NCBI RefSeq assembly: GCF_900115735.1 | Contig: NZ_FOXO01000005.1 | Location: 1-64,000 of the forward strand | DNA: 64,000 nt | Direction: 5' to 3' | Source: Butyrivibrio proteoclasticus | Lineage (GTDB): Bacteria > Bacillota > Clostridia > Lachnospirales > Lachnospiraceae | Part shown: one piece after another, positions 1-64,000 of the stretch | Layout of the letters: each line of letters begins with the position of its first letter | How positions within the stretch are numbered: the stretch's first letter is position 1 | Translations under genes and position numbers: made by a program | The notes under the pieces: generated by a model | What the model was told of the DNA's origin: nothing | Databases searched by the model: none | Seen by the model: only the letters and a program-made list of their open reading frames with translations

Positions 1-242
1 CAGGAACACAACGTTTTAACGAACTTGAAAGGAATATTCCGGACATCACCAGAGCTATGCTGACCAGACAGTTAAGACAATTGGAAAATGACAAACTGAT
101 AACCAGAAAGGTATATGCCGAAGTTCCTCCCAGAGTTGAATATAGTCTTAGCGAAATGGGCGAAAAATTCAGGAAGGTCTTGGATCAGATTGAACTTTTC
201 GGCTTTGAATATATTAAAGAAATAGAAAAAGCTGAAGGTTGA
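1..242 (+). CDS. HxlR-family winged-helix regulator (C-terminal part)
   Basis: The reading frame is open from the left edge (codons start at base 3), so the N-terminus lies outside the window. The visible part contains the HxlR winged-helix signature: FNELERNIPDI, then an MLTRQLRQLE recognition-helix region, then a wing ending in PPRVEYSLSEMG. HxlR proteins are dimeric DNA-binding regulators, often sensing redox or electrophile stress and often placed next to flavin reductases or NADPH oxidoreductases. That fits the flavin-reductase remnant that converges on it at 279-455. The target and inducer cannot be read from sequence. The family call is firm. Confidence 0.9.
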   Translation, partial: GTQRFNELERNIPDITRAMLTRQLRQLENDKLITRKVYAEVPPRVEYSLSEMGEKFRKVLDQIELFGFEYIKEIEKAEG

Positions 243-256
243 GCCCTCAGCTTTTT
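226..256 (+). terminator. Rho-independent terminator of the HxlR gene
   Basis: The arms AAAAAGCTGA (226-235) and TCAGCTTTTT (247-256) pair around an 11-nt loop. The left arm overlaps the last codons of the regulator and the right arm ends in a T run. Confidence 0.7.
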
Positions 257-278
257 CATTATTGCAAATTGTTGTCCA

Positions 279-455
279 TCAAAAGAGCTTCTTTCCATCT
301 GAAAAAGCCTCTCCGACTCTTCCGGACACCTTATAATAACCATGTGTGTAAGGATCAAAAGGCGATAGCTTCAAGAGAATCTATATTAACCTTGTCTCCA
401 GACATATTTGCTTCCTCAATAGAGGTTTTTACGACTTTTCCGATAACTCCCATAA
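279..455 (-). pseudogene. Flavin-reductase-like C-terminal remnant
   Basis: From about base 455 downwards the minus strand encodes GKVVKTSIEEANMSGDKVN followed, after one frame change, by FDPYTHGYYKVSGRVGEAF and DGKKLF-stop. This resembles the C-terminal end of FMN-binding flavin-reductase-like proteins (recognised from memory of the family). The frame break falls at a TTTT run (plus-strand AAAA, 357-360), where one extra base produces an early TGA at 355-357. The N-terminal flavin-binding part is missing and replaced by a beta-lactamase-type N-terminus. It is clearly a remnant; the precise family is less certain. Confidence 0.6.
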
Positions 456-771
456 CTGATTCATCAAAATAGTCCGGAACTCCTGAAGTGTGATTCAATA
501 GTTGTCTTACTGTCACACAGGGATCGATGTGTTTAAGATCAAAATCCAGAATTGCTCCGATAGTATCTTCAAATTTCAGCTTCTCTGCTTCAATCAATTG
601 CAAGATGCCCACAGCAACAAAAGTCTTACTCATGGAAGCAGACGCAAATCTTGTTTCAATCGTATTGGGAATCTCATTTGCCAAGTCAGCAAACCCGCCG
701 CTGTAATTCAGTAATACTTCTTTGTGTTTTACTATATATGCATTCCCTCTAAAATCTTTATCCATCACCAT
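355..771 (-). pseudogene. Truncated serine beta-lactamase/class C PBP-like N-terminus fused to a foreign tail
   Basis: Residues 1-105 are the start of a beta-lactamase/transpeptidase-like serine hydrolase. They show the S46-M-S-K49 catalytic motif (context FASASMSK) and LLNHTSGVPDYFDE at about 92-104. Such proteins normally run past 300 residues and need a Tyr/Ser-x-Asn and a later KTG-type motif, both absent here. From about residue 107 the sequence switches to a flavin-reductase-like tail. The start has a good ribosome site (GGGGAG, 7 nt upstream of ATG 771). It might still be translated, but it cannot form a complete active site. Confidence 0.75.
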
Positions 772-803
772 AGTAATCTCCCCTAAGCAAGATAAAACTG
801 AAA

Positions 804-1412
804 TTAAATAGTGATACTATCCTTGTATTTTTCAAACAGCTCGTGTGAATATTCCTTCTTCATATCCGAGTCCCTTACGATACTCCAAAGAGACGCGGCT
901 GCTTTCAGCCTTTCATCAAATATCTTCGTTGCATCATCCGCACAAAAATCTTTTACAAACTTATTCCACTGAAGTGCTGATTTATCATATTTGACGTATA
1001 TCTTCTTCCCATAGTAGATATCCAGGAGATCTCCAAGCGTAAAAGATTCATCTCCATTTTCCTTTACAGCTTTAGCAGACGCAACCATGTCAACATTGAA
1101 CTTGAACGGTCTTACTCCTGTCTGCTCCGCATAAAATTCCCGAAATCTGTTGCCAAAAGTAAATCCACACTCTATAAGCCCTGTACTAAGAGTCAGTTCC
1201 TTTACCGTGATCTTTGTACATTTTATTCTTCTCTTTTCAGGCAGGACTTTTTCACCGGAGAAATATGCCTTAATAACATCGTTCAACTCTATTTTGCTTC
1301 CACTGGCCTTAAGACCAAGCTCTTTACATATTTTGATCAGTTCTTCGCGATACCAATAATACTTACAAAATTCGTCGAAGTCTTTTATTTCGCTAAAATC
1401 CGGGCGTTCCAT
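804..1412 (-). CDS. SAP-domain protein (DUF6434-like)
   Basis: This 202-residue soluble protein has an N-terminal helix-extended-helix resembling the SAP fold (about 12-52: YYWYREELIKICKELGLKAS, then LNDVIKAYFSG). The rest resembles the DUF6434 type, including a TLSTGLIECGFTFGNRFREF stretch. SAP motifs usually bind nucleic acid, but the biochemical role of this class is unknown. It lies 5 bp downstream of the DUF3781 gene on the same strand, so the two are probably co-transcribed. The gene appears intact, unlike several neighbours. Family assignment is from memory. Confidence 0.7.
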   Translation of the reverse strand: MERPDFSEIKDFDEFCKYYWYREELIKICKELGLKASGSKIELNDVIKAYFSGEKVLPEKRRIKCTKITVKELTLSTGLIECGFTFGNRFREFYAEQTGVRPFKFNVDMVASAKAVKENGDESFTLGDLLDIYYGKKIYVKYDKSALQWNKFVKDFCADDATKIFDERLKAAASLWSIVRDSDMKKEYSHELFEKYKDSITI

Positions 1413-1417
1413 CCTGG

Positions 1418-1666
1418 CTATCTCTTTTCTTTATGGGCTGTAATAATTGTATAACTGCTGGCATTCACAGTGATAATGCATCCTTCGATACAAATATACC
1501 AATTCTTTCCCTGCTTGCTTATCTCCGCCTTTTTTGACATTATCTTTGACTTGCACCAATCGACAACATCGACTTCATTGAGCGAAAGATTCTTCTTTAT
1601 CCGATCCACCCCCATGGCAGTTGTATGTATTCTATCAATGTTATCAAAGAGTATCTGTTTATCCAT
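1418..1666 (-). CDS. DUF3781 family protein
   Basis: This 82-residue protein matches the small DUF3781 family. Typical features are IHTTAMGVDRIKKNLSL near the N-terminus, DVVDWCKSKI in the middle and an ending built on CIITVNASSYTIITAHK. There are no membrane segments. Function is unknown; in Firmicutes these genes occur in strings of small accessory genes like this one. It precedes the SAP-domain gene by 5 bp, suggesting one transcript. Confidence 0.8.
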   Translation of the reverse strand: MDKQILFDNIDRIHTTAMGVDRIKKNLSLNEVDVVDWCKSKIMSKKAEISKQGKNWYICIEGCIITVNASSYTIITAHKEKR

Positions 1667-1703
1667 TTATATTCCTCGCTTATCCGGAAAATCAACTTTC
1701 GGT

Positions 1704-2009
1704 TTAAGGATGTAAAACAAATACTTGATTGGGATACCCAAACTCCTCAGTCATTTCGCCCTCTTGAAATCCGAATTTTTTATACAAAGCTCTCGGAGCA
1801 ATTCCTTTTTCATCATTTTCACGAAACGTTGATACCGTGATTTCCCTACTTCTATCCAATTCAGCAAGCGCTTTTCTCAGAAGGATTGAAGCCACCCCTT
1901 GCTGCCTGTATTCAGGATCCACAGCAAGACAACAGATCATATTTCTATTACGTGAAAACAGCTCGTAGCCCAATCCTCTTTCTTTATTTCCATTTCGATG
2001 ACATTCCAT
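1704..2009 (-). pseudogene. GNAT acetyltransferase C-terminal fragment
   Basis: The homologous part runs from about base 1965 to 1704. It contains the acetyl-CoA-binding segment CLAVDPEYRQQGVASILL (R/Q-x-x-G-x-A pattern) and an end resembling ALYKKFGFQEGE...FGYPNQVF. The N-terminal half of the GNAT fold is absent. The first residues of this frame are only the out-of-frame 3' end of the upstream GNAT gene. No ribosome site is visible. It looks like what remains after a deletion joined two acetyltransferase genes near base 1970. Confidence 0.75.
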
Positions 2010-2470
2010 GGCTGTTTGCTCACTATTTCCTTATCTATAAATCCAACCTTCTTATAACATTTATGAGCCAACTCGTTGTTTTCAAAAACACCGATGGTTA
2101 CAACATCAACGCCAAGAATCTCAAAGGCATATTTCAGACCAACCTGTAACATCTGGGTTCCATAACCTTTGCCACGAATAGAGTCATCTACAACCACCCA
2201 TCCAAAACGAAGTATTTTATTATCTCCGTGCAAATATCTCATGATAAACTGTCCGAAAACCCCGTTTTCATCAAATGCTATCCATGGATAAAAGTTATCC
2301 GGTTCTTTACAGTCACCATTATTCAGGCGGTATTTCTCATCAATAGTTTCTGCTGATATTGGAAACTCACCAAAGAGTTCTCCTCCCCATTTGAGGAATG
2401 CATCTTTATCTTTAACCCATTCTGCTATCTTTACGGCGTCACTACTTTTGTATTGTCGTAACCTAACCAT
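1937..2470 (-). CDS. GNAT family N-acetyltransferase (RimJ/RimL-like)
   Basis: The GNAT fold carries motif A at about residues 95-118: VVVDDSIRGKGYGTQML, with R/G-x-G-x-G for CoA pyrophosphate, then CYKKVGF. ATG 2470 is preferred to the TTG two codons earlier because GAGG sits 9 nt upstream. The family-like sequence ends near NVIEMEIKKED. The last dozen residues (ATSCFHVIEI) seem to derive from the fused downstream fragment, so the tail is probably not native. The catalytic fold is essentially complete and may be active. Substrate unknown. Confidence 0.8.
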   Translation of the reverse strand: MVRLRQYKSSDAVKIAEWVKDKDAFLKWGGELFGEFPISAETIDEKYRLNNGDCKEPDNFYPWIAFDENGVFGQFIMRYLHGDNKILRFGWVVVDDSIRGKGYGTQMLQVGLKYAFEILGVDVVTIGVFENNELAHKCYKKVGFIDKEIVSKQPWNVIEMEIKKEDWATSCFHVIEI

Positions 2471-2525
2471 AATCAATTACCTCATCGAACGATAAACTGA
2501 AATTCAAAACTTATACTTTATACAT

Positions 2526-2864
2526 TTATTTCAATTTATTCTTTATTCTCAGACATGCTTCAGTATGCATGATCCAATGTCTGGAAAACGGCATCTGTAT
2601 AAGTCCTCGTAAATCTTTATTGCACCAGTAATCAATCAACCAAACAGCATTCTCATCCGAACTGACTACACTCAACGCTTTCAGTTCTTCCCTTCGTTCA
2701 TTCATTACCTTGATTTTAAGATCATTAAATGTATCTGCCTTTTTGATCAGCGACTGCATTCTTTTATTCTGTTCAGACCACTCTTTATTCATAGCTATTA
2801 TTCCTCGCTGATATGAACCGTTTGTCATCGTGCATTTAACTGAAAGATTCTTCTCCCTCATCAC
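2526..2864 (-). pseudogene. Internally deleted DinB-like (four-helix) protein
   Basis: The 112-residue product starts like clostridial DinB-like proteins (NKEWSEQNKRMQSLIKKADT) and ends like them (DENAVWLIDYWCNKDLRGLI, then MPFSRHWIMHTEACLRIKNK). Those proteins are about 200 residues; the middle, including the usual metal-binding His region, is missing in frame near residue 46. The start overlaps the stop of the upstream GNAT (TGATG), giving translational coupling. The family comparison is from memory, so the deletion is an inference that an alignment would settle. Confidence 0.55.
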
Positions 2865-3310
2865 TCACATTTCTTAATATAATAAATGAATTCATTATCC
2901 CGACTCACTTCCACATATCCCAGCTTGGTATAAAAGGCGTTTGTTCTGACATTCCAAATGGGCGTATCTAATACAAATTCCTTTACATTTGAAAACATTG
3001 TCTCAATTTCCTGCATCATGTAGACTCCATAGCCTTTGCGATAATGCTCTGGGCTTACAAAGATCCTTCCAATGTTCAACTTGTCTTTTTCCAAAAATAG
3101 AATCGCACCGCCAACAATTAGTCCATTGTCCGTGAGCATATACAAATGATTTGTTCTGGCCATCTTTGTGTGATAAGAAACAGACATATATCCAGGTGGC
3201 CCACCAGCTGACGGTGCTCCAACCTGAACATCGCTATCAAAAGCTCTTTTAGATATTCCATTAAGTGTCAAAGCATCAGAAGTGCTTGCTTTTACAAATT
3301 GTAGGCTCAT
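2861..3310 (-). CDS. GNAT family N-acetyltransferase
   Basis: This 149-residue single-domain acetyltransferase has motif A at about residues 82-100 (IGRIFVSPEHYRKGYGVYMM) and ends with AFYTKLGYVEVSRDNEF, the typical beta6-alpha4 region. The length is normal. It is coupled by a 4-bp overlap to the deleted DinB-like gene downstream. No substrate can be predicted; such standalone enzymes in accessory regions often modify small toxic molecules. Confidence 0.85.
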   Translation of the reverse strand: MSLQFVKASTSDALTLNGISKRAFDSDVQVGAPSAGGPPGYMSVSYHTKMARTNHLYMLTDNGLIVGGAILFLEKDKLNIGRIFVSPEHYRKGYGVYMMQEIETMFSNVKEFVLDTPIWNVRTNAFYTKLGYVEVSRDNEFIYYIKKCE

Positions 3311-3398
3311 ATCTTTACCCCCTTCTTTTCATCATCAGATAGCAGTTAATCCCACTCATTCGAAATATTCCTTCCGTTGCCCCTTGCAAACTCTGATT

Positions 3399-3782
3399 CT
3401 ACTCCGTTATCTCTATCTGATTGCCTTCGATTACAACTATGCAACTTTCGTAATAATTATCACCAGTCGTACGCGGTCCACTTACAACCTCAAAACCGTC
3501 CTTTTTTAACCTTGTCGTTAGCTCATCAACTTTCTCTGTGCTACCAGCGCTAAAAGCAACATGAGCATAACCTGTACGATTCAAGTTCTTTTCCATATCT
3601 ACAAGTCCAGGTTTATTCATTATTTCCAGCCTTGAACCATCCCCAAAGCTGATAAAGTACGATCTAAATCCTGTATTCTTATTGTGATAACCGGCATTAG
3701 AACTACCATCTAAATATTTAATAAAGAATTCTCTGGCTTCTTCTAGCTCATTTACATACAGGGCTACATGCTCTATTTTCAT
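3399..3782 (-). CDS. VOC (glyoxalase/bleomycin-resistance fold) protein
   Basis: This 127-residue protein has the vicinal-oxygen-chelate pattern. It opens with MKIEHVALYVNELEEAREFF (metal-ligand-type His5) and has a central GYAHVAFSAGSTEKVDEL repeat half. The end matches the usual PRTTGDNYYESCIVVIEGNQ, with E at a metal-ligand position. Members are dioxygenases, isomerases or drug-binding resistance proteins. The exact reaction is not predictable. The length is normal and the gene seems intact. Confidence 0.85.
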   Translation of the reverse strand: MKIEHVALYVNELEEAREFFIKYLDGSSNAGYHNKNTGFRSYFISFGDGSRLEIMNKPGLVDMEKNLNRTGYAHVAFSAGSTEKVDELTTRLKKDGFEVVSGPRTTGDNYYESCIVVIEGNQIEITE

Positions 3783-3858
3783 TAATCACTCTCCTGAATT
3801 TATATTTGTTGGTTTCTTTGCGCCAAATAAAATCAATATAGTTCTTCATTTGCAGCAT

Positions 3859-3945
3859 TTATACATATGTCAAAGATCCACGGTTATCAACACGTGAATG
3901 AAGCTGATATATTTTAACTTTTCCAAATATTTCTTTTATCACCAT
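3859..3945 (-). pseudogene. Short remnant, possibly of a sugar epimerase/ketoisomerase
   Basis: A 28-codon frame begins at ATG 3945 behind a good GGAGG (about 13 nt upstream). It encodes IFGKVKIYQLHSRVDNRGSL and then stops. The phrase D-x-R-G-S-L resembles the N-terminal strand of RmlC-like or FdtA-like cupin sugar enzymes, but the match is short. It reads as the 5' end of a larger gene cut off by deletion. Confidence 0.3.
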
Positions 3946-3983
3946 ATCCACCGTATCCTCCGTTAATCACCGCAACAATTCAT

Positions 3984-4736
3984 TTATTTCATCCTCTCCT
4001 CCGGCTTTTTCTTTGAAAACCATCCACGGAATATTCCACCCTTTACTATGGAAACCACTGTAAAGAATATATCCGCAGCCAGAATGAACAGGAACGAAGG
4101 CAGCATTATTCTCGTGTAATGCTTTCCATATTCCTTCCCTCGATTAATATAGGAGGCTATCCAGATGTCAAAGGTAATAATTCCACATCCAAAGAACAGA
4201 ACCTCTGCTACATTCTTTAAAAAATTCAGCAAAACATTTCTGTCTAAAAAGTTTCCTGAATCAATCCCTGTAAGAATAAGGTTCAGTATCGTGACTGCAA
4301 AAACTACAACGATCATGATCCGCATCACATTCATCATGACTCCGCCGCCTATTCCCAAGCCACCGCACCACTTAATTTTACTCCTTATACAGAAGTTCTC
4401 CATGATCTGCATAAGCGGCTCATTCTGTCTGCCTTCTATAAAGCCATTATTTGCAATTGTATATACCCTGATCTTCGGATTATTGCTTTTGCACCAGACT
4501 TCCATCTCCCTTAGAAAAGGAAGTACGTGGGATGGGACGCCGTCCACATAAAGCGGCATTGCAAAAACAACTGCATCCGCATCCTCAAGTTCTTTTAAGA
4601 TATTCTCATAATCAGCCTTTGTACGGAGCTTCATTCTCTTTTTTGTTCCGGAAACAAAAATGCTTGTCATGTCGGCGATAAAACCTGATGCAGAAAGTCT
4701 CTTCTTGGGGCTGCAATCAATAAAAACTGTCTTCAT
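3984..4736 (-). CDS. Flavodoxin-fold oxidoreductase with membrane-spanning C-terminus
   Basis: Residues 1-125 form a flavodoxin-like NAD(P)H-dependent oxidoreductase half: IDCSPKKRLSASG FMN-phosphate loop, AVVFAMPLYVDGVPSHVLPF, then a YTIANNGFIEGRQN loop. Residues about 130-235 contain three hydrophobic segments (VMRIMIVVVFAVTILNLIL, VAEVLFFGCGIITFDIWIA, RIMLPSFLFILAADIFFTVV) and a basic tail. Its start overlaps the 3' end of the second flavodoxin-fold gene by 4 bp (4733-4736), so the pair is translationally coupled. A membrane flavoprotein partner is plausible; the reaction is unknown. Confidence 0.75.
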   Translation of the reverse strand: MKTVFIDCSPKKRLSASGFIADMTSIFVSGTKKRMKLRTKADYENILKELEDADAVVFAMPLYVDGVPSHVLPFLREMEVWCKSNNPKIRVYTIANNGFIEGRQNEPLMQIMENFCIRSKIKWCGGLGIGGGVMMNVMRIMIVVVFAVTILNLILTGIDSGNFLDRNVLLNFLKNVAEVLFFGCGIITFDIWIASYINRGKEYGKHYTRIMLPSFLFILAADIFFTVVSIVKGGIFRGWFSKKKPEERMK

Positions 4737-5224
4737 ATCTTCGATACCTCCAGGTCAGTGATATCATCCATAAATATAATTTCAGCAGACTGATATCCGT
4801 GGTTGATCCTGTTTCTCTCCACCATCAATTCCCACGTACTCTTTTCATTATCACTAATATCACCGTAGACTATTACCTTCCATGTGCCCTTTCTTCCGTA
4901 CCTTAAAGTATGATGCATCTCCCCTCCGCGATATGTGCTCATGGGAGTTGATGTCCCAATTGACCTGTCAAGAATGTTCTTAACCTCCGGGCTGTATCCG
5001 CCGTAGCAATTCTCAGTGATGATCACAAGGTCATCAGCCTGTCCGATCACCCTGCACATTTGATGAAGAGAATCCATCATGCCACAGGTTGCCGGGTGTC
5101 TTGTCCAGCAGTCAAAGCACCCCTGGCAAGGTGCATACTTACCATCAGCCCATATCACATCCGAAAGCTTTGTGCTGACTTGCTTATGAAAATTCTCGTC
5201 AAGATCGTGAATTATCATCCTCAT
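4733..5224 (-). CDS. Flavodoxin-fold NAD(P)H-dependent FMN reductase-like protein
   Basis: This 163-residue flavodoxin-like protein carries the CQGCFDCWTRHPATC cysteine cluster typical of iron-sulfur-flavoprotein/NADPH-FMN-reductase relatives. An ITENCYGGYSPEVKNILDRS segment places it in the same fold. The usual N-terminal phosphate loop is short or atypical (the protein starts MRMIIHDLDEN). The ribosome site GGAGG lies just upstream of ATG 5224. It is coupled to the downstream membrane-tailed flavodoxin by a 4-bp overlap, suggesting the two act together in electron transfer. Confidence 0.75.
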   Translation of the reverse strand: MRMIIHDLDENFHKQVSTKLSDVIWADGKYAPCQGCFDCWTRHPATCGMMDSLHQMCRVIGQADDLVIITENCYGGYSPEVKNILDRSIGTSTPMSTYRGGEMHHTLRYGRKGTWKVIVYGDISDNEKSTWELMVERNRINHGYQSAEIIFMDDITDLEVSKI

Positions 5225-5260
5225 ATTTGTTCCTCCTTCACAACCTGATTATCTTCTGTT

Positions 5261-5611
5261 TTAACCTTTCAAAAATTCAAGAACAGCCTGATTAAACCTC
5301 CCTGGTTGCTTATTAGCTATAAAGTGATTGCCCTTAATGAAAGCAAGCTCAGAACGAGGAATTCTCGAAGCAATCAGCCTTGTGTGTTCTTCTTTTATCA
5401 CGTCCCTTGTACCGGCAATAACCAGGGTTTTTGCTTGTATTAGTGCCAGGTCTTCTGGCTTCACATTAGGATCGTTTACCATCAAGCCAAGCATTTCAGC
5501 ATTTAATCTTGCAGATTCACTTTTTTCTGCAAATCTCATTGCAATCTTATAGCCTATTTCTATGGGAATCTGTCCTTTTTTCAGTCCGATTAACTTAAAA
5601 TTGCTGATCAC
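5261..5611 (-). pseudogene. Alpha/beta hydrolase C-terminal half
   Basis: The frame encodes only the last half of an alpha/beta hydrolase. It has the strand before the acid residue (IQAKTLVIAGTRDVI, with Asp) and the catalytic-His loop (IKGNHFIANKQPGRFNQAVL). The nucleophile elbow G-x-S-x-G and oxyanion region are missing. The start is a GTG with AAAGGA upstream, likely fortuitous. It matches the pattern of truncated genes in this island and should not be catalytically competent. Confidence 0.7.
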
Positions 5612-5634
5612 TGAATTTCCTTTACCGAATGTTG

Positions 5635-6228
5635 TTACTTTCCGTATTCGTTCACATACTTGATCACATCATTCTTTTTATTAATTTTCTCAATTATTGA
5701 CGTGTCCAATAAATTAAAAAAATCTTCAAACTGAATCTGCGAATTACTTCTTATTTTCTTAAGCATTTCAGTATCTTTCAGTTTTCTTTCCGCTTCGCTC
5801 CTAGGATATCCCTGCCCAAACGGTTCAGAAAAGAGCGCTTTTATTGTTTTATCAAAGTTTTCAACGCCTGCCCAAGTATAATCTTCGCCCAATGGAAGTG
5901 AAATAGCATTACCATTATTAATCTGTGCAAACAGATAAGCGTCCTTTGGAGTAGGCGCATATCCACAAATTACTCCAGGCATACTGTTACACGCCAGCAT
6001 CATTCCCTGTCCGGATGAACAACCGGTAACAACAAAGTCAACTGCGCCGCTTGCAATTAGTATTCCAACAAGAACCGAAATATCTATATAGGAGTACTTT
6101 TCCTGCTCATCTAATGTACAGCCAAAGTTGATGACCTCTGCATCTTTAGGGGCATATTTTTTTACAGTATTAAAAATAAGCTCATTTTTTTCAGCCTGAG
6201 AGCTCGCTTGAATTATCCCTATTCTCAT
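5635..6228 (-). CDS. RpiB/LacA/LacB-family sugar-phosphate isomerase
   Basis: This 197-residue protein has the RpiB/LacAB fold signatures: a nucleotide-like N-terminus (MRIGIIQASSQAEKNELI) and the active-site cysteine loop VTGCSSGQG (Cys70), where RpiB usually has CGTGxG-type sequence. Family enzymes interconvert ribulose/ribose 5-phosphate or galactose/tagatose 6-phosphate. The C-terminal extension (about 140-197) is longer than in canonical RpiB (about 150 residues), so the substrate may differ. It stands alone, without a sugar operon, next to damaged genes. Confidence 0.75.
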   Translation of the reverse strand: MRIGIIQASSQAEKNELIFNTVKKYAPKDAEVINFGCTLDEQEKYSYIDISVLVGILIASGAVDFVVTGCSSGQGMMLACNSMPGVICGYAPTPKDAYLFAQINNGNAISLPLGEDYTWAGVENFDKTIKALFSEPFGQGYPRSEAERKLKDTEMLKKIRSNSQIQFEDFFNLLDTSIIEKINKKNDVIKYVNEYGK

Positions 6229-6252
6229 TGCGCCATCCTTAAATCATTCATG

Positions 6253-6459
6253 CTAATCAATTATTTTTTTTGGCCATTTACAGATTCCCACCTCAAGAGC
6301 TCTTTCTTCCTTCAGATGAAAATCTGCATATTTACAATACCAGCAGCCTTTCAAGCTTGGAATTGCATCCTCTCTTGGAGTGTATGCAGGGCAGATATCT
6401 TCTGGCCACACACTTCCGTCTCTCTTGGGAATATCATAATTGTTTGTGTTTTTATCCAT
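6253..6459 (-). CDS. Small cysteine-containing protein of unknown function
   Basis: A 68-residue hydrophilic protein with Cys residues in ICPAYTP, GCWYCKYADFH and GICKWPKK. The CxxC plus two further Cys suggests a small zinc site. The sequence NYDIPKRDGSVWPEDICPAY looks like a conserved small family in related clostridia (memory, unverified). The ribosome site is weak. It is followed by the isomerase gene 24 bp downstream. Confidence 0.6.
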   Translation of the reverse strand: MDKNTNNYDIPKRDGSVWPEDICPAYTPREDAIPSLKGCWYCKYADFHLKEERALEVGICKWPKKIID

Positions 6460-6561
6460 TATTTATAGCACCTTACAATGAAGTTCTGCTCTCGGCATCT
6501 ATGCCTCGCCAGAACAAGGTAGTACACTAAGCTCGAAAAAACCTCGCTAAGTGATTACCTT

Positions 6562-7311
6562 TCAAAACCTATAATCCATATAACTATCCATAACTTCAGA
6601 ATATCTGCTCTTTGTTACAGGTATCTGCTCGCCACCGCGAAGCGTAATATCTATCTTGGTCAATTTATCAATTGCTGCTATATTCACAGCTATTGATTCA
6701 TGACATCTTACAAAATCTTTGCTTGAATGATTCTCTGAAAGATATTCTGCAAATCCTATCCTTAAGGTTGGAGTTGATATGATCTCACCATTATCCATGT
6801 GATATGAGACCACGTGATTGCGATATTCTATATAAAGAATGTCACTAAGGTGCAGGGTCTGCATACCACCCTTGATCTTTATACAAACACTTTTATCACT
6901 ACCAATATCCACGCGGGAAATTGCCAGATCAAGAGTTGAAAAGAACTTTTCCTTTTCAATCGGCTTCAAAATATAATTTATGGGATTTACATCAAAAGAC
7001 TCCAGCGCATATGAGCTCTCAGAAGTTGCAAAAATGATCTGGGCATCCGGCTGATTCCACCGTAGTTCTCTGGCAGCCTGTATTCCTGTAACCATTGGCA
7101 TTACAATATCCAAAATGTAAATATGGGGTCTGTAATGCTCGCACTCCTCTATAAGTGTGTCCGGGTGATCAAATACCCTGACATGTGCTTTTATAGAGTT
7201 TTTCTTCAAATAGTCCTGAAGAAGAACATGTACCTTCTCTCTGTCAGACTTGTCATCGTCACATATAGCTATACGTAATTCAGAATTCTCGATAAAGTCC
7301 TTGTTTTCCAT
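6562..7311 (-). CDS. LytTR-family response regulator (orphan)
   Basis: The N-terminal receiver domain (about 12-130) has the acidic cluster AICDDDKSD, the phospho-acceptor in IYILDIVMPM and the lysine in NYILKPIEKEKF. The C-terminal LytTR DNA-binding domain (about 145-249) includes LSDILYIEYRNHVVSYHM and FVRCHESIAVNI. Such regulators usually pair with an AgrC/LytS-type membrane kinase and control secreted peptides, bacteriocins or envelope functions. No kinase is adjacent here. AGGGGG precedes ATG 7311 by 5 nt. Confidence 0.9.
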   Translation of the reverse strand: MENKDFIENSELRIAICDDDKSDREKVHVLLQDYLKKNSIKAHVRVFDHPDTLIEECEHYRPHIYILDIVMPMVTGIQAARELRWNQPDAQIIFATSESSYALESFDVNPINYILKPIEKEKFFSTLDLAISRVDIGSDKSVCIKIKGGMQTLHLSDILYIEYRNHVVSYHMDNGEIISTPTLRIGFAEYLSENHSSKDFVRCHESIAVNIAAIDKLTKIDITLRGGEQIPVTKSRYSEVMDSYMDYRF

Positions 7312-7350
7312 ATGACCCCCTGTAATAGTGTGATTGACTATATCAAACCA

Positions 7351-7359
7351 ATTATATCA
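7351..7359 (-). promoter_or_regulatory. Extended -10 promoter for the LytTR gene
   Basis: On the minus strand TGATATAAT forms an extended -10, about 40 nt upstream of ATG 7311. No good -35 box is visible, which extended -10 promoters tolerate. Confidence 0.4.
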
Positions 7360-7380
7360 GAGTTTTTCATTCTTAAAGTC

Positions 7381-7716
7381 TCATTTGCCCTCAAGTCTGC
7401 GTTTTGCATCAGAATTAGTACTGATAATCTGGGAAAGCTTTGAGCATGCATTCATTTCATGGCAATCTCCACAAGTCTCAACTTTTCTTCCCAGTGCGCA
7501 CTGTCTGATCTCGCACATGGACTGGCAATATGGGAACTTCACCCCCGTAAGCCTGCAGCCTACGCAGTTGATCATGTCGGGTGTTATTTCTACACCATTG
7601 AGCTTTGACCACTCTTTGGCCACTTTTGCTCTTAGATCGTTGTTGTCATTAACTGTTGCTATACGCGCTTCACACTGTTCACAATCAAGTCCGCAAAATG
7701 CGATATAATCTGTCAT
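7381..7716 (-). CDS. DUF3795 cysteine-rich protein
   Basis: This 111-residue protein has the DUF3795 layout: AFCGLDCEQCEARIAT at the N-terminus, INCVGCRLTG in the middle, then CQSMCEIRQCALGRKVETC and CGDCHEMNAC. It has more than ten cysteines, consistent with zinc (or metal cluster) binding. Function is unknown. The frame and start are clear, and a bidirectional hairpin lies upstream at 7775-7815. Confidence 0.85.
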   Translation of the reverse strand: MTDYIAFCGLDCEQCEARIATVNDNNDLRAKVAKEWSKLNGVEITPDMINCVGCRLTGVKFPYCQSMCEIRQCALGRKVETCGDCHEMNACSKLSQIISTNSDAKRRLEGK

Positions 7717-7774
7717 GGCTAATCTCCTTTTCCAAATATGTTTTTCTCTTCCTGTTCTAACTTTATCACCAAAT

Positions 7775-7815
7775 AAAAACAGACCTTATCACTTACACTG
7801 ATAAAGGTCTGTTTT
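7775..7815 (-). terminator. Hairpin terminator, copy 1 of a conserved-loop family
   Basis: On the minus strand AAAACAGACCTTTATC pairs with GATAAGGTCTGTTTTT around the loop AGTGTAAGT. It sits 31 bp after the DUF998 stop codon. It is nearly identical to the hairpin at 9846-9888, and its loop recurs at 12958-12987. Confidence 0.8.
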
Positions 7816-7845
7816 ACACTTACTCTTATGCTTTTTGGGAGCTGC

Positions 7846-8469
7846 TTAGTCAAAGTTCTTTCCAAATTTTCCAAGTAGCAAAAACGTTCCCAGCACTGCA
7901 TTGAAGGTTACTGCCGAAAAGGTGCTGAATCTCTCAAATAGCCCGAATACTGCCTTTGGCATGATTCCTGTCCCGATAGGTCCAAGCAGCATTGCAGCAA
8001 GGCACACACATGCCCAAATAAAAAGAGATTTCATCCCTTCTTTTTTGGCTCCAATTATTGACAGGATCAGCGCCGTCAGTGAAAAAATCACCACAAGGGC
8101 AGTCACTATAAGGTGCATCACGTTCTGAGGGTGACTACTGTCAGCATCTGCCACCCATGGAAAGAGTTTATAACCAACATCAGAAATCCATTCCATAGCA
8201 GCAAAGAAATATATTCCCAGCCTCAAAGTCTTAGTCTTAAGATTCTGAGCTGCCACGCAGACAGCCATGATTGAAACCAATCCGCATGGTCCATACAAAG
8301 CATTGAGCTGTCCGGCAAGCTCCGCAGATGGAGCTCCAACAGCACTTAGATCACTTACCGCCATGCTGAGCCAGTCATACCCCGGATAGGCAAGAGGCGA
8401 AAACACAACCATTGCCGTGTATGAAAGCAAACTGATAATTCCACATATACCAAGTTTTGATAATTTCAT
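7846..8469 (-). CDS. DUF998 family membrane protein
   Basis: This 207-residue integral membrane protein has about six hydrophobic helices. The DUF998 hallmark is the first-helix/loop sequence SPLAYPGYDWLSMAVSDLSA; a later segment reads WISDVGYKLFPWVADAD. The family has no established biochemical role. The start overlaps the stop of the erythromycin-esterase-like gene by 4 bp (8466-8469), so the two are coupled and likely act at the same membrane site. Confidence 0.85.
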   Translation of the reverse strand: MKLSKLGICGIISLLSYTAMVVFSPLAYPGYDWLSMAVSDLSAVGAPSAELAGQLNALYGPCGLVSIMAVCVAAQNLKTKTLRLGIYFFAAMEWISDVGYKLFPWVADADSSHPQNVMHLIVTALVVIFSLTALILSIIGAKKEGMKSLFIWACVCLAAMLLGPIGTGIMPKAVFGLFERFSTFSAVTFNAVLGTFLLLGKFGKNFD

Positions 8470-9743
8470 AGTGTATCTCCTGTTTTGGGCCTCGATTTTG
8501 TTGGATGCGCCTTTGATACGAATATCATAGCATCATATGTTTCTGATGGATTTCTCCATTGTCTGTAAGCATATGGGATAGCTCTCATAATTATACCATT
8601 AAGTCCGCCTACCGGACGCTCATCCAAACTTCCCAGTAGTATATAGCCATTTACTAAAGTTGCAATGCTTGAATCATCCGGAACCTTTGAAAAATCAAGT
8701 AAACACATATCATACCCATTCTTATATGCTGCTTTTGCCAAAGGATCGTGTGAGTAAGCTGTGAAAGTAGTACGACGTTTCTCTTTTTGAGGCACATTGC
8801 AGGTTGTTTTGTAAAAATCCGTTCCAATACTAAAGTAAGCATCACTACCAATCTTATCAGCAAGTATGTTCCCCATGACCTTATCTTTTCCGCCAACGTA
8901 CGTTCCAAATTGCTCCATATGCCCGTTATGCCCACATATAAAGATCATATTATTTCCAAGCTGCTCTTCATGATTCAAAATCCACATTGCATTCTCTGCC
9001 ATTAAAATATCACGCATACCATTTGAACCAGACGGATCATTTTCATACGCATCAAAGAGCTTTCTGTTTTGTATCAGTACATCCGCATAATGCGCTGCCA
9101 TCTGATCATTGTTTTCTAACAAAAGATCCCGAACCTCCGAGAAAATCTTTTCTCTGTCCTCCCTGCTAAACTCATCTGAATATTCTGCTCCATCCATCAG
9201 CTTTTCAAGCTTTGTGGTACTGATCCCAGACTTTGTGAGCGCTTCAAGGACATATCTATACTCATACTCATAATCCTGCATATCGAATCCATAAAACCGC
9301 AGGTCTTGACCTTCCTGTGCCGTCTCGTTATAGGATCTCATCCAGGATATGAGATCTTCCATCTCATCTGTTCTGTAAATTGTGAATCCAAGAGTTTCAG
9401 TTGCTTCTTCCAAAGTTCCCTCACCTCCGTGGATATAACGGTTTATAGCTTCACAGCATCCAGTGTCTGCTTCAAGGGCAAATGCTCTTATTCCCTTATT
9501 TTCTACCATGTCCTGAAATACAAGTTTCTTTAGCTCCTGAAACTCCTTATTACCATGGGTTGCTTCACCAAGTGCAACAATACGCGTGCTTTCAGGAACA
9601 TCTATTCCAGGAAGCTCATCATATGTAATTTTCTCTGCATACTTGGCAAATTCATCTATATCAGCACATTCCCCCGTACTAAAGCCTCCAAAGTGAGCAA
9701 ATATCAGGCCAGTGATAACTATCGCCAGTAATACGGTGATCAC
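8466..9743 (-). CDS. Erythromycin-esterase-family protein, membrane-anchored
   Basis: After an N-terminal hydrophobic anchor (ITVLLAIVITGLIFAHF), residues about 30-400 match the erythromycin esterase/succinoglycan-biosynthesis fold: VALGEATHGNKEF (59-68, catalytic Glu/His region), AFALEAD, FYGFDMQ and MIFICGHNGHM. True Ere enzymes open macrolide lactone rings; many relatives have unknown substrates, and an extracytoplasmic anchored form is unlikely to be a simple macrolide esterase. The listed start is GTG 9743 (weak GGAAAG upstream). A more typical start, ATG 9781, is out of frame by one base because of an A9 tract (see findings). Confidence 0.8.
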   Translation of the reverse strand: MITVLLAIVITGLIFAHFGGFSTGECADIDEFAKYAEKITYDELPGIDVPESTRIVALGEATHGNKEFQELKKLVFQDMVENKGIRAFALEADTGCCEAINRYIHGGEGTLEEATETLGFTIYRTDEMEDLISWMRSYNETAQEGQDLRFYGFDMQDYEYEYRYVLEALTKSGISTTKLEKLMDGAEYSDEFSREDREKIFSEVRDLLLENNDQMAAHYADVLIQNRKLFDAYENDPSGSNGMRDILMAENAMWILNHEEQLGNNMIFICGHNGHMEQFGTYVGGKDKVMGNILADKIGSDAYFSIGTDFYKTTCNVPQKEKRRTTFTAYSHDPLAKAAYKNGYDMCLLDFSKVPDDSSIATLVNGYILLGSLDERPVGGLNGIIMRAIPYAYRQWRNPSETYDAMIFVSKAHPTKSRPKTGDTL

Positions 9744-9845
9744 AATGATCTTTCCAATAGGTTTTTTTTTCTCTTTTCCATCTTAACTAATATCCTCTCA
9801 ATTATTCTCTTTGTTCAAATCTTAATACTCCCAAATTATCACAAC

Positions 9846-9888
9846 AAAAAACAGACCTTATCTCTTACACTGATAAAGGTCTGTTTTA
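9846..9888 (-). terminator. Hairpin terminator, copy 2 of the conserved-loop family
   Basis: Same arms as copy 1 (AAAACAGACC/GGTCTGTTTT) and the same loop core. It lies 20 bp after the stop of the GNAT gene ending at 9908. Similarity to copy 1 extends about ten bases beyond the stem (TTTTACACTTAC). Confidence 0.8.
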
Positions 9889-9907
9889 CACTTACTTTTG
9901 GAATGCA

Positions 9908-10822
9908 TCATGCATGCGTTATGGCCTGCATCATATATTCATCGCCTCTATTATCCTCAAAGAATTTGCCTTGCACAAAGAACGTAGTGTCTTCCTCGTG
10001 AAGCTCGCTTTTTTCGTAGCCACTAGCATCATTCGGGGTAAAGCAAAGAATTACCTTCTTCACCTGAGATCCAAATGCCCTAATCACTTCATCTACTGCT
10101 CCATTCCCAAGGATGGTATGTAAGATCAGTGTATCCTCCTCAATTTCTGCAATGGCATAGCTGTTGCACTCCTCAATATAGAACAGGTTCTCCGTCATGA
10201 ACTGCGACAGATAGAACATATATAGTCCGGGATTATCGACCATATAAAGCTGAGCGTTCTGTTTTTTTGTATCTAAAATCTCTACAGTCCTGTCGAAATC
10301 AATCTTATCCCTCAGCGGTACATTTTGTGCAGTGCATTCGCCAGATATTGTCACATCTTTTGTAAACTGATATTCTTTTGCTTCTCTAAACCCAAATTTT
10401 GGATAGAACTCAAGTACAGAATCATTGGCAAAGAGGTAGATTCCATCAACTTTTCCGTCATAGTCTTTTAATACCTCTTCCATCAGGGCTTTTGCATACC
10501 CTTTTCCTCTGTAGTCATCGTCTGTCATGATCGTTCCAAGCTGTACCAACTTCACAATCTTGCCCTTATAATTCATGTTGCAGGCGTTGACTGAGACATT
10601 TGAAACAACCTCTCCATCTATCACCACCGAATAAGGGATATAGTTGTCCTTCCAAAATCCATTTCTATACCAGTTTTCAAAGTTAAGCCCAAAGGTCTTT
10701 TCCGCCAATCTGTTAAAAGATGCTCTAAGAGCTTCATTGTTTCTATAATTCTTTTCTATGCAAAAGTCCTTAGTCCCATCTGCTCTCTTCATAGCATTCT
10801 TAATTATTGTATCTTGCATCAT
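9908..10822 (-). CDS. GNAT acetyltransferase with C-terminal extension
   Basis: Residues 1-160 are an Eis-like/GNAT N-terminal domain: SVVIDGEVVSNVSVNAC, then LGTIMTDDDYRGKGYAKALM for acetyl-CoA binding and LEFYPKFGF. Residues 160-304 form a second domain without a recognised motif. ATG 10822 is chosen because GGAGGGG lies 7 nt upstream; the longer frame only overlaps the next gene. Eis-type enzymes acetylate aminoglycosides or other amines, but the substrate is not readable. It is directly downstream of the Dabb gene (20 bp). Confidence 0.8.
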   Translation of the reverse strand: MMQDTIIKNAMKRADGTKDFCIEKNYRNNEALRASFNRLAEKTFGLNFENWYRNGFWKDNYIPYSVVIDGEVVSNVSVNACNMNYKGKIVKLVQLGTIMTDDDYRGKGYAKALMEEVLKDYDGKVDGIYLFANDSVLEFYPKFGFREAKEYQFTKDVTISGECTAQNVPLRDKIDFDRTVEILDTKKQNAQLYMVDNPGLYMFYLSQFMTENLFYIEECNSYAIAEIEEDTLILHTILGNGAVDEVIRAFGSQVKKVILCFTPNDASGYEKSELHEEDTTFFVQGKFFEDNRGDEYMMQAITHA

Positions 10823-10841
10823 ACTACTTCCCCTCCAGTGC

Positions 10842-11123
10842 TCAATCACAGTCAAATATTGCCTTGCTCTCAAGTCTGTCTCCATAAGTATCCTTCCACT
10901 TCTTATGCACCTCAGATGCATCAAAGCTATTTAGTCCTTCCGCTGACAGATTCATCTCTATCATGATGCTGTATCTATTCTCTCTGGTACTGTTGGACTT
11001 ATGTATCACAAATGACTCCACACCCGGGATTTCCAACGTAGCGCCAAACAACTCCTTGATCTCTGGGAGTAATTTCTCCGTATCGCGCCTATCTTTAAAC
11101 TTAGCAATTATGTAATGCTTCAT
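10842..11123 (-). CDS. Dabb (stress-responsive alpha-beta barrel) domain protein
   Basis: This 93-residue single-domain protein has the ferredoxin-like dimeric Dabb pattern: MKHYIIAKFKD, LFGATLEIPGVESFVIHKS, YSIMIEMNLSAEGLNSF, then HKKWKDTYGDRL. The fold is used by small enzymes and stress proteins, so function is open. Probably co-transcribed with the downstream GNAT. Confidence 0.8.
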   Translation of the reverse strand: MKHYIIAKFKDRRDTEKLLPEIKELFGATLEIPGVESFVIHKSNSTRENRYSIMIEMNLSAEGLNSFDASEVHKKWKDTYGDRLESKAIFDCD

Positions 11124-11220
11124 TAGTCAAATCTCCTTTGGCCACTCTGAGCCGACATCTAACCCATTTCATGTGCTTTTTTGCCTTGGTGCACCGCTTA
11201 AAGTACACTACATGCTCCAA

Positions 11221-12687
11221 TCAAGCCAGTACAGGTATAATTTTTCCTGATTCTATACGATATATATCTGTTGCTATCCTATCCACGAAGACCTTATCGT
11301 GGGACGTAAACAAAAGCGTCCCCTCGTACTCCATTAACATTTTCTCAAGTGCTTCGACCGATGGAATATCCAGATAGTTAGTAGGTTCATCAAATATCAA
11401 CAGATTAACATCTGACACAAACAGCATGGCAAAAGAGAGTTTCATGCGCTCGCCACCTGAAAGCTCAAATGCCTTTTTATTCATATCTCTTTCTGATAAT
11501 AAGAGACGAGCAAGTACTGTCCTGGAAAGGCTCTCGCTCTGGATACTGACTCTACGCACATTTTCAAGCACTGTCTGTTCAAGATCAATCTGTGACATGT
11601 TCTGCTTTGCATATCCAATTTTCGCTCCGGGAACGATATGTATTCCCTCATACTCGTCACCTATCAGCTCAAGAAGGGTTGTCTTTCCCACACCATTTCC
11701 ACCAAGAAGAGCTACCTTGCTGCCATTTCTAATAATAAAGTCAGCATCATCAAATATGATATGGTCATCATATTGAAAAGATATATGCTCTCCTCTAATG
11801 ACAATAGGATTCCTTGGTGGATTGGTCAGTCTGAAATCCGGTCTTGCTGTGAGTTCTTCCTTCGGTTTCTCTTTAACCTCCATATGTTCAATTCGCTTGA
11901 GCACATTTGCGGCACTTTTTTCTATTCCTCGCGCTTTGTCTTCAGGCTTCCTGTTGCCGCATAAGCTGATGGCCTTTGCCTCGCTTGAAGTATGATTCCT
12001 TGGTTTTTTCTCAACAGTTTTTGCCTTTGCTTTTTTCTGGGTATAAACCCTCTGAAGCCGCTTTTTCTCTGCCTGGTAGTTCTCATACTCTGACTGCATG
12101 GCTTTAAACTGTTCTTCTTTTTGAATAACGTAGTCATCATAATTACCTGAATAACAATTAAGCCTTCCAAAAGAAATCTCTACTATCCGATCACATATAT
12201 CATTCAATACCGATCTGTCATGGCTGATCATTACCAGCGTTTCTATTTCTTTTAACCGCTTCTTTAGCATCTCCACGCCTTCATAATCAAGGTTTGATGT
12301 AGGCTCATCCAAAAAAGCTACTGCATGAGGACATGAAAATAACTGGGCCAGTCTGATTCTGGTGTCCTCACCTCCACTTACATTTTCCTGCCAAAGCTTT
12401 TGGCTTACGCCCATTTTGCCCGCTTCGCTAAAGTCTGTTTCATAATATGGGTCGCTCCCGCCAAACTGCTCAAAACAGAAAGGCTCACAGTCTCTTGAAA
12501 CGAAGCCTTTAGTTGGCTCTAATTCACCTGAAAGGATTTTAAGGAGCGTAGTCTTTCCAGCACCATTCATTCCAACAAGCCCCACTTTCTCTCCTTCATA
12601 CAGATAAAATCTGTCAAAATTCAAAACTGTCTGCTCACCAAATGAATGTGCTATATTCTCTGCTTTGATCAATAATCTCTTAGACAT
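11221..12687 (-). CDS. ABC-F family ATPase (probable ribosome-protection type)
   Basis: Two ABC domains lie in one chain without membrane segments. Domain 1 (about 3-195) has GMNGAGKTTLL, VSGGEDTR and FLDEPTSNLD; domain 2 (about 290-488) has GGNGVGKTTLL, LSGGERMK and IFDEPTNYLD. The long Lys/Arg/Gln-rich linker between them resembles that of antibiotic-resistance ABC-F proteins, which insert it at the ribosomal P-site. ATG 12687 is supported by GGGAGG 7 nt upstream. The leader carries a short ORF and a hairpin next to the ribosome site, as in drug-induced genes of this class. Resistance spectrum cannot be assigned. Confidence 0.9.
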   Translation of the reverse strand: MSKRLLIKAENIAHSFGEQTVLNFDRFYLYEGEKVGLVGMNGAGKTTLLKILSGELEPTKGFVSRDCEPFCFEQFGGSDPYYETDFSEAGKMGVSQKLWQENVSGGEDTRIRLAQLFSCPHAVAFLDEPTSNLDYEGVEMLKKRLKEIETLVMISHDRSVLNDICDRIVEISFGRLNCYSGNYDDYVIQKEEQFKAMQSEYENYQAEKKRLQRVYTQKKAKAKTVEKKPRNHTSSEAKAISLCGNRKPEDKARGIEKSAANVLKRIEHMEVKEKPKEELTARPDFRLTNPPRNPIVIRGEHISFQYDDHIIFDDADFIIRNGSKVALLGGNGVGKTTLLELIGDEYEGIHIVPGAKIGYAKQNMSQIDLEQTVLENVRRVSIQSESLSRTVLARLLLSERDMNKKAFELSGGERMKLSFAMLFVSDVNLLIFDEPTNYLDIPSVEALEKMLMEYEGTLLFTSHDKVFVDRIATDIYRIESGKIIPVLA

Positions 12688-12705
12688 ATACAAGCCTCCC
12701 TTGTC

Positions 12706-12736
12706 GGCTTTTTAGTAAAAAACTAAAAAAATAGCC
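12706..12736 (-). promoter_or_regulatory. Leader hairpin overlapping the uORF stop, 5 nt before the ABC-F ribosome site
   Basis: On the minus strand TTTTTAGT pairs with ACTAAAAA (8 bp, T5 loop), extended by GGC/GCC across a small bulge. The left arm contains the stop codon of the upstream short ORF, so a ribosome finishing that ORF would melt it. Confidence 0.4.
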
Positions 12737-12800
12737 TATCCTGCGTACACAAAATAGACTCATACAAAAAAGACCTATATATGACAGGCTTAAAATGCAT
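12723..12800 (-). CDS. Candidate leader peptide of the ABC-F gene
   Basis: A 25-codon frame runs from ATG 12800 to a TAG at 12723-12725, ending 36 nt before the ABC-F start. The peptide begins MHFKPVIYRSF and ends with DRLFF. No strong ribosome site is visible, which lowers confidence. Its position, with the stop inside the hairpin at 12706-12736, fits ribosome-mediated attenuation as known for ribosomal-protection resistance genes. The remaining leader, 12801-12957, shows no gene or strong signal. Confidence 0.35.
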   Translation of the reverse strand: MHFKPVIYRSFLYESILCTQDRLFF

Positions 12801-12957
12801 GATAATCCAATTTAAGCGTACACATAACACTGCTATCAGAAATAGCAGCAACATCAACATGTTCACCTAAATCAAATTATCTAATAATCATTCCTTCACC
12901 CTAACGAAAATTCGCCCTTTCTTTTATAAAAATATGGTAGCATATGCTCCGAATCAG

Positions 12958-12987
12958 AACAAGCCCTTACACTGATTTGGGCTTGTT
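12958..12987 (-). terminator. Hairpin terminator, copy 3 of the conserved-loop family
   Basis: The arms AACAAGCCC/GGGCTTGTT enclose a loop that reads ATCAGTGTAAG on the minus strand, as in copies 1 and 2, but the stem bases differ in a compensatory way. It starts directly after the GH95 stop codon. Confidence 0.7.
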
Positions 12988-15138
12988 TTACACTGCTTTG
13001 CATTTACTCATTATTTTTCCGTCTTTCCAGACTATATCTATGGTTTTATTCCCTTTTAGCTTAAGGCCTTTTATACTTCCGCTTTTCCATTCTTTTGGAA
13101 GTGCCGGAAGCACAACCGGTCCGTCTGAAGTGTCATGAAGCAACATATTGGCAATCGCTGCAGTAGCGCCAAAGTTACCATCAATCTGAAAAGGTGGATG
13201 ATTATCAAACAAGTTATTCAGAGTAGATCTGGTCAGAAGCATATTTAAGTGCTCAAGAGCCTTCTCTCCATCATGTAGCCTTGCATAGAAATTTATTATC
13301 CACGCCCTGCTCCATCCGGTATGTCCGCCACCATTTTGAAGTCTTCTGTCAATTGTGACTCTGGCAGCATTTGCAAGCTCTTTTGTGGACTGAACCGAAA
13401 TCTGATCTGATGGAAAAAGACCATATAGCTGTGAAATATGCCTGTGTCCGGGCTCCTGCTCCTGATAATCTTTGGCCCATTCCATTATCTGACCATACTT
13501 TCCAATACTTGTTGGACGCAGCCTGTCTTTGGCTTTTTGCATTTCATCAATTTCTTCATCATGCCTGCCAAGAACATCAGAAGCTGCAATACATTGTGTG
13601 AAAAGATCTCTTAAGATCATGTTGTCCATGGTAACACCATATCCATTGCAGCCTTTATGGAATGTGTCAATTATATATGTATTCTCAGGGGATACAGAAG
13701 GGCAGGTAACGAGGTATCCGTCTTTATCTTCAATAAGGAAATCCAAAAAGAATCTGGCTGATTCAAGCATCAGATAATAGTGCTCTTTCAGGAAATCCTT
13801 GTCATAAGTATACTCGTAGTGGTTCCAAATATGGGTAGACAGCCACGCAAAGCCCATTACCCAGTAAGTCCCGGGAAGCCATTGATCCTGAGGCGCAGTA
13901 TCTCCCCATATATTTGTGTTGTGATGAGCAACTATTCCTCTGCAACCGTACATTGAAGATGCAGTTTCTTTTCCATGCTCATACATTCTTTCCATCAGAT
14001 CAAAAAGCGGAAGATGGCACTCCGAAAGATTGCAGATTTCAGCAGGCCAATAATTCATTTCTGTATTGATATTTATGGTATATTTACTGTCCCAGGCAGG
14101 TGTAAAACTGTCATTCCATATTCCCTGAAGATTTAGTGGCAGGGATCCGGGTCTGCTTCCGGAAATCATCAAATATCTTCCGAAATTGAAATATAGAACA
14201 TAAATACCAAGATCTTTTACTTCATTCCCCTTATCAACGCATTTTCTTACAAGCTCAAGCCTTTTATCTGTCGGCATTTCTTCATAGCTTCTGTCATCTG
14301 AATCCAGAGAAAATGAGACTCTGTCAAAGAGCTTTCCAAAATCATCCATATGCCTTTTCTTTAACTCTTCATATGGCAAAGTTAAACTGCATTCTTCACA
14401 AAGCTCTTTTTCAAGCTCTTTATATCTGAATGTAGATCCACCGTCTATTGTCAAAAGCACTTCGTCTGCTTCTTTAACAACAAGACTCTCACCTATTACA
14501 GCAACCTGACCTCCTACGGCATTTGCAGTAACTACTACTCCAAAGTCCATTCCATCACTGCCAAGTTTGCCATAAAGATAAATAGTATGGTCATTTATTT
14601 TCTTAACTGCCTGATACTCTCTTCCTCTTGTCAGTAATGCATCAAAAGATATACTGCCACCTTCAGAAGCTGAAATACGCATGAACATGCACTTATCAGG
14701 ATAACTGGAAATCATCTCTCTCTTAAAAACGATGTCTCCAACTTTAAACTCTGTAGTTGCAACTGCATGTTCAAGATCCAGTGATCTGCGATAATTTGTT
14801 ACTTCATCGTTTTTATAGTCAAAAGATATCTCGAGATTCCCAAGTGTCTGATAAGGCTGCATACTCTGAGGTGTTCCGGAAAAGGCTCTTTTTAATAGCT
14901 TTTCACCCTCTTTTATATTTCCATCCATCAAAAGTTTTCTTACTTTTGAAAGGTTCTTCAGTGCATCAGGATTATTCCTGTTTTTATAGCCTCCCAGCCA
15001 GATGGAATCTTCATTCATCTGTATAAGCTCTTTTTCCACCCTGCCAAATATCATAGCTCCAAGCCTTCCATTTCCTACAGGCAAGGCTTCATTCCAATTT
15101 TCAGCCGGATGTTCATAATATAATTTTGTATTCCCCAT
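12988..15138 (-). CDS. GH95 family alpha-L-fucosidase (or alpha-L-galactosidase)
   Basis: About 716 residues from ATG 15138 (GGGGAG upstream; the longer frame overlaps the next gene). The N-terminal beta-sandwich starts [19 protein letters not shown], a GH95 hallmark. The (alpha/alpha)6 barrel follows, with [15 protein letters not shown] (catalytic Asn/Asp region), [16 protein letters not shown] (Glu near 553 likely the general acid) and [19 protein letters not shown]95 enzymes are inverting exo-hydrolases removing terminal alpha-1,2-fucose or L-galactose from xyloglucan, milk or mucin glycans. There is no signal peptide, so it acts on imported oligosaccharide. It follows the unknown glycosidase-like gene by 8 bp. 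Confidence 0.9.
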
Positions 15139-15146
15139 TGTGACAT

Positions 15147-17108
15147 TTACTCCCCATTTTCTCTTAGAAAGGATTCGCATACATTCTCAAGGGCATCCGC
15201 TGCAGCCCAGAGATTGTAACTAAACCATGAGCTATATGGCCTTCCATCGCTGTATCTCTCAACAGTAAGACCATCACTTGGACACCACCGCTCAGATAAC
15301 ACCCCGTACCTTCCATAACCTGTTTTTTCCGGATACAGTTCAAGTGTCTGCATGAGCCATGAGATACCATCCTGTCCTCTTAGTCTATAATACTCATCAT
15401 TCAGGCTATTTCCAAGATACAATATATCTTCGTTTACAATAGCTCCCATAGGATGTATATGGGGATTAGATACCGATGTCACGCTACCACCACAGCTGTT
15501 CCAATCGCTATATTCTTTTTTTAATGGCGCAAAATCAGGTCTGGTCTTATATCCATATCTCCATAAAAACTCATAGTCTGCTCCATCCTTCAGATAGTCA
15601 AGATATTTATCGTTCCCTGTTAGTTCATGCATGATCCTGGATGCCCTGATAAAGCTTAAGTTTCCTTCTTCATCCACGGACTTCCAGGTATCCATAGGTG
15701 TGCCTGAGCAGCATAAATTACGCACATCCTTATAATAATAATCAAGTGCCTTATCTGCTGATTCAAGATATTTTTCATCATGTGTCAGTTCATAACAATA
15801 TGCTCCTGCAGCAGCAAACCAGCACCCAGCAAATCCATCCCAATCAAGAACTTTAGGCTTTTCAACACTGTAAGTATATCCATAATTCCCATCTTCCCTC
15901 TGAAGCGAGATTACAGTGTCCATCACTTTAAGTGCTGTTTCAAGCCATCTTTTATCATAGGGCTTCCCTTTTAGTTTTAAATATCTTATGGTCTTAAGAA
16001 TATAATGAAGCGCGCTTCCATTAGTGTATGAACAGTGACAGTCTTTGGTCAGCCCAAATCCTGACCACCAGCCATTAACGTTACTGCCATCAATTGGTGT
16101 CATAATATCGTTATATAGTCCTGACTGTTCATTAAAAGAATCTGTTATCCTGTCTATTATCTTCTCTCCAGACATAGCTTCATTTAACAGCTCATCCGCC
16201 TCATTTCCAAGGACTTCTCTTGTCAATACAAGTGGGTAAGCCAATACTCCTCCACCTGTCCACCCAATCTCTACAACGTTTCTCCATGGCTTAAGTTCCA
16301 TATCAAGTGGCGGTTTGCATTTTACATTGGTATATTCACCTTCTTCTTTATTCCAATTGACTTTTACAAAGGCTTCCAAGAGTCCTCTTGCAGCTTCCTT
16401 ATATGTTTTTTTATAGCAAGGTTCCTCATGCCTGGCTTCATATTCCATCCTAACTATTTCATGAATGAGCCTCCTGTCACTTCCCTCAAAGAAATAGATA
16501 TATCCGGATGTTTCCGCTTTATAGGCTCTATCATAAGTTGAGGGCGTTGGTATCCTTTTGCACGTTGCAGTACAAGGATAGTTCGTATATCCAAGTGATA
16601 CTCCGATATAATCCGGTAACTCCGACAATAATCCGTTGTGAACTTCTCCTGAATATGGCTCCACTGACATGCCTAAAATTCCTTGTTCAGTGCATACCGC
16701 AGATATTGGCATTGCCGCTCTGTCCGCTCTGAATTCCCATTTTGGACTGCAGAAAAAATATCTATTGTTATTATTTGTTAAGAGAGGGAACTCTCCAGGA
16801 ACCACGAATGGCTCATTGTTATTTCCAAAAATATTGCATGGAATCACATGAAAAGCTTCCCCACTATTTTCAGCAAGCCTTAGTTTGAACCTCAAGGCTG
16901 TAGGATATTTTGCCTCAAAAGAAACTCTATAGAATAGTCTTTTATCTCTTTTTTCAAGAACCAGGCTATAAGTCCCCTGATTGTCATAGTCACTGAAATG
17001 AATCCCTGAGTACGCATCTCCTTGTGCCTCTTTTACCGGAATCCATACATTTTCCTTTACATATTCAAATTCAATTTCAATTCTAGTGTTTTTATACTCA
17101 AACTGCAT
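15147..17108 (-). CDS. Uncharacterised probable glycosidase with (alpha/alpha)6-type repeats
   Basis: This 653-residue cytoplasmic protein is not one I can place in a named family. Residues 1-235 look like a beta-sandwich (many alternating hydrophobic strands). Residues 240-650 have repeating helix pairs as in six-hairpin glycosidases: [12 protein letters not shown]-type motif ([20 protein letters not shown]), [56 protein letters not shown] and [20 protein letters not shown]. It is rich in Trp, Asp and Glu. It sits 8 bp upstream of the GH95 gene and divergent from the two-component regulator, so a role in breaking the same imported glycan is likely. No catalytic residue can be named. Confidence 0.6.
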
Positions 17109-17167
17109 GTTTTAACTCCTTGTCTATGATAAAATGAATAATAGTTTTTAACTTGGGGGAATTTCTG

Positions 17168-17950
17168 ATGGGGCTTTACAAAATCGTTGTTGCTGATGAC
17201 GAATCAAAAATCAGAGAAGGACTTGTTAATCTTTTTCCGTGGAATAATTTGGGCTTTGAGGTAGTTGCTGATTTTTCAAATGGTCATGAAGTTCTGGATT
17301 ATCTTGACATGCATAAAGATGTGGATGTGGTTCTTACTGATATTCAGATGCCTGACATCAATGGAATAGAGCTTTCTGAAGCTCTTCTTGAAAAAGATAT
17401 CCGTGTAATATTCTTTTCAAGCTATCAGGATTTTGCTTACGCAAAGGCTGCTATTACCAATCATGTCTTTGAATACCTCACCAAGCCAATCAAATATGAA
17501 GATCTGGTGTCATGCTTCAACAAACTACGGACTGTTCTTGACAAAGAAGCGGAATCAAAAGTTTTTTCCTCACAAAAAACAGAAGCATCCTTCGCACCTT
17601 CTACTGACAAAATAGATCTTGTAAAAAAAGTCTTAAAGTATATTGAAAATAATTACAGGAAATGTTCCCTTGAGGAAGCTGCTGGAGATGTCTTTATGTC
17701 GCCCAGCTATCTATCAACTGTTTTTAGCAAAGAGACCGGAATCACATTTAGTGAGTATCTGCAAAAAGTACGCATGGAACACGCTTGTGACATGCTAAAA
17801 GACCCATCTGTCAAACAGTACCAAATTGCATCGCTGGTTGGATATGATAATCCCAAGAACTTTTCTCGCGCTTTTAAAGCATATTTTGGAATATCTCCAC
17901 AAGACTATCGCGCCAGGCATTTTTCAAAAACAGAGGACAGTCCATTATGA
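17168..17950 (+). CDS. YesN-type response regulator with AraC DNA-binding domain
   Basis: The receiver domain (about 4-120) has VVADDESKIREG, phospho-acceptor Asp in VVLTDIQMPDING and the lysine in EYLTKPIKYEDL. The AraC/XylS double helix-turn-helix domain (about 155-258) includes YIENNYRKCSLEEAAGDVFM and IASLVGYDNPKNFSRAFKAY. ATG 17168 is chosen over the upstream TTG because TTGGGGGA sits 7 nt before it. It overlaps the sensor kinase by 4 bp. Divergent from the glycosidase genes across under 60 bp, it very likely activates them and the importer. Confidence 0.9.
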   Translation: MGLYKIVVADDESKIREGLVNLFPWNNLGFEVVADFSNGHEVLDYLDMHKDVDVVLTDIQMPDINGIELSEALLEKDIRVIFFSSYQDFAYAKAAITNHVFEYLTKPIKYEDLVSCFNKLRTVLDKEAESKVFSSQKTEASFAPSTDKIDLVKKVLKYIENNYRKCSLEEAAGDVFMSPSYLSTVFSKETGITFSEYLQKVRMEHACDMLKDPSVKQYQIASLVGYDNPKNFSRAFKAYFGISPQDYRARHFSKTEDSPL

Positions 17951-19764
17951 TGCTTCGAAAATTCTTCCTAAAGAGATTAAAAAAATATACTCTGATTCTG
18001 TTCCTTCCTTTATTTGCAGTTATGCTGGCAACACTATTTTTCTTTTCCAGAAATCAGATCAACTATATCAAAGTTGAATCTAAATCTTCAGCTGATCGAC
18101 TTGAAACCAACATAGATCAGCTCTTTTCTGATGTCATATATCAGCAGAGCATCATAACCGGCAATCCCAGTATTATTCTCTCACTTAGAAAAATGCTTAC
18201 TGATATGACTATGGATTACAGCAACTATTCCATGTTTAATACCATGACCGGGCTTATACGCAGTGTCAACATGGCCAATCCTTATATCATTAGTATCTAC
18301 TACTATCAGGACGGATGCAGCAGAATATATAGCTCAGAAGATGGGATTGAAGAGATCAGCACTTTTCCAGACAGCACCTTCACCAATTATCTGGGGCGTG
18401 CCAATTCGGGTAAAAACTACGTAACTACCAGAAAATACATAACTGATTCCTTTTCAAAGGAAAAAGAAATCCTGACCTTTTATATGTCAATGCCGACAAT
18501 GAAAGGAACTGCTGTAATAAATATCTCCATGGACAACCTTATATCAAGAATGAACTCTCTTAGGGCCAATCCTTACGAGTCTCTTTTTGCACTAAATGAC
18601 AACGGAGAGATTCTTTTTTACTCCTCTGACAACGTACGTTTATCTAAAGAAGACTTGTCCATTATCACTAATAAAGCAGCAAACAACAAAAATCTCTCAA
18701 AAGAATGGATAAAACTTGGGGCAAAAAACTACTGGATCAGCACATACTACGGCTCCACAACAGACATTTTATATGTATCTCTTATCTCTTCTGATGTTAT
18801 TTTGGCATCCATGAGAACCACTTTATTTGGATTCCTTATAATATTTGTTGCCGCTTTTGTTGCTGTATTTATTATTTCTTACAGAGTAACCAATGATTCC
18901 TTCTCACATATCCAAAAGATCATTGATACTTTTTCAGATGCCGAAAAGGGAATATACCCCGGTGAAATTGATCAAAAAATCAACGATGAGTACGATATCA
19001 TCCTCATGAACATACTTAAGCTATTCCTTAATTCCACATTGCTAAAAAGTAATTTGGAAAGGCAGCAATTCGAAAAGCAGGTTGTTGAACTTGCCGCACT
19101 TCAGCTACAGATCAATCCTCACTTTTTGTCTAATACTCTACAAACCCTTGATTTTGAATCGCGCAAGTTGTCGGGAGGAAAACCTACTCAGCTCAATCGT
19201 ATCATTACAGATTTATCTGATATTTTGCGCTATTCATTAAGGCCATCAAACACGCTTGTCCCTCTAAAAGAAGAACTTAATGCACTGAAAAAGTATATAG
19301 ACATCCAACAATACCGCTTTGGAGACGCTTTGGTGTTTTATACAGAGATAGATGATGCAGCTCTAAACTTCTATGTTCCAAGGCTAATATTGCAGCCCAT
19401 CGTTGAAAACAGCATATCGCACGGAATCCTGCCTTCTAACAGGACCGGATTTATAAAATTAAAAGCTCTTTCAAATGGCGAACGCCTTACAATTAGTGTA
19501 ACAGACACAGGTGTAGGCATGAATCGTAATGAGCTGCTAAAGCTCCGCAAACAAATAAACTCTAGTAATAACAATAATATAGGTCTTTCTAATGTTAACC
19601 GCAGATTGATTCTCACATATGGTCCTGAATCCGCTCTTCACATCATCAGTAAAGAAAAATATGGGTGCAGCATTAGCTTTTCAGCCTTTCAATCCCTGAG
19701 TAGCAATGCCTTCAACAAAGTATTTTTGAGCACTGAAGAAGAGAATAATAAGCGGGATATTTGA
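17947..19764 (+). CDS. YesM-type sensor histidine kinase
   Basis: This 605-residue protein has TM1 near residues 15-35, a large extracytoplasmic sensor region (about 36-285), TM2 near 288-312 (FGFLIIFVAAFVAVFIISYR), a HAMP-like linker, then the HisKA_7TM-type/His_kinase box LQLQINPHFLSNTLQTLD with His392. The HATPase part has RLILQPIVENSISHGILP and VTDTGVGM. Such kinases sense oligosaccharide or its binding protein. The frame extends 84 nt into the antisense end of the permease gene, so the C-terminal tail beyond SISFSAF is unusual. Co-translated with the regulator. Confidence 0.9.
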   Translation: MMLRKFFLKRLKKYTLILFLPLFAVMLATLFFFSRNQINYIKVESKSSADRLETNIDQLFSDVIYQQSIITGNPSIILSLRKMLTDMTMDYSNYSMFNTMTGLIRSVNMANPYIISIYYYQDGCSRIYSSEDGIEEISTFPDSTFTNYLGRANSGKNYVTTRKYITDSFSKEKEILTFYMSMPTMKGTAVINISMDNLISRMNSLRANPYESLFALNDNGEILFYSSDNVRLSKEDLSIITNKAANNKNLSKEWIKLGAKNYWISTYYGSTTDILYVSLISSDVILASMRTTLFGFLIIFVAAFVAVFIISYRVTNDSFSHIQKIIDTFSDAEKGIYPGEIDQKINDEYDIILMNILKLFLNSTLLKSNLERQQFEKQVVELAALQLQINPHFLSNTLQTLDFESRKLSGGKPTQLNRIITDLSDILRYSLRPSNTLVPLKEELNALKKYIDIQQYRFGDALVFYTEIDDAALNFYVPRLILQPIVENSISHGILPSNRTGFIKLKALSNGERLTISVTDTGVGMNRNELLKLRKQINSSNNNNIGLSNVNRRLILTYGPESALHIISKEKYGCSISFSAFQSLSSNAFNKVFLSTEEENNKRDI

Positions 19765-20520
19765 AACAAATGCCATTGCCATTACCTTATTCCATGGTAT
19801 TACCGACTCAGCATCTATCGAAAGCTTAAGTGCCAATGAAATCGTGTATTTTTTAGCCGAGTTGATATACAAAAGGGGATTCAAATAGTCATTATAAGTC
19901 CATATGAACTGAAAGAGCCCTGCTGAAAATAAAGCCGGTTTCATCAGCGGAATTAGTATCTGTACAAAAGCTTGAAAAGATCCGCAACCATCGATATACG
20001 CGGATTCATCAAGTTCTTTTGGCAATCCTCTCATGAACTGTACAAGCATAAACACAAAGAAAGGATATGTTCCAAGTACAGCCGGTGCATAAAATGGCAT
20101 ATATGTATTGACCCAGCCAAAGCTGTTAAAAAGCGCATATCTTGGAATCATTATTACAGCATTTGGCAACATAAGAGTTGATATCAAAAGCATAAATAAA
20201 GGTTTTTTCCCCGGAAATTTAAAGCGAGCAAATCCATATGCTACCAGTGAACATGACGCCACTGTAAATATTACAACCGGAATTACAATAAGAAATGTAT
20301 TTATGAAATAGGTTGAATATGTAATTCCTGCTGTTCCTTTCCAACCTTCGATATAACCGCTAAAATCAAATGAATTTGGTAACAGTTTAAGCGAGCCAAA
20401 TATTTCCTCATTTGTCTTAAATGTAGCAAGAAACATCCATAAAATTGGAAAAAGCATCAAAACGCCCGCAACTGTAATTATGATATTAGCAATATAATGT
20501 CCTATCTTATTTTTCTTCAT
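19681..20520 (-). CDS. Carbohydrate ABC transporter permease, MalG type
   Basis: About 279 residues with six membrane helices and the EAA-type loop ESAYIDGCGSFQAFVQILIP that contacts the ATPase. ATG 20520 (MKKNKIGHY) is preferred to the ATG seven codons earlier, because GGGAG precedes it and the longer version overlaps the other permease. It completes an importer with the permease at 20525 and the binding protein at 21501. No ATPase is encoded nearby, so a shared MsmK-type ATPase elsewhere is presumed. Its 3' end overlaps the kinase gene on the opposite strand. Confidence 0.9.
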   Translation of the reverse strand: MKKNKIGHYIANIIITVAGVLMLFPILWMFLATFKTNEEIFGSLKLLPNSFDFSGYIEGWKGTAGITYSTYFINTFLIVIPVVIFTVASCSLVAYGFARFKFPGKKPLFMLLISTLMLPNAVIMIPRYALFNSFGWVNTYMPFYAPAVLGTYPFFVFMLVQFMRGLPKELDESAYIDGCGSFQAFVQILIPLMKPALFSAGLFQFIWTYNDYLNPLLYINSAKKYTISLALKLSIDAESVIPWNKVMAMAFVSNIPLIILFFSAQKYFVEGIATQGLKG

Positions 20521-20524
20521 AGTA

Positions 20525-21427
20525 TTAGAAATCTCCCGCATCTGAATAATACACTTTTCCTGATGAATATCTGAACAGAAGTAAAGTCACCACCATGATT
20601 GTGGCGAAAATAACCCAGGATATAGCGCTTGCGTATCCCATTTTGTAATAAGAAAAAGCCTCCTGATATAGCTTCATTCCGAGAAGATAGGTCGATTTTA
20701 GAGGCCCTCCTTTTGTTATTACAAAAGCATTAGTAAATGCCTGAAGCGCATTGTTGGTCTGCATTATCACGTTAAAGAAAATAATTGGCGATATCTGTGG
20801 AATAGTCACATTCTTAAACTTATCCCATGCGCCTGCTCCGTCTAGATCAGCTGCCTCATAAAGATCCTTGGGAACATTCTTAAGCGCAGCAAGCATCATA
20901 ACCATAGATGAACCAAACTGCCATATTTCCATCATGCATATGGTGGGAAGCGCTGTTTTTGTATTTCCAAGCCACTGTAGCTTGGGAAGTCCAAAAGCAC
21001 CAAGAATGCCATTTATTACGCCAGTATCCATGAACATCAATCTCCAAAGAATACAGATAGCCACACTTCCTCCAAAGAGTGATGGTATGTAATATATTGT
21101 TCTAAGTCCATTAATGCCCTTCATATCGCGATTCATAAGCATTGCCACTATCAGGGCCATTATTATTTTTCCTGGTACTGTATAAAGCGTGTATATCCAT
21201 GTAACTTTAAATGAATTCCAAAACTCAGGATCAACAGTAAACAAAGTGATATAGTTCTTCAATCCAGAAAATTTGGGGCTGGACATTATGCTATAGTCCG
21301 TAAAAGAATAGTAAAAAGACTGAATAAAAGGTATCAGCTGAAGGACCAAAAAGCCAATAAGCCAAGGTAGGATGTAAATATATCCTTTCAGCTGCCTCCT
21401 GTCATGACTGGATATTTTATTTTTCAT
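20525..21427 (-). CDS. Carbohydrate ABC transporter permease, MalF type
   Basis: About 300 residues starting at ATG 21427 (MKNKISSHDRRQLKG), with GGAGA about 9 nt upstream; the longer frame runs back into the binding-protein gene. Six helices begin YIYILPWLIGFLVLQLIPF. The EAA loop is YEAADLDGAGAWDKFKNVTI. It forms the heterodimeric channel with the MalG-type partner 4 bp downstream. Downstream of the hairpin at 21458-21481, so it is probably expressed at a lower level than the binding protein. Confidence 0.9.
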   Translation of the reverse strand: MKNKISSHDRRQLKGYIYILPWLIGFLVLQLIPFIQSFYYSFTDYSIMSSPKFSGLKNYITLFTVDPEFWNSFKVTWIYTLYTVPGKIIMALIVAMLMNRDMKGINGLRTIYYIPSLFGGSVAICILWRLMFMDTGVINGILGAFGLPKLQWLGNTKTALPTICMMEIWQFGSSMVMMLAALKNVPKDLYEAADLDGAGAWDKFKNVTIPQISPIIFFNVIMQTNNALQAFTNAFVITKGGPLKSTYLLGMKLYQEAFSYYKMGYASAISWVIFATIMVVTLLLFRYSSGKVYYSDAGDF

Positions 21428-21457
21428 TTTTAATTTCTCCGTGAATTTTATAAGAAA

Positions 21458-21481
21458 GGGGCTTCGGATTATTGAAGCCCC
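21458..21481 (-). terminator. Intercistronic hairpin between binding-protein and permease genes
   Basis: GGGGCTTC and GAAGCCCC form a perfect 8-bp stem, followed on the minus strand by TTTCTTAT. It probably terminates part of the transcripts or protects the upstream mRNA end, giving excess binding protein over permease. Confidence 0.65.
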
Positions 21482-21500
21482 AAAAGAATACTGCAGATTG

Positions 21501-22886
21501 TTATTTTTTGCTATCCAGATAATTCTGGAATAAGATAATGGCATCATCAGCAGCTTTTTCAGGTGTTTTTTCTCCATAAGCAACCTGCATGATCATATCG
21601 CTCATAATAGCCATCGGTTCCTCTTCTGTAGAAAGGCCCATTTCATATGTTCCATTATATTTTTGGCATACATCAACTGTCTCTTTTGCTATTCCATCAA
21701 GAAGTCCATTCTCTGCGCATACCTTCTGTCCAACTGATGTAGGTGGTACTGAACGAACTGTTCCAAGTATAGCGGCTGCTTCTTCATCATTATAGAAATA
21801 GTCAAGGAACATCATAGCTTCCTTTACATGTTCTGACTTTTTGCTCACAACAAGATATTGAGGGCAATTGCAGTAGAATCCATCGTCCTTAGCTCCTTCC
21901 ATGACAGGAAGATTTGCTGCTGCATAATTAAGTCCTGATGCCTTAACCGCAGGTTCTGCTGTAGATGTATAGCAAAACATTCCAAGATATGAGCCGTTAA
22001 TCCAATTAGGATCTGTCTGAAGAGATTCATTGTAGGACTCTGTGCTTGATGCTGATGCTATAACTCCGTTGTCATAAAGCGATTTTATATATGACAATGT
22101 CTCAACCAACTGGTCTCTGGTAAATCCCATCTCACAGGTTTCATCAATAAAGAATGTATTTCCTGTAAGCTGTAATAAATATGGTCTTAAAACAGCTGTT
22201 GTCATCATTGTTGAATCGATTGTAAGAAGGTATTTATTGCTATCAGCTTCGTGAACTTTTTTACCAATCTCAACAATTTTATTCCAATCAAGATCTCCAG
22301 CCATATCTTCTGCAATGCCAAGCTCATTTGCAGCATCTGAATTATAAATAAGGGCTGTCCCCGCAAGACCTGTAGGAAGTCCGTACTGATGTCCATCAAA
22401 GTATCCATTATTCTCAAGGAACTCTGCCTCAAAATTTGATAGATCTATAACGTCTGAATAATCGTTAAAATCTTCAAAATAATCAGCTCCTGAGCTTACA
22501 AAACCTGGCATCCAGCCAACACCCATCTGTATAATATCAGCTTCTGTTCCTGCTGATAGCTGAGCTGTAAGCTTCTCCTGGTATCCATCTGATGAGCCAT
22601 ACTCCGGTTCAATCGTGATATATGGGTACTTTTCCTGGAACTTATTAATAACAGCTATAGTAGCTTCTGCTCTTTCATCTCCACCCCACCACATAAATCT
22701 GAGTGTCACAGGGCTCTGGTCGACATTTTCAGAACTCTGAGTTGCAGCATCATTTGCTGCAGTTACCTGAGATGTTGTACTTGTGTTCTGACTTTCATCA
22801 GTTGCAGCAGGAGTCCCTGTTCCACAAGCTGTTCCCATTGTTGCCAAAATTGATGCCATCAAAATTGAAACTATTTTTTTCTTCAT
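21501..22886 (-). CDS. Carbohydrate ABC transporter substrate-binding lipoprotein
   Basis: About 461 residues from ATG 22886 (GGGAGG 9 nt upstream). The signal peptide MKKKIVSILMASILATMGTA is followed by Cys21, a probable lipoprotein attachment site (slightly atypical lipobox), then a Ser/Thr-rich linker. The mature part is a family 1 extracellular sugar-binding protein: LRFMWWGGDERAEATIAVIN, AGTEADIIQMGVGWMPGF and DGHQYGLPTGLAGTALIYN. It delivers an oligosaccharide to the MalF/MalG-type permeases downstream. Convergent with the GH2 gene via the terminator at 22991-23034? No: both are minus strand, GH2 lying upstream with its own terminator. Confidence 0.9.
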   Translation of the reverse strand: MKKKIVSILMASILATMGTACGTGTPAATDESQNTSTTSQVTAANDAATQSSENVDQSPVTLRFMWWGGDERAEATIAVINKFQEKYPYITIEPEYGSSDGYQEKLTAQLSAGTEADIIQMGVGWMPGFVSSGADYFEDFNDYSDVIDLSNFEAEFLENNGYFDGHQYGLPTGLAGTALIYNSDAANELGIAEDMAGDLDWNKIVEIGKKVHEADSNKYLLTIDSTMMTTAVLRPYLLQLTGNTFFIDETCEMGFTRDQLVETLSYIKSLYDNGVIASASSTESYNESLQTDPNWINGSYLGMFCYTSTAEPAVKASGLNYAAANLPVMEGAKDDGFYCNCPQYLVVSKKSEHVKEAMMFLDYFYNDEEAAAILGTVRSVPPTSVGQKVCAENGLLDGIAKETVDVCQKYNGTYEMGLSTEEEPMAIMSDMIMQVAYGEKTPEKAADDAIILFQNYLDSKK

Positions 22887-22990
22887 ATCTAGCATCCTCC
22901 CTTCTCTATGATCAAATTCTAAATCAGGCAGGCCTTGGTTTGAACTTCATAGAATTTTAATAGGGTATCCTAGTTTTCGAAATATTTAAT

Positions 22991-23034
22991 AAAAGGTATC
23001 ATTTTATCAAATTTCAAATAAAATGATACCTTTT
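22991..23034 (-). terminator. Strong terminator after the GH2 gene
   Basis: A perfect 17-bp inverted repeat, AAAAGGTATCATTTTAT and its complement, with a 10-nt loop, ends in TTTT on either strand. It lies 19 bp beyond the GH2 stop and separates that gene from the importer operon. Confidence 0.85.
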
Positions 23035-23052
23035 GCAATTATTTATGTATCA

Positions 23053-25515
23053 CTAATGTATATCATAAACACTTCTTACTTTCAGCTCATCCGTCTGGCC
23101 TCTCTTAACTTTTATGATTCTCTGTCCCGGATCCATATCAAAAAAGTTATCTTCAAGGACAAGATCATCATTCCTGTTTCTGATTTCTACATTCTTTGCA
23201 AAAGTTTTTGCCTCAACCATCAGCTCTTTTTCAGAAACAACCGTTATCTTAAGATCAGGATCTTTAAAACGGAAATACTTAGCAGGAGCAAAAAAGGCCG
23301 TTCCTGCAGATATAATCTTTCCTCTCTCTTTTATTCTGAAAGATACATAATTCGAGTATATGTCGATTCCTGGAAAGCTCACTTTTTCCTGCCAGATCGC
23401 AGACAGAGCTGCAATCCTAATCTCTTTAGCATCCCTTGTTTTAATTTCCTGCCTTTCAGGACTAATCATCTTCCCGGCTGCATCCCTCAATTCCCACTCC
23501 AAAGTCAGTTCTTTGTCGCTCATTGTTTCATTTGAAATATTTAGTCTTATCGAAGGCGTAAAATCAGTTTTTTCTGAATTGACTAAAATCCCCTCGGATA
23601 CAGTACTTGTCTCCTCACAGCTCACCAAAACCGGTGAAAAGAACCTTTGAGCATAGTAATGAAGTGCCTTCCATCTGCCATAATAGTCTATTGAAGACCA
23701 GCTTATAACAGGCCAGCAATCGTTAAGCTGCCAATAGATGGCGCCCATACACCTTCCGCGATTTCTCCTGAAATGCTCAACTCCGTATCTGATCGCTTCC
23801 CCGGCCAAAAGCTGGGATGCATATGTCAGAACATCAAAATCACATGGATATTTAAAGGTTGACTGCATATACTGCATGATCTTGGCGTTAGCAGAGCTGT
23901 TTCTCTGGTGTTTTTCCATATTATAGGAAAAGAGATTAAAATCCTCCTCCTTCTCCATGACTTTTTCTAAGGTCTTTCTTGATGGAATTGACTGAAAACC
24001 AAATTCAGAAAGATATCTGAAGAAATGCTTTCTAAACTCAGTAAATGGCTTATTACTGTGCCATACCTCCCAATAATGTACATCACCCCTGCTATCGTCA
24101 TTCGGATTGTCAAAGGAGCCTCCTGAAGATGGGCTTGAGGGCCAATAAAAGGTATCCGGAGCATATTCATGAATCCATTTTGGGAAAAGATACTCATACA
24201 TCTTGATGTAATCAGCCTTTTGCTTATGCGTCTTTACCCAGACACCTTCTTTTACAAACTGCTCCATCTCATTATTTCCACTGATAAGCCCAAGACAGGC
24301 ATGGCCTTCGATTCGCCTTATGTTATCTTTTATTTCCTGGTGTATATTATCTTCAAAATTCTCATTCAGATCATAGACGGCACAGGCAAACATAAGATCC
24401 TGCCAAACAATAAGTCCCAGCTCGTCACATATATCATAGAACTCATCTCCAGGGAAGAATCCCCCTCCCCAGACTCTTATGGAATTAAAGTTCGCCGTTT
24501 TGCAGTCTTCTAAAAGCTGCCTTGTCCTTTCCGGCGTAATTCTGGATAGGTAGTTATCCTCCGGAATGTAATCAGCGCCAAGAGCAAAGATATCAACACC
24601 ATTAACGCAGTGTGAAAAACTCTCACCCCACTGGTCCTTTTTTCTGGTGATGGCCATAGTTCTAAGGCCAATGCGCTTTGTGACTTTATCGGTAATCTCA
24701 TCTCCTGCCCTTTGTATTACGGTAACAGTATAAAGATTCTGCTCCCCAAAGCCATTTGGCCACCAGAGCATTGGATCCTCAATAGGAATCATCTGCCCTT
24801 TATAGTTATTTATTTCTTTTTCATCTCCATCCGGCGAAGTAATTCTCACATCATAGCTGATGTCTACATTGTCTGTTATTACTTCATCATCTATATACAG
24901 GCATAGATCTACTTTTCCTTCTGAGTGTTCCTGATGGATTCTTACATTGTCTATTTTTGCCTTTTCAATCCCAATAAGGCTTACAGGCCTAAAAAGTCCG
25001 GCATCTGGGATTCTTGGGCCCCAGTCCCAGCCAAACATATAATGTGCTTTTCTTATGTTGGCAAAGCCCACCATTGCATCCTCAGAGCCGTCGCACTCGC
25101 ACTGTTTATATGCTTCTCTTATATATTTTGTTGGAGAATGGAAATATACTTTAAGAGAGTTCTCTTTTTCCTTAAGGCTTTGTGTTACATCAATCCTGTA
25201 AGTCCTGTGCATGTTTTCTGCATGCAAAATAGTCTGATCATTAAATATGATATCTGCAATAGTGTCTATTCCTTCAAATACCAGCTCTTTTTTGTCTGTG
25301 GCAAAAACATCCTCATCACAGTCAAAGCTCGTCGCGTATTCAAAGTCCTCTTCCATCACTTCAAGGGCATATTTTTCATTGTCACCCACAAACGGATCCG
25401 GAATAACCTTGTTCTCCTGTAACGTACTCAGCACACTTCCAGGTACTGACGTATCATAAATCGTGTTGTCCTTTATTCTCTTTATAGTCCAATCAGATAT
25501 TACTGTCTTTTTCAC
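23053..25515 (-). CDS. GH2 family beta-mannosidase
   Basis: This 820-residue protein has the GH2 mannosidase order: N-terminal sugar-binding sandwich (DTSVPGSVLSTLQENKVIPD), MFGWDWGPRIPDAGLFRPV, the TIM barrel with FNSIRVWGGGFFPGDEFYD, general acid Glu416 in SGNNEMEQ and nucleophile Glu504 in RYLSEFGFQS. Such enzymes remove terminal beta-linked mannose from N-glycan cores or mannan fragments. No signal peptide, so intracellular. It starts with GTG 25515 (AGGGGGA about 10 nt upstream). It has its own promoter and terminator but likely belongs functionally with the importer and GH95. Confidence 0.92.
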   Translation of the reverse strand: MKKTVISDWTIKRIKDNTIYDTSVPGSVLSTLQENKVIPDPFVGDNEKYALEVMEEDFEYATSFDCDEDVFATDKKELVFEGIDTIADIIFNDQTILHAENMHRTYRIDVTQSLKEKENSLKVYFHSPTKYIREAYKQCECDGSEDAMVGFANIRKAHYMFGWDWGPRIPDAGLFRPVSLIGIEKAKIDNVRIHQEHSEGKVDLCLYIDDEVITDNVDISYDVRITSPDGDEKEINNYKGQMIPIEDPMLWWPNGFGEQNLYTVTVIQRAGDEITDKVTKRIGLRTMAITRKKDQWGESFSHCVNGVDIFALGADYIPEDNYLSRITPERTRQLLEDCKTANFNSIRVWGGGFFPGDEFYDICDELGLIVWQDLMFACAVYDLNENFEDNIHQEIKDNIRRIEGHACLGLISGNNEMEQFVKEGVWVKTHKQKADYIKMYEYLFPKWIHEYAPDTFYWPSSPSSGGSFDNPNDDSRGDVHYWEVWHSNKPFTEFRKHFFRYLSEFGFQSIPSRKTLEKVMEKEEDFNLFSYNMEKHQRNSSANAKIMQYMQSTFKYPCDFDVLTYASQLLAGEAIRYGVEHFRRNRGRCMGAIYWQLNDCWPVISWSSIDYYGRWKALHYYAQRFFSPVLVSCEETSTVSEGILVNSEKTDFTPSIRLNISNETMSDKELTLEWELRDAAGKMISPERQEIKTRDAKEIRIAALSAIWQEKVSFPGIDIYSNYVSFRIKERGKIISAGTAFFAPAKYFRFKDPDLKITVVSEKELMVEAKTFAKNVEIRNRNDDLVLEDNFFDMDPGQRIIKVKRGQTDELKVRSVYDIH

Positions 25516-25562
25516 GCTATATTAGTCCCCCTATTGCAGTAATCGCTATAAACATTAAGGAA

Positions 25563-25571
25563 ATTATATCA
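25563..25571 (-). promoter_or_regulatory. Extended -10 promoter of the GH2 gene
   Basis: TGATATAAT on the minus strand lies about 48 nt upstream of the GTG start, with no clear -35 box. Confidence 0.4.
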
Positions 25572-25591
25572 CGTACTCTTTTTAAATAAAA

Positions 25592-25623
25592 AAGGAAACA
25601 TACCATATTTGATATGCTCCCTT
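25592..25623 (-). terminator. Terminator of the GltD-like gene
   Basis: On the minus strand AAGGGAGCATA pairs with TATGTTTCCTT (11 bp including two G-T pairs), followed by TTTTTATT. It starts 6 bp after the stop codon at 25629. Confidence 0.75.
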
Positions 25624-25628
25624 AATAT

Positions 25629-26894
25629 TCAATCCTTGTTCTTCATGTATTTATCCATATCTTCAGCAATCTGCTTGGATACTGCAACCGCAGCCACTAC
25701 AGTCTTAGCTCCTGTAACCACATCTCCTGAAGCAAATACTCCGGGAAGTGAGGTTTCTCCTTTTGAATCTGTTGCAAGATTACCTTTTTCATTTAATTTC
25801 AGGTCCTTATCATGATTTACCAATCGGTCCTGAGGCACCTGAGAAATAGCGATTATTATGCTGTCTGCAGGAATGAGATGCTCCGAATTTGGAATAACTT
25901 TAAATGGAGTCTTTTTCAGTTCCTCTCCCTTAGCCTTGCTTGCTGCTATCTTCTCTTCATCGGGCTCCATATCGCTAAATACTGCCCCATCGTCTTCTAT
26001 TCTGACAATGGCTTTACGGAACTCAAACTTAACTCCGTCAACTTTGGCATATTCATATTCTGCCTCAGAAGCGCCTACTGAATCGCCCCTCACATATACA
26101 ACAACCTCTTTTGAACCATGTCTTATGGCAGTTCTGGCTACATCCATAGCCGCGTTTCCGGCGCCTATTATGGCTACCCTGTCACCAAGCTCGTATACAT
26201 CAGGGTTGTTGAGATAATTTATCGCATAGAATACATTGCCAAAGGTCTCACCAGGAACTCCAAGGCGTTTAGGCTTCCATGCACCGGTACCAATAAATAC
26301 GCTCTTATAGCCGTCATCAAGAAGATCCTGTATTCCTGTTGAACCTCCAACGGAGAAATTAGGTCTGAACTTGATTCCCAGCTCGCGCATTTTTTTATAA
26401 TATCTGTCTAATATTGATTTCGGCAATCTGAATTCCGGAATCCCATATCGAAGGATTCCGCCAATCTTATCGTGTGTTTCAAAAACAGTTATGGAGTATC
26501 CCTTTAGGGCAAGAATAATAGCAATTGTTATTCCTGCGGGGCCTGCACCTATTACAGCTGCCTTCATGCCATTTGAAGGAGCAGGATTAAGTTCTAATCT
26601 CTCAAAACAGGAATCGGAAATGTAATTCTCAATTGAAGAAATATGAATAGGCTCTCCCTTAATACCCCTTACGCAATTGCCTTCACACTGATTACCATGG
26701 TTACATACCAAAGAACACACCATTGAAAGCGGATTGTTCTCAAAGAGCATCTGAGCTGCTTCCATCATACGATTTTCCTTAAAAAGACGTATCATTTCAG
26801 GAATATTTGTATGAATAGGGCATCCATTTTCCCTGCATCTGGGATTTGGACATTGTAAACAACGATTTGCTTCATCAATAACGTGCACAGACAT
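25629..26894 (-). CDS. NAD(P)-dependent oxidoreductase, glutamate-synthase small-subunit (GltD) type
   Basis: About 421 residues from ATG 26894 (GGAGGAG 7 nt upstream). The N-terminal Fe-S region has CLQCPNPRCRENGCP and a second Cys set MVCSLVCNHGNQCEGNCVRG. Next come a FAD-binding GAGPAGITIAIILALKGY and an NAD(P)-binding AIIGAGNAAMDVARTAIRHG, ending PGVFASGDVVTGAKTVVAAVA. Proteins of this type pass electrons from NADPH to a partner such as the glutamate synthase large subunit. No GltB-like partner is adjacent, so it may serve another acceptor. The cre-like palindrome upstream suggests carbon-source control. Confidence 0.85.
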   Translation of the reverse strand: MSVHVIDEANRCLQCPNPRCRENGCPIHTNIPEMIRLFKENRMMEAAQMLFENNPLSMVCSLVCNHGNQCEGNCVRGIKGEPIHISSIENYISDSCFERLELNPAPSNGMKAAVIGAGPAGITIAIILALKGYSITVFETHDKIGGILRYGIPEFRLPKSILDRYYKKMRELGIKFRPNFSVGGSTGIQDLLDDGYKSVFIGTGAWKPKRLGVPGETFGNVFYAINYLNNPDVYELGDRVAIIGAGNAAMDVARTAIRHGSKEVVVYVRGDSVGASEAEYEYAKVDGVKFEFRKAIVRIEDDGAVFSDMEPDEEKIAASKAKGEELKKTPFKVIPNSEHLIPADSIIIAISQVPQDRLVNHDKDLKLNEKGNLATDSKGETSLPGVFASGDVVTGAKTVVAAVAVSKQIAEDMDKYMKNKD

Positions 26895-26921
26895 ATAATA
26901 CTCCTCCATTTTTTATCACTT

Positions 26922-26972
26922 TGTTCAAGTAATACATACGATTATGTTATGTTAATTTATATCACTTGAACA
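26922..26972. promoter_or_regulatory. Long-spaced inverted repeat upstream of the GltD-like gene
   Basis: TGTTCAAGT (26922-26930) and ACTTGAACA (26964-26972) are perfect 9-bp inverted copies 33 nt apart, flanking an AT-rich stretch where the promoter should lie. The layout suggests two half-operators for a dimeric regulator or a DNA loop. Confidence 0.4.
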
Positions 26973-26974
26973 TA

Positions 26975-27000
26975 TGCTAGTGTAAGCGCTTACACTAGCA
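26975..27000. promoter_or_regulatory. 26-bp perfect palindrome containing a cre/LacI-type operator
   Basis: The centre TGTAAGCGCTTACA fits the CcpA/LacI-family consensus (TGWAANCGNTNWCA). Symmetry continues outwards with TGCTAG/CTAGCA. No T run follows on the minus strand, so an operator is preferred over a terminator. It is about 80 bp upstream of ATG 26894. Confidence 0.55.
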
Positions 27001-27022
27001 AAAATGTGGAATATCATGAACA

Positions 27023-27508
27023 TTAAAAGAATAGGAATAACCTAAAGAAAAATGACAAAATCTGCAGGATAATAAACCATCTAAAAACTTTAAACAACAA
27101 TGATCCGCCATAAACCGGTGTTCTGTTCCAGCCCGACCAATTATTCCAGGTATTCCAACTTTCATCAGGCCTGCCATAATTCCTGTTAAAATCTGCATTT
27201 GTCCACTGCCAATAAGTACCATAGTTTTCAAAAGGATTCTCCTCCTGACTATAGGTCCTCTCCTGCGATTGTGATTGAGACTGAGTTTGTGACTGTGAAT
27301 ATGCATATGTACTTCTGTATCTCTCAGCACCCGGTCGTGTAAGAATATCATATGCAGCGTTTATCTCATTCATTCTTTTAGCTGCAACTTCATCTCCCGG
27401 ATTTAAATCCGGATGATACTTCTTGGCAAGTCTTCTATGTGCTTTTTTTATCTCTTCTTCCGAAGCTCCGGGACTAATCTCAAGAACTTTATAAGGATCC
27501 ATTACCAT
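27023..27508 (-). CDS. Membrane-anchored J-domain protein
   Basis: About 161 residues from ATG 27508 (GGAGG 7 nt upstream). The J domain covers residues 1-60, with [20 protein letters not shown] and the HPD motif in [12 protein letters not shown] Ser/Gln repeat linker ([12 protein letters not shown]) and a Trp/Asn-rich segment follow, ending in a hydrophobic helix ([20 protein letters not shown]). It probably recruits DnaK to the membrane. The upstream membrane zinc-ribbon gene is 19 bp away and likely in the same operon. Confidence 0.8.
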
Positions 27509-27527
27509 ACCGTTTCCTCCATACTGA

Positions 27528-27959
27528 TCAGGTCTTTTTGATAAATCTCTCACCACACTTAGGACATCTTATTTCAATGCGTCCTTTGCCCTTTGGTACC
27601 CTGATCTGCTGATGACAGCTCTTGCATAAATAATATCTGCTGACAGAACGGTCTCTCCACTGAAGTTTTGCAAGATTTGCATATCGTCTTGGAACCTCTG
27701 TGAGCTGCAGGAATTTCTGGTTCTCAGCATATCTTTTTGAAATGTTTTTTGAATAAATCCTAAAGATCGTATATGCGAATAATGCCACCCAAATGAAGTA
27801 AATTACTGCACTTTGAGCAAATATATTGATCACGAGCATAAGAATCGCTAACGCATTGCATGTCCTTGCTAAATTATCAAAGCCATTTCTTCCGTAAAAA
27901 AACTGTGCCATTTTATACATCATCTGATTACTAAACTGTCTGAATCTATTCATAGTCAT
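27528..27959 (-). CDS. Membrane protein with C-terminal zinc ribbon
   Basis: This 143-residue protein has two close hydrophobic segments (about 34-70: [20 protein letters not shown], then [13 protein letters not shown]). The C-terminus is a four-cysteine zinc-ribbon-like fold: [16 protein letters not shown] then [12 protein letters not shown]. The function is unknown. It is followed by the membrane J-protein gene, so the two may form a membrane-associated quality-control unit. Confidence 0.7.
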
Positions 27960-28140
27960 GCCTTTCTCTCTATAAAGATTTTAAATTGAGGTTTCTCAAT
28001 TATCATCCTATAATATCACCGCCAAAACAAACATAACAGCTTTTGCAAAATCAATTAGTTTATTTTGCAATTTTTGTTATGTACAATACTACTCCTTAAA
28101 ACTTAATTCAAGCTAAAGATAACTTGCTCATGAAAAAACT

Positions 28141-28170
28141 TTCCACTAATCCCCATGCTTGTGATATGAT
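28141..28170 (+). promoter_or_regulatory. Promoter of the PurF-like gene
   Basis: TTCCAC (28141-28146) and TATGAT (28165-28170) are 18 nt apart, with an extended TG-A before the -10. The ATG is 46 nt downstream. The rest of the 27960-28215 gap is AT-rich with no other clear signal. Confidence 0.45.
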
Positions 28171-28215
28171 ACTTTCCGGAATACATATTTAAAACTCATA
28201 TTCTAGGAGGTTTCC

Positions 28216-29637
28216 ATGGGAGGATTTTTTGGAGTAGCATCTCGTGAGAGCGCAGTTTTTGACTTGTTTTACGGAACTGACTACCACTCACACTTAGGAA
28301 CCAGACGCGCCGGAATGGCCGTTTATGACAGCAAGAAAGGATTTGACCGCTCTATCCACAATATCGAGAGGTCATATTTCAGACCAAAGTTTGAAGACGA
28401 TATGCTCAAAATGGAAGGGCATCTTGGTATCGGAAGTATTTCAGATTTTGAACCCCAGCCACTTATCGTAAGATCACATCACGGAACATATGCCATCACT
28501 ACTGTTGGCAAGATCAACAACATCGAAGAAATAACCAAGAAGCTCTTTACCGACAATCACTCACATTTTCTTGAAATGAGTGGCGGTGATATCAACCCTA
28601 CAGAGCTTGTTGCTTCTATTATCAATCAGAAATCTACAATCGTAGAAGGTATTCGCTACGCTCAGGCTATAATTAAAGGATCTATGTCTCTTCTTCTGAT
28701 GACACCGGAAGGCATTTACGCTGCAAGAGACCGCTATGGTAGGACTCCTGTCCAGATTGGGCATAAGGACGAAGGGTTCTGCGTCTGCTTTGAAAGCTTT
28801 TCTTATTTAAATCTCGGATACACCCATTATAAAGAACTTGAACCTGCTGAAATTGCATTTATCACACCTGAATCTGTAGAAATCGTTGCTCCGGGAATGG
28901 GTGATATGAGAATCTGTACCTTCCTCTGGATTTATTACGGATTCCCAGCATCAACATATGAAGGTTTAAATGTAGAGAGAATGCGTTATAATTGTGGCAG
29001 TAAGCTCGCTCAGCGTGATATGCAGCGTGGCATCCATCCTGATCTTGTTGCAGGTGTTCCGGATTCTGGCGTTGCCCATGCTATTGGCTATTCAAACACT
29101 TCAGGAATCCCCTATTCAAGACCTTTTGTAAAATATACAGCTACCTGGCCAAGATCATTTATGCCAACTGTTCAGTCAAGACGTGACCTTATAGCTAAAA
29201 TGAAGCTCCTCCCGGTTAACCAGCTCATTAAAAACAAGAGCCTTCTCCTTATAGATGACTCAATCGTAAGAGGAACACAGCTTAGAGAAACCACGGAATT
29301 CCTGTATAAGAGCGGTGCAAGCGAAGTTCATATTCGTCCTGCCTGCCCTCCTTTAATCTATGGCTGCAAGTACCTTAACTTCTCCCGTTCCAATTCAGAA
29401 ATGGAGCTTATCACAAGACGTGTGATTGAAAAGCTTGAAGGTTACCCTTCTCCAAACGAGGAAACTATTAGAAAATACACCGATCCTGATTCACCACAGT
29501 ATGAGGCAATGCTTGAAGAAATCAGAAAAGAGCTGAATTTCACTTCACTTCATTACCACAGACTGGATGATATGATCGAAGCTATACCGCTTGAGCCATG
29601 CAAGCTTTGCACATACTGCTGGAGCGGAAAAGAATAA
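28216..29637 (+). CDS. PurF-like amidophosphoribosyltransferase homologue lacking the glutaminase Cys
   Basis: This 473-residue protein is collinear with PurF. The Ntn glutaminase-like half starts MGGFFGVASRE, where PurF has Met-Cys-Gly-Ile; the Cys nucleophile is Gly here. The PRTase half keeps LLLIDDSIVRGTQ for PRPP. Cysteines at 234 (RICTF), 384 (YGCKY) and 462/465 (CKLC, plus 468) match the four ligands of the [4Fe-4S] cluster in Bacillus PurF. It should bind PRPP but not hydrolyse glutamine itself; ammonia-dependent or regulatory activity is inferred. AGGAGG lies upstream; CorA follows 16 bp later. Confidence 0.8.
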   Translation: MGGFFGVASRESAVFDLFYGTDYHSHLGTRRAGMAVYDSKKGFDRSIHNIERSYFRPKFEDDMLKMEGHLGIGSISDFEPQPLIVRSHHGTYAITTVGKINNIEEITKKLFTDNHSHFLEMSGGDINPTELVASIINQKSTIVEGIRYAQAIIKGSMSLLLMTPEGIYAARDRYGRTPVQIGHKDEGFCVCFESFSYLNLGYTHYKELEPAEIAFITPESVEIVAPGMGDMRICTFLWIYYGFPASTYEGLNVERMRYNCGSKLAQRDMQRGIHPDLVAGVPDSGVAHAIGYSNTSGIPYSRPFVKYTATWPRSFMPTVQSRRDLIAKMKLLPVNQLIKNKSLLLIDDSIVRGTQLRETTEFLYKSGASEVHIRPACPPLIYGCKYLNFSRSNSEMELITRRVIEKLEGYPSPNEETIRKYTDPDSPQYEAMLEEIRKELNFTSLHYHRLDDMIEAIPLEPCKLCTYCWSGKE

Positions 29638-29653
29638 CTATCTGGAGAGAAAA

Positions 29654-30571
29654 ATGTATTATTTGATAAAGAACACTTTAGAAGAATGTAGCGCAGAACA
29701 GTGCCATGACGCAGATTCGCCCTATGTTGCGATCCTGACCCCTGAGCAGTGGTTGGAACAAAATGAGAACTTTGACATGGGTATTGATTTTGATATGAAC
29801 AGCGATGATATTCTTACCACTAAAGCCGATGTCAACTATGATTCTCTTACAGGAACGTTTTGCCTGCCGGTACAGTCAACCGGCAGCGAAACGCCAGAAA
29901 GCTTCTCTTTTGCTCTTGATGAAACCGGAATTGTTTTCATTGATCAGGGTAAAAGCGCTTTGAATATTGTAAAACGCATTAAACAGAATAAAAAATGGCG
30001 CAAGCCCTCTCTTGAGAGATTTCTCTATGATTTCCTTGAACAGATCATTCATAACGATCTGCAGCTTATGCAGCTTTATGAACGTGAGCTTAATGATATA
30101 GAGAAAGAAATCATGGAAAACGCTGAAGACGCCCATATGCAGCGCAACAACGAAATCCGCGGTGACATAAGAGATCTTCGAATCCACTATGAACAGCTAC
30201 AGGACTTTGGTCAGGAGCTGGAAGAAAACGAAAACGGATTTTTCAATGAAGAAAACCTGAGATACTTCCACATGTTCTCAAACCGGGTTGACAGACTTTA
30301 TGATGCTGCAACTCATCTTCGTGACTATACCATACAGCTAAATGACCTATATCAGTCACAGCTTGATGTTAAGCAGAACCGCATCATGACAGTCCTCACA
30401 GTGGTTACCACTATTTTCATGCCTCTTACACTAATAGCCGGATGGTATGGTATGAATTTTAAATATATGCCTGAGCTTGAATCCCGTTTGGGCTATCCTG
30501 TCATCATCGGACTGAGTATCCTTATTGTGGTAGGCAGCCTGACATTCTTTAAAATTAAGAAGATCCTGTAA
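29654..30571 (+). CDS. CorA-family Mg2+/divalent cation transporter
   Basis: About 305 residues from ATG 29654 (GGAGAG upstream; an earlier in-frame start overlaps the previous gene). A cytoplasmic alpha/beta domain is followed by long helices (ELNDIEKEIMENAED) and two C-terminal membrane helices. The CorA selectivity motif Gly-Met-Asn appears in GWYGMNFKYMPELE. CorA pentamers move Mg2+, Co2+ or Ni2+ down the gradient. Co-transcription with the PRPP-binding PurF-like protein is plausible, as both depend on Mg2+. Confidence 0.9.
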   Translation: MYYLIKNTLEECSAEQCHDADSPYVAILTPEQWLEQNENFDMGIDFDMNSDDILTTKADVNYDSLTGTFCLPVQSTGSETPESFSFALDETGIVFIDQGKSALNIVKRIKQNKKWRKPSLERFLYDFLEQIIHNDLQLMQLYERELNDIEKEIMENAEDAHMQRNNEIRGDIRDLRIHYEQLQDFGQELEENENGFFNEENLRYFHMFSNRVDRLYDAATHLRDYTIQLNDLYQSQLDVKQNRIMTVLTVVTTIFMPLTLIAGWYGMNFKYMPELESRLGYPVIIGLSILIVVGSLTFFKIKKIL

Positions 30572-30685
30572 AGTCCCATAAACAGTGACGATGCCCTGTC
30601 CTAGACAATCGGTGCAGCAATGAGTATTTTCTTCTATAAATTTGGAAATTGTAGAAAAAAAGGGATCACCATTTATGCCTAAAAT

Positions 30686-30723
30686 AACAGGCCCTTGTTC
30701 ACTGATGTGACAAAGGACCTGTT
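30686..30723. terminator. Bidirectional hairpin, copy 4 of the loop family (divergent)
   Basis: AACAGGCCCTTGT pairs imperfectly with ACAAAGGACCTGTT. On the minus strand the loop reads ATCAGTGAAC, close to the ATCAGTGTAAG loop of the other copies. It lies between the convergent CorA and metallohydrolase genes. Confidence 0.6.
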
Positions 30724-30744
30724 TTAATATCTTGTGTTATTTAA

Positions 30745-31557
30745 TTACATGGCAGTTACAACAATCTCTTCCATGACTTTGGGGATCAGGTTCTTCAACC
30801 TTTCCCCATATTTTATTTCAATATAATCACAAAACTCTTTTGGATCAGCACTATTGTCCGCAAACATATCCCAATGTCCCGGGATGACAAGTCCTGTCTC
30901 GCAATCACCTGCAAAATCTGCCGCCTCCTGATAGGTCATATTACCTATGCAGTTTCTCCTGTAACGCACTGAATCACGCCCGTTTATAGGAAGAAGCTGG
31001 GCATCTATTTTACCAAATGCTTTAACCTTGCCCAGCATTCCCTCGTAGCGGACCGTATCACCTGCATGATGTATCCTTACTCCATTACCTTCAATTATGT
31101 ACTGAAGATGCGGATATAGCAAAGATTCCGGATCCTGCTCCAAAAACTCGTGGGCAGCTGCAACAGCAGTTATTGTCACATCTCCCACTTTTATCTTTTC
31201 ACCATCATTAAGCCCTAGCGCATTATCAGCACTAATCCCATCCGCAAGAACGCTTTCCATATTCTTTCTGGGAAAAACAAACTTCGCCATTGGGTTGGTT
31301 TTAGCCCATATTTTCCAGGCTTCATGATCTATATGGTCAAGATGATCATGAGTCCCCAAAAAAGCTGAAATTCCCTCAAGTTCCCCGGCCGGAACTGGCG
31401 GCTCAGTCTGTCTGGAAGGATCCGGCGTTGCATAATAATCTATGCAAAGCACTGTATTCCCCATCTTTACAATAAGCCCCATCTGGCCCATCCACCACAA
31501 AGAAGCTGTTCCCTTTGGTGTATTTGTATCTAAAATTCTTTTTACCAGTTCATTCAT
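30745..31557 (-). CDS. UlaG-like metallo-beta-lactamase-fold hydrolase
   Basis: This 270-residue cytoplasmic protein has the metal motif THDHLDHID (His70, His72, Asp74, His75), HHAGDT later and VIPGHWDMFADN near the end. It matches the UlaG/YcjY-type branch, whose best-known member opens L-ascorbate-6-phosphate lactone. The N-terminal TASLWWMGQMGLIVKMGNTV is typical. There is no ascorbate operon here; the immediate upstream neighbour is an unknown protein 26 bp away, so a different lactone or phosphate ester is possible. Confidence 0.8.
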   Translation of the reverse strand: MNELVKRILDTNTPKGTASLWWMGQMGLIVKMGNTVLCIDYYATPDPSRQTEPPVPAGELEGISAFLGTHDHLDHIDHEAWKIWAKTNPMAKFVFPRKNMESVLADGISADNALGLNDGEKIKVGDVTITAVAAAHEFLEQDPESLLYPHLQYIIEGNGVRIHHAGDTVRYEGMLGKVKAFGKIDAQLLPINGRDSVRYRRNCIGNMTYQEAADFAGDCETGLVIPGHWDMFADNSADPKEFCDYIEIKYGERLKNLIPKVMEEIVVTAM

Positions 31558-31583
31558 ACCTACTTGCCAATACCTTTTGAATA

Positions 31584-32267
31584 TTATTGAATATCATCCA
31601 CTCTGTCCACTGTAAACAGGCAAGGAATAACTAGGAAATTGCTTCCTCTGCCCTTCTCACGATCAAAATGAGATTCCGGGTCAGCTTTAAGCCAGTCATT
31701 TATGACAACAGACTCCTCGTCCACCCCTTTGATATTCACATTATTTCTGGGTTCTTCATAATATGAGAAAAGAAGATTCTCATGAAGTGATATATATGCA
31801 TACTTATCCCCCTTGAGAAGTCCTTCATTCACTATTGCAGTGTGATGCATTACATATGACGGAAGTTTTTTAGGAAAAACAAAAGCTATTCGCCCTACAC
31901 GTTCTTTTTTATCTTTAGTTCGCTCAAATTCCCACTTATCAAGATTTTCTTCCGGAATATGGTGATAATACACATTTATCATAGGTGCAAAATATCTGTC
32001 ACCATCCTCTTCAGGCCATGGCTTTAAATATGGCTGGATATCATACATGTACTGATCCACTGAAAGGTATGGTTCGCTGTAATCGTCAACAATCTCTTCA
32101 ACATAAAGAAATCCCATGCTATTATATTTATAAAAAGAGGCATTGCAAACTCTGCCATCTCTTATAAGCTTTTTAAACTGATCCTGGCATCTTTCTATAA
32201 TGTTATCCGGCAAAATATCTGCTGTAAGCAATTTAAAACTGCATCTGTACTGTGAACGTCTGATCAT
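31584..32267 (-). CDS. Unknown protein coupled to the UlaG-like hydrolase
   Basis: A 227-residue soluble protein from ATG 32267 (GGGTGGAG 6 nt upstream). I do not recognise the family. It is rich in Tyr, Asp and Pro, with segments YLSVDQYMYDIQPYLKPW, RVGRIAFVFPKKLPSYVMHH and HENLLFSYYEEPRNN. There are no cysteine clusters, membrane segments or nucleotide motifs. Tight spacing with the hydrolase suggests a shared pathway. Confidence 0.6.
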   Translation of the reverse strand: MIRRSQYRCSFKLLTADILPDNIIERCQDQFKKLIRDGRVCNASFYKYNSMGFLYVEEIVDDYSEPYLSVDQYMYDIQPYLKPWPEEDGDRYFAPMINVYYHHIPEENLDKWEFERTKDKKERVGRIAFVFPKKLPSYVMHHTAIVNEGLLKGDKYAYISLHENLLFSYYEEPRNNVNIKGVDEESVVINDWLKADPESHFDREKGRGSNFLVIPCLFTVDRVDDIQ

Positions 32268-32324
32268 TATAATCTCCACCCATTCTATATAGTTTTTGTC
32301 CCTTTATTTACTATATCCTTTTTT

Positions 32325-33269
32325 TCACCTCTTGTCTTTATCAATTGACTCCAAAAGAAAAACTGTAAGGATCACATAGACCACTGTCCACATCAAAAGC
32401 CACCCCCAGCATCTTAATACGATTTCCGGGTCAAAATCATAATCATGATTTTGGTTTAACTCACCAGTCTTCAGCAGAAGATCATCCCTCATATTATTGG
32501 ACTCTATTTCCCTGAAAACGGTCAAAAGAGGCTTTTCTCCTTCAACTTCCACATCCTTCATCTTTAGTGCGCTGTTCCACACGCTTACCATTGGAAGCGA
32601 ATTATACTCCCCCTGCGCGCAGAGGGCTGTCAGTCCCCATTTGGTAGCTGTCAGATTAGTGAGCGGCATAGCTTCCTGCGGCAGGTTGAAAAATGCTCCT
32701 GAAAACAACAGCTGTACGATCAAAAGAAATGGCATTATAGTCATGGCTGTTGTAGTCGTTTTGGCAAAAGCTGAGATCAAAAGTGCCAGCATATCTGCGC
32801 AATAAGTTATAAGGAAAAGTGTCAGCCCAAAATCCACCACTGCCCAAGGTGTTATCAGGCTTTTATGCGGTATTTCCACTCTCATGAGCATACATACGCC
32901 AATTGTTATCGCAACCTGTAGTATGCACAAAAATGCCTGATATATCATGTGTGCAGCAACGTAGGCGCTTATGTGAAGTCCTGATCTGTGTTCTCTTTTT
33001 ACTATAGTTCTTTCCCTGCAGATAACCTGAATTGAGTTAAAGAATCCATTCCAGATACATATACAGGAAATAGCGAAGGTCCCCATAAGAGTCCCTTCCA
33101 TGGTCTTGTAAATATTCTGACCTACAGAAAATGCGACAAGCCCTGCGATCACTGCCGCCATGGGCAGAACCTTCCAATCATTTTGGAATAAAAACATTCT
33201 GAAGAACTTTCCAAGATAAATAAGTGTCTGGAAAAACCTTCCTCTATGTCTGACTTTGTATTCTTTCAT
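32325..33269 (-). CDS. ABC-2 type (ABCG-like) transporter permease
   Basis: This 314-residue protein has six hydrophobic helices in ABC-2 style: MAAVIAGLVAFSVGQNIYKT, FAISCICIWNGFFNSIQVIC, AHMIYQAFLCILQVAITIGV, VVDFGLTLFLITYCADML, MTIMPFLLIVQLLFSGAFFN and a last helix WLLMWTVVYVILTVFLLE. It starts 6 bp after the ATPase gene, with GGTGGGGTGA as ribosome site inside the previous gene's end. With the ATPase it forms an exporter; substrate unknown. Confidence 0.85.
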   Translation of the reverse strand: MKEYKVRHRGRFFQTLIYLGKFFRMFLFQNDWKVLPMAAVIAGLVAFSVGQNIYKTMEGTLMGTFAISCICIWNGFFNSIQVICRERTIVKREHRSGLHISAYVAAHMIYQAFLCILQVAITIGVCMLMRVEIPHKSLITPWAVVDFGLTLFLITYCADMLALLISAFAKTTTTAMTIMPFLLIVQLLFSGAFFNLPQEAMPLTNLTATKWGLTALCAQGEYNSLPMVSVWNSALKMKDVEVEGEKPLLTVFREIESNNMRDDLLLKTGELNQNHDYDFDPEIVLRCWGWLLMWTVVYVILTVFLLESIDKDKR

Positions 33270-33275
33270 CGAAAG

Positions 33276-34619
33276 TCACCCCACCTTTTCTTTGATGCGA
33301 TCAGCATATTTCTCAACAAATTCATCAGCTTTTCCTTCTCCGCCTTCATCCTTCTGATTTATGGAAAGAAGTATCTCCTCCATCGAGTTTTTACCAAAAA
33401 ACTCATAAGCTTCTTTTACCGGTCCATACCAGGCAAGGCGCCCTGTCCTTGTGGCATCCTTTGCCAAAACGATCACATCATCAAAAAGATCTATTACTCT
33501 GTCAGGAGTGTGTGTAATAACTAAAACTATTTTTCCCTCATCCGCTATCTCTCTTAGCTTTTCAAAAAGGCTTCTTGCTACAACACCATCAAGACCTGAA
33601 TCAGGCTCATCAAGGATAAAAAGAGACGGATTGGAAATAAACTCCATGGCAATGGACAGCCTTTTTCTTTGTCCTCCCGAAAGCTTTTCCACTAAGGAAT
33701 TCCTAACAGCCGTAAGCCCAAACTGATCCAACATGTTTGCAATCCGATTTTCTCTTTCCATAATAGATGCATCTGCAGATAGCCTCATAAGAGCAGCATC
33801 TGTGAGGGTCATTTCAACGGTATCATTCCCTCTCATCAGATCCTGTTGAGGAACAAAACCTATATCATATTTCATTTTCTGGTAATCTTTATATACATCA
33901 TTATCATCCAGCATTACGCTGGCATCAGCTTTTTCATAGCCTGTAACTGCATTTAACAGAGTTGTTTTTCCTGCTCCTGACCCTCCAAGAAGAAGTACCA
34001 TATGTCCTCTTGGTATTGCCATATGTATGTCTTTAAGCAGAGTCTTTTTCCTGAAAAAGTCTATGACTGTCCTCTCCGTGATATTGACCGTAAGTCCTTC
34101 CGAGGCAGCCATAATGTTCTTTCCAAGCTCTTTTGCACCATTTTTAGCGACCTGGACTACCTTTTTTTCAGGCACATATTTGGGAACTACTCCCCAAAGT
34201 ATAAGTACCGGGCCATCAAAAATAATCAGTGGTATTATCCACTTCTTTTTAAGTCCAAACATCTTGATCAGCCCTAAATAGATTCTGATCGTATAAATAA
34301 CGTTTGTGACGTATAAAGCTATAAGTGGAATTAACAGAAGTAGCTCAACTTCTTCCGGACCGTCAATAACAATCAGGGTCAGCATGATCAGATAATAAAA
34401 AAATGTAGTTACGGCAAAAACCCTTCCCTCTTTCTCTTTGTCGGCACAAAGAGCCATGTGATACTCTCTGGCAAAAGGGATCAAAGCCCATATTCTTTTA
34501 ACACCACATTTCTTAAACAAAAACCAGCAGCCAAAGATCATGAGAATATTATTGCATGTAGAGAATATATCATTAAAAGTCTGATTAATACTTAAGATAG
34601 TAGTACCTGATTCAAACAT
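33276..34619 (-). CDS. ABCG-type ATPase with an N-terminal membrane domain
   Basis: About 447 residues from ATG 34619 (AGGAG upstream; the longer frame runs through a terminator). Residues 1-165 form a membrane domain with several helices (NILMIFGCWFLFKKCGVKRI, VTTFFYYLIMLTLIVI, LLLLIPLIALYVTNVIYTIR, WIIPLIIFDGPVLILWGVV), resembling DUF5684-type segments. Residues 180-430 are an ABC domain: LGGSGAGKTTLL, LSGGQRKRLSIAMEF, FILDEPDSGLDG and VITHTPDRV. The signature is typical of ABCG/White ATPases. The fusion order (membrane domain first, then ATPase, then separate permease) is unusual. Confidence 0.8.
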   Translation of the reverse strand: MFESGTTILSINQTFNDIFSTCNNILMIFGCWFLFKKCGVKRIWALIPFAREYHMALCADKEKEGRVFAVTTFFYYLIMLTLIVIDGPEEVELLLLIPLIALYVTNVIYTIRIYLGLIKMFGLKKKWIIPLIIFDGPVLILWGVVPKYVPEKKVVQVAKNGAKELGKNIMAASEGLTVNITERTVIDFFRKKTLLKDIHMAIPRGHMVLLLGGSGAGKTTLLNAVTGYEKADASVMLDDNDVYKDYQKMKYDIGFVPQQDLMRGNDTVEMTLTDAALMRLSADASIMERENRIANMLDQFGLTAVRNSLVEKLSGGQRKRLSIAMEFISNPSLFILDEPDSGLDGVVARSLFEKLREIADEGKIVLVITHTPDRVIDLFDDVIVLAKDATRTGRLAWYGPVKEAYEFFGKNSMEEILLSINQKDEGGEGKADEFVEKYADRIKEKVG

Positions 34620-34709
34620 GATGCTCTCCTTTTGATCTTCCATAAAACGTTTTGATATTATTATTTTATCATCCATGAAATCAATCGCCAAGCTCACACA
34701 TAGCAGAAA

Positions 34710-34748
34710 AAGCTGCCATCCCAGATTTAGCACCTGAAATGACAGCTT
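34710..34748 (-). terminator. Terminator of the secreted-protein gene
   Basis: On the minus strand AAGCTGTCAT pairs with ATGGCAGCTT (one mismatch), followed by TTTCTGC. It lies 29 bp beyond the stop at 34777. Confidence 0.65.
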
Positions 34749-34776
34749 ATTAATGAGAGGCCTGTTATAAAACTTA

Positions 34777-35208
34777 TCAGTCATAGCTCTGGAGCTGTGA
34801 AACTGCATAGCTATCAAGGTATTCACATGCAAACACTTTTCCATCATCCAACATAATGCATGGAATATCTCCTGCCATAAAGAAATTAAATACCAGTGTT
34901 CCTTCAACTGCATATCTCTGTACCTGTCCAATGCCCTTTATTGTTGCATCAGATACAGTATATGAAGTATACACATGGCTCATTCCATCGTTGATATAGG
35001 CAATGTCTTCACCATTTTTCTCATAAAGGGCTATGACTATCTCGCTGTTATCATCAGCCTGGCCATGAAGTGCTGTTAAAAATCTCGCGCCGCTTATGTA
35101 AAGCGCAGCGTCATTTGCTGCCAATACATTTGTAGACATTAGATTTCCACTCAAAGCCATTGACAATGCAAGAACTATACCAGCTAAAACCTTAATAAAT
35201 TTTCCCAT
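34777..35208 (-). CDS. Secreted protein of unknown function
   Basis: A 143-residue protein from ATG 35208 (GGTGAAAG upstream). The signal peptide is MGKFIKVLAGIVLALSMALS..., with probable cleavage after NVLA. The mature part of about 110 residues has alternating hydrophobic strands (DAALYISGARFLTALHG, VIALYEKNGEDIAYI, GTLVFNFFMAGDIPCIML) and two Cys near the end. No family recognised. Monocistronic, with its own terminator. Confidence 0.7.
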   Translation of the reverse strand: MGKFIKVLAGIVLALSMALSGNLMSTNVLAANDAALYISGARFLTALHGQADDNSEIVIALYEKNGEDIAYINDGMSHVYTSYTVSDATIKGIGQVQRYAVEGTLVFNFFMAGDIPCIMLDDGKVFACEYLDSYAVSQLQSYD

Positions 35209-35381
35209 AATACTTTCACCATCCTTACCATGTATTTTTGATTGCAATAATTTATACGATATGAATTGTGAAGATGGCAATAAATTTTCACAATGATTTT
35301 ATTTTATAAATTTTTTATAATTATTTTCTTTATATTCGGTTAAAATATGTCTAAAGATTTTTTGTCAGGGGGGAGTTTCAT

Positions 35382-35543
35382 ATGGGGGAAGAGTTAAATT
35401 ATATTGTTATGACATGCAACGGTGGTAAAAACGGGTACATTGCCGAAGATATAGATACACATATTCAAGTTCACGGTTACGATTACTACAGAACTGTAGA
35501 AAAACTCAAGGATCTGGTTAAAGAACTTAAAAAGGGAGCATAA
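35382..35543 (+). CDS. 53-residue small protein with strong ribosome site
   Basis: ATG 35382 is preceded by AGGGGGGAG at 7 nt. The product begins MGELN-like (MGEELNYIVMTCNGGKNGYI), continues with a D/H-rich patch and ends in a basic amphipathic helix (RTVEKLKDLVKELKKGA). It has one Cys and no membrane segment. The stop codon lies within the terminator hairpin it shares with the convergent PL9 gene. No family recognised. Its size, ribosome site and terminator argue that it is a real gene. Confidence 0.65.
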   Translation: MGEELNYIVMTCNGGKNGYIAEDIDTHIQVHGYDYYRTVEKLKDLVKELKKGA

Positions 35544-35569
35544 CACATATTTTATGTGTTGCTCCCTTT
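35531..35569. terminator. Bidirectional terminator containing both convergent stop codons
   Basis: AAAGGGAGCA..ACACATA (35531-35549) pairs with TATGTGTTGCTCCCTTT (35553-35569). The stop of the 53-residue gene (35541-35543) and that of the PL9 gene (35552-35554) lie inside the stem-loop. Confidence 0.85.
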
Positions 35570-38206
35570 ATATATTACTATGGCCGCTGCCAAAATAAGC
35601 ATTACTGCTACTGTCACTTGTATAATTGGAAACTTTTTCTGTCCTTCATTATTATAGCCTTCACCCTCTTTTGCCTCTTTTATTTCTTCAGTTTCAAAAA
35701 TGCCCTCTTCTGAATTAGCTGACATTTCTTCTCTGCTTTCTTCCAAGACTTTACTTGCATTTTCAAGCTCTAACAGGCCTTTGGCGCTGAATTTCAGGAA
35801 AGAGCCCAGATCTATTTCCCCATCACTTGTCCTCATATTCATGGCAACAGCTAAAGGGTCATTTACATCTGCCACCGGTGCCTCAAGAGAATCAAACCAA
35901 TCATCTTCAATTATTACATCGTCAACATTTCTTGACTTTTTTCTAATCCAAAGAAAATTGTTACTTCTATAAATATCCTCTTTGTTCTGAGTCTCTCCAG
36001 GCATTATCTTTTCCTCAACATCCTTGTTCTCAGTCCTATATGAAATAAGCCCGTCCACATAATAGGCCGTATCCTGCGAACTATTAGTATAAAGAGACAC
36101 ATTATTAGCGCCATTGTTAAATGTCTTACAGTCATATATCTGAATATCAGGGCCGGAGTTGGAGTCGATTCCCTTTGCCTTGTTTCCCCATGCCACAGAA
36201 TTTATAAGCATATGCTGGCCGGGCATATTGGATCCACCCATTTTAAATCCATTTCCATCTCCCTGCTCCGAACCATCAATTCCATAGCCATTGGCAAAAG
36301 CCACACAGTTCTGAATCGTAACTTTCCCGATCATTCCTGTTTCAACTTTAGCAAACAGATCCCATCCATCATCGGCATTGTTATAAGCTATACACTCATC
36401 GAATATATTTCGGTCACCAACTGTCAGTTTCGCAGCAAAACCATCTGCATCCTCATAACCTGAATCTGCATTTCCATATGAAATACATTTAGTAATAAGA
36501 TTGTCACAAGGCCACTTTTCATAGCCATCGTCGATTAAAAATCTACTTATCTGAATCCCGGTGTTCCCATTTTCATAGGCATACACATCTTCCAGAATAT
36601 TACTGTTCCCGGAAACCTGTATTCCTTTTTTGCCATTGCCCGAATGAGTACAATCTATTCCTTTAATGTGCCAATAATCACCAGCAAAAATAAATCCGGC
36701 ACATTCCCTGTTAAAATCAAAGACTGCTCTTCCACCATCAGCTATCAGATTTATAGGATCAGATTCCGTTCCGTTGATACCTCTATACACGGTTACTGTC
36801 TCATTAAGACTATAATCTCCTGCTTCGATAACTATTGTTTGTCCGGGCTTTGCATATTTGACGGCAGAATATATATCCACTTCATTGCCTTTACTACCAT
36901 CTCCGTCAGCTGTACCATTAGCAGAAACATATATCTTCTCATCTTCATTTATTGATTCATATTTTACCGCATAGTTAAACTCTTTCGTTTCATATGAGGA
37001 AAGACACTTATATTCATCATCATCAGGTAAATAATCCTCTAAAGGCGTAACAGAGACCTTAAATGAATTAATACCATCCTTAAGCAACGTTTCAATGCCT
37101 ACCGTTTCACCGGCAACAACTTCCTGTTCATCAAAAAGTTTTTCACCATAAGAATTTGTAACAGTAAGATAGCCATCAGCATTGCCTGAATACTCAAACA
37201 TGTACAGTTCAGAGTTCGCATATGGTGCCGATACAACTTTATAATCAGGATCCACATATGTGATAGGTCTCTCTTCTGCCGGGGCATCAATTTTTGCATC
37301 AGTAACTGAAAGGACAATATCGCTAAAAGTTGCTGTTACAGTACGGGAAGCGAAAAAGCCCAGGTAAATATTTTTTTCATCCAGCTGCTCAAGTGCCTCA
37401 GGATCATAGAATTTTTGGGTACAAAAAGCGTTATCTTTATTATCCAGATAACTTAAAAAATATCCCGTGTTATTTTTCTGGATACGTAATCTAACCTCTG
37501 ATTTGGAATCCTCAATTGTGCTTATAGAGCCTGTTTTCTCATTTTCCCAAAGATTATATACACCAGATCCCTTCCTTGCACATGAGGTCTCAAGAGGATA
37601 CATGATTGACGAAAAAAACTGATTAACCGTAACTGTATCATTTGATTCAAATAAAGAAAGATTATCTTTGGTAACGCCCTTTTTCTCCTGCGCACCAAGA
37701 CCATCTTTCATTGTGATTTTCTCGTAATTCCCCTCATTTGTAACCTGCCCCTTTAAAGGGTCAAAATAATATTCGACCTTAGTACCCATAACCATGTATG
37801 AGTTATTCCAAAAGGGAGTTTTGTCACCATGTTCCCCAACTCTGTCTGCAGCCATAAGCCCAAAGCCTTCCTGGCCATTTGTAAAGGTCCAGGAATCAAC
37901 TTTTACTGTTGCTGTGAGGGTAAAATTCTTATCAGCAGAAATTGGGACGTAATAAAAAGAAAAGCTGTCCGTACCTGCCGGAACGATCTTTCCTTTCCCA
38001 TTAAGATTCCATACGGTGACAGAACCATCATCATTTAATTTAAATCCTGAATCTTCTTCGTCGACTGAGATTCCCTGTCCAAATGCCGCAAAATTCCATC
38101 CGGCCAGCTCTACTTCAGATTTGGCAACCGCAATACTTCCTGACTGAACGTAATTACTTACAGTTAGACAAAATATAAAAAACAGTGCAAAAAAAATTCT
38201 TTTCAT
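35552..38206 (-). CDS. Membrane-anchored PL9-type pectate lyase
   Basis: An 884-residue secreted protein. The signal peptide begins MKRIFFALFFIFCLTVSNYV. Residues about 30-310 form a beta-sandwich, possibly carbohydrate-binding; 420-700 form a right-handed beta-helix. The helix has the PL9 signature DADGFAAKLTVGDRNIFDE (candidate catalytic Lys), NNADDGWDLFAK and GNGFKMGG. An acidic Glu/Lys-rich stalk and a C-terminal helix (IIQVTVAVMLILAAAIVIY) with a short tail anchor it to the membrane, without LPXTG. PL9 enzymes cleave polygalacturonate by elimination. ATG 38206 has no clear Shine-Dalgarno, but a TATAAT lies 7 nt upstream. Confidence 0.85.
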   Translation of the reverse strand: MKRIFFALFFIFCLTVSNYVQSGSIAVAKSEVELAGWNFAAFGQGISVDEEDSGFKLNDDGSVTVWNLNGKGKIVPAGTDSFSFYYVPISADKNFTLTATVKVDSWTFTNGQEGFGLMAADRVGEHGDKTPFWNNSYMVMGTKVEYYFDPLKGQVTNEGNYEKITMKDGLGAQEKKGVTKDNLSLFESNDTVTVNQFFSSIMYPLETSCARKGSGVYNLWENEKTGSISTIEDSKSEVRLRIQKNNTGYFLSYLDNKDNAFCTQKFYDPEALEQLDEKNIYLGFFASRTVTATFSDIVLSVTDAKIDAPAEERPITYVDPDYKVVSAPYANSELYMFEYSGNADGYLTVTNSYGEKLFDEQEVVAGETVGIETLLKDGINSFKVSVTPLEDYLPDDDEYKCLSSYETKEFNYAVKYESINEDEKIYVSANGTADGDGSKGNEVDIYSAVKYAKPGQTIVIEAGDYSLNETVTVYRGINGTESDPINLIADGGRAVFDFNRECAGFIFAGDYWHIKGIDCTHSGNGKKGIQVSGNSNILEDVYAYENGNTGIQISRFLIDDGYEKWPCDNLITKCISYGNADSGYEDADGFAAKLTVGDRNIFDECIAYNNADDGWDLFAKVETGMIGKVTIQNCVAFANGYGIDGSEQGDGNGFKMGGSNMPGQHMLINSVAWGNKAKGIDSNSGPDIQIYDCKTFNNGANNVSLYTNSSQDTAYYVDGLISYRTENKDVEEKIMPGETQNKEDIYRSNNFLWIRKKSRNVDDVIIEDDWFDSLEAPVADVNDPLAVAMNMRTSDGEIDLGSFLKFSAKGLLELENASKVLEESREEMSANSEEGIFETEEIKEAKEGEGYNNEGQKKFPIIQVTVAVMLILAAAIVIYKGSNT

Positions 38207-38335
38207 AATGCTTATTATAGGCTATTCAACTCCCATTGTTTGTTTTGCTTATAGTTTATATTAAGAATTCAGTTTTGTGGTCACTGTTTAGAAAACTATA
38301 ATAATAATTTATTCCTTTTTAACTAGTGTAATATC

Positions 38336-38713
38336 TCATTCCTTAAATTCTTCTGAATAATACGGCAAAATGATGCATTCCCCTGCCATAATTGAATCCT
38401 CATCTTCAAGATTATTTATTCCGCATACCTCTCTTATAAAAGATGCTTGGTCTCGGTATTCTTCAGTAATATATTCATCAGCAAGGCTTTCCAGAGTATC
38501 TCCCGAATGTACTGTGACAGATGTGTAATACTTATATCTGACAGCTTCAGAACGGGCTTCTGACACAAGTGTTGAAGCAATGCATGCTATCATCACAATC
38601 AATATTGATATGCCAGCTCCCAATATAAAACGCTGTCTTTTTACTATTTTCTGTCTTCTTTTCTTATTCTCTGCTATTCTGATTTCCCTATAATTCATAT
38701 ATACCTGATCCAT
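38336..38713 (-). CDS. LysM-domain membrane protein (YneA-like)
   Basis: This 125-residue protein has a basic cytoplasmic N-terminus (ENKKRRQKIVKRQRF), one membrane helix (ILGAGISILIVMIACIASTL) and an extracellular LysM module (VTVHSGDTLESLADEYITEE ... ECIILPYY). The architecture matches YneA-type SOS-induced inhibitors of cell division. Divergent arrangement with a Y-family polymerase and LexA-box-like sites in the shared promoter region support this. AAGGAGGG sits upstream of ATG 38713. Confidence 0.75.
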   Translation of the reverse strand: MDQVYMNYREIRIAENKKRRQKIVKRQRFILGAGISILIVMIACIASTLVSEARSEAVRYKYYTSVTVHSGDTLESLADEYITEEYRDQASFIREVCGINNLEDEDSIMAGECIILPYYSEEFKE

Positions 38714-38789
38714 AACAAATCCCTCCTTCTGATGGTACTATAATTGCAGATATATAGGGGTATAAAAAGTACAGTACATTTTATTGGAC

Positions 38790-38817
38790 ATTATGCATAA
38801 ATTTCCATTCGTAACAA
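38790..38817 (-). promoter_or_regulatory. Promoter of the LysM gene
   Basis: On the minus strand TTGTTA (-35) and CATAAT (-10) are 16 nt apart, about 75 nt upstream of ATG 38713. Confidence 0.45.
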
Positions 38818-38837
38818 AAATTTTATAATCTGTTCGA

Positions 38838-38901
38838 TTGAAACATTTGTTCGATAGGGGTATTATAAAAATACCCAACATATGTTCGGAACATACATTC
38901 G
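38838..38901 (+). promoter_or_regulatory. SOS-type promoter with LexA-box-like sites upstream of the Y-family polymerase
   Basis: TTGAAA (38838-38843) and TATTAT (38861-38866) are separated by exactly 17 nt. Three tandem LexA-box-like sites follow the GAAC-N4-GTTC theme: GAAACATTTGTTCG (38840-38853, overlapping the -35), CAACATATGTTCG (38876-38888) and GAACATACATTCG (38889-38901). LexA binding would block polymerase access. Confidence 0.7.
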
Positions 38902-38923
38902 TTTTTGGAGTAAGGATATACCT

Positions 38924-40213
38924 ATGGACAATAATTTCAAGATCATAGAGCCAAATGATCGCTGTTATCTAATCATAGATCTCAAGAGCTTTTTTGCCAG
39001 TGTCGAATGCGTTGACAGAGGACTTGACCCCATGACTACACTCCTTGCCGTTGCAGACAAGGACAGAAGCAAGAGCACTATATGCCTTGCCATCACCCCC
39101 GCAATGAAAGCCCTTGGAATAAAAAACCGCTGCAGGATCCATGAGATTCCCAAGCACCTTGACTATATAATCGCAACTCCCAGAATGAAGAGATATATCA
39201 ATATTTCCGCCGATATCTACGAAATATATCTCAGCTACGTTTCAAAAGAGGACATACATGTATATTCCATTGATGAATCTTTTCTTGATGTAACACATTA
39301 CCTTGGGCTCTATGGGCTATCCGCTCATGACCTGGCCCTTAAGATAATGAATGACATTAAAAAAAAGCTGGGACTTAGGGCTACCTGCGGTATCGGTACT
39401 AATCTGTACCTCGCCAAGGTAGCCCTTGATATCCTTGCCAAACATTCACCGGATTTCGTTGCCGAATTAAATGAAGACACATTTAAACAGCGGCTATGGA
39501 CACATCGACCTCTCACAGACTTTTGGAGAATTGGTCCCGGGACACAGCGCCATCTCAATTCTCTTGGTATGTATACCCAAAAAGATATAGCTAACTTTCC
39601 GGAAAATATTCTTTACAAGCAATTCGGCGTAAATGCAGAATATATCATCGACCATGCATGGGGACGGGAGTCCTGCACAATGCAGGATATAAAAAACTAC
39701 CAGTCAAGGTCCAAATCTTTATCCTGTGGGCAGGTGCTGATGCGTGACTATAACTTTGATGATGCGCTTATCATCGTAAAAGAAATGGCTGATGAGCTCT
39801 CACTTGATATGACAGCCGCCCATGTAGTAAGCAACAATATCTCTCTTTTCATTGGATACAGTGCTGAAACTTTTCCTCCAACGGGAGTAAGTGCCACTTT
39901 GCAGGTGACCACCAACTCTTACAGGATACTCATGGATGCCTTTGTGCAGCTTTATACCAGATCAGCAATGCGAGATGTACCCATAAGACGTATAAATGTT
40001 AGTGCCAATTCTGTCATGGACGAATGTTTTGAGCAATATAGCTTTTTTGTTGACCCGTCCGTTATGGAAAAAGACAGAAAAGTCCTACAATCTGTAAACG
40101 AAATCAAGGATCGCTACGGGAAAAATTCTGTTATCAAAGGTATGGATCTGTATGAAGCAGGCACTTCCATACAAAGAAATGTCCAAATAGGAGGACATAA
40201 AGCCGGATTTTAG
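38924..40213 (+). CDS. Y-family DNA polymerase (UmuC/DinB-like)
   Basis: About 429 residues from ATG 38924 (AAGGA 7 nt upstream; the longer frame would include operator DNA). The palm begins CYLIIDLKSFFASVECVDRG, has the catalytic YSIDES (Asp117, Glu118), helix-hairpin-helix RIGPGTQRHLNSLGMYTQKD and a little-finger domain. It carries out error-prone translesion synthesis. It resembles the SOS-induced Firmicutes UvrX/UmuC group rather than housekeeping DinB. The YolD-like partner gene is 16 bp downstream, a common arrangement. Confidence 0.9.
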   Translation: MDNNFKIIEPNDRCYLIIDLKSFFASVECVDRGLDPMTTLLAVADKDRSKSTICLAITPAMKALGIKNRCRIHEIPKHLDYIIATPRMKRYINISADIYEIYLSYVSKEDIHVYSIDESFLDVTHYLGLYGLSAHDLALKIMNDIKKKLGLRATCGIGTNLYLAKVALDILAKHSPDFVAELNEDTFKQRLWTHRPLTDFWRIGPGTQRHLNSLGMYTQKDIANFPENILYKQFGVNAEYIIDHAWGRESCTMQDIKNYQSRSKSLSCGQVLMRDYNFDDALIIVKEMADELSLDMTAAHVVSNNISLFIGYSAETFPPTGVSATLQVTTNSYRILMDAFVQLYTRSAMRDVPIRRINVSANSVMDECFEQYSFFVDPSVMEKDRKVLQSVNEIKDRYGKNSVIKGMDLYEAGTSIQRNVQIGGHKAGF

Positions 40214-40229
40214 CTAAAAGGAGGTAGCC

Positions 40230-40676
40230 ATGCCAAGAGCAGACAGAGCTAGCCAGTTCTTACCATTTGCCGCCCTGAAGGGCTTTGAAGAAGCACTGAG
40301 AGAACGTGAGAAAAAAGAGATAAAAAAGGTCGCGCTTACCGATGAAACTTTAGACAATCAGGAACATGAGGAGCATGAAATTTTTATTATGAGTAAGATT
40401 ATAAATGAAGTAGATGTTATCTGCGAACACAAGTCAGATGGAAGCATAATCCCGCTCAAGTTCAGATTTATGAATGAAGACGGAGAATATGACACCTTTA
40501 CCGTTAAAGGTTATCGGGAATCCAAAAGAAAAAGCACCTATACAACTGCAGATGGAATCTATGCCACAGATTCCACAACCATATTTGAATGTATGATCAC
40601 TGTTTTGGGAATGAAAAGAGTTGTAAGGCTTTACTATGATCCAAGAACCAATACAACATGGCGACTTGCAATCTGA
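40230..40676 (+). CDS. YolD-like protein
   Basis: This 148-residue protein opens MPRADRASQFLPFAALKGFE, the typical start of YolD-like proteins paired with Y-family polymerases. Its second half (IINEVDVICEHKSDG... YYDPRTNTTWRLAI) is an SH3-like all-beta region. The ribosome site AGGAGG is 6 nt upstream of ATG 40230. YolD-like partners are thought to act as UmuD-like accessory subunits. Expressed from the SOS promoter. Confidence 0.8.
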   Translation: MPRADRASQFLPFAALKGFEEALREREKKEIKKVALTDETLDNQEHEEHEIFIMSKIINEVDVICEHKSDGSIIPLKFRFMNEDGEYDTFTVKGYRESKRKSTYTTADGIYATDSTTIFECMITVLGMKRVVRLYYDPRTNTTWRLAI

Positions 40677-40794
40677 AGTATATTAATATATAGCATTTTT
40701 TGAATTGTTTTAGGTGCATATTGATAAGCAAATTTTGCCTGGTAGATGTATATTATTACTTGAGAATGTATTTTTGGCTTTTAAGGAGGGCGAA

Positions 40795-41439
40795 ATGAAA
40801 ATAATAAGTGTTACAGATCCAGAGTTTACAAACTATGGACGAATCATTGAGGGGTACGAAGAAGAAAAGAAACAGATCATGGAAGCTTTAGGCGCCAACA
40901 CACCCATCCCTGAAGGAACTGAATATGTTGCTGAAGAAAAGGCTCTTCAGGAACTTGAAGCTTCAGTTAAGATGACAAACACACTCTTTGGCGGATCACC
41001 AATGCAGTACGGATGGTGCAACGGTCACAACACAAAGCTCAATTGCCTTGAGTATCACCGCTCAAGCGAAATCAACCTCGGTGCAACAGATTTTATACTT
41101 CTTTTAGCAAAAAGAGAAGAAATATCTGACTATAAATTGGATTCAAATAAAGTTAAGGCTTTCCTCGTTCCAAAGGGAGTAATGGTAGAAGTATATGCAA
41201 CAACTCTCCACTACGCTCCTTGTCAGGCTCATAAAGATTCTGGATTCCAGGTTCTTGTTGGCCTTCCACAGGGCACAAATGTAGGTAAACCTGAATACAC
41301 AGCTGTGAACCAGGAAGACAAGCTTCTTAGAGCTACCAATAAATGGCTCCTTGCTCATGCTGATTCAAAAGAAGCAAAGGACGGAGCATGGATTGGTATA
41401 ACCGGTGAGAACATCGATATTGCCGGAGACATCCAGTAA
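40795..41439 (+). CDS. DUF4867 family protein
   Basis: A 214-residue cytoplasmic protein from ATG 40795 (AAGGAGGG upstream; an earlier in-frame ATG lacks one). The sequence matches DUF4867: MKIISVTDPEFTNYGRII, GGSPMQYGWCNGHNTKLNCL, YHRSSEINLGATDFILLLAK and ATTLHYAPCQAHKDSGFQVL. A cupin-like fold with a possible sugar-acid role is my inference from family context only. It stands alone with the terminator at 41465, convergent with LarE. Confidence 0.75.
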   Translation: MKIISVTDPEFTNYGRIIEGYEEEKKQIMEALGANTPIPEGTEYVAEEKALQELEASVKMTNTLFGGSPMQYGWCNGHNTKLNCLEYHRSSEINLGATDFILLLAKREEISDYKLDSNKVKAFLVPKGVMVEVYATTLHYAPCQAHKDSGFQVLVGLPQGTNVGKPEYTAVNQEDKLLRATNKWLLAHADSKEAKDGAWIGITGENIDIAGDIQ

Positions 41440-41464
41440 ACTTCTGACCATATTCATAAGCAAA

Positions 41465-41496
41465 AAACTGAGCAATCAAGGCAGACTGCTCAGTTT
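41465..41496. terminator. Bidirectional terminator between DUF4867 and LarE genes
   Basis: AAACTGAGCA and TGCTCAGTTT form a perfect 10-bp stem, with CTTTTTATT after it on the plus strand and TTTTTTG after it on the minus strand. Confidence 0.85.
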
Positions 41497-41503
41497 CTTT
41501 TTA

Positions 41504-42343
41504 TTATGATAAAGTTTCATTCATACTTCCGGTTCTATAACCTTTAAGATCCAAAGACACATAATTAAAGCCATACTCTTTAAATGCACTATATACAGAA
41601 TTTCTAAATTGCAAATCCATAAAGCGGTCAAAATCTTTAGGAAGGACCTCAATCCTTGCAACATCTGTACCATGAATTCTGACCCTGAACTGCTTAAATC
41701 CTGCATCTAAAAGATATTGTTCAGCCTTATCTACCATATCAAGCTTTTTATCTGAAATAAGCTCCCCATATGGGAAACGACTGGCAAGACAGGCAAAAGA
41801 AGCCTTTTCTGCAGTAGGGATTCCTAAATATGCGGACATTATCCTTATTTCCTGTTTAGTAAAGCCTATTTTTCTAAGGGGACTTAGTATACCAAGTTCA
41901 GCAATCGCTCTGTGTCCCGGTCTGTAATCGCCCATATCATCAAGGTTTGATCCCTCAACTACACTTGTTATTCCATGCCTTTTTGCCTCTTCCAGAAATT
42001 GCTCAAAAAGCCTTCTCTTGCAATGATAGCATCTGTCTGGTGGATTATCTGAAAAACCCTCTATAGAAAAAACGTCAGCCTCAATAACGAAGTGTTCTAT
42101 CCCAAGTTCTTTACAATAATCTGTGGCTTCATGAAGCTCTCTTTTTGGAAAAAGACAGGATGAAGCAGTAAGTGCAATAACATTTTCTCCAAGCGCAGCG
42201 CTGGCTGCATACAAAAGGAAAGTGGAATCAACACCACTAGAATATGCTACTGCAACAGTCCCCAGACTTTTTAAATAATCCTTAAGCTGGCTGTACTTGC
42301 CCAAAAGTTCCTCGCTTGGAGCGTCAAAATGCGTCTGTGTCAT
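41504..42343 (-). CDS. larE: ATP-dependent sacrificial sulfur transferase LarE
   Basis: This 279-residue PP-loop protein has SSGVDS (35-40), a CYHCKRRLFEQF motif and KASFACLASRFPYGE with Cys185, corresponding to the sacrificial-sulfur region of LarE. LarE adds sulfur to pyridinium bis-carboxylate mononucleotide during nickel-pincer cofactor synthesis for lactate racemase and related epimerases. LarA, LarB and LarC are not adjacent. It is followed upstream by DUF3048, 15 bp away, perhaps co-transcribed. Confidence 0.88.
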   Translation of the reverse strand: MTQTHFDAPSEELLGKYSQLKDYLKSLGTVAVAYSSGVDSTFLLYAASAALGENVIALTASSCLFPKRELHEATDYCKELGIEHFVIEADVFSIEGFSDNPPDRCYHCKRRLFEQFLEEAKRHGITSVVEGSNLDDMGDYRPGHRAIAELGILSPLRKIGFTKQEIRIMSAYLGIPTAEKASFACLASRFPYGELISDKKLDMVDKAEQYLLDAGFKQFRVRIHGTDVARIEVLPKDFDRFMDLQFRNSVYSAFKEYGFNYVSLDLKGYRTGSMNETLS

Positions 42344-42358
42344 AAAATTCTCTTATTT

Positions 42359-43345
42359 TTACTGTAATACAAGCTTATCCCATGAGTCTGAAGGAATAAG
42401 TCCAATATAGGTCTTTCCCTTATTTATGGAAAGTTCCTGTCCATCAGAGCTATAGTAATGTGTCATGCCCGTTTCGCTGGCCTTTGACCACATTATAGGT
42501 ATAACCTTGCCATTAGTTATATAGTAGCCTTTATCTGAACCAATAACGTTATATGTAAGATATCCGTTCTTATCAAGCTGCTTGAAAGAGACGTTCTGTA
42601 AGATAACGTTCTTGAATGTCATAGCCTGTCCGTCTTCTGCATCCTGATGCAAAGCGCCATATTCATAATAATCATAGGTTCTGGTCTCAGGATTAAATAC
42701 AAGCTGGCTCTTATTATGAGCAAAAACTCCTGACATATCCACAGTTCCTGCAACCACATCACTTGGAAGCTCTGTATCTGCTTCATTAAACAAAAAGTGT
42801 GTGCCTCTCTCCATCTGCATATTGTATGTAGTAGAAAGTCCACTCTTAGCAAATCTATCCACAAGTTCTGAGCCAAAAACATACTCAGTGTACTCTGTCG
42901 GCTTTCCATTTTTGATTCTGCTAAATCCACCACTTATGTGTTCAGCATAAGGCTTCGTAAGGTAAGACTTAATGTAAAATGGTCCCCCATCATGGATCAG
43001 AACAGCATTGTATTCATCAGCAATCATAATATTAGTTGTTCTTGTGCTTCTAATACTTCCAGTCTGCTGAAGATTCGCCCAGTCCTTATAAAGACACATA
43101 AGTCTCGTAATGCGTCCATTGGCAGTACTGTTCATCATCTCATAAACCACATCAGCTTCTGCTGTTCCATAATGAGAAAGAGCCTTCTTTTCATTATCTA
43201 CCATGATTGCTACAGGTCGCTGACCAGCAATAGCATCATCAACCTCAAGCCCTGTAAGCTCTGAAGTCCCTGCATAAACAGTGGTTGACAAAGTCAAAGC
43301 CCCAATAATACCAGCAAAAACAGCTACAACACTTTTGAATTTCAT
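42359..43345 (-). CDS. DUF3048 (YerB-like) secreted protein
   Basis: This 328-residue protein has a signal peptide (MKFKSVVAVFAGIIGALTLSTTVYAG). The mature part matches DUF3048: RPVAIMVDNEKKALSHYGTA, DVVYEMMNSTANGRITRLMC, QTGSIRSTRTTNIMIADEYN and later KVIPIMWSKASETGMTHYY. The family is extracytoplasmic with unknown activity, perhaps cell-wall related (YerB in Bacillus). The gene is intact. Confidence 0.85.
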   Translation of the reverse strand: MKFKSVVAVFAGIIGALTLSTTVYAGTSELTGLEVDDAIAGQRPVAIMVDNEKKALSHYGTAEADVVYEMMNSTANGRITRLMCLYKDWANLQQTGSIRSTRTTNIMIADEYNAVLIHDGGPFYIKSYLTKPYAEHISGGFSRIKNGKPTEYTEYVFGSELVDRFAKSGLSTTYNMQMERGTHFLFNEADTELPSDVVAGTVDMSGVFAHNKSQLVFNPETRTYDYYEYGALHQDAEDGQAMTFKNVILQNVSFKQLDKNGYLTYNVIGSDKGYYITNGKVIPIMWSKASETGMTHYYSSDGQELSINKGKTYIGLIPSDSWDKLVLQ

Positions 43346-43369
43346 AACATTCCCCTCTTAAATTAAAAA

Positions 43370-45415
43370 TTATTTTAATGTATCAGATAACTTACCACAG
43401 GACAAAACAACAAGTCTTTGTGTAGCACGTGACATCGCCGTATACAGGCAATGTCTTCCAAGTTCTTTGTCCGGATAAGATTCCCGGTCCACATCAGCAA
43501 GAATAACATTGTCAAATTCAAGCCCCTTTGCCAATGATAATTCTAATAAAACAATTCCGCTTGACGGAAGTGCATCCTGCTCAGATATAATCTTTATATC
43601 TAAATTATTTATAGAAGCACTGATCTTTTCAAGAGAATAGGCATTTCTACAGATAACAGCCGTTATGCCATCTTTTTTGCCAAACTCACTTATGTGCGCC
43701 TCCAATTCAGAAAAATACTCTGCTTCTGAACTGCATTCTTTTACGATTGTCTTTTCACCGGGTCTTTTAACAGAAGAAACTGACATCTTTTTCTCCGCAG
43801 GTAGCAAAGATGAAAACATCTCTGTGATCTCAGGGGAACTTCTATAGCTTGTCATAAGCGGTAGTTCCACAAATTCTTTGCCATCTTTTTCTGCCATTTC
43901 TTTTATTTCAGCAAAAGATATCGTACCTTCGCGAATGGACTGGTATTCATCTCCAAGCAGCATAAAACGTGCATTTGGGAAAAATTTTCTAAATACAATC
44001 ATCTGCGCCATTGTATAATCCTGAACCTCGTCAATCATCACATAGCGCATATTTCTGTCACATTCACCTGTCAGCTCCATCTTGGTATACAGCCATTCAG
44101 CCGCTGTAATATGCGATTTCCCAAGAATTCGCTGTGCTATATGCATAACATTGATAAAACCACATTTTTTAATGGTACGTATAGCTCCGCCAAAGTCATT
44201 TTCCAGACGATTATTATCTGCATTTTCTGACTTTGCAACGCTATCGGACTCATTATCAGCGTAATTGTCAGAGTTTTTCAGAATGTTTTTGGCTCTTTCC
44301 AAAAGCTCATCCGATGCAATCTGGAAAAGTCGAACGCCCATAGGGAACTGGCTAAATCTGTTAATAATTGAAAGCACATCCTTTTTGGGCATCACCATGG
44401 TTTCTTTTTGAGTAATATCAAAAAAGTCATCCACTTCGGGTGTCAGTGTTGGTAATACATCATGGATCTTTTTGAGATTCTCTGCCTCTGTGTAATCATA
44501 GTCGTTATCAATAAACGGAACGCTCACCATATCAAGGAACTCATGCCATGTTATGGTAAGTGGATTAGACTCACCAAGATCCGGAAGGACATTGTCAATA
44601 TAGTCACGGAAAACCGGATTTAATGTCATAAGGCATACCTGATCAGGACGAAGAGTTTTTCTCTTTTGGTAAAAAAGATATGCTATTCTCTGAAGCAGAA
44701 CAGAAGTTTTTCCACTTCCTGCAATTCCATTTACTAAAAGAAAAGGAACATCCGGATATCTGATAACGATATTCTGCTCTTTTTGAATAGTTGAAGTAAT
44801 TGCCTGCATCTTGTCTGATCTTATCTGTGATAAGGACTGCAGGAGCATAGGATCTTCAATAGCAATCTGAGTGTCAAAATATGATAGTAGTTTATCTTTC
44901 TTTAAGTCAAACTGCCTTCGGAGCTTTAAATCCACAGGAATCTGTCTGTCCTCAACAGTATAGTGAGTATTTCCCATTTCCTGGTTGTAATAAACTTCTG
45001 CAATAGGCGACCTCCAGTCAACCACCATCTGGTCATAACCATTCTCAGAAATGGCCGCTCTTCCAATGTAGTAGCTTTCAGGCTCCTCAGAGGGGTCAAA
45101 CTGAAGCTCTATCTTGGCAAAATAAGGGGATTCAAGAAGTTTGTTAACTGTATTCAAACGCTTTCCCAAAGAGGAACTCTCTACATTATAGGTATCAATA
45201 TAGCGATTCCATACCTCAATCTCTGCAAGAGTTTCCATTGTAGTCTCTATATCAGCATAGTCGAAACGGATATTATCGCGAATATCATTCTTATCATCTA
45301 CTGCCTTTTCATCAAGCGCAGCTATCTGATCTTCAAGTTTTTTCTTCATTTCCAGAAGCTTGTCATAGACTAAAGTCAGATGCTCCTGTTCTTTAATAAG
45401 TATTTCTTTTTCCAT
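43370..45415 (-). CDS. helD: HelD-type RNA polymerase-recycling ATPase/helicase
   Basis: 681 residues from ATG 45415 (AAGGTGAT upstream). An N-terminal coiled coil (EQEHLTLVYDKLLEMKKKLE) is followed by a UvrD-like ATPase: Walker A NGIAGSGKTSVLLQRIAYLF, Walker B VMIDEVQDY, GDEYQSIREG, late motif VILADVDRESYPDKELGRHC and YTAMSRATQRLVV. The coiled coil without a long 2B domain is typical of HelD, which releases stalled RNA polymerase. A housekeeping gene, apparently with its own promoter. Confidence 0.88.
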   Translation of the reverse strand: MEKEILIKEQEHLTLVYDKLLEMKKKLEDQIAALDEKAVDDKNDIRDNIRFDYADIETTMETLAEIEVWNRYIDTYNVESSSLGKRLNTVNKLLESPYFAKIELQFDPSEEPESYYIGRAAISENGYDQMVVDWRSPIAEVYYNQEMGNTHYTVEDRQIPVDLKLRRQFDLKKDKLLSYFDTQIAIEDPMLLQSLSQIRSDKMQAITSTIQKEQNIVIRYPDVPFLLVNGIAGSGKTSVLLQRIAYLFYQKRKTLRPDQVCLMTLNPVFRDYIDNVLPDLGESNPLTITWHEFLDMVSVPFIDNDYDYTEAENLKKIHDVLPTLTPEVDDFFDITQKETMVMPKKDVLSIINRFSQFPMGVRLFQIASDELLERAKNILKNSDNYADNESDSVAKSENADNNRLENDFGGAIRTIKKCGFINVMHIAQRILGKSHITAAEWLYTKMELTGECDRNMRYVMIDEVQDYTMAQMIVFRKFFPNARFMLLGDEYQSIREGTISFAEIKEMAEKDGKEFVELPLMTSYRSSPEITEMFSSLLPAEKKMSVSSVKRPGEKTIVKECSSEAEYFSELEAHISEFGKKDGITAVICRNAYSLEKISASINNLDIKIISEQDALPSSGIVLLELSLAKGLEFDNVILADVDRESYPDKELGRHCLYTAMSRATQRLVVLSCGKLSDTLK

Positions 45416-45459
45416 AAATATCACCTTAAAAATTACAAAAAAGTTGCTGGTATCTTTTA

Positions 45460-45468
45460 AGTATACCA
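45460..45468 (-). promoter_or_regulatory. Extended -10 promoter of the HelD gene
   Basis: TGGTATACT on the minus strand gives an extended -10 about 45 nt upstream of ATG 45415, directly after the preceding terminator. Confidence 0.4.
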
Positions 45469-45480
45469 TAGAAAAAATAA

Positions 45481-45504
45481 GACCGGAAACTAATGATTCC
45501 GGTC
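45481..45504 (-). terminator. Terminator of the amino acid ABC operon
   Basis: GACCGGAA and TTCCGGTC form a perfect 8-bp stem, followed on the minus strand by TTATTTTTTC. It begins 7 bp beyond the ATPase stop. Confidence 0.85.
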
Positions 45505-45510
45505 AAAAAA

Positions 45511-46263
45511 TCACATATGATAATTAAGTAAAAACTGCTTTGTGCGCTCATTCTGAGGATTGTCAATTAACTCAGATGGGCTGCCCTTTTCAGCGATAAC
45601 GCCTTCATCCATGAAAATAATCTCATCTGAGACTTCTTTTGCAAATTCTATCTCATGGGTAACAATTATCATTGTTGTATTCTGCTGTGCAAGCTCTCTT
45701 ATAACCTTAAGAACTTCTCCTGTAAGTTCCGGATCAAGTGCAGATGTAGGTTCATCAAAACAGAGAATATCAGGTTTTAATGCAAGAGCTCTCGCTATAG
45801 CAACTCTCTGCTGTTGTCCACCTGAGAGCTGATGGGGATAATTGTCCATTCTGTCCAGCAATCCCATCTTACTTAAAATTGCTTTTCCTTCCACTAACAG
45901 CTCTGTCTTATCTTTTTCAGGCTTAAGTATCCCCGGAGCAAGGATAACATTCTCAAGAGCTGTGTATTGGGGGAAAAGATTGAACTGCTGAAAAACCATT
46001 CCAAAATGAAGCCTTTTCTCTCTAAGCTCCTTTTCGCTGAAACCCGGACTTTTACCATCAAATAAAAGCTCTCCATTTACACTAATAGTGCCGCCATCCG
46101 GTGTTTCAAGGAAATTGAGGCACCTTAAAAGAGTAGTTTTCCCGCTTCCTGACCTTCCTAAAATCGAAAGCGTCTTTCCTTTTTCAAGATCAAAGCTTAT
46201 ATCCTTCAGAATTTCTGTATTATCAAAACTTTTTGTTATATTTTTTACTTCGAGTATTGCCAT
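45511..46263 (-). CDS. Polar amino acid ABC transporter ATPase
   Basis: A 250-residue GlnQ-type ATPase from ATG 46263 (AGGCGG upstream). Walker A LGRSGSGKTTLLRC, Q-loop GMVFQQFNLFP, signature [16 protein letters not shown], Walker B ILCFDEPTSALDPEL and H-loop VTHEIEFAKEV. It is the last gene of a binding protein-permease-ATPase operon. Confidence 0.92.
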   Translation of the reverse strand: MAILEVKNITKSFDNTEILKDISFDLEKGKTLSILGRSGSGKTTLLRCLNFLETPDGGTISVNGELLFDGKSPGFSEKELREKRLHFGMVFQQFNLFPQYTALENVILAPGILKPEKDKTELLVEGKAILSKMGLLDRMDNYPHQLSGGQQQRVAIARALALKPDILCFDEPTSALDPELTGEVLKVIRELAQQNTTMIIVTHEIEFAKEVSDEIIFMDEGVIAEKGSPSELIDNPQNERTKQFLLNYHM

Positions 46264-46282
46264 AAAACGCACCGCCTAACGA

Positions 46283-46939
46283 TCACTTAAAATAATCCAG
46301 TTTCTTTTCAATATATCCGAAAAGAAGTGTCAAAAGTCCGCTGAATATCAGATAGAATACACCTGTATAAAACAGAGGCCAGATTATTCCACTACTTTTG
46401 ATAAAGCGCTCTCCCTCCCAAATTATCTCGTAGAACGCAATAACCCTGGCTAAAGAAGTATCTTTCACCAAGGTAATAACTTCGTTGGATATAGGTGGCA
46501 CAATTCTCTTTACTACCTGTAAGAGTATTATTTTGAAAAAGGTCTGTGTTTTTGTAAGACCAAGAACAGCTGCAGCCTCATGCTGCCCCTTAGGAATAGA
46601 CTGAATTCCGCCCCTGAATATTTCGCTAAAATAACATGCGTAATTAAATACAAAGGCTACCAAAGCGGCTGTGAACCTTCCTGTTGATCCGGAGCCCCAT
46701 AGGTTATTTCCAAAGAAAATGCCAGGGCCATAAAAGATAACAAGAAGCTGTAGCATGAGAGGCGTGCCTCTGACTACCCAAATAATGAACCTAATGGGTA
46801 GTCTTATAATCGCGCGTTTACTCATTGAGCCAAGACTTATCAAAAGCCCCAGCGGCAATGAAAAAACAAGCGTAAGAATGAAGAGTTTTAATGTACCTAA
46901 AAAACCCCCAAGAAGTGATAAAGTAACTGTTGAAAACAT
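46283..46939 (-). CDS. Polar amino acid ABC transporter permease
   Basis: This 218-residue HisM/GlnP-type permease has about five helices, with the family signature RGTPLMLQLLVIFYG near residue 54 and the EAA loop HEAAAVLGLTKTQTFFKIIL. It probably works as a homodimer, since only one permease gene is present. It lies between the binding-protein gene (20 bp upstream) and the ATPase gene (19 bp downstream). Confidence 0.92.
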   Translation of the reverse strand: MFSTVTLSLLGGFLGTLKLFILTLVFSLPLGLLISLGSMSKRAIIRLPIRFIIWVVRGTPLMLQLLVIFYGPGIFFGNNLWGSGSTGRFTAALVAFVFNYACYFSEIFRGGIQSIPKGQHEAAAVLGLTKTQTFFKIILLQVVKRIVPPISNEVITLVKDTSLARVIAFYEIIWEGERFIKSSGIIWPLFYTGVFYLIFSGLLTLLFGYIEKKLDYFK

Positions 46940-46959
46940 ATATTGATATTCCTTTAATA

Positions 46960-47784
46960 TTACTGCTCTACAAGCGCGTCCTGAACACCATATTTTGTGG
47001 CTATTTCTTTCATTGTGCCATTAGCATAAAGACTCTTCATCTCATCATTTATAAATGCTGCAAGATCTGAGTCTTTTCTGCATCCAATTCCATATTCTTC
47101 TGTTGTAAGCTCAACAGTGTGTGTAAGATCAGCATATCCTGTTCCTTCACCAACCATTGCTCCTGCCATCAAAAGATCAATAATGCATGCATCTGATGTC
47201 CCTGCTGCAACTTCCATAACAGCGTCAGCCTGTGACTTAAGCGCTGTTGTGTTAAAATTGTTTTCTTTTGCTGCAGCCTCTCCTGCAGAGCCTGACTCAA
47301 CAGCAAAAGTAAGGTCAACCAAAGATTCAAGTGTGCTGTATTTATCAGCATCTTCCGCTTTAACAATCACAACCTGTGCATTATTGCAATATGCATTAGT
47401 ACAATTCATTGAGTTTGTCACTTCCGGTGTAAGTGTCATACCATTCCATACAACATCAATTGACTTGTTATTGAGCTCAAGTACCTTGTTGTCCCAGTCA
47501 ATCTCTACAAACTCTGCTTCTACACCAAGAGCTTTTGCTATCTCTTTTGCCATATCGGCGTCAAATCCTATCCACTCTCCATTATCATCTTTATAGTCCA
47601 TAGGCGCAAAGTCTGTGATGCCTACAATGAGGTTTCCTTTTCCTTTGATGTACTCAAGATCGCTCTCTGCAGATACACTCTCTGTAGCACTTTCCGCATT
47701 TTCTGTAGTAGCTGACTGTCCGCAAGCAGTAAACATCATAACTGTAGTTAAAGCCATAAGTACAGATACAAATTTCTTTTTCAT
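46960..47784 (-). CDS. Amino acid ABC transporter binding lipoprotein
   Basis: About 274 residues from ATG 47784 (AAGGAGA upstream). The signal peptide MKKKFVSVLMALTTVMMFTA is followed by Cys21 (lipobox FTAC) and a Ser/Glu-rich linker. The mature family 3 fold has GNLIVGITDFAPMDYKDDNG, WIGFDADMAKEIAKALG and VEIDWDNKVLELNNKSID. The substrate is a polar amino acid; the ligand-contact set does not define it. First gene of the three-gene importer. Confidence 0.9.
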   Translation of the reverse strand: MKKKFVSVLMALTTVMMFTACGQSATTENAESATESVSAESDLEYIKGKGNLIVGITDFAPMDYKDDNGEWIGFDADMAKEIAKALGVEAEFVEIDWDNKVLELNNKSIDVVWNGMTLTPEVTNSMNCTNAYCNNAQVVIVKAEDADKYSTLESLVDLTFAVESGSAGEAAAKENNFNTTALKSQADAVMEVAAGTSDACIIDLLMAGAMVGEGTGYADLTHTVELTTEEYGIGCRKDSDLAAFINDEMKSLYANGTMKEIATKYGVQDALVEQ

Positions 47785-47892
47785 AAAGTCTCCTTTTTCG
47801 AATTCCATTTTACTCTGCTTTTACTTTACCACATTATCATACTAAATTGTCCGTGTAAAGAAGACTTTTATAAAAAAAGAAAAACTTTTAAG

Positions 47893-50214
47893 TCATTCTA
47901 CGTTTTTAAGTGCCTCACTCATCGGGATATTTCCTATCTTTCGGTACTCTATAAGGGCTGTTATTGCATAAGTAGCTACTCCCATAAGGAACATTTTTAT
48001 ATAAACCGAAGGATCCAGCCATATTACCATCCAGCCACTCATCATCTGCTTTAACATCATTCTGAATATACCAACCATCACATACGAAAGGATCGGATAA
48101 GATATCAAAAGTGAAAATACCACCACGATCGCTGTGGGCAAGATATATAGAAGAGCTATTTCCTTTCTTGAATAGCCAAGTATCTTTACCATGGATATTG
48201 ACTGCACATTACGCTCAATAATCAGTTTTGACAAAAGATATATAAGTACAATGAACAGAATGATTGAAAAGCCATCAACCATATACATGAGGTTACCCAT
48301 AGATATCATAAGCTGCCTTGATACCCTTGTAAGGGATTCCTCGTCAACAGTTGTTCCAATGTACTTACTGTCAATATCTGTTATCTCGCTGTCCGAGAAA
48401 TATCCTGAAAAATAGTCTTCGCCAAGGCTCATAGTTTCATTTAAGTGCTTCTTACTCATAAACACTGCTATTCCACCATCATAATCGTAGGTTCCGGTGA
48501 TCTTAAACCCATAGTATTTATCTTCGTATGGTTCTTTAAGTGTTATGATATCGCCTTCTTTTAGCCCATATTTATCCTCATAGGCCGATGATATAAGCAC
48601 AGTTTTCTCATCAAAATCAGCATCTATGTACCTGCTGTCATCTACAATGCCATACAAAGTCACATCTTCAACTCTCGCGCCCTTTTCACCTATTGTTTTC
48701 AGACTATAAGCAGAAAATTTCTCGGCATCCGGGTTGTTAGTCGAAATCTTATTTTCATAGAAAATATATGAAAATGCAGCCGATAATTGATCATCTGTAT
48801 CTATCGCCCCCGCAGGAACCTGGAAAATATAGATGTGCTTTGCAAGCATGCTCTGCGTAACTATTCCCTGAAAATGCACAAGCAAAGGTGGAAGCATCAT
48901 TCCAAAGAACAAGAGCAGATTGGCAAAAAGAAGGCCTATGAAAAGAGTTATGTAACTACTTTTATTCTGAATTAGTATTCTTATCCTGAATCTGTCAAAA
49001 AACCTTATGGATTTACTAAGCTTTATTGAATTAAGCCTTCTTTTACCTGAAATATCCCTTCTTATAAGCTTAAGCGGACTAAGAGAAAGCTTCTTTTTCA
49101 GTATCACATAAGTAATGACAAGCATTATTGCCAGCGGTATCAGGGTTGTCTTTAAAAAAGCCTCAGCACTCCATATAGTCACATACGTAGGAAGTGAATA
49201 GCTTCCATAGTACATGCTAACGCATACGTTCTTAAATATCGTATATCCAAGGATATTACCTATAACAGCAGAAAAGCATGTCACAATAACAGGCATTTTC
49301 ATGTAGTGACTTATAAGTTCATTTATTTTGTAACCTGATGCCCTAAGAGTACCAATAACGCAGGCTTCTTTATGTATAGTGTTATTTATAGTAATTCCAA
49401 AAACAAAGGCCGTAATGATAATGATTATATAAAGAAGCACCTCCATCATAGCCTTATCACCAACAATATCTTCACCCGTAAAAGTGATTGCCTGATTTAA
49501 ATATCTTGGGATAAAGCTTTCCAATGATACCTTCTGAGCTATTGCTTCCATAAGGTCGTCTGATACTTCTTTTTCCTCGGCTTGTGTCTCTGGTTCATTA
49601 TCATAGATCCATGAGTAGTTGTATCTGATGCCATCATCCAGGTAATCCTTGAACTGCGTTTTGTCTACCACTGCAACTCCAAAGGCAGATGCATCAAACA
49701 TCATGTCATTGTTGCTGTAAAAAAGCGCGCTGTAGTCAGGAAGCGCAATATAGCCCACTATTCTGTAGGGGACATCTTCTGAAATAAGTTCATCTCCTAC
49801 CAAAAGTCCATTGTTCTCAGCATACATCCTGTCTATAGCTATCTCATTTTTGTCCTCAGGAAGTCTTCCTTCCATCACGCAGATTTTATCTATCTCTTCT
49901 CTGTTTGAATATATCCTTATGGTTGTATCATTGCTGAATTCTTTTTCTATATAATAGTTCTCATATAATGTGACTCCTCTATTCTCAATCCACTCTTTCT
50001 GAGCATCAGTAAGTTCTTCTTCGGTCCTGAAATTGCCGTTTTCTATTGTATATTTTTCAAAACTGTCATTATAGGCCTTGATCATGCTCTCTCCTGCCAC
50101 CAGAAACCCTGATACAAATCCAATTGACAGAACCAGCAGCACAAAGATTACAAAATATTTGCCTATATCACTTTTAAGTTCTCTAAACAGCCTTTTATTT
50201 AATGGATTTTTCAT
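47893..50214 (-). CDS. MacB/FtsX-type ABC transporter permease
   Basis: This 773-residue protein has an N-terminal helix (YFVIFVLLVLSIGFVSGFLV), a large extracytoplasmic region (about 40-250), three helices near 265-385, a second extracytoplasmic region (about 455-645) and three final helices. This is the duplicated FtsX layout of clostridial drug or peptide exporters. The ATPase gene lies 11 bp upstream. The cargo might be an antimicrobial peptide or lipid; no regulator or kinase is next to it. Confidence 0.88.
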   Translation of the reverse strand: MKNPLNKRLFRELKSDIGKYFVIFVLLVLSIGFVSGFLVAGESMIKAYNDSFEKYTIENGNFRTEEELTDAQKEWIENRGVTLYENYYIEKEFSNDTTIRIYSNREEIDKICVMEGRLPEDKNEIAIDRMYAENNGLLVGDELISEDVPYRIVGYIALPDYSALFYSNNDMMFDASAFGVAVVDKTQFKDYLDDGIRYNYSWIYDNEPETQAEEKEVSDDLMEAIAQKVSLESFIPRYLNQAITFTGEDIVGDKAMMEVLLYIIIIITAFVFGITINNTIHKEACVIGTLRASGYKINELISHYMKMPVIVTCFSAVIGNILGYTIFKNVCVSMYYGSYSLPTYVTIWSAEAFLKTTLIPLAIMLVITYVILKKKLSLSPLKLIRRDISGKRRLNSIKLSKSIRFFDRFRIRILIQNKSSYITLFIGLLFANLLLFFGMMLPPLLVHFQGIVTQSMLAKHIYIFQVPAGAIDTDDQLSAAFSYIFYENKISTNNPDAEKFSAYSLKTIGEKGARVEDVTLYGIVDDSRYIDADFDEKTVLISSAYEDKYGLKEGDIITLKEPYEDKYYGFKITGTYDYDGGIAVFMSKKHLNETMSLGEDYFSGYFSDSEITDIDSKYIGTTVDEESLTRVSRQLMISMGNLMYMVDGFSIILFIVLIYLLSKLIIERNVQSISMVKILGYSRKEIALLYILPTAIVVVFSLLISYPILSYVMVGIFRMMLKQMMSGWMVIWLDPSVYIKMFLMGVATYAITALIEYRKIGNIPMSEALKNVE

Positions 50215-50225
50215 GATATGCCTCT

Positions 50226-50924
50226 TTACCAGTCAAGTTCTTCTGCTTTCAGTTTTACTTCGTTTCTATAGCTTTTTCTTATGACCCCGTCTCTTAACTT
50301 AACCACGAAATCCGCCATGTTCTTGATGGCATCATTGTGAGTTACCATGATTACAGTATTCCCATATTTCTGATTTACTTCTTCTATCAGTGCCAGGATT
50401 TCTTTTGACGTCTTATAATCAAGAGCTCCTGTGGGCTCATCACAAAGAAGTATGTCCGGATTTTTTACTATAGCCCTACCTATAGCACATCTTTGTTGCT
50501 GTCCGCCGGAAAGCTGGCTCGGAAGCTTATTCTGATGATTGGTCAGCCCCAAGACATCAAGCAGTTCATCTATATTAAGGGGATTTTTTGACAGGTATGC
50601 CCCTACTTCGATATTCTCTCTTACATTTAGATTTGGAATCAGATTATACATCTGAAAAATATATCCCAAATGCTCCCTCCTATAGTTTGTGAGAGCCTTC
50701 TCGTCCATATCTGACATACTCTTTTCGCGAATTATTATCCTTCCCGAATCCGCATTATCTATTCCCCCGATTATATTTAGCAGCGTGGACTTTCCTGATC
50801 CGGATGGTCCAAGGAGCACAACAAATTCACCCTTTTCAACGCTAAGACTTATGTCCTTTAGAACTTCTATCCTGCTTTCATTTTCTCCATAGGATTTTTT
50901 GATGTTTTGTAATTCCAGTTGCAT
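50226..50924 (-). CDS. MacB/LolD-type ABC ATPase
   Basis: A 232-residue ATPase with Walker [21 protein letters not shown]-loop [15 protein letters not shown], signature [16 protein letters not shown], Walker [12 protein letters not shown] and H-loop [11 protein letters not shown]. The MacB/LolD subclass pairs with FtsX-type permeases such as that immediately downstream. The perfect dyad at 50976-50991 lies in its promoter region. Confidence 0.92.
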
Positions 50925-50975
50925 ATATCATTTCCTTCTTTTTGATTACTATTAGATATAAAGCCATTACTTTTT

Positions 50976-50991
50976 GTTAGCTTTAGCTAAC
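50976..50991. promoter_or_regulatory. Palindromic operator upstream of the MacB-type exporter
   Basis: GTTAGCT-TT-AGCTAAC is a perfect dyad (7-bp arms), about 52 bp upstream of ATG 50924. A second dyad, TTTGTTG-T-CAACAAA, lies at 51020-51034. The size fits a TetR- or GntR-type regulator site; no regulator gene is in view. Confidence 0.45.
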
Positions 50992-51074
50992 CCTAATACA
51001 TAGAATATTCCTAATAAAATTTGTTGTCAACAAACTGATGCTGTACAAATTTTGAATTAGGTAATATAATTTTG

Positions 51075-51083
51075 TGTTATAAT
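51075..51083 (+). promoter_or_regulatory. Extended -10 promoter of the carboxylesterase gene
   Basis: TGTTATAAT forms an extended -10 about 40 nt before ATG 51124; TTGAAT lies too far upstream to be an ideal -35. Confidence 0.5.
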
Positions 51084-51123
51084 ATTGTAAGCAATTTAAA
51101 TTATTATCTAAAAAGGAGACAAC

Positions 51124-52935
51124 ATGATTTTCAATATTGCAATAATACTGATAACTCTTCTGTACATCGTCATTTTAGAGTTATCAAAAAATGTACTTGC
51201 AGGATGGGCCATTGCAGTAATAGCTGCAGTACTGATGCTTGCACTAAAAAACACGATCATGAAAAGCATAACACATAAGTCCCTTTCCACTTGTCTTATG
51301 TGGCTCGTTTTTATAGCTATTCTGGTACTGAACTACAAACTTACTGCTCCTCCATTTAAAAGAGTTCCTGCTGTTGACAACAAGAATCCCAAAGTCACAG
51401 AAGAAATAACTATTGATCAGGGTGTCTTAACCGGCGTGTACAATGCAGACAGATCAGTAAAAGTCTACGCAGGTATTCCTTACGCAGCACCTCCTGTAGG
51501 TGATCTGCGCTTTAAAGAGCCCCAGGCGCCCCTGCCATGGGATGGCGTACTTGCATGCGATCACTTTGGTCCTATGGCTATGCAGCCAAGGAGTTCAGCT
51601 CTCTATGATTCTCTTTCCCACATAATTGGATGGAATGACTACCGCATAGAATTCGGGGATGAATATCGCGAAGAAATGAGCGAAGACTGCCTTTATCTTA
51701 ATGTCTTTTCACCTGAAAAAGAGTCCGATGAGCTCCTGCCTGTCATATTCTATATTCACGGTGGCTCCCTAACTACCGGACAGCCTTCCTATACTGAGTA
51801 TCGCGGAGAAGATCTGGCTAAAAAAGGTGTAGTATTCGTTAACATTGCATACCGACTTGGCGTTTTTGGTTACTATGCCTCTGATGATCTAAAGGCTGAG
51901 TCTCCAAATGGCACAACCGGTAACTACGGTCTTTTAGATCAGATAGCAGCTCTTAAGTGGGTACGTGAAAATATTGAAGCATTCGGAGGGAACCCGGACA
52001 GGATAACAATTGCAGGCGAATCTGCAGGTGCATCCAGTGTTAACGCTATCTGCGTATCACCACTTACAGATGGATTATTCAACTACGCAATCGCTGAGTC
52101 TAGTGGAATTGTGGCCAAAAAGCCATTTCATACCTTCAGATCCTACGATGAAGCTGTAGAACAGGGCAATATTGTAAAAGAGGAATTCTCTGTTTCATCT
52201 TCTGATGAGTTAAGAAGCATACCTGCCGAAAAGCTCGTTAAGACTTCAGCTAACAATTCAGCCATGACACTTGACGGCTACGCTATAGCAGAAATGCCTT
52301 ATCTCACATATGAGAAAGGTAATAATCACGAGAAAGCTCTTTTAAACGGCTTTAATACAAAAGAAGCTGATGCATTTATGCTTGGAACAAAAGCTACTAA
52401 AGAAAACTACGTTGAGCTTCTCTCAGAGGATCTCGGAAGCTATGCCGAGGAGATGGCTGACGTACTCCCTTATGACGCAGTTGAAAGAGATGAATATATC
52501 ATTATCGACAAGAAAGGAGAAGCAAAAGGGTCACTAAACGCCGCCTACAGCGCTATGTGGTTTACTTATTCCCACTATGTATGGACCAATTACATGATTC
52601 AGCAAAATAAGCCTGTTTACGAATACTATTTCACAAAAACAAACAGCAGAATTTCCAATCATCACGCAGGAGAATTGCCTTATGCTTACGGAAATCTTCA
52701 CAGACATGCCGGAAATTATGATGAAAGCGATTTTGAGCTTTCTGAGATAATGCAAAACTACTGGGTAAACTTTGTAAAAACCGGAAATCCTAATGGAGAA
52801 GGGCTTCCTGAGTGGCCTTTAGTTACTTCCGACTCCCAGCTTTTATTACAGTTGGACAATAAAATAGAGCCCGTTACGGACCCTAATTTACCTTTGTATG
52901 AAGTTATAGACCATTACATGGACAGCGCAGAATAA
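51124..52935 (+). CDS. Type-B carboxylesterase with N-terminal membrane anchor
   Basis: A 603-residue protein with three N-terminal membrane segments (about 1-75: FNIAIILITLLYIVILELSK, GWAIAVIAAVLMLAL, CLMWLVFIAILVLNY). The esterase domain has VYAGIPYAAPPVGDLRF, oxyanion FYIHGGSLTTGQ, nucleophile Ser300 in IAGESAGASSVNA and catalytic-His region NHHAGELPYAYGN. It likely faces outward and hydrolyses small esters, perhaps acyl or feruloyl groups on plant polysaccharides (inference). Only 3 bp separate its stop from the convergent helicase gene. Confidence 0.85.
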   Translation: MIFNIAIILITLLYIVILELSKNVLAGWAIAVIAAVLMLALKNTIMKSITHKSLSTCLMWLVFIAILVLNYKLTAPPFKRVPAVDNKNPKVTEEITIDQGVLTGVYNADRSVKVYAGIPYAAPPVGDLRFKEPQAPLPWDGVLACDHFGPMAMQPRSSALYDSLSHIIGWNDYRIEFGDEYREEMSEDCLYLNVFSPEKESDELLPVIFYIHGGSLTTGQPSYTEYRGEDLAKKGVVFVNIAYRLGVFGYYASDDLKAESPNGTTGNYGLLDQIAALKWVRENIEAFGGNPDRITIAGESAGASSVNAICVSPLTDGLFNYAIAESSGIVAKKPFHTFRSYDEAVEQGNIVKEEFSVSSSDELRSIPAEKLVKTSANNSAMTLDGYAIAEMPYLTYEKGNNHEKALLNGFNTKEADAFMLGTKATKENYVELLSEDLGSYAEEMADVLPYDAVERDEYIIIDKKGEAKGSLNAAYSAMWFTYSHYVWTNYMIQQNKPVYEYYFTKTNSRISNHHAGELPYAYGNLHRHAGNYDESDFELSEIMQNYWVNFVKTGNPNGEGLPEWPLVTSDSQLLLQLDNKIEPVTDPNLPLYEVIDHYMDSAE

Positions 52936-52938
52936 TTC

Positions 52939-55098
52939 TTAATCCGCTAGTTTCATTCCCATGTTAAATGCAACAGGGAACATGAATTTTTTCTGTGTAT
53001 GGTCATCAAATTCAACAACGAATTTTGTTGGGATCTCATCTTCGTCCCAATCAACATCAATGATCGTTCCGGTACCATATTTACTTTGTACTACACGATC
53101 ACCGATAATAAGATTAGAAGGCACATTTTCTGAGGAAAGTGGCGCCTTCTTTTGCTTTAGGTAAGAAATCGGCTTTTTAAGCTCGTTACCTGCCTTCTTT
53201 TTGCTCTTTTTTACAGGTACTTCCTGCTCTTCGTTGACCCATTTTTCCTTAGGACATATCTCACCAACAAATACAGACGGCTTGTCTTTATATTTAAATA
53301 TGATCAGTTTATCTTTTGCTCTGGTCACTCCGACATAGAATATACGCCTCTCTTCCTCGTTCTCTCTTTTCTCCTCAGGAGTAGCTGTAGCAAAAGATTT
53401 AATGATCTTACCCGGAAAAACGCCATTTACTACATCCATCAGGATAACTGTGTCATACTCAAGTCCCTTACTTGAATGAATTGTCGAAAGAATAAGCTTA
53501 CTTTTATAGTTCTCTTTTTTCTGAGTAAGAGTATTTTTCAGCTCTTTTAGTCTGTCCAGGAATCCTGCTATAGTACTTTCATTTTTGGCGAGCATTTTCA
53601 GGGTAAACAGCTTATTATCATCTATATTATTGTCCTTTAGATACTCTCCATAGCCCATGAACTTTTGAATCCTGCCTATTGCTTTGGCAGGTGTTTCCTG
53701 AGCCATATGCATAAAGTGCGTCCTTAGTGACCTGACATTTCCAAGGATACGTTTGTTTATATCAATCTCTTCTGCAGCATCAAGAATACCGCAGTGCCTT
53801 CGGTCAGCGATATCGCACATTAAAAGAGCGTCCTGCTTGCGGAGGAATGTTTGAAACTTGAAATATATTTTTAAGAAAAGCTCCGGATCCATCGGACTTA
53901 ATGCAAATTTGAGCATGTTTTCAACATCCACAACTACTCTGTGGCTGAAAAAGGCCATGTCGGAGCTCTTAATCCTGTAATCAACATTTTCCCTCTCCAG
54001 AATGTCAACTAATGGCAAAATGCACTCATTATCTCTATATAAAACAGCTGTTTGTACAGAAATATTCCTGACGATGTCCAAAAGAAAACTATATTGAGAT
54101 TCTCTGCTGTTTAAAGTGACATAGCTTATATCCGCGCCCTCATCCCTTGTTGCTGTCATATGCTTTTTATGACGATTGAAGTTTTTCTGGATAAACCTAT
54201 CAGCTATCTCTACTATTTTTGCATTTGATCTGTAATTTTTGTCCATTACAAGGACCTTCGCACCCACATGCTCTTTTTCAAAATGTAAAAGAGCTTCAGG
54301 GTAAGCTGCTCTGAATCCATATATGCTCTGGTCTTCGTCTCCGACCATGAACAAGTTACCGCTTTCCCCAGCCAAAAGAGCTATGATCATATGCTGGATC
54401 TTAGATGTATCCTGCGCTTCATCCACGCAGATATATCTGTACTTATCGCGGTAGAATTTAAGTAGATCAGGCGTATTTTTAAGCATCCTGTAAGCATATA
54501 TCATCTGATCATCATAATCCATAAGGCTCCTGGCTTTTAATTCTCTGTTATACGCCTCATAGATCTTCAGCAGCTCTAGTCCCTCATCTTTTCCGAGTTT
54601 TTCTATGGCGTCTTTATCAAGACACATATTTTTACAATAAGTTATAAGTGTCCTTACCGCCTTGATATCACTCTCTGTAGGATAATCATTCATAACCTTG
54701 ACATAAATATCTGTCAGGATTTTTCCGGATATCTTTTCATCTGTAATTAGTTCAAAAGATGTTTTGCCTATAAGTCTCGCATAATGGCTGATTATCTTGG
54801 CGCAGATTCCGTTTATGGTACGAAACTCAAGATTCCTTGCAGCGTCTTCTCCAAAGACCTTAACAAATCTCTCCGCCATATCTCTTGTTGCTGCAACTGT
54901 ATACGTAAGTGTAAGTATATTCTCCGGCGGTATTTCTTTTACCATAAGCATATAACCGAGCCTATGGACAAGAACTGTTGTCTTTCCACTTCCCGGAACT
55001 GCCAATAAGAGCACGGGCCCATCCACGGTTTTTACTGCTTCCAGCTGCTGATCATTTAGTTTAGCTGTATATTTTTCAAAAAAGTAATTCTCATTCAT
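52939..55098 (-). CDS. UvrD/PcrA-family DNA helicase
   Basis: This 719-residue SF1A helicase shows the Q-motif region KLNDQQLEAVKTVDGPVLL, Walker A AVPGSGKTTVLVHRLGYML, Walker B YICVDEAQDTSKIQ, GDEDQSIYGFRAAYPEALLH, STIHSSKGLEYDTVILMDVV and late motif FYVGVTRAKDKLII. The C-terminus has a Tudor-like segment (GDRVVQSKYGTGTIIDVDWD) as in PcrA. It probably repairs DNA and removes proteins from it. A second, non-HelD copy of the family in this window. Confidence 0.9.
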   Translation of the reverse strand: MNENYFFEKYTAKLNDQQLEAVKTVDGPVLLLAVPGSGKTTVLVHRLGYMLMVKEIPPENILTLTYTVAATRDMAERFVKVFGEDAARNLEFRTINGICAKIISHYARLIGKTSFELITDEKISGKILTDIYVKVMNDYPTESDIKAVRTLITYCKNMCLDKDAIEKLGKDEGLELLKIYEAYNRELKARSLMDYDDQMIYAYRMLKNTPDLLKFYRDKYRYICVDEAQDTSKIQHMIIALLAGESGNLFMVGDEDQSIYGFRAAYPEALLHFEKEHVGAKVLVMDKNYRSNAKIVEIADRFIQKNFNRHKKHMTATRDEGADISYVTLNSRESQYSFLLDIVRNISVQTAVLYRDNECILPLVDILERENVDYRIKSSDMAFFSHRVVVDVENMLKFALSPMDPELFLKIYFKFQTFLRKQDALLMCDIADRRHCGILDAAEEIDINKRILGNVRSLRTHFMHMAQETPAKAIGRIQKFMGYGEYLKDNNIDDNKLFTLKMLAKNESTIAGFLDRLKELKNTLTQKKENYKSKLILSTIHSSKGLEYDTVILMDVVNGVFPGKIIKSFATATPEEKRENEEERRIFYVGVTRAKDKLIIFKYKDKPSVFVGEICPKEKWVNEEQEVPVKKSKKKAGNELKKPISYLKQKKAPLSSENVPSNLIIGDRVVQSKYGTGTIIDVDWDEDEIPTKFVVEFDDHTQKKFMFPVAFNMGMKLAD

Positions 55099-55143
55099 AG
55101 TGTCTACTATACAATAATAATCGCAGCTAGTGAAGAAATAAAA

Positions 55144-55192
55144 AAAGAGCCATATATAACATATTTATTATATATGTTATATATGGCTCTTT
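55144..55192 (-). terminator. 21-bp perfect terminator of the flotillin gene
   Basis: AAAGAGCCATATATAACATA and its perfect complement, with a 7-nt loop, are followed by TTTTTT on the minus strand. It begins 4 bp after the stop at 55196. Confidence 0.85.
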
Positions 55193-55195
55193 GTA

Positions 55196-56701
55196 TTATT
55201 TAGTCTCTACAGAAACGTCTGCGCCTGTAATATTGATATTCTTATTAACCTTTGCATCATATGTTCCGGCTCTCATAATCTCTGTAAAATCTACACCTGT
55301 AGCTTCTGACATTGTATCAAAAACCTGCTTCATAACGATGGGCATATTTCCTGAAATCTGGCTTGCGCCATTTGTTCCATCACCTGTTCCATAGATATTG
55401 ATCTTATCAATCTGTGAGAGAGGTTTTGCAATTTCAGCAGCCATTTGAGGCATGATTTTGATCATCATCTCTGCCATAGCAGCACCGTTGTACTTCTTAT
55501 AAGCTTCTGCCTTCTTTTCCATTGCTTCGGCTTCTGCAATTCCTTTTGCCTTAATAGCCTCAGCTTCTGCTTTACCTTTTGCAGCAATACCTGCAGCCTC
55601 TGCGTCATACTTAGCTTTTATACCTGCAGCTTCCTGCTCAGCTGCATATTTCTGAGCCTCAGCCTGAGCTTTTTTAGCATCAGCTTCTCGTTCCTGTTCA
55701 TATTTGGCTGCCTCAGCTTTCCTCTGTCTCTGAACAAGCTCTGCTTCAGCTTTCTTTTCAGCCTGATACTTTTCAGCATCAGCTTTTTTCTCGATTTCAG
55801 CTGCAAGTTCCTGCTGTTTAACAAGAACTTCCTTCTGTTTTAGTTCTGCCTCACGTTCTGCTTTGGCAATCTGGGCATTAACAGTTGCTGTCTGAATGGA
55901 TTTTTGCTGTTCCTGCTGCTGGATCTCATAAGCTGCATCAGCTACAGCACTTGCTGTATCTGCTTCTCTTTTAAGTTCTGCCTGCTTGATTGCAAGAGCG
56001 TTATTCTTTTCAGCAATCTCTGTCTGTGCAAGAACTCTTGCATCATTAGCTGCTTTATCAGCTTCAGCCTTTGCAATAGCCACGTCTCTGTCTGCCTGTG
56101 CCTTAGCAATGGCTGCATCTTTTTTGATCTTGGCTGTGTTATCCATACCAAGGTCATTTATAAGACCATTTTCATCTGTAACATTCTGGATGTTACATGA
56201 AAGGATCTCGATACCAAGCTTACTCATATCTCTTGAGGCTTTTTCCATTACCTGATCTGAAAAGCTGTCACGGTCTGTATTGATAGTCTTAAGAGCAAGA
56301 GTACCGATGATCTCACGCATGTTACCCTGTAAAGAATCCTGAAGGTCCTCTGTGATCTGCTGAGGATCTTTATTGAGGAAGTTCTTGGCAGCAAGCTGAA
56401 TTGATTCAGGATTTGTTCCGATTCTTACCTTTGCTACTGCATCTACGTTTACATTGATGAAATCGTTTGTAGGTACTGACTGCTCTGTTTTGATATCTAC
56501 AGTCATCTGTCCAAGATAGAGTTTATCAACTCTCTCGAAGAAAGGAATCTTAACGCCCGCCCGACCAATAAGAATTCGTGGATTCTTGCGCATGCCGGAA
56601 ATAATATAGGCTCTGTCCGGAGGAGCCTTTACATATCCTGTAGCAATCACCATCACTACAAGAAGAATAAGTGCTGCTAAAATAATAGCTGAAATTGTCA
56701 T
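55196..56701 (-). CDS. Flotillin-like SPFH protein
   Basis: This 501-residue protein has an N-terminal membrane helix (AIILAALILLVVMVIATGYV), an SPFH domain (about 25-200: RAYIISGMRKNPRILIGRAG, VPTNDFINVNVDAVAKVRIG) and a long Ala/Glu/Lys coiled coil (about 200-410, many EA/KAEA repeats). A C-terminal part follows (YKKYNGAAMAEMMIKIMPQM). Flotillins scaffold functional membrane microdomains. No NfeD partner is adjacent. Upstream hairpins at 56715-56760 may affect its translation. Confidence 0.9.
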   Translation of the reverse strand: MTISAIILAALILLVVMVIATGYVKAPPDRAYIISGMRKNPRILIGRAGVKIPFFERVDKLYLGQMTVDIKTEQSVPTNDFINVNVDAVAKVRIGTNPESIQLAAKNFLNKDPQQITEDLQDSLQGNMREIIGTLALKTINTDRDSFSDQVMEKASRDMSKLGIEILSCNIQNVTDENGLINDLGMDNTAKIKKDAAIAKAQADRDVAIAKAEADKAANDARVLAQTEIAEKNNALAIKQAELKREADTASAVADAAYEIQQQEQQKSIQTATVNAQIAKAEREAELKQKEVLVKQQELAAEIEKKADAEKYQAEKKAEAELVQRQRKAEAAKYEQEREADAKKAQAEAQKYAAEQEAAGIKAKYDAEAAGIAAKGKAEAEAIKAKGIAEAEAMEKKAEAYKKYNGAAMAEMMIKIMPQMAAEIAKPLSQIDKINIYGTGDGTNGASQISGNMPIVMKQVFDTMSEATGVDFTEIMRAGTYDAKVNKNINITGADVSVETK

Positions 56702-56714
56702 TGTTCCACCTTTC

Positions 56715-56760
56715 TTAGGGCTCTGCCCTAAAACAATACTTTTTTGTTGATAAAAAAAGT
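56715..56760 (-). promoter_or_regulatory. Two hairpins in the flotillin mRNA leader
   Basis: TTAGGGC/GCCCTAA (56715-56731, 3-nt loop) sits directly before the ribosome site GAAAGGTGG. ACTTTTTT/AAAAAAGT (about 56738-56760) lies just upstream. Confidence 0.4.
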
Positions 56761-56881
56761 GTACAACGCTCTATATCAGCCTTAAATATGCACATAAGTG
56801 TGTTTTTTCACTATATTTTGCTTTTTTGGCAATTTATGTTAATATGCACTAGTGACTTTTTATTTGGAAAGGAAAAGAATA

Positions 56882-57793
56882 ATGAAAATTGCAGTTACTT
56901 ATGAAAACGGTGAAGTTTTCCAGCACTTTGGACATACAAGCGAGTTTAAGATTTATACAGTAGAGGAAAAAAAAGTCGTATCCTCTGAGATAATAAGCTC
57001 AAACGGAAGCGGTCACGGTGCTTTAGCCGGACTTCTTGGCGATAAGGGAATTGATGTTCTTATCTGCGGCGGAATCGGCGGAGGAGCTTTTTCAGCTCTT
57101 GAAGAGAACGGCATTGAAGTATGCGCCGGAACATCCGGAAATACTGATGAAGTAGTAGAAGCTTACCTTAGCGGAAACCTTGTGAGCTCTGGTGTAAATT
57201 GCGACCACCACGGTGAGGGCCACACATGTGGCGACCACGAGGATGGACATAGCTGCGGACACCATGATGAAGGTGGTTGCGGAAGCGACTGCGGAGATGA
57301 AGAAGGCGGTTGTGCTTCAGGTGGCTGTGGCGGATGCAGCGGTTGCCATTCAGCTCCTTCATTCGAGGGAAAAAATGTTGGCAAGACATGCCGTACACAC
57401 TACATTGGTACTTTCAACGACGGAACAAAGTTTGACTCATCCTATGACAGAGGAGAGCCTCTTGAGTTCGTATGTGGCGCAGGCATGATGATCTATGGAT
57501 TTGACAAGGCTGTTGCTAACATGAACGTAGGTGAGACACTCGATGTGCATCTCATGCCTGAAGAAGCTTATGGAGAAGCAGATCCTACAGCTGTCTTCAC
57601 TGTAGAGATTGCTGAGCTTCCCGGTTCAGAGGACCTGTCAGTTGATCAGAAAGTTTACCTTCAGGATATGTACGGAAGACCATTCCCTGTTAAAGTTGTA
57701 GGTAAGACTGATACAACTATCACATTAGATGCCAACCATGAAATGGCTGGCAAAGAGCTTAATTTCAAGATTGAACTTGTAGAAGTTAAGTAA
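56882..57793 (+). CDS. NifX-like domain, His/Cys-rich linker and FKBP-type prolyl isomerase fusion
   Basis: 303 residues from ATG 56882 (AAGGAAAAG upstream). Residues 1-104 match the dinitrogenase Fe-Mo-cofactor/NifX fold (MKIAVTYENGEVFQHFGHTS, ICGGIGGGAFSALEENGIEV). Residues 107-156 are a metal-binding tract with 9 Cys and 8 His. Residues 160-303 are a SlyD-like FKBP (HYIGTFNDGTKFDSSYDRGE, YGFDKAVANMNVGE, insert-in-flap region, DANHEMAGKELNFKIELVEV). SlyD proteins combine prolyl isomerase with Ni/Zn binding for metalloenzyme maturation. Here the metal tract lies between the domains, suggesting a combined metal-cluster or nickel chaperone. It overlaps the convergent serine dehydratase gene by 8 bp. 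Confidence 0.88.
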   Translation: MKIAVTYENGEVFQHFGHTSEFKIYTVEEKKVVSSEIISSNGSGHGALAGLLGDKGIDVLICGGIGGGAFSALEENGIEVCAGTSGNTDEVVEAYLSGNLVSSGVNCDHHGEGHTCGDHEDGHSCGHHDEGGCGSDCGDEEGGCASGGCGGCSGCHSAPSFEGKNVGKTCRTHYIGTFNDGTKFDSSYDRGEPLEFVCGAGMMIYGFDKAVANMNVGETLDVHLMPEEAYGEADPTAVFTVEIAELPGSEDLSVDQKVYLQDMYGRPFPVKVVGKTDTTITLDANHEMAGKELNFKIELVEVK

Positions 57794-58664
57794 GACCAAA
57801 AACTTTATCACGAAGTTTACGACCCGTTGGCGTTGTGGCAAGTCCACCGCCAGCGGTTTCTTTTAATGAGGCTGGAAGTGCATCACCGACTTCTCGCATT
57901 GCATCTATGCATTCATCTGCCGGAATATTGGCCCTGATTCCCGCAAGTGCCATATCTGCGCTTGAAAAAGCAATCGCAAGGCCTGATACATTTCTTTTTA
58001 TGCATGGTATCTCAACAAGTCCGCCTACCGGATCACAGACCAGTCCCATCTGATTGGAAATAGCCATAGCGCAGGCATCTGCGCACTGAGATGGTGTTCC
58101 ACCCATTACTTCTACAAGTGCTGCTGCAGCCATAGCTGAAGCACTTCCACACTCAGCCTGACATCCCCCTTGAGCTCCTGCCACACTGGATTTCTCTGCT
58201 ATTACCATTCCAATTGCACCAGCAGTAAACATAGCCATTACCACATCTTTTTCTTCAAAACCGCGGTCTTCGTAAAGTGACACAAGACATCCCGGTAAAA
58301 TGCCGCAGCTTCCGGCTGTAGGAGCAGCAACGATCCTTCCCATTGAGGCGTTACAGCCTGCTACTGCCAAAGCTCTGGCCATTGCTTTTGTCATGAAGTT
58401 CCCGCTGATACCACCTGTAGCGGCATACTCATTCATAAGATAGCCTTCGCCACCAGTAAGACCTGACATGGATTTCTGATCTTTTTTCATACCTTCTTTT
58501 ATTGAATCCTCCATGACCTGGAAGCTGATCTCCATTTTTTCATAGAGTTCAAGTGGCTCTTTTTCCATGCTTTTAGCCTGGTCTTCCAAAACCAGTTCAC
58601 TTATCTTTATATTTCTTTTTTCAGCTTCAGCTACTAATTCGCTGACAGATTCGTATTTAAGCAT
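57786..58664 (-). CDS. sdaAA: L-serine dehydratase, iron-sulfur-dependent, alpha subunit
   Basis: This 292-residue protein has SdaA alpha-domain motifs: GEGYLMNEYAATGGISGNFM, VAGCNASMGRIVAAPTAGSC, GILPGCLVSLYEDRGFEEKD and CDPVGGLVEIPCIKRN. The cysteines include the [4Fe-4S] ligands. It deaminates L-serine to pyruvate and ammonia with the beta subunit encoded 17 bp upstream. The pair is the split Firmicutes form. Confidence 0.95.
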   Translation of the reverse strand: MLKYESVSELVAEAEKRNIKISELVLEDQAKSMEKEPLELYEKMEISFQVMEDSIKEGMKKDQKSMSGLTGGEGYLMNEYAATGGISGNFMTKAMARALAVAGCNASMGRIVAAPTAGSCGILPGCLVSLYEDRGFEEKDVVMAMFTAGAIGMVIAEKSSVAGAQGGCQAECGSASAMAAAALVEVMGGTPSQCADACAMAISNQMGLVCDPVGGLVEIPCIKRNVSGLAIAFSSADMALAGIRANIPADECIDAMREVGDALPASLKETAGGGLATTPTGRKLRDKVFGLT

Positions 58665-58681
58665 AAATATCCTTTTCTAAT

Positions 58682-59350
58682 TCAGACTCTTCTTATCAAG
58701 ATCGCATTTGTGACATGATCAATCTTCCTAATATCCTCCACCAGCGTATCCGGAGGCTGATTATCAATCTCAATAGTCATGATGGCATCGCCGCCTTTTT
58801 CCTGCCTGGACAAATGAAAATTAGAAATATTGAGCTCTGCATGCTCCCAATGCATCATATTGGTCACACTGGCGATGACGCCGGGCTTATCCTCATGCAT
58901 TACCAGAATTGTATTATTTTCACCGTTAAACTCAACATTCATACCATTGATCTGGTTAACCAATATGTTTCCGCCGCCTATACTTGCCCCCTGCATGACG
59001 CCTTCAGTTCCATCATTTAAGAAATAATGGATCCTGGCAGTATTAGGATGGGCGCCTTTTATATTCTCTGTAATAAACTCATATTCAATTCCCTGCTCCG
59101 AAGCAATATCAAGAGCACTTCGGATTTCCGGAGAATAGCTTTTATATCCCATGATGCCGGCTAAAAGCGCTCTGTCCGTACCATGCCCCTTATAAGTTTG
59201 GGCAAAAGAACCTGACAAAGTTATTTCAACCTTTTTTAGCTGTCTGTTATCTATAAGCTTATTCACTACTCTTCCAAGTCTGACAGCACCAGCTGTATGG
59301 GAACTTGATGGTCCTATCATTATGGGCCCGATCATATCAAATACGTTCAT
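58682..59350 (-). CDS. sdaAB: L-serine dehydratase, iron-sulfur-dependent, beta subunit
   Basis: This 222-residue beta subunit starts MNVFDMIGPIMIGPSSSHTA, the family signature, and ends with an ACT-like domain (NTILVMHEDKPGVIASVTNM). It provides the serine-sensing and structural part of the enzyme. Its start overlaps the stop of the CinA-type gene (TAATG), so all three genes are translationally linked. Confidence 0.95.
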   Translation of the reverse strand: MNVFDMIGPIMIGPSSSHTAGAVRLGRVVNKLIDNRQLKKVEITLSGSFAQTYKGHGTDRALLAGIMGYKSYSPEIRSALDIASEQGIEYEFITENIKGAHPNTARIHYFLNDGTEGVMQGASIGGGNILVNQINGMNVEFNGENNTILVMHEDKPGVIASVTNMMHWEHAELNISNFHLSRQEKGGDAIMTIEIDNQPPDTLVEDIRKIDHVTNAILIRRV

Positions 59351-59853
59351 TAAAACCTCTCTTCTATTATTGAACGAAGATCATCAGCAATAATATCCGC
59401 AACTTCAAGTTTGTAATCGTATCTGCTCTTTTGCGGCATTATAATCGTATCTTTGGAATAACAATCGTTTTTATAAGCAATTGTATAATATATCTGCCCC
59501 AGCGCGCTGTCTTCATTTAGAGGATCCTTGTTTCCCATGGTTCCTGTTACCCCTATTCCGATATCAGCGCCAAAAGATTTTTTGCAGGCTATTGCCATAG
59601 CATCAGCAGTTTCTTTTGAATATACTCCATATTCCTCAATAATATCCTGCGGAACACCTTCCATTATCTTGGCTTCGTTGGAATATGTAACAAATGCGCC
59701 TTTGATAACGGCAGATGAACCTTCTATATCTGTTAAAAGAGATGCAATAAGCCCACCTGTACAACTCTCCATTGTCGTGATAGTAAGTCCCTTGCATATG
59801 AGCAGATCCGTGATCGTGTTGTATTTTTCTCTTATTACCTTATCATTCATCAT
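59350..59853 (-). CDS. CinA C-terminal-type nicotinamide-nucleotide amidase
   Basis: This 167-residue single-domain amidase has TMESCTGGLIASLLTDIEGS (27-46; Ser/Thr nucleophile region), FVTYSNEAKIMEGVP, GVYSKETADAMAIA and GIGVTGTMGN. It converts NMN to nicotinate mononucleotide in pyridine-nucleotide recycling, here without the N-terminal molybdopterin-like domain of full CinA. First gene of the serine dehydratase operon. Why it is coupled there is not clear. Confidence 0.88.
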   Translation of the reverse strand: MMNDKVIREKYNTITDLLICKGLTITTMESCTGGLIASLLTDIEGSSAVIKGAFVTYSNEAKIMEGVPQDIIEEYGVYSKETADAMAIACKKSFGADIGIGVTGTMGNKDPLNEDSALGQIYYTIAYKNDCYSKDTIIMPQKSRYDYKLEVADIIADDLRSIIEERF

Positions 59854-60012
59854 TTTTTCATCCTCATTTAAGTTTATCTAATGATAGCATAGATTATAGA
59901 AATGTGACTAATTAACATAAAAAGAATCTATCTATTATTGCCATATTTGAGATTTATTAAAAATGCTATACTTAAATATATTCAAACTTGGGGATTTTAG
60001 GGGGTTACATCA

Positions 60013-61503
60013 ATGGAATACTACGGAAAAAAGCCAAACTACAACATGGCGCACAGAATAATGTTTGGAATGGCTGAATTCTATGGAGGCGGTGCTTTTG
60101 TCATCATAAATACGTTCTTTACCGTCTTCCTTATCAAAGCACTTGGCATGCCGGCTGCTCTCGCCGGAACAATTCCACTTGTAGGAAAAATCTGGGATGC
60201 GATAACTGACCCTATGATGGGTAACATTACAGACAGAACCGTGTCTAAATTCGGCGCAAAGCGCTTTTATATCTTCGTTGGCGGAATAGCTTCATCAGTT
60301 ACTTTCTTACTACTATGGCTCACAATTCCATCCAGATCCATATGGGCAATGTACTTTTTTTATCTGATCATGTTTTGCCTGTTTTCAACAGGTTTTACTA
60401 TTCTGATGGTTCCATATAATGGCCTGTTGCCTGATATGATCGACGATTATACTATGCGCTCCAAGTTTTCTACTGTTCGTATGGTATGGTCTACTCTTGG
60501 TTCTATGGTCTGCGGACTTGTTCCGTCTTTTATCATAAAAGACAACACTAAACCTGCTCAGTACATGACCTGCGCAGTTCTTTTCAGTATTCTTTTCTTC
60601 ATTACAACTACTGTTACTTTCATAGGTACCTGGGAAAAGAAAAAAGAACCTGTAAAAACAACTTTAAGAGAAAGCTTTCCTCAGTCAATAAGCGTTCTTA
60701 AAAGCAGATCTTTCAAGCTTTTCCTTGGAATATATCTATTTGGCCAATGCGGTATGGACTTTGTCTCAGGAATGGCAGTCTACTATATTGACGATGTTCT
60801 TAATGGCTATTCAAATGGCTACTTTATCTACTTAATGGCCACAATTCTGGTATCTCAGCTTGTCGGTATGGTTTTCTGGGGCCCTATTATGAGCAAGACT
60901 TCAAAAAGAACGACTATTCTCATAGGTGCACCTACAAGACTCATCGGTACTTTAGGACTTCTTGCATTCTCATATGAAGGGGCAAGCATTGTTCCGGTCC
61001 TGGTACTTACAGCATTTATCGGATTTGGTAATGCAGCAACTCTCACCAGCATTTTCGCGATCATGGCTGATATGGCAGAGGTAGATGAGCTTATTACATC
61101 CATAAGACGCCCTGGAATTGTCTCAGGAATGGCTACTTTTGCAAGAAAAATCTCATCAGGCCTCTCCGCTGCAGGAATCGGCTTCCTTTTAGCTGCTGTT
61201 GGATTTGACGAAAATATCGCTAATGCTGGCCAGAGACAGGCTCTTTCAACTCAAAAGGGAATTGCTATGATCTATATTGTAGTTCCTGCAATACTTATTA
61301 CCTTATTGTTCATCACTGCAGTGGTATTCCCACTTACAGGCAGGGAATTTGATATTATCCAAAAGGAAATCGCACGTAGAAAGGGCGAAGATACTTCTTC
61401 TATAACAGAAGAGGAAAAGAGAATATGTGAAAAAGTCACAGGTTTTTCCTATGAAAATCTTTGGAAAGCTGAAAATGCAAAAAAACTGGTAAAGGATGCT
61501 TAA
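60013..61503 (+). CDS. GPH-family (MelB-like) sugar:cation symporter
   Basis: This 496-residue transporter has twelve hydrophobic helices. The family features are LVGKIWDAITDPMMGNITDR (residues 57-76, cation-site Asp pair) and MVPYNGLLPDMIDDYTMRSK. ATG 60013 follows TTAGGGGG; TGCTATACT forms an extended -10 upstream. It probably imports a glycoside or uronide with Na+ or H+. The downstream hydrolase gene overlaps its end, so the substrate could be an acylated sugar (inference). Confidence 0.88.
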   Translation: MEYYGKKPNYNMAHRIMFGMAEFYGGGAFVIINTFFTVFLIKALGMPAALAGTIPLVGKIWDAITDPMMGNITDRTVSKFGAKRFYIFVGGIASSVTFLLLWLTIPSRSIWAMYFFYLIMFCLFSTGFTILMVPYNGLLPDMIDDYTMRSKFSTVRMVWSTLGSMVCGLVPSFIIKDNTKPAQYMTCAVLFSILFFITTTVTFIGTWEKKKEPVKTTLRESFPQSISVLKSRSFKLFLGIYLFGQCGMDFVSGMAVYYIDDVLNGYSNGYFIYLMATILVSQLVGMVFWGPIMSKTSKRTTILIGAPTRLIGTLGLLAFSYEGASIVPVLVLTAFIGFGNAATLTSIFAIMADMAEVDELITSIRRPGIVSGMATFARKISSGLSAAGIGFLLAAVGFDENIANAGQRQALSTQKGIAMIYIVVPAILITLLFITAVVFPLTGREFDIIQKEIARRKGEDTSSITEEEKRICEKVTGFSYENLWKAENAKKLVKDA

Positions 61504-61507
61504 GCAA

Positions 61508-62470
61508 ATGGCAAAAATCGAACTTTTAGGAGAAGATAACTTCATCAGTGCCATGAATACCGAGAATAAAGCGTGGCGAAGGGAGCATGTCTCTCAGGGA
61601 GTTTTTAATTCTTTTGATGGTACCAAGATGAATTACTACTACGCAATACCGGACTCTGCCAAAAGAGCTATCGTTATAGTTCACGGTTTCTGTGAATTCT
61701 GGGCAAAATTTCATGAATATGCCTGGTATTTATACGAGGCAGGTTATGCTGTCTTTTTCATGGAGCAGCGCGGTCACGGATATTCAGGCGGCAAGCTCAA
61801 GACTCCTGATATTGTCTACATAGATAATTACAATACATACGTTGAAGATCTGCACGTTTTTGTAGAAAAAATAGTAGTTCCAAATACTTCTTCCATGCGC
61901 AGAACGCTTCTCGCACACTCAATGGGAGGTGCTGTAGGCACACTTTTTCTTGAAAAATATACAAAGTACTTTGACTCAGCCATCTTAAGCTCTCCGATGC
62001 TGAAGATGAAGAACAATACTTCGCCTATTCTGATAAAGCTCCTGGGTATCTACGCTTTTCTTTTTGGTAAGAAAAAAGCACTTGCTCCGGGACAAAAAAG
62101 ATTTGATGGAAAGCCTGTATTTGAAACCAGTAGCGCCATGTCAAAGCCGCGTTACGACTATATGTTTGAAAGAAGGTTAAAAGACGAGCATTACCAAACC
62201 TATGGCGCCTCGATAGGATGGGCCCTGGCAAGCCTTAAGACCAACAAGGTTATCATGAAAAATGCAGGCAAACTCCAAATCCCTATCACTGTATTTACTG
62301 CCGGGAATGACCATCTTATAGATCCTGAGGGCTACAGGCAATTTGAACAACTCGTTCCATCTGCCAAATTTATAAATTTTGATGAATCAAAGCATGAGAT
62401 CTTTAATGCAAAAGAAAACATCAGAAAAGAATACTTTTCTGATGTCCTTGAAGTCTTAGAACGTCTATGA
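61508..62470 (+). CDS. Alpha/beta hydrolase, monoacylglycerol-lipase type
   Basis: 320 residues from ATG 61508 (AAGGA upstream; ATG 61496 is too close to it). The fold shows VIVHGFCEFWAKFHEYAWYL (oxyanion HG), FFMEQRGHGYSGGKL, the nucleophile elbow LLAHSMGGAVG with Ser138, FTAGNDHLIDPEGY (Asp) and FDESKHEIFNAKENIR (His). This is the Hydrolase_4 lysophospholipase/monoacylglycerol lipase group. It directly follows the GPH transporter. Confidence 0.85.
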   Translation: MAKIELLGEDNFISAMNTENKAWRREHVSQGVFNSFDGTKMNYYYAIPDSAKRAIVIVHGFCEFWAKFHEYAWYLYEAGYAVFFMEQRGHGYSGGKLKTPDIVYIDNYNTYVEDLHVFVEKIVVPNTSSMRRTLLAHSMGGAVGTLFLEKYTKYFDSAILSSPMLKMKNNTSPILIKLLGIYAFLFGKKKALAPGQKRFDGKPVFETSSAMSKPRYDYMFERRLKDEHYQTYGASIGWALASLKTNKVIMKNAGKLQIPITVFTAGNDHLIDPEGYRQFEQLVPSAKFINFDESKHEIFNAKENIRKEYFSDVLEVLERL

Positions 62471-62473
62471 TCT

Positions 62474-62569
62474 TCAGATAAGTGCACTGGCAACTGTTCC
62501 TATGACCATTGCGAGAATAAGTGCCAGTGCTATTATTGCTACTACCTTTTTGTTCTTTTTGGTAATCAT
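62474..62569 (-). CDS. 31-residue single-span membrane peptide
   Basis: The minus-strand frame from ATG 62569 has GGAGA 10 nt upstream. It encodes a basic start (MITKKNKK) and one hydrophobic helix (VVAIIALALILAMVIGTVAS), ending ALI. It resembles the tiny DUF4044-type membrane peptides common in Firmicutes (memory only). It lies between the hydrolase and the aminotransferase, 19 bp downstream of the latter's stop. Small size makes it moderately supported. Confidence 0.5.
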   Translation of the reverse strand: MITKKNKKVVAIIALALILAMVIGTVASALI

Positions 62570-62587
62570 ATCTTACATATTTCTCCT

Positions 62588-63775
62588 TTACTTCTTGATA
62601 TATATCTTATATGCGTAATATAACCTTTCCATGGTCTCTTTTATCACCTGGTTTGGACATGCGATGTTAATTCTCTCAAAACCAATACCCTCATCTCCAA
62701 AAATGTAACCCTCGTCCGCAAATATATATGCTTTTTCGGCCATAAATGCCTCTAATTCGGTTTTATTTAAACCAAGTGACCTACAGTCACACCACAAAAG
62801 ATAAGTGCCCTCTAAAGGGAAAATTTTGATTTCCGGAATGTTTTTTTCAATAAATTCAGAAATGTACCTGTAATTATCGTAAATAACCTGAATGCACTCA
62901 TCAAGCCATCGTTCACCGTAAGTATACGCAGCCTCTAAGGCTACCATTCCAAGCACATTGGTCACAGATCTAAAGCCGTCAAGCCTTGATGCCTTGAACT
63001 TTTTATAAATATCCGGATTTTCAATGATCGCATAAGACGTCTGAAGCCCTGCGAGGTTAAAGCTCTTACTTGGAGCCGTGCATACTGCCATATGCATTCC
63101 GGCGTCTTTTGAAATGCGAGCCATTACTGTATGCTCAAATCCCGGCATTATAAGATCATGATGGATTTCATCATCAATTATAAAGACATCATTTCTCACG
63201 CATATATCATATACTTTTAAAAGCTCATCTTTAGTCCATACTCTTCCTACAGGATTATGTGGATTGCAGAATATTAAAAGCTTCGTATCAGCTTTTTTAG
63301 CCACTTTTTCAAATTCCTCATAATCAATTCTATATCCTGCTCCATCAAGTATAAGCGAAATCTCTATGAGATTACGGTCTTTCATCTTTACAGCTCTTTT
63401 GAACGGCTTATAAACAGGTGAAAAAACAACAACGCCATCACCTGGGGCGGTTGTGCTAAGGATCAAATCTCCAATAGCTGTAACAACTCCATCTGATGGC
63501 GCAATCCATTCTTTTTTTATTTCATAATTATGTCTTTTCCCCATCCAATTTACTATTGAGTTAAGATAGCTATCAGAAATGTCTGTATAACCAAGATAAT
63601 TGTGGTCCAGATATCTCTTTATCTCCTCTGTGATCTCCGGAGCAGTCCTAAATTCCATGTCTGCAATTGACATTGGGACTATTCCCGAAGGAACATCAGG
63701 ATTTCTTTTCAGCATATCTTTATACTTAAAAGAATTCTCACAGATACAATCTTTGGATGTGACAAAATCGTACAT
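62588..63775 (-). CDS. MalY/PatB-type PLP aminotransferase (cystathionine beta-lyase-like)
   Basis: This 395-residue fold-type I PLP enzyme has IVPMSIADMEFRTAPEITEE at the start, FCNPHNPVGRVW (substrate/PLP Asn), DVFIIDDEIHHDLIMPG (Asp/His) and the Schiff-base lysine in SKSFNLAGLQ (Lys237). PatB/MalY enzymes cleave cystathionine C-S bonds; aminotransfer is also possible. GGAG precedes ATG 63775. The ACT-domain gene lies 9 bp upstream on the same strand. Confidence 0.92.
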   Translation of the reverse strand: MYDFVTSKDCICENSFKYKDMLKRNPDVPSGIVPMSIADMEFRTAPEITEEIKRYLDHNYLGYTDISDSYLNSIVNWMGKRHNYEIKKEWIAPSDGVVTAIGDLILSTTAPGDGVVVFSPVYKPFKRAVKMKDRNLIEISLILDGAGYRIDYEEFEKVAKKADTKLLIFCNPHNPVGRVWTKDELLKVYDICVRNDVFIIDDEIHHDLIMPGFEHTVMARISKDAGMHMAVCTAPSKSFNLAGLQTSYAIIENPDIYKKFKASRLDGFRSVTNVLGMVALEAAYTYGERWLDECIQVIYDNYRYISEFIEKNIPEIKIFPLEGTYLLWCDCRSLGLNKTELEAFMAEKAYIFADEGYIFGDEGIGFERINIACPNQVIKETMERLYYAYKIYIKK

Positions 63776-63784
63776 ATCTACTCC

Positions 63785-64000
63785 TTAAATACAATTGTAA
63801 CCTCTGTTAACAAGAATGTTCTCAACTGCCTTAACATCATCTGTACTGATAACCATTATTGGTCGTGCAGATTCGCGATTAAATGATAGATATGTATAAT
63901 TAACATTGATGTTGCTTGAAAAAAGTGTTTTTAAAATTTTATCAAAGGCTCCTACTTCATCCTGACATTCCACTGCCAGAACAGGTGTAGTCTTACAAAG
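63785..64000 (-). CDS. ACT-domain protein (C-terminal part)
   Basis: The frame is open to the right edge, so the start lies beyond the window. The visible part has the ACT pattern TTPVLAVECQDEVGAFDKIL, VNYTYLSFNRESARPIMVIS and a final DDVKAVENILVNRGYNCI. Its length suggests a small amino-acid-binding ACT protein. Probably co-transcribed with the MalY/PatB gene 9 bp downstream. Confidence 0.8.
   Translation of the reverse strand, partial: LCKTTPVLAVECQDEVGAFDKILKTLFSSNINVNYTYLSFNRESARPIMVISTDDVKAVENILVNRGYNCI

Follow-up and report, generated by a model that had tools for sequence, protein, structure and literature searches.

A Di-Nase domain and a SlyD-type prolyl isomerase joined by a His/Cys-rich tract in Lachnospiraceae: a candidate metal-handling foldase

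A single intact open reading frame of Butyrivibrio proteoclasticus encodes a Di-Nase domain (PF02579), a tract rich in His and Cys, and an FKBP_C domain of the SlyD type, bearing out the architecture of NifX fold, His/Cys tract and SlyD-like isomerase given in a preliminary description of this DNA. The gene lies in a stretch of 64,000 nucleotides (NCBI RefSeq assembly GCF_900115735.1, contig NZ_FOXO01000005.1, positions 1 to 64,000), hereafter called the window (Table 1). We propose, with moderate confidence, that the protein is a cytosolic metal-handling foldase, that is, a metallochaperone that would buffer ions of the Ni/Zn type and perhaps a Fe-S-type cluster. Butyrivibrio, Pseudobutyrivibrio and Blautia are prominent anaerobes of the gut and rumen; Ech hydrogenase, CODH and urease are examples of the metalloenzymes found in many of their relatives. 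To our knowledge, little is known about the movement of metals inside these cells. A widely conserved chain combining a metal tether with a foldase is a concrete candidate for such movement and is open to expression and testing.

Table 1. Features of the fusion gene, in positions of the window
Feature	Position	Strand	Basis
Whole fusion gene, 303 aa plus stop	56882..57793	+	ATG start, translates without a stop; homologue alignment
Probable ribosome-binding stretch GGAAAGGA	56866..56873	+	Purine-rich, read from the sequence
Di-Nase / NifX-like domain, residues 1-104	56882..57193	+	PF02579; 1o13/1t3v, 2yx6, 1eo1; Foldseek 2yx6; pLDDT
His/Cys/Gly/acidic tract, residues 105-160	57194..57361	+	Opens with conserved CDHH, closes with CGGCSGCH; predicted disordered
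SlyD-type FKBP prolyl isomerase with insert-in-flap domain, without C-terminal metal tail, residues 161-303	57362..57790	+	PF00254, phmmer, Foldseek

Reading frame and domain architecture

A GTG at 56852 would be a mechanically possible longer start; homologues align from the position of the ATG at 56882, a few of them with Leu/TTG there, and most of the homologues displayed also have a purine-rich stretch 5' of the start codon. Twenty-one other proteins of the same genus align with the window protein over its whole length at 63-79% identity, and the fusion frame is stop-free in 80/80 loci of the named collection, these being the best 80 of at least 555 confirmed relatives, a ranking that favors full-length matches. 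The 22 of 37 genus genomes that carry the fusion also have it stop-free. Because of these whole-length homologues and stop-free loci, a frame error joining two genes, the objection that the preliminary description had raised against its own reading, was ruled out; a frame or assembly error of this kind is vanishingly improbable, and nothing was found in its favor. A Butyrivibrio sp. MAG carries a 98% identical protein, and comparison of the window protein with PHROGs gave one weak match. We assume that sequence databases already contain the fusion, filed with generic names.

At the N-terminus, PF02579 matches residues 9-96 (E 7e-22; 78 bits vs a gathering cut-off of 26.3). The solved Di-Nase proteins nearest by sequence are 1o13/1t3v, 2yx6, 1eo1 and 1rdu, followed weakly by the ORP protein 2wfb. 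In an AlphaFold2 model built from 43 natural sequences, successive blocks of ten residues in this domain have pLDDT of 82-96 as far as residue 100, and Foldseek matches the model to 2yx6 (TMt 0.85). The preliminary description had spoken of a cofactor-binding NifX fold, of which the PF02579 domain and its fold stand. The NifX label itself is too specific, because the equivalog TIGR02663 scores 15.2 bits vs an NCBIfam cut-off of 112 while PF02579, a broad family, fits well and is far over its own. The best NCBIfam E-value belongs to the MrpORP model (residues 1-100), whose 86.3 bits fall far short of the 450 required by its cut-off, and a Pfam scan of the window protein found no P-loop family, so that it falls outside the MrpORP class of P-loop NTPase plus Di-Nase. 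Residues H15, H45, C62, C107 and H109 are kept in 127/127 fusion domains (near-copies are included among the rows) and H110 in 124/127, the remaining three being alignment gaps; H18 is replaced by K or R in 56/127. The window sequence QHFGHT lacks both cysteines of the MrpORP motif CXHFGHCE, and the fusions keep HFG and, mostly, CDH.

At the C-terminus, PF00254 (FKBP_C) matches residues 166-242 (E 4e-21, far over the Pfam cut-off). In phmmer searches, SlyD-type FKBPs with an insert-in-flap (IF) domain cover this second domain to its end (5i7p over 166-302), and the top Foldseek matches are the FKBP-IF/SlyD structures 5i7p, 4odm and 3luo. FKBP domain and IF insert together place it among SlyD-type FKBPs; the SlyD equivalog PRK10737 of NCBIfam scores 58.8 bits vs a cut-off of 174. 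A C-terminal metal-binding tail is often, but not always, present in the SlyD family. Here the sequence and structure matches along 166-303 reach the end of the chain, which closes with the FKBP fold and bears no such tail, and the contrast drawn earlier between the C-terminal tail of SlyD and a tract bridging two domains holds. The residues Y174, F184, D185, I204, Y230 and F295, which we take to be equivalents of the FKBP12 active site, are invariant in two overlapping sets of 22 and 43 aligned fusions, and the putative PPIase site is kept. For the whole chain, AlphaFold2 predicts confident domains (mean pLDDT 81.5; pTM 0.42) with no fixed arrangement between them.

The His/Cys tract

From C107 to H156, the chain holds nine Cys and eight His within 50 residues, exactly the count first reported. 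Their sum of 17 is the highest for any segment among the 96 stop-to-stop frames of at least 100 aa in the window, and the runner-up value of 13 occurs in two frames with a non-coding look. Residues 110-156 have pLDDT below 50 and are predicted to be disordered. The tract could be parsed in 75/80 named fusions; five were dropped because the search pattern failed on them, and these are His/Cys-rich too. Among the 75 parsed tracts, all from the best 80 of at least 555 relatives, length is 25-70 residues (median 40), with 4-10 Cys (median 6), 5-17 His (median 7) and 3-19 Asp+Glu. CDHH or CNHH opens 73/75 of them, starts that the parsing pattern favored. In several of 13 tracts displayed, (E/D)GHSCGxH-like units are repeated in tandem, reaching about five or six copies in one protein (L114); others, that of the window included, are Cys-rich towards the end. 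The make-up stays His/Cys-rich while length and order change.

The window tract appears to be composed of two halves, each of which occurs elsewhere beside its own domain, because its His-rich start is similar to the tails on stand-alone Di-Nase proteins (for example, CSHH...GHSCGxH) and its Cys-rich end is the part retained by SlyDs with a Cys-rich head. Neither half was seen in ten other SlyD-only proteins, nine of them read by eye.

Distribution and origin of the fusion

The mapping of the fusion that had been suggested earlier shows it to be widespread in Lachnospiraceae, where it is no rarity, and rare elsewhere. Within Butyrivibrio, the full fusion is present in 22/37 genomes, 20 of them with a single match and two with overlapping or adjacent fragments of the same reading frame. 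Five others carry a SlyD with a Cys-rich head and no Di-Nase domain, one of which (L025, G031) runs off the contig end, and ten have neither, several of the 37 being incomplete. In the family sample, the fusion is found in at least 67 of 397 genomes, about one in six. Of these, 58 are single matches and nine were split by the aligner, six of these with their two fragments next to each other and three (G288, G418, G434) accepted on an open frame of at least 300 aa alone. All of the best 80 of at least 555 named relatives span the fusion, and they come from Butyrivibrio, Pseudobutyrivibrio, Blautia, Mediterraneibacter, Lachnoclostridium and others; for a few fusion-bearing MAG records the title names Synergistes, Solobacterium or Oscillospiraceae, which is taken as unreliable. 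Outside Lachnospiraceae, the full fusion occurs in three genomes (G1013, G1136, G1160) of the 386 searched in a class-wide sample, family members included, and in one (G812) of 378 in a phylum-wide sample.

A single origin of the Di-Nase part is supported by its tree, in which the fusion domains form one clade (support 97/96) present in 97% of bootstrap trees. This tree sets 45 fusion rows, drawn at random after removal of identical rows, against 17 stand-alone and eight DUF134-linked rows labeled by reading and pattern; L162 is possibly mislabeled, which leaves the fusion clade unaffected. In the SlyD tree (132 rows, 140 columns, midpoint root), 10 stand-alone and five Cys-headed SlyDs are scattered among the fusions in several places, giving eight label changes, at least three of them forced by starred branches; seven loci in which the pattern recognized one half were labeled fusion by hand from full-length matches. 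Because SlyD-only forms nest among fusions, this tree, within the limits of its few columns and midpoint root, suggests one fusion event followed by repeated loss of the Di-Nase part, which is apparently dispensable in several lineages. The natural variants, namely Cys-headed SlyDs, Di-Nase domains with a His/Cys tail, and tracts of varied length, provide a ready-made test series.

Genomic context and metalloenzymes

In the window, the fusion presumably has as neighbors an SPFH/flotillin-like gene in divergent orientation and two convergent genes that we take to resemble L-serine dehydratase. Clustering of the ORFs of the 80 loci revealed no conserved neighbor, the largest true-neighbor cluster comprising eight loci, in a survey in which many contigs were short and neighbors could be missed. 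The fusion was recognized as the cluster anchor in 65/80 loci, its place having been taken in others by an antisense ORF that overlaps it; that ORF forms the next cluster (11 loci). Upstream, Rfam gave no regulatory RNA element at the gathering threshold. The Fur-box consensus matched 2/40 upstream regions with three mismatches and none better, and few 10-mers, some of them -10-like, were common to upstream regions in a set of 20 from the genus, so that neither approach revealed a recognized metal operator.

The preliminary description had pointed to nitrogenase and hydrogenase maturation partners. For nitrogenase there was no support: nifD (TIGR01282) is over its cut-off in 0/67 fusion genomes, and work on the cofactor FeMo-co is therefore unlikely. 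Weaker nitrogenase-like matches occur in 21/67 fusion genomes, the B. proteoclasticus source genome not among them. In another genome of the genus, an adjacent pair of nitrogenase-like subunits, well below the nifD cut-off, was noticed (G030 C13:128625-131416), with similar pairs in G199, G213, G288, G289 and G395.

The partners of nickel enzymes gave a mixed picture. By profile search, the source genome has two HypA and one HypD; its ORFs were read as an Ech-type cluster with HypF, HypC, HypD and HypE (contig C46, L159), and HypB adjoins one HypA (L140, by ORF reading). Strong HypA matches are found in 28/67 fusion genomes vs 91/330 others (Fisher p 0.028; kinship uncorrected), counting the 119 genomes with strong matches of 123 over the tool cut-off and taking the weakly matching fusion genome G406 (E 3.8e-6) as negative. 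Among HypA-negative genomes, CODH is over its cut-off in 16/39 with the fusion vs 17/80 without (p 0.030; kinship uncorrected), the controls being the first 80 in a random draw of 90 from the 232 HypA-negative fusion-negative genomes, with SlyD-only genomes left out. Strong urease (>180 bits) is present in 11 of the 39, all CODH-positive, a count that has no control set. Strong LarA (>100 bits, stricter than the tool's own cut-off) is present in 5/23 fusion genomes without HypA or CODH vs 7/57 controls. Nickel-enzyme genes are thus weakly enriched in fusion genomes, but in 18/67 neither HypA nor LarA matches strongly and CODH does not exceed its cut-off, and one of these, G291, is a single contig rated 100% complete. 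HypD, found in 19/28 HypA-positive fusion genomes, does not follow the fusion across the genus (19/22 genomes with the fusion, 4/5 with SlyD only, 8/10 with neither). Butyrivibrio NC3005 (G024) carries the fusion without a HypD match and is reported to lack every Ech subunit (PMC4478896). On this evidence, a dedicated hydrogenase role for the fusion is unlikely.

Two arrangements in the source genome were recorded alongside. The HypB-HypA pair (L140 8177-13275) lies in a row with ORFs read as membrane-protein-like and as large ferredoxin/FAD-type oxidoreductase-like, away from the Ech/HypFCDE cluster. The second HypA (L139 19363-19713, G000 C34) is about 25.6 kb downstream of the fusion and has partition- and replication-like ORFs upstream.

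Proposed function

Under the proposal of a metal-handling foldase, partly folded clients would dock on the insert-in-flap domain of the SlyD module, which would isomerize their prolines. The flexible His/Cys/acidic tether, often made of HxCG-type units, would capture and buffer Ni2+, Zn2+ and perhaps Cu+ or Fe2+, and the Di-Nase domain, with H15, H45, C62, C107 and H109 as putative ligands, would hold or sense a metal or a small Fe-S-type cluster. Tethering the three parts would place metal loading and client folding on one molecule. E. coli SlyD with its C-terminal tail is thought to act alike, and the fusion would have a further metal site at the opposite end. This model is supported because the domains are intact and confidently modeled, the putative active-site and ligand residues invariant and the tract make-up kept. 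The nickel binding reported for H. pylori SlyD and the role of the E. coli SlyD tail in hydrogenase maturation (PMC7840056), together with the cluster reported for the Di-Nase domain of MrpORP (PMC6345978), also count in its favor. Against it stand the absent CXHFGHCE cysteines, the variable H18, the lack of a conserved neighbor, Rfam element or metal operator in the surveys above, the apparent dispensability of the Di-Nase part in several lineages, and the reported dispensability of the SlyD tail in H. pylori (PMC7840056). A bolder version, a single-chain metallocluster foldase of Lachnospiraceae in which the Di-Nase domain carries a Fe-S or mixed-metal cluster, the tether relays metal ions and SlyD inserts metal or cluster into clients as they fold, is improbable; if true, it would define a class of chaperone coupling proline isomerization to cofactor insertion in gut anaerobes.

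Other readings were weighed. The protein could store Fe-S/thioferrate or carry a complex cluster in the manner of IssA or MrpORP, the SlyD part serving to dock clients. Relatives in PF02579/IPR003731 are reported to bind Fe-S or Mo/Cu clusters (PMC5524996, PMC6345978), and the conserved Cys/His set of the Di-Nase domain and the MrpORP E-value point the same way, but the acidic His/Cys-rich tract is unlike the cationic, aromatic, Gly-rich tail reported for IssA, the motif cysteines of MrpORP are missing, and this reading is rather unlikely. The nickel chaperone of the preliminary description, taken as dedicated to [NiFe] hydrogenase (Ech), CODH and/or urease in place of a tailed SlyD, draws on the Hyp and Ech genes of the source genome and on the HypA and CODH associations. 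These associations are weak, however, 18/67 fusion genomes lack the nickel markers, and HypD does not follow the fusion, so that such a role is possible but not specifically supported, and in its dedicated form unlikely; a broader metal role may apply. A plain buffer or detoxification protein, with a metallothionein-like tract on two carrier domains, is favored by a tract whose length varies while its make-up is kept, yet both folded domains and the putative PPIase site are conserved beyond what passive carriers need, which makes it very unlikely.

Comparison with known systems

A literature search aimed at the fusion and at SlyD in this family found no description of the fusion, in agreement with the earlier remark that it was not a form known as characterized. 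The part labeled DUF134 below is the HTH-like region of L028, L029, L160, L161, L163 and others, a label that we assume to be correct. Two kinds of clostridial proteins have a Di-Nase domain about 50-67% identical to that of the fusion and a like His/Cys tail: stand-alone PF02579 proteins of about 140 aa, and DUF134-like-PF02579 proteins of about 245-270 aa with an HTH-like N-terminus. Neither has a SlyD domain. The DUF134-like architecture, possibly a metal- or cluster-sensing regulator, is also carried by at least two fusion genomes (G453, G406).

SlyD resembles the fusion in its FKBP and IF fold (along 166-303), its attached metal-type His/Cys tract and its putative active site; in the fusion, however, the tract precedes the FKBP domain inside the chain and is joined to a Di-Nase domain. 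H. pylori SlyD is reported to bind nickel and to have a tail with five His and five Cys, which is dispensable for the effect of SlyD on nickel metabolism, whereas hydrogenase maturation in E. coli depends on the SlyD tail (PMC7840056). Given this difference, a metal tract on SlyD need not mean one enzyme. IssA of Pyrococcus furiosus is described as a PF02579/IPR003731 domain followed by a tail predicted to be unstructured, but that tail is cationic and aromatic/Gly-rich, holds the one Cys of the protein, and is not followed by an FKBP domain (PMC5524996). In MrpORP of Desulfovibrio, a Di-Nase domain with CDH at its end is likewise fused to another module, in this case a P-loop NTPase; it is reported to bind a [3Fe-4S] cluster, for which the authors propose the CXHFGHCE and CDH motifs as ligands (PMC6345978). 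Set beside these systems, the fusion consists of known parts in a new arrangement, with a metal tract between two domains, and is spread over many Lachnospiraceae.
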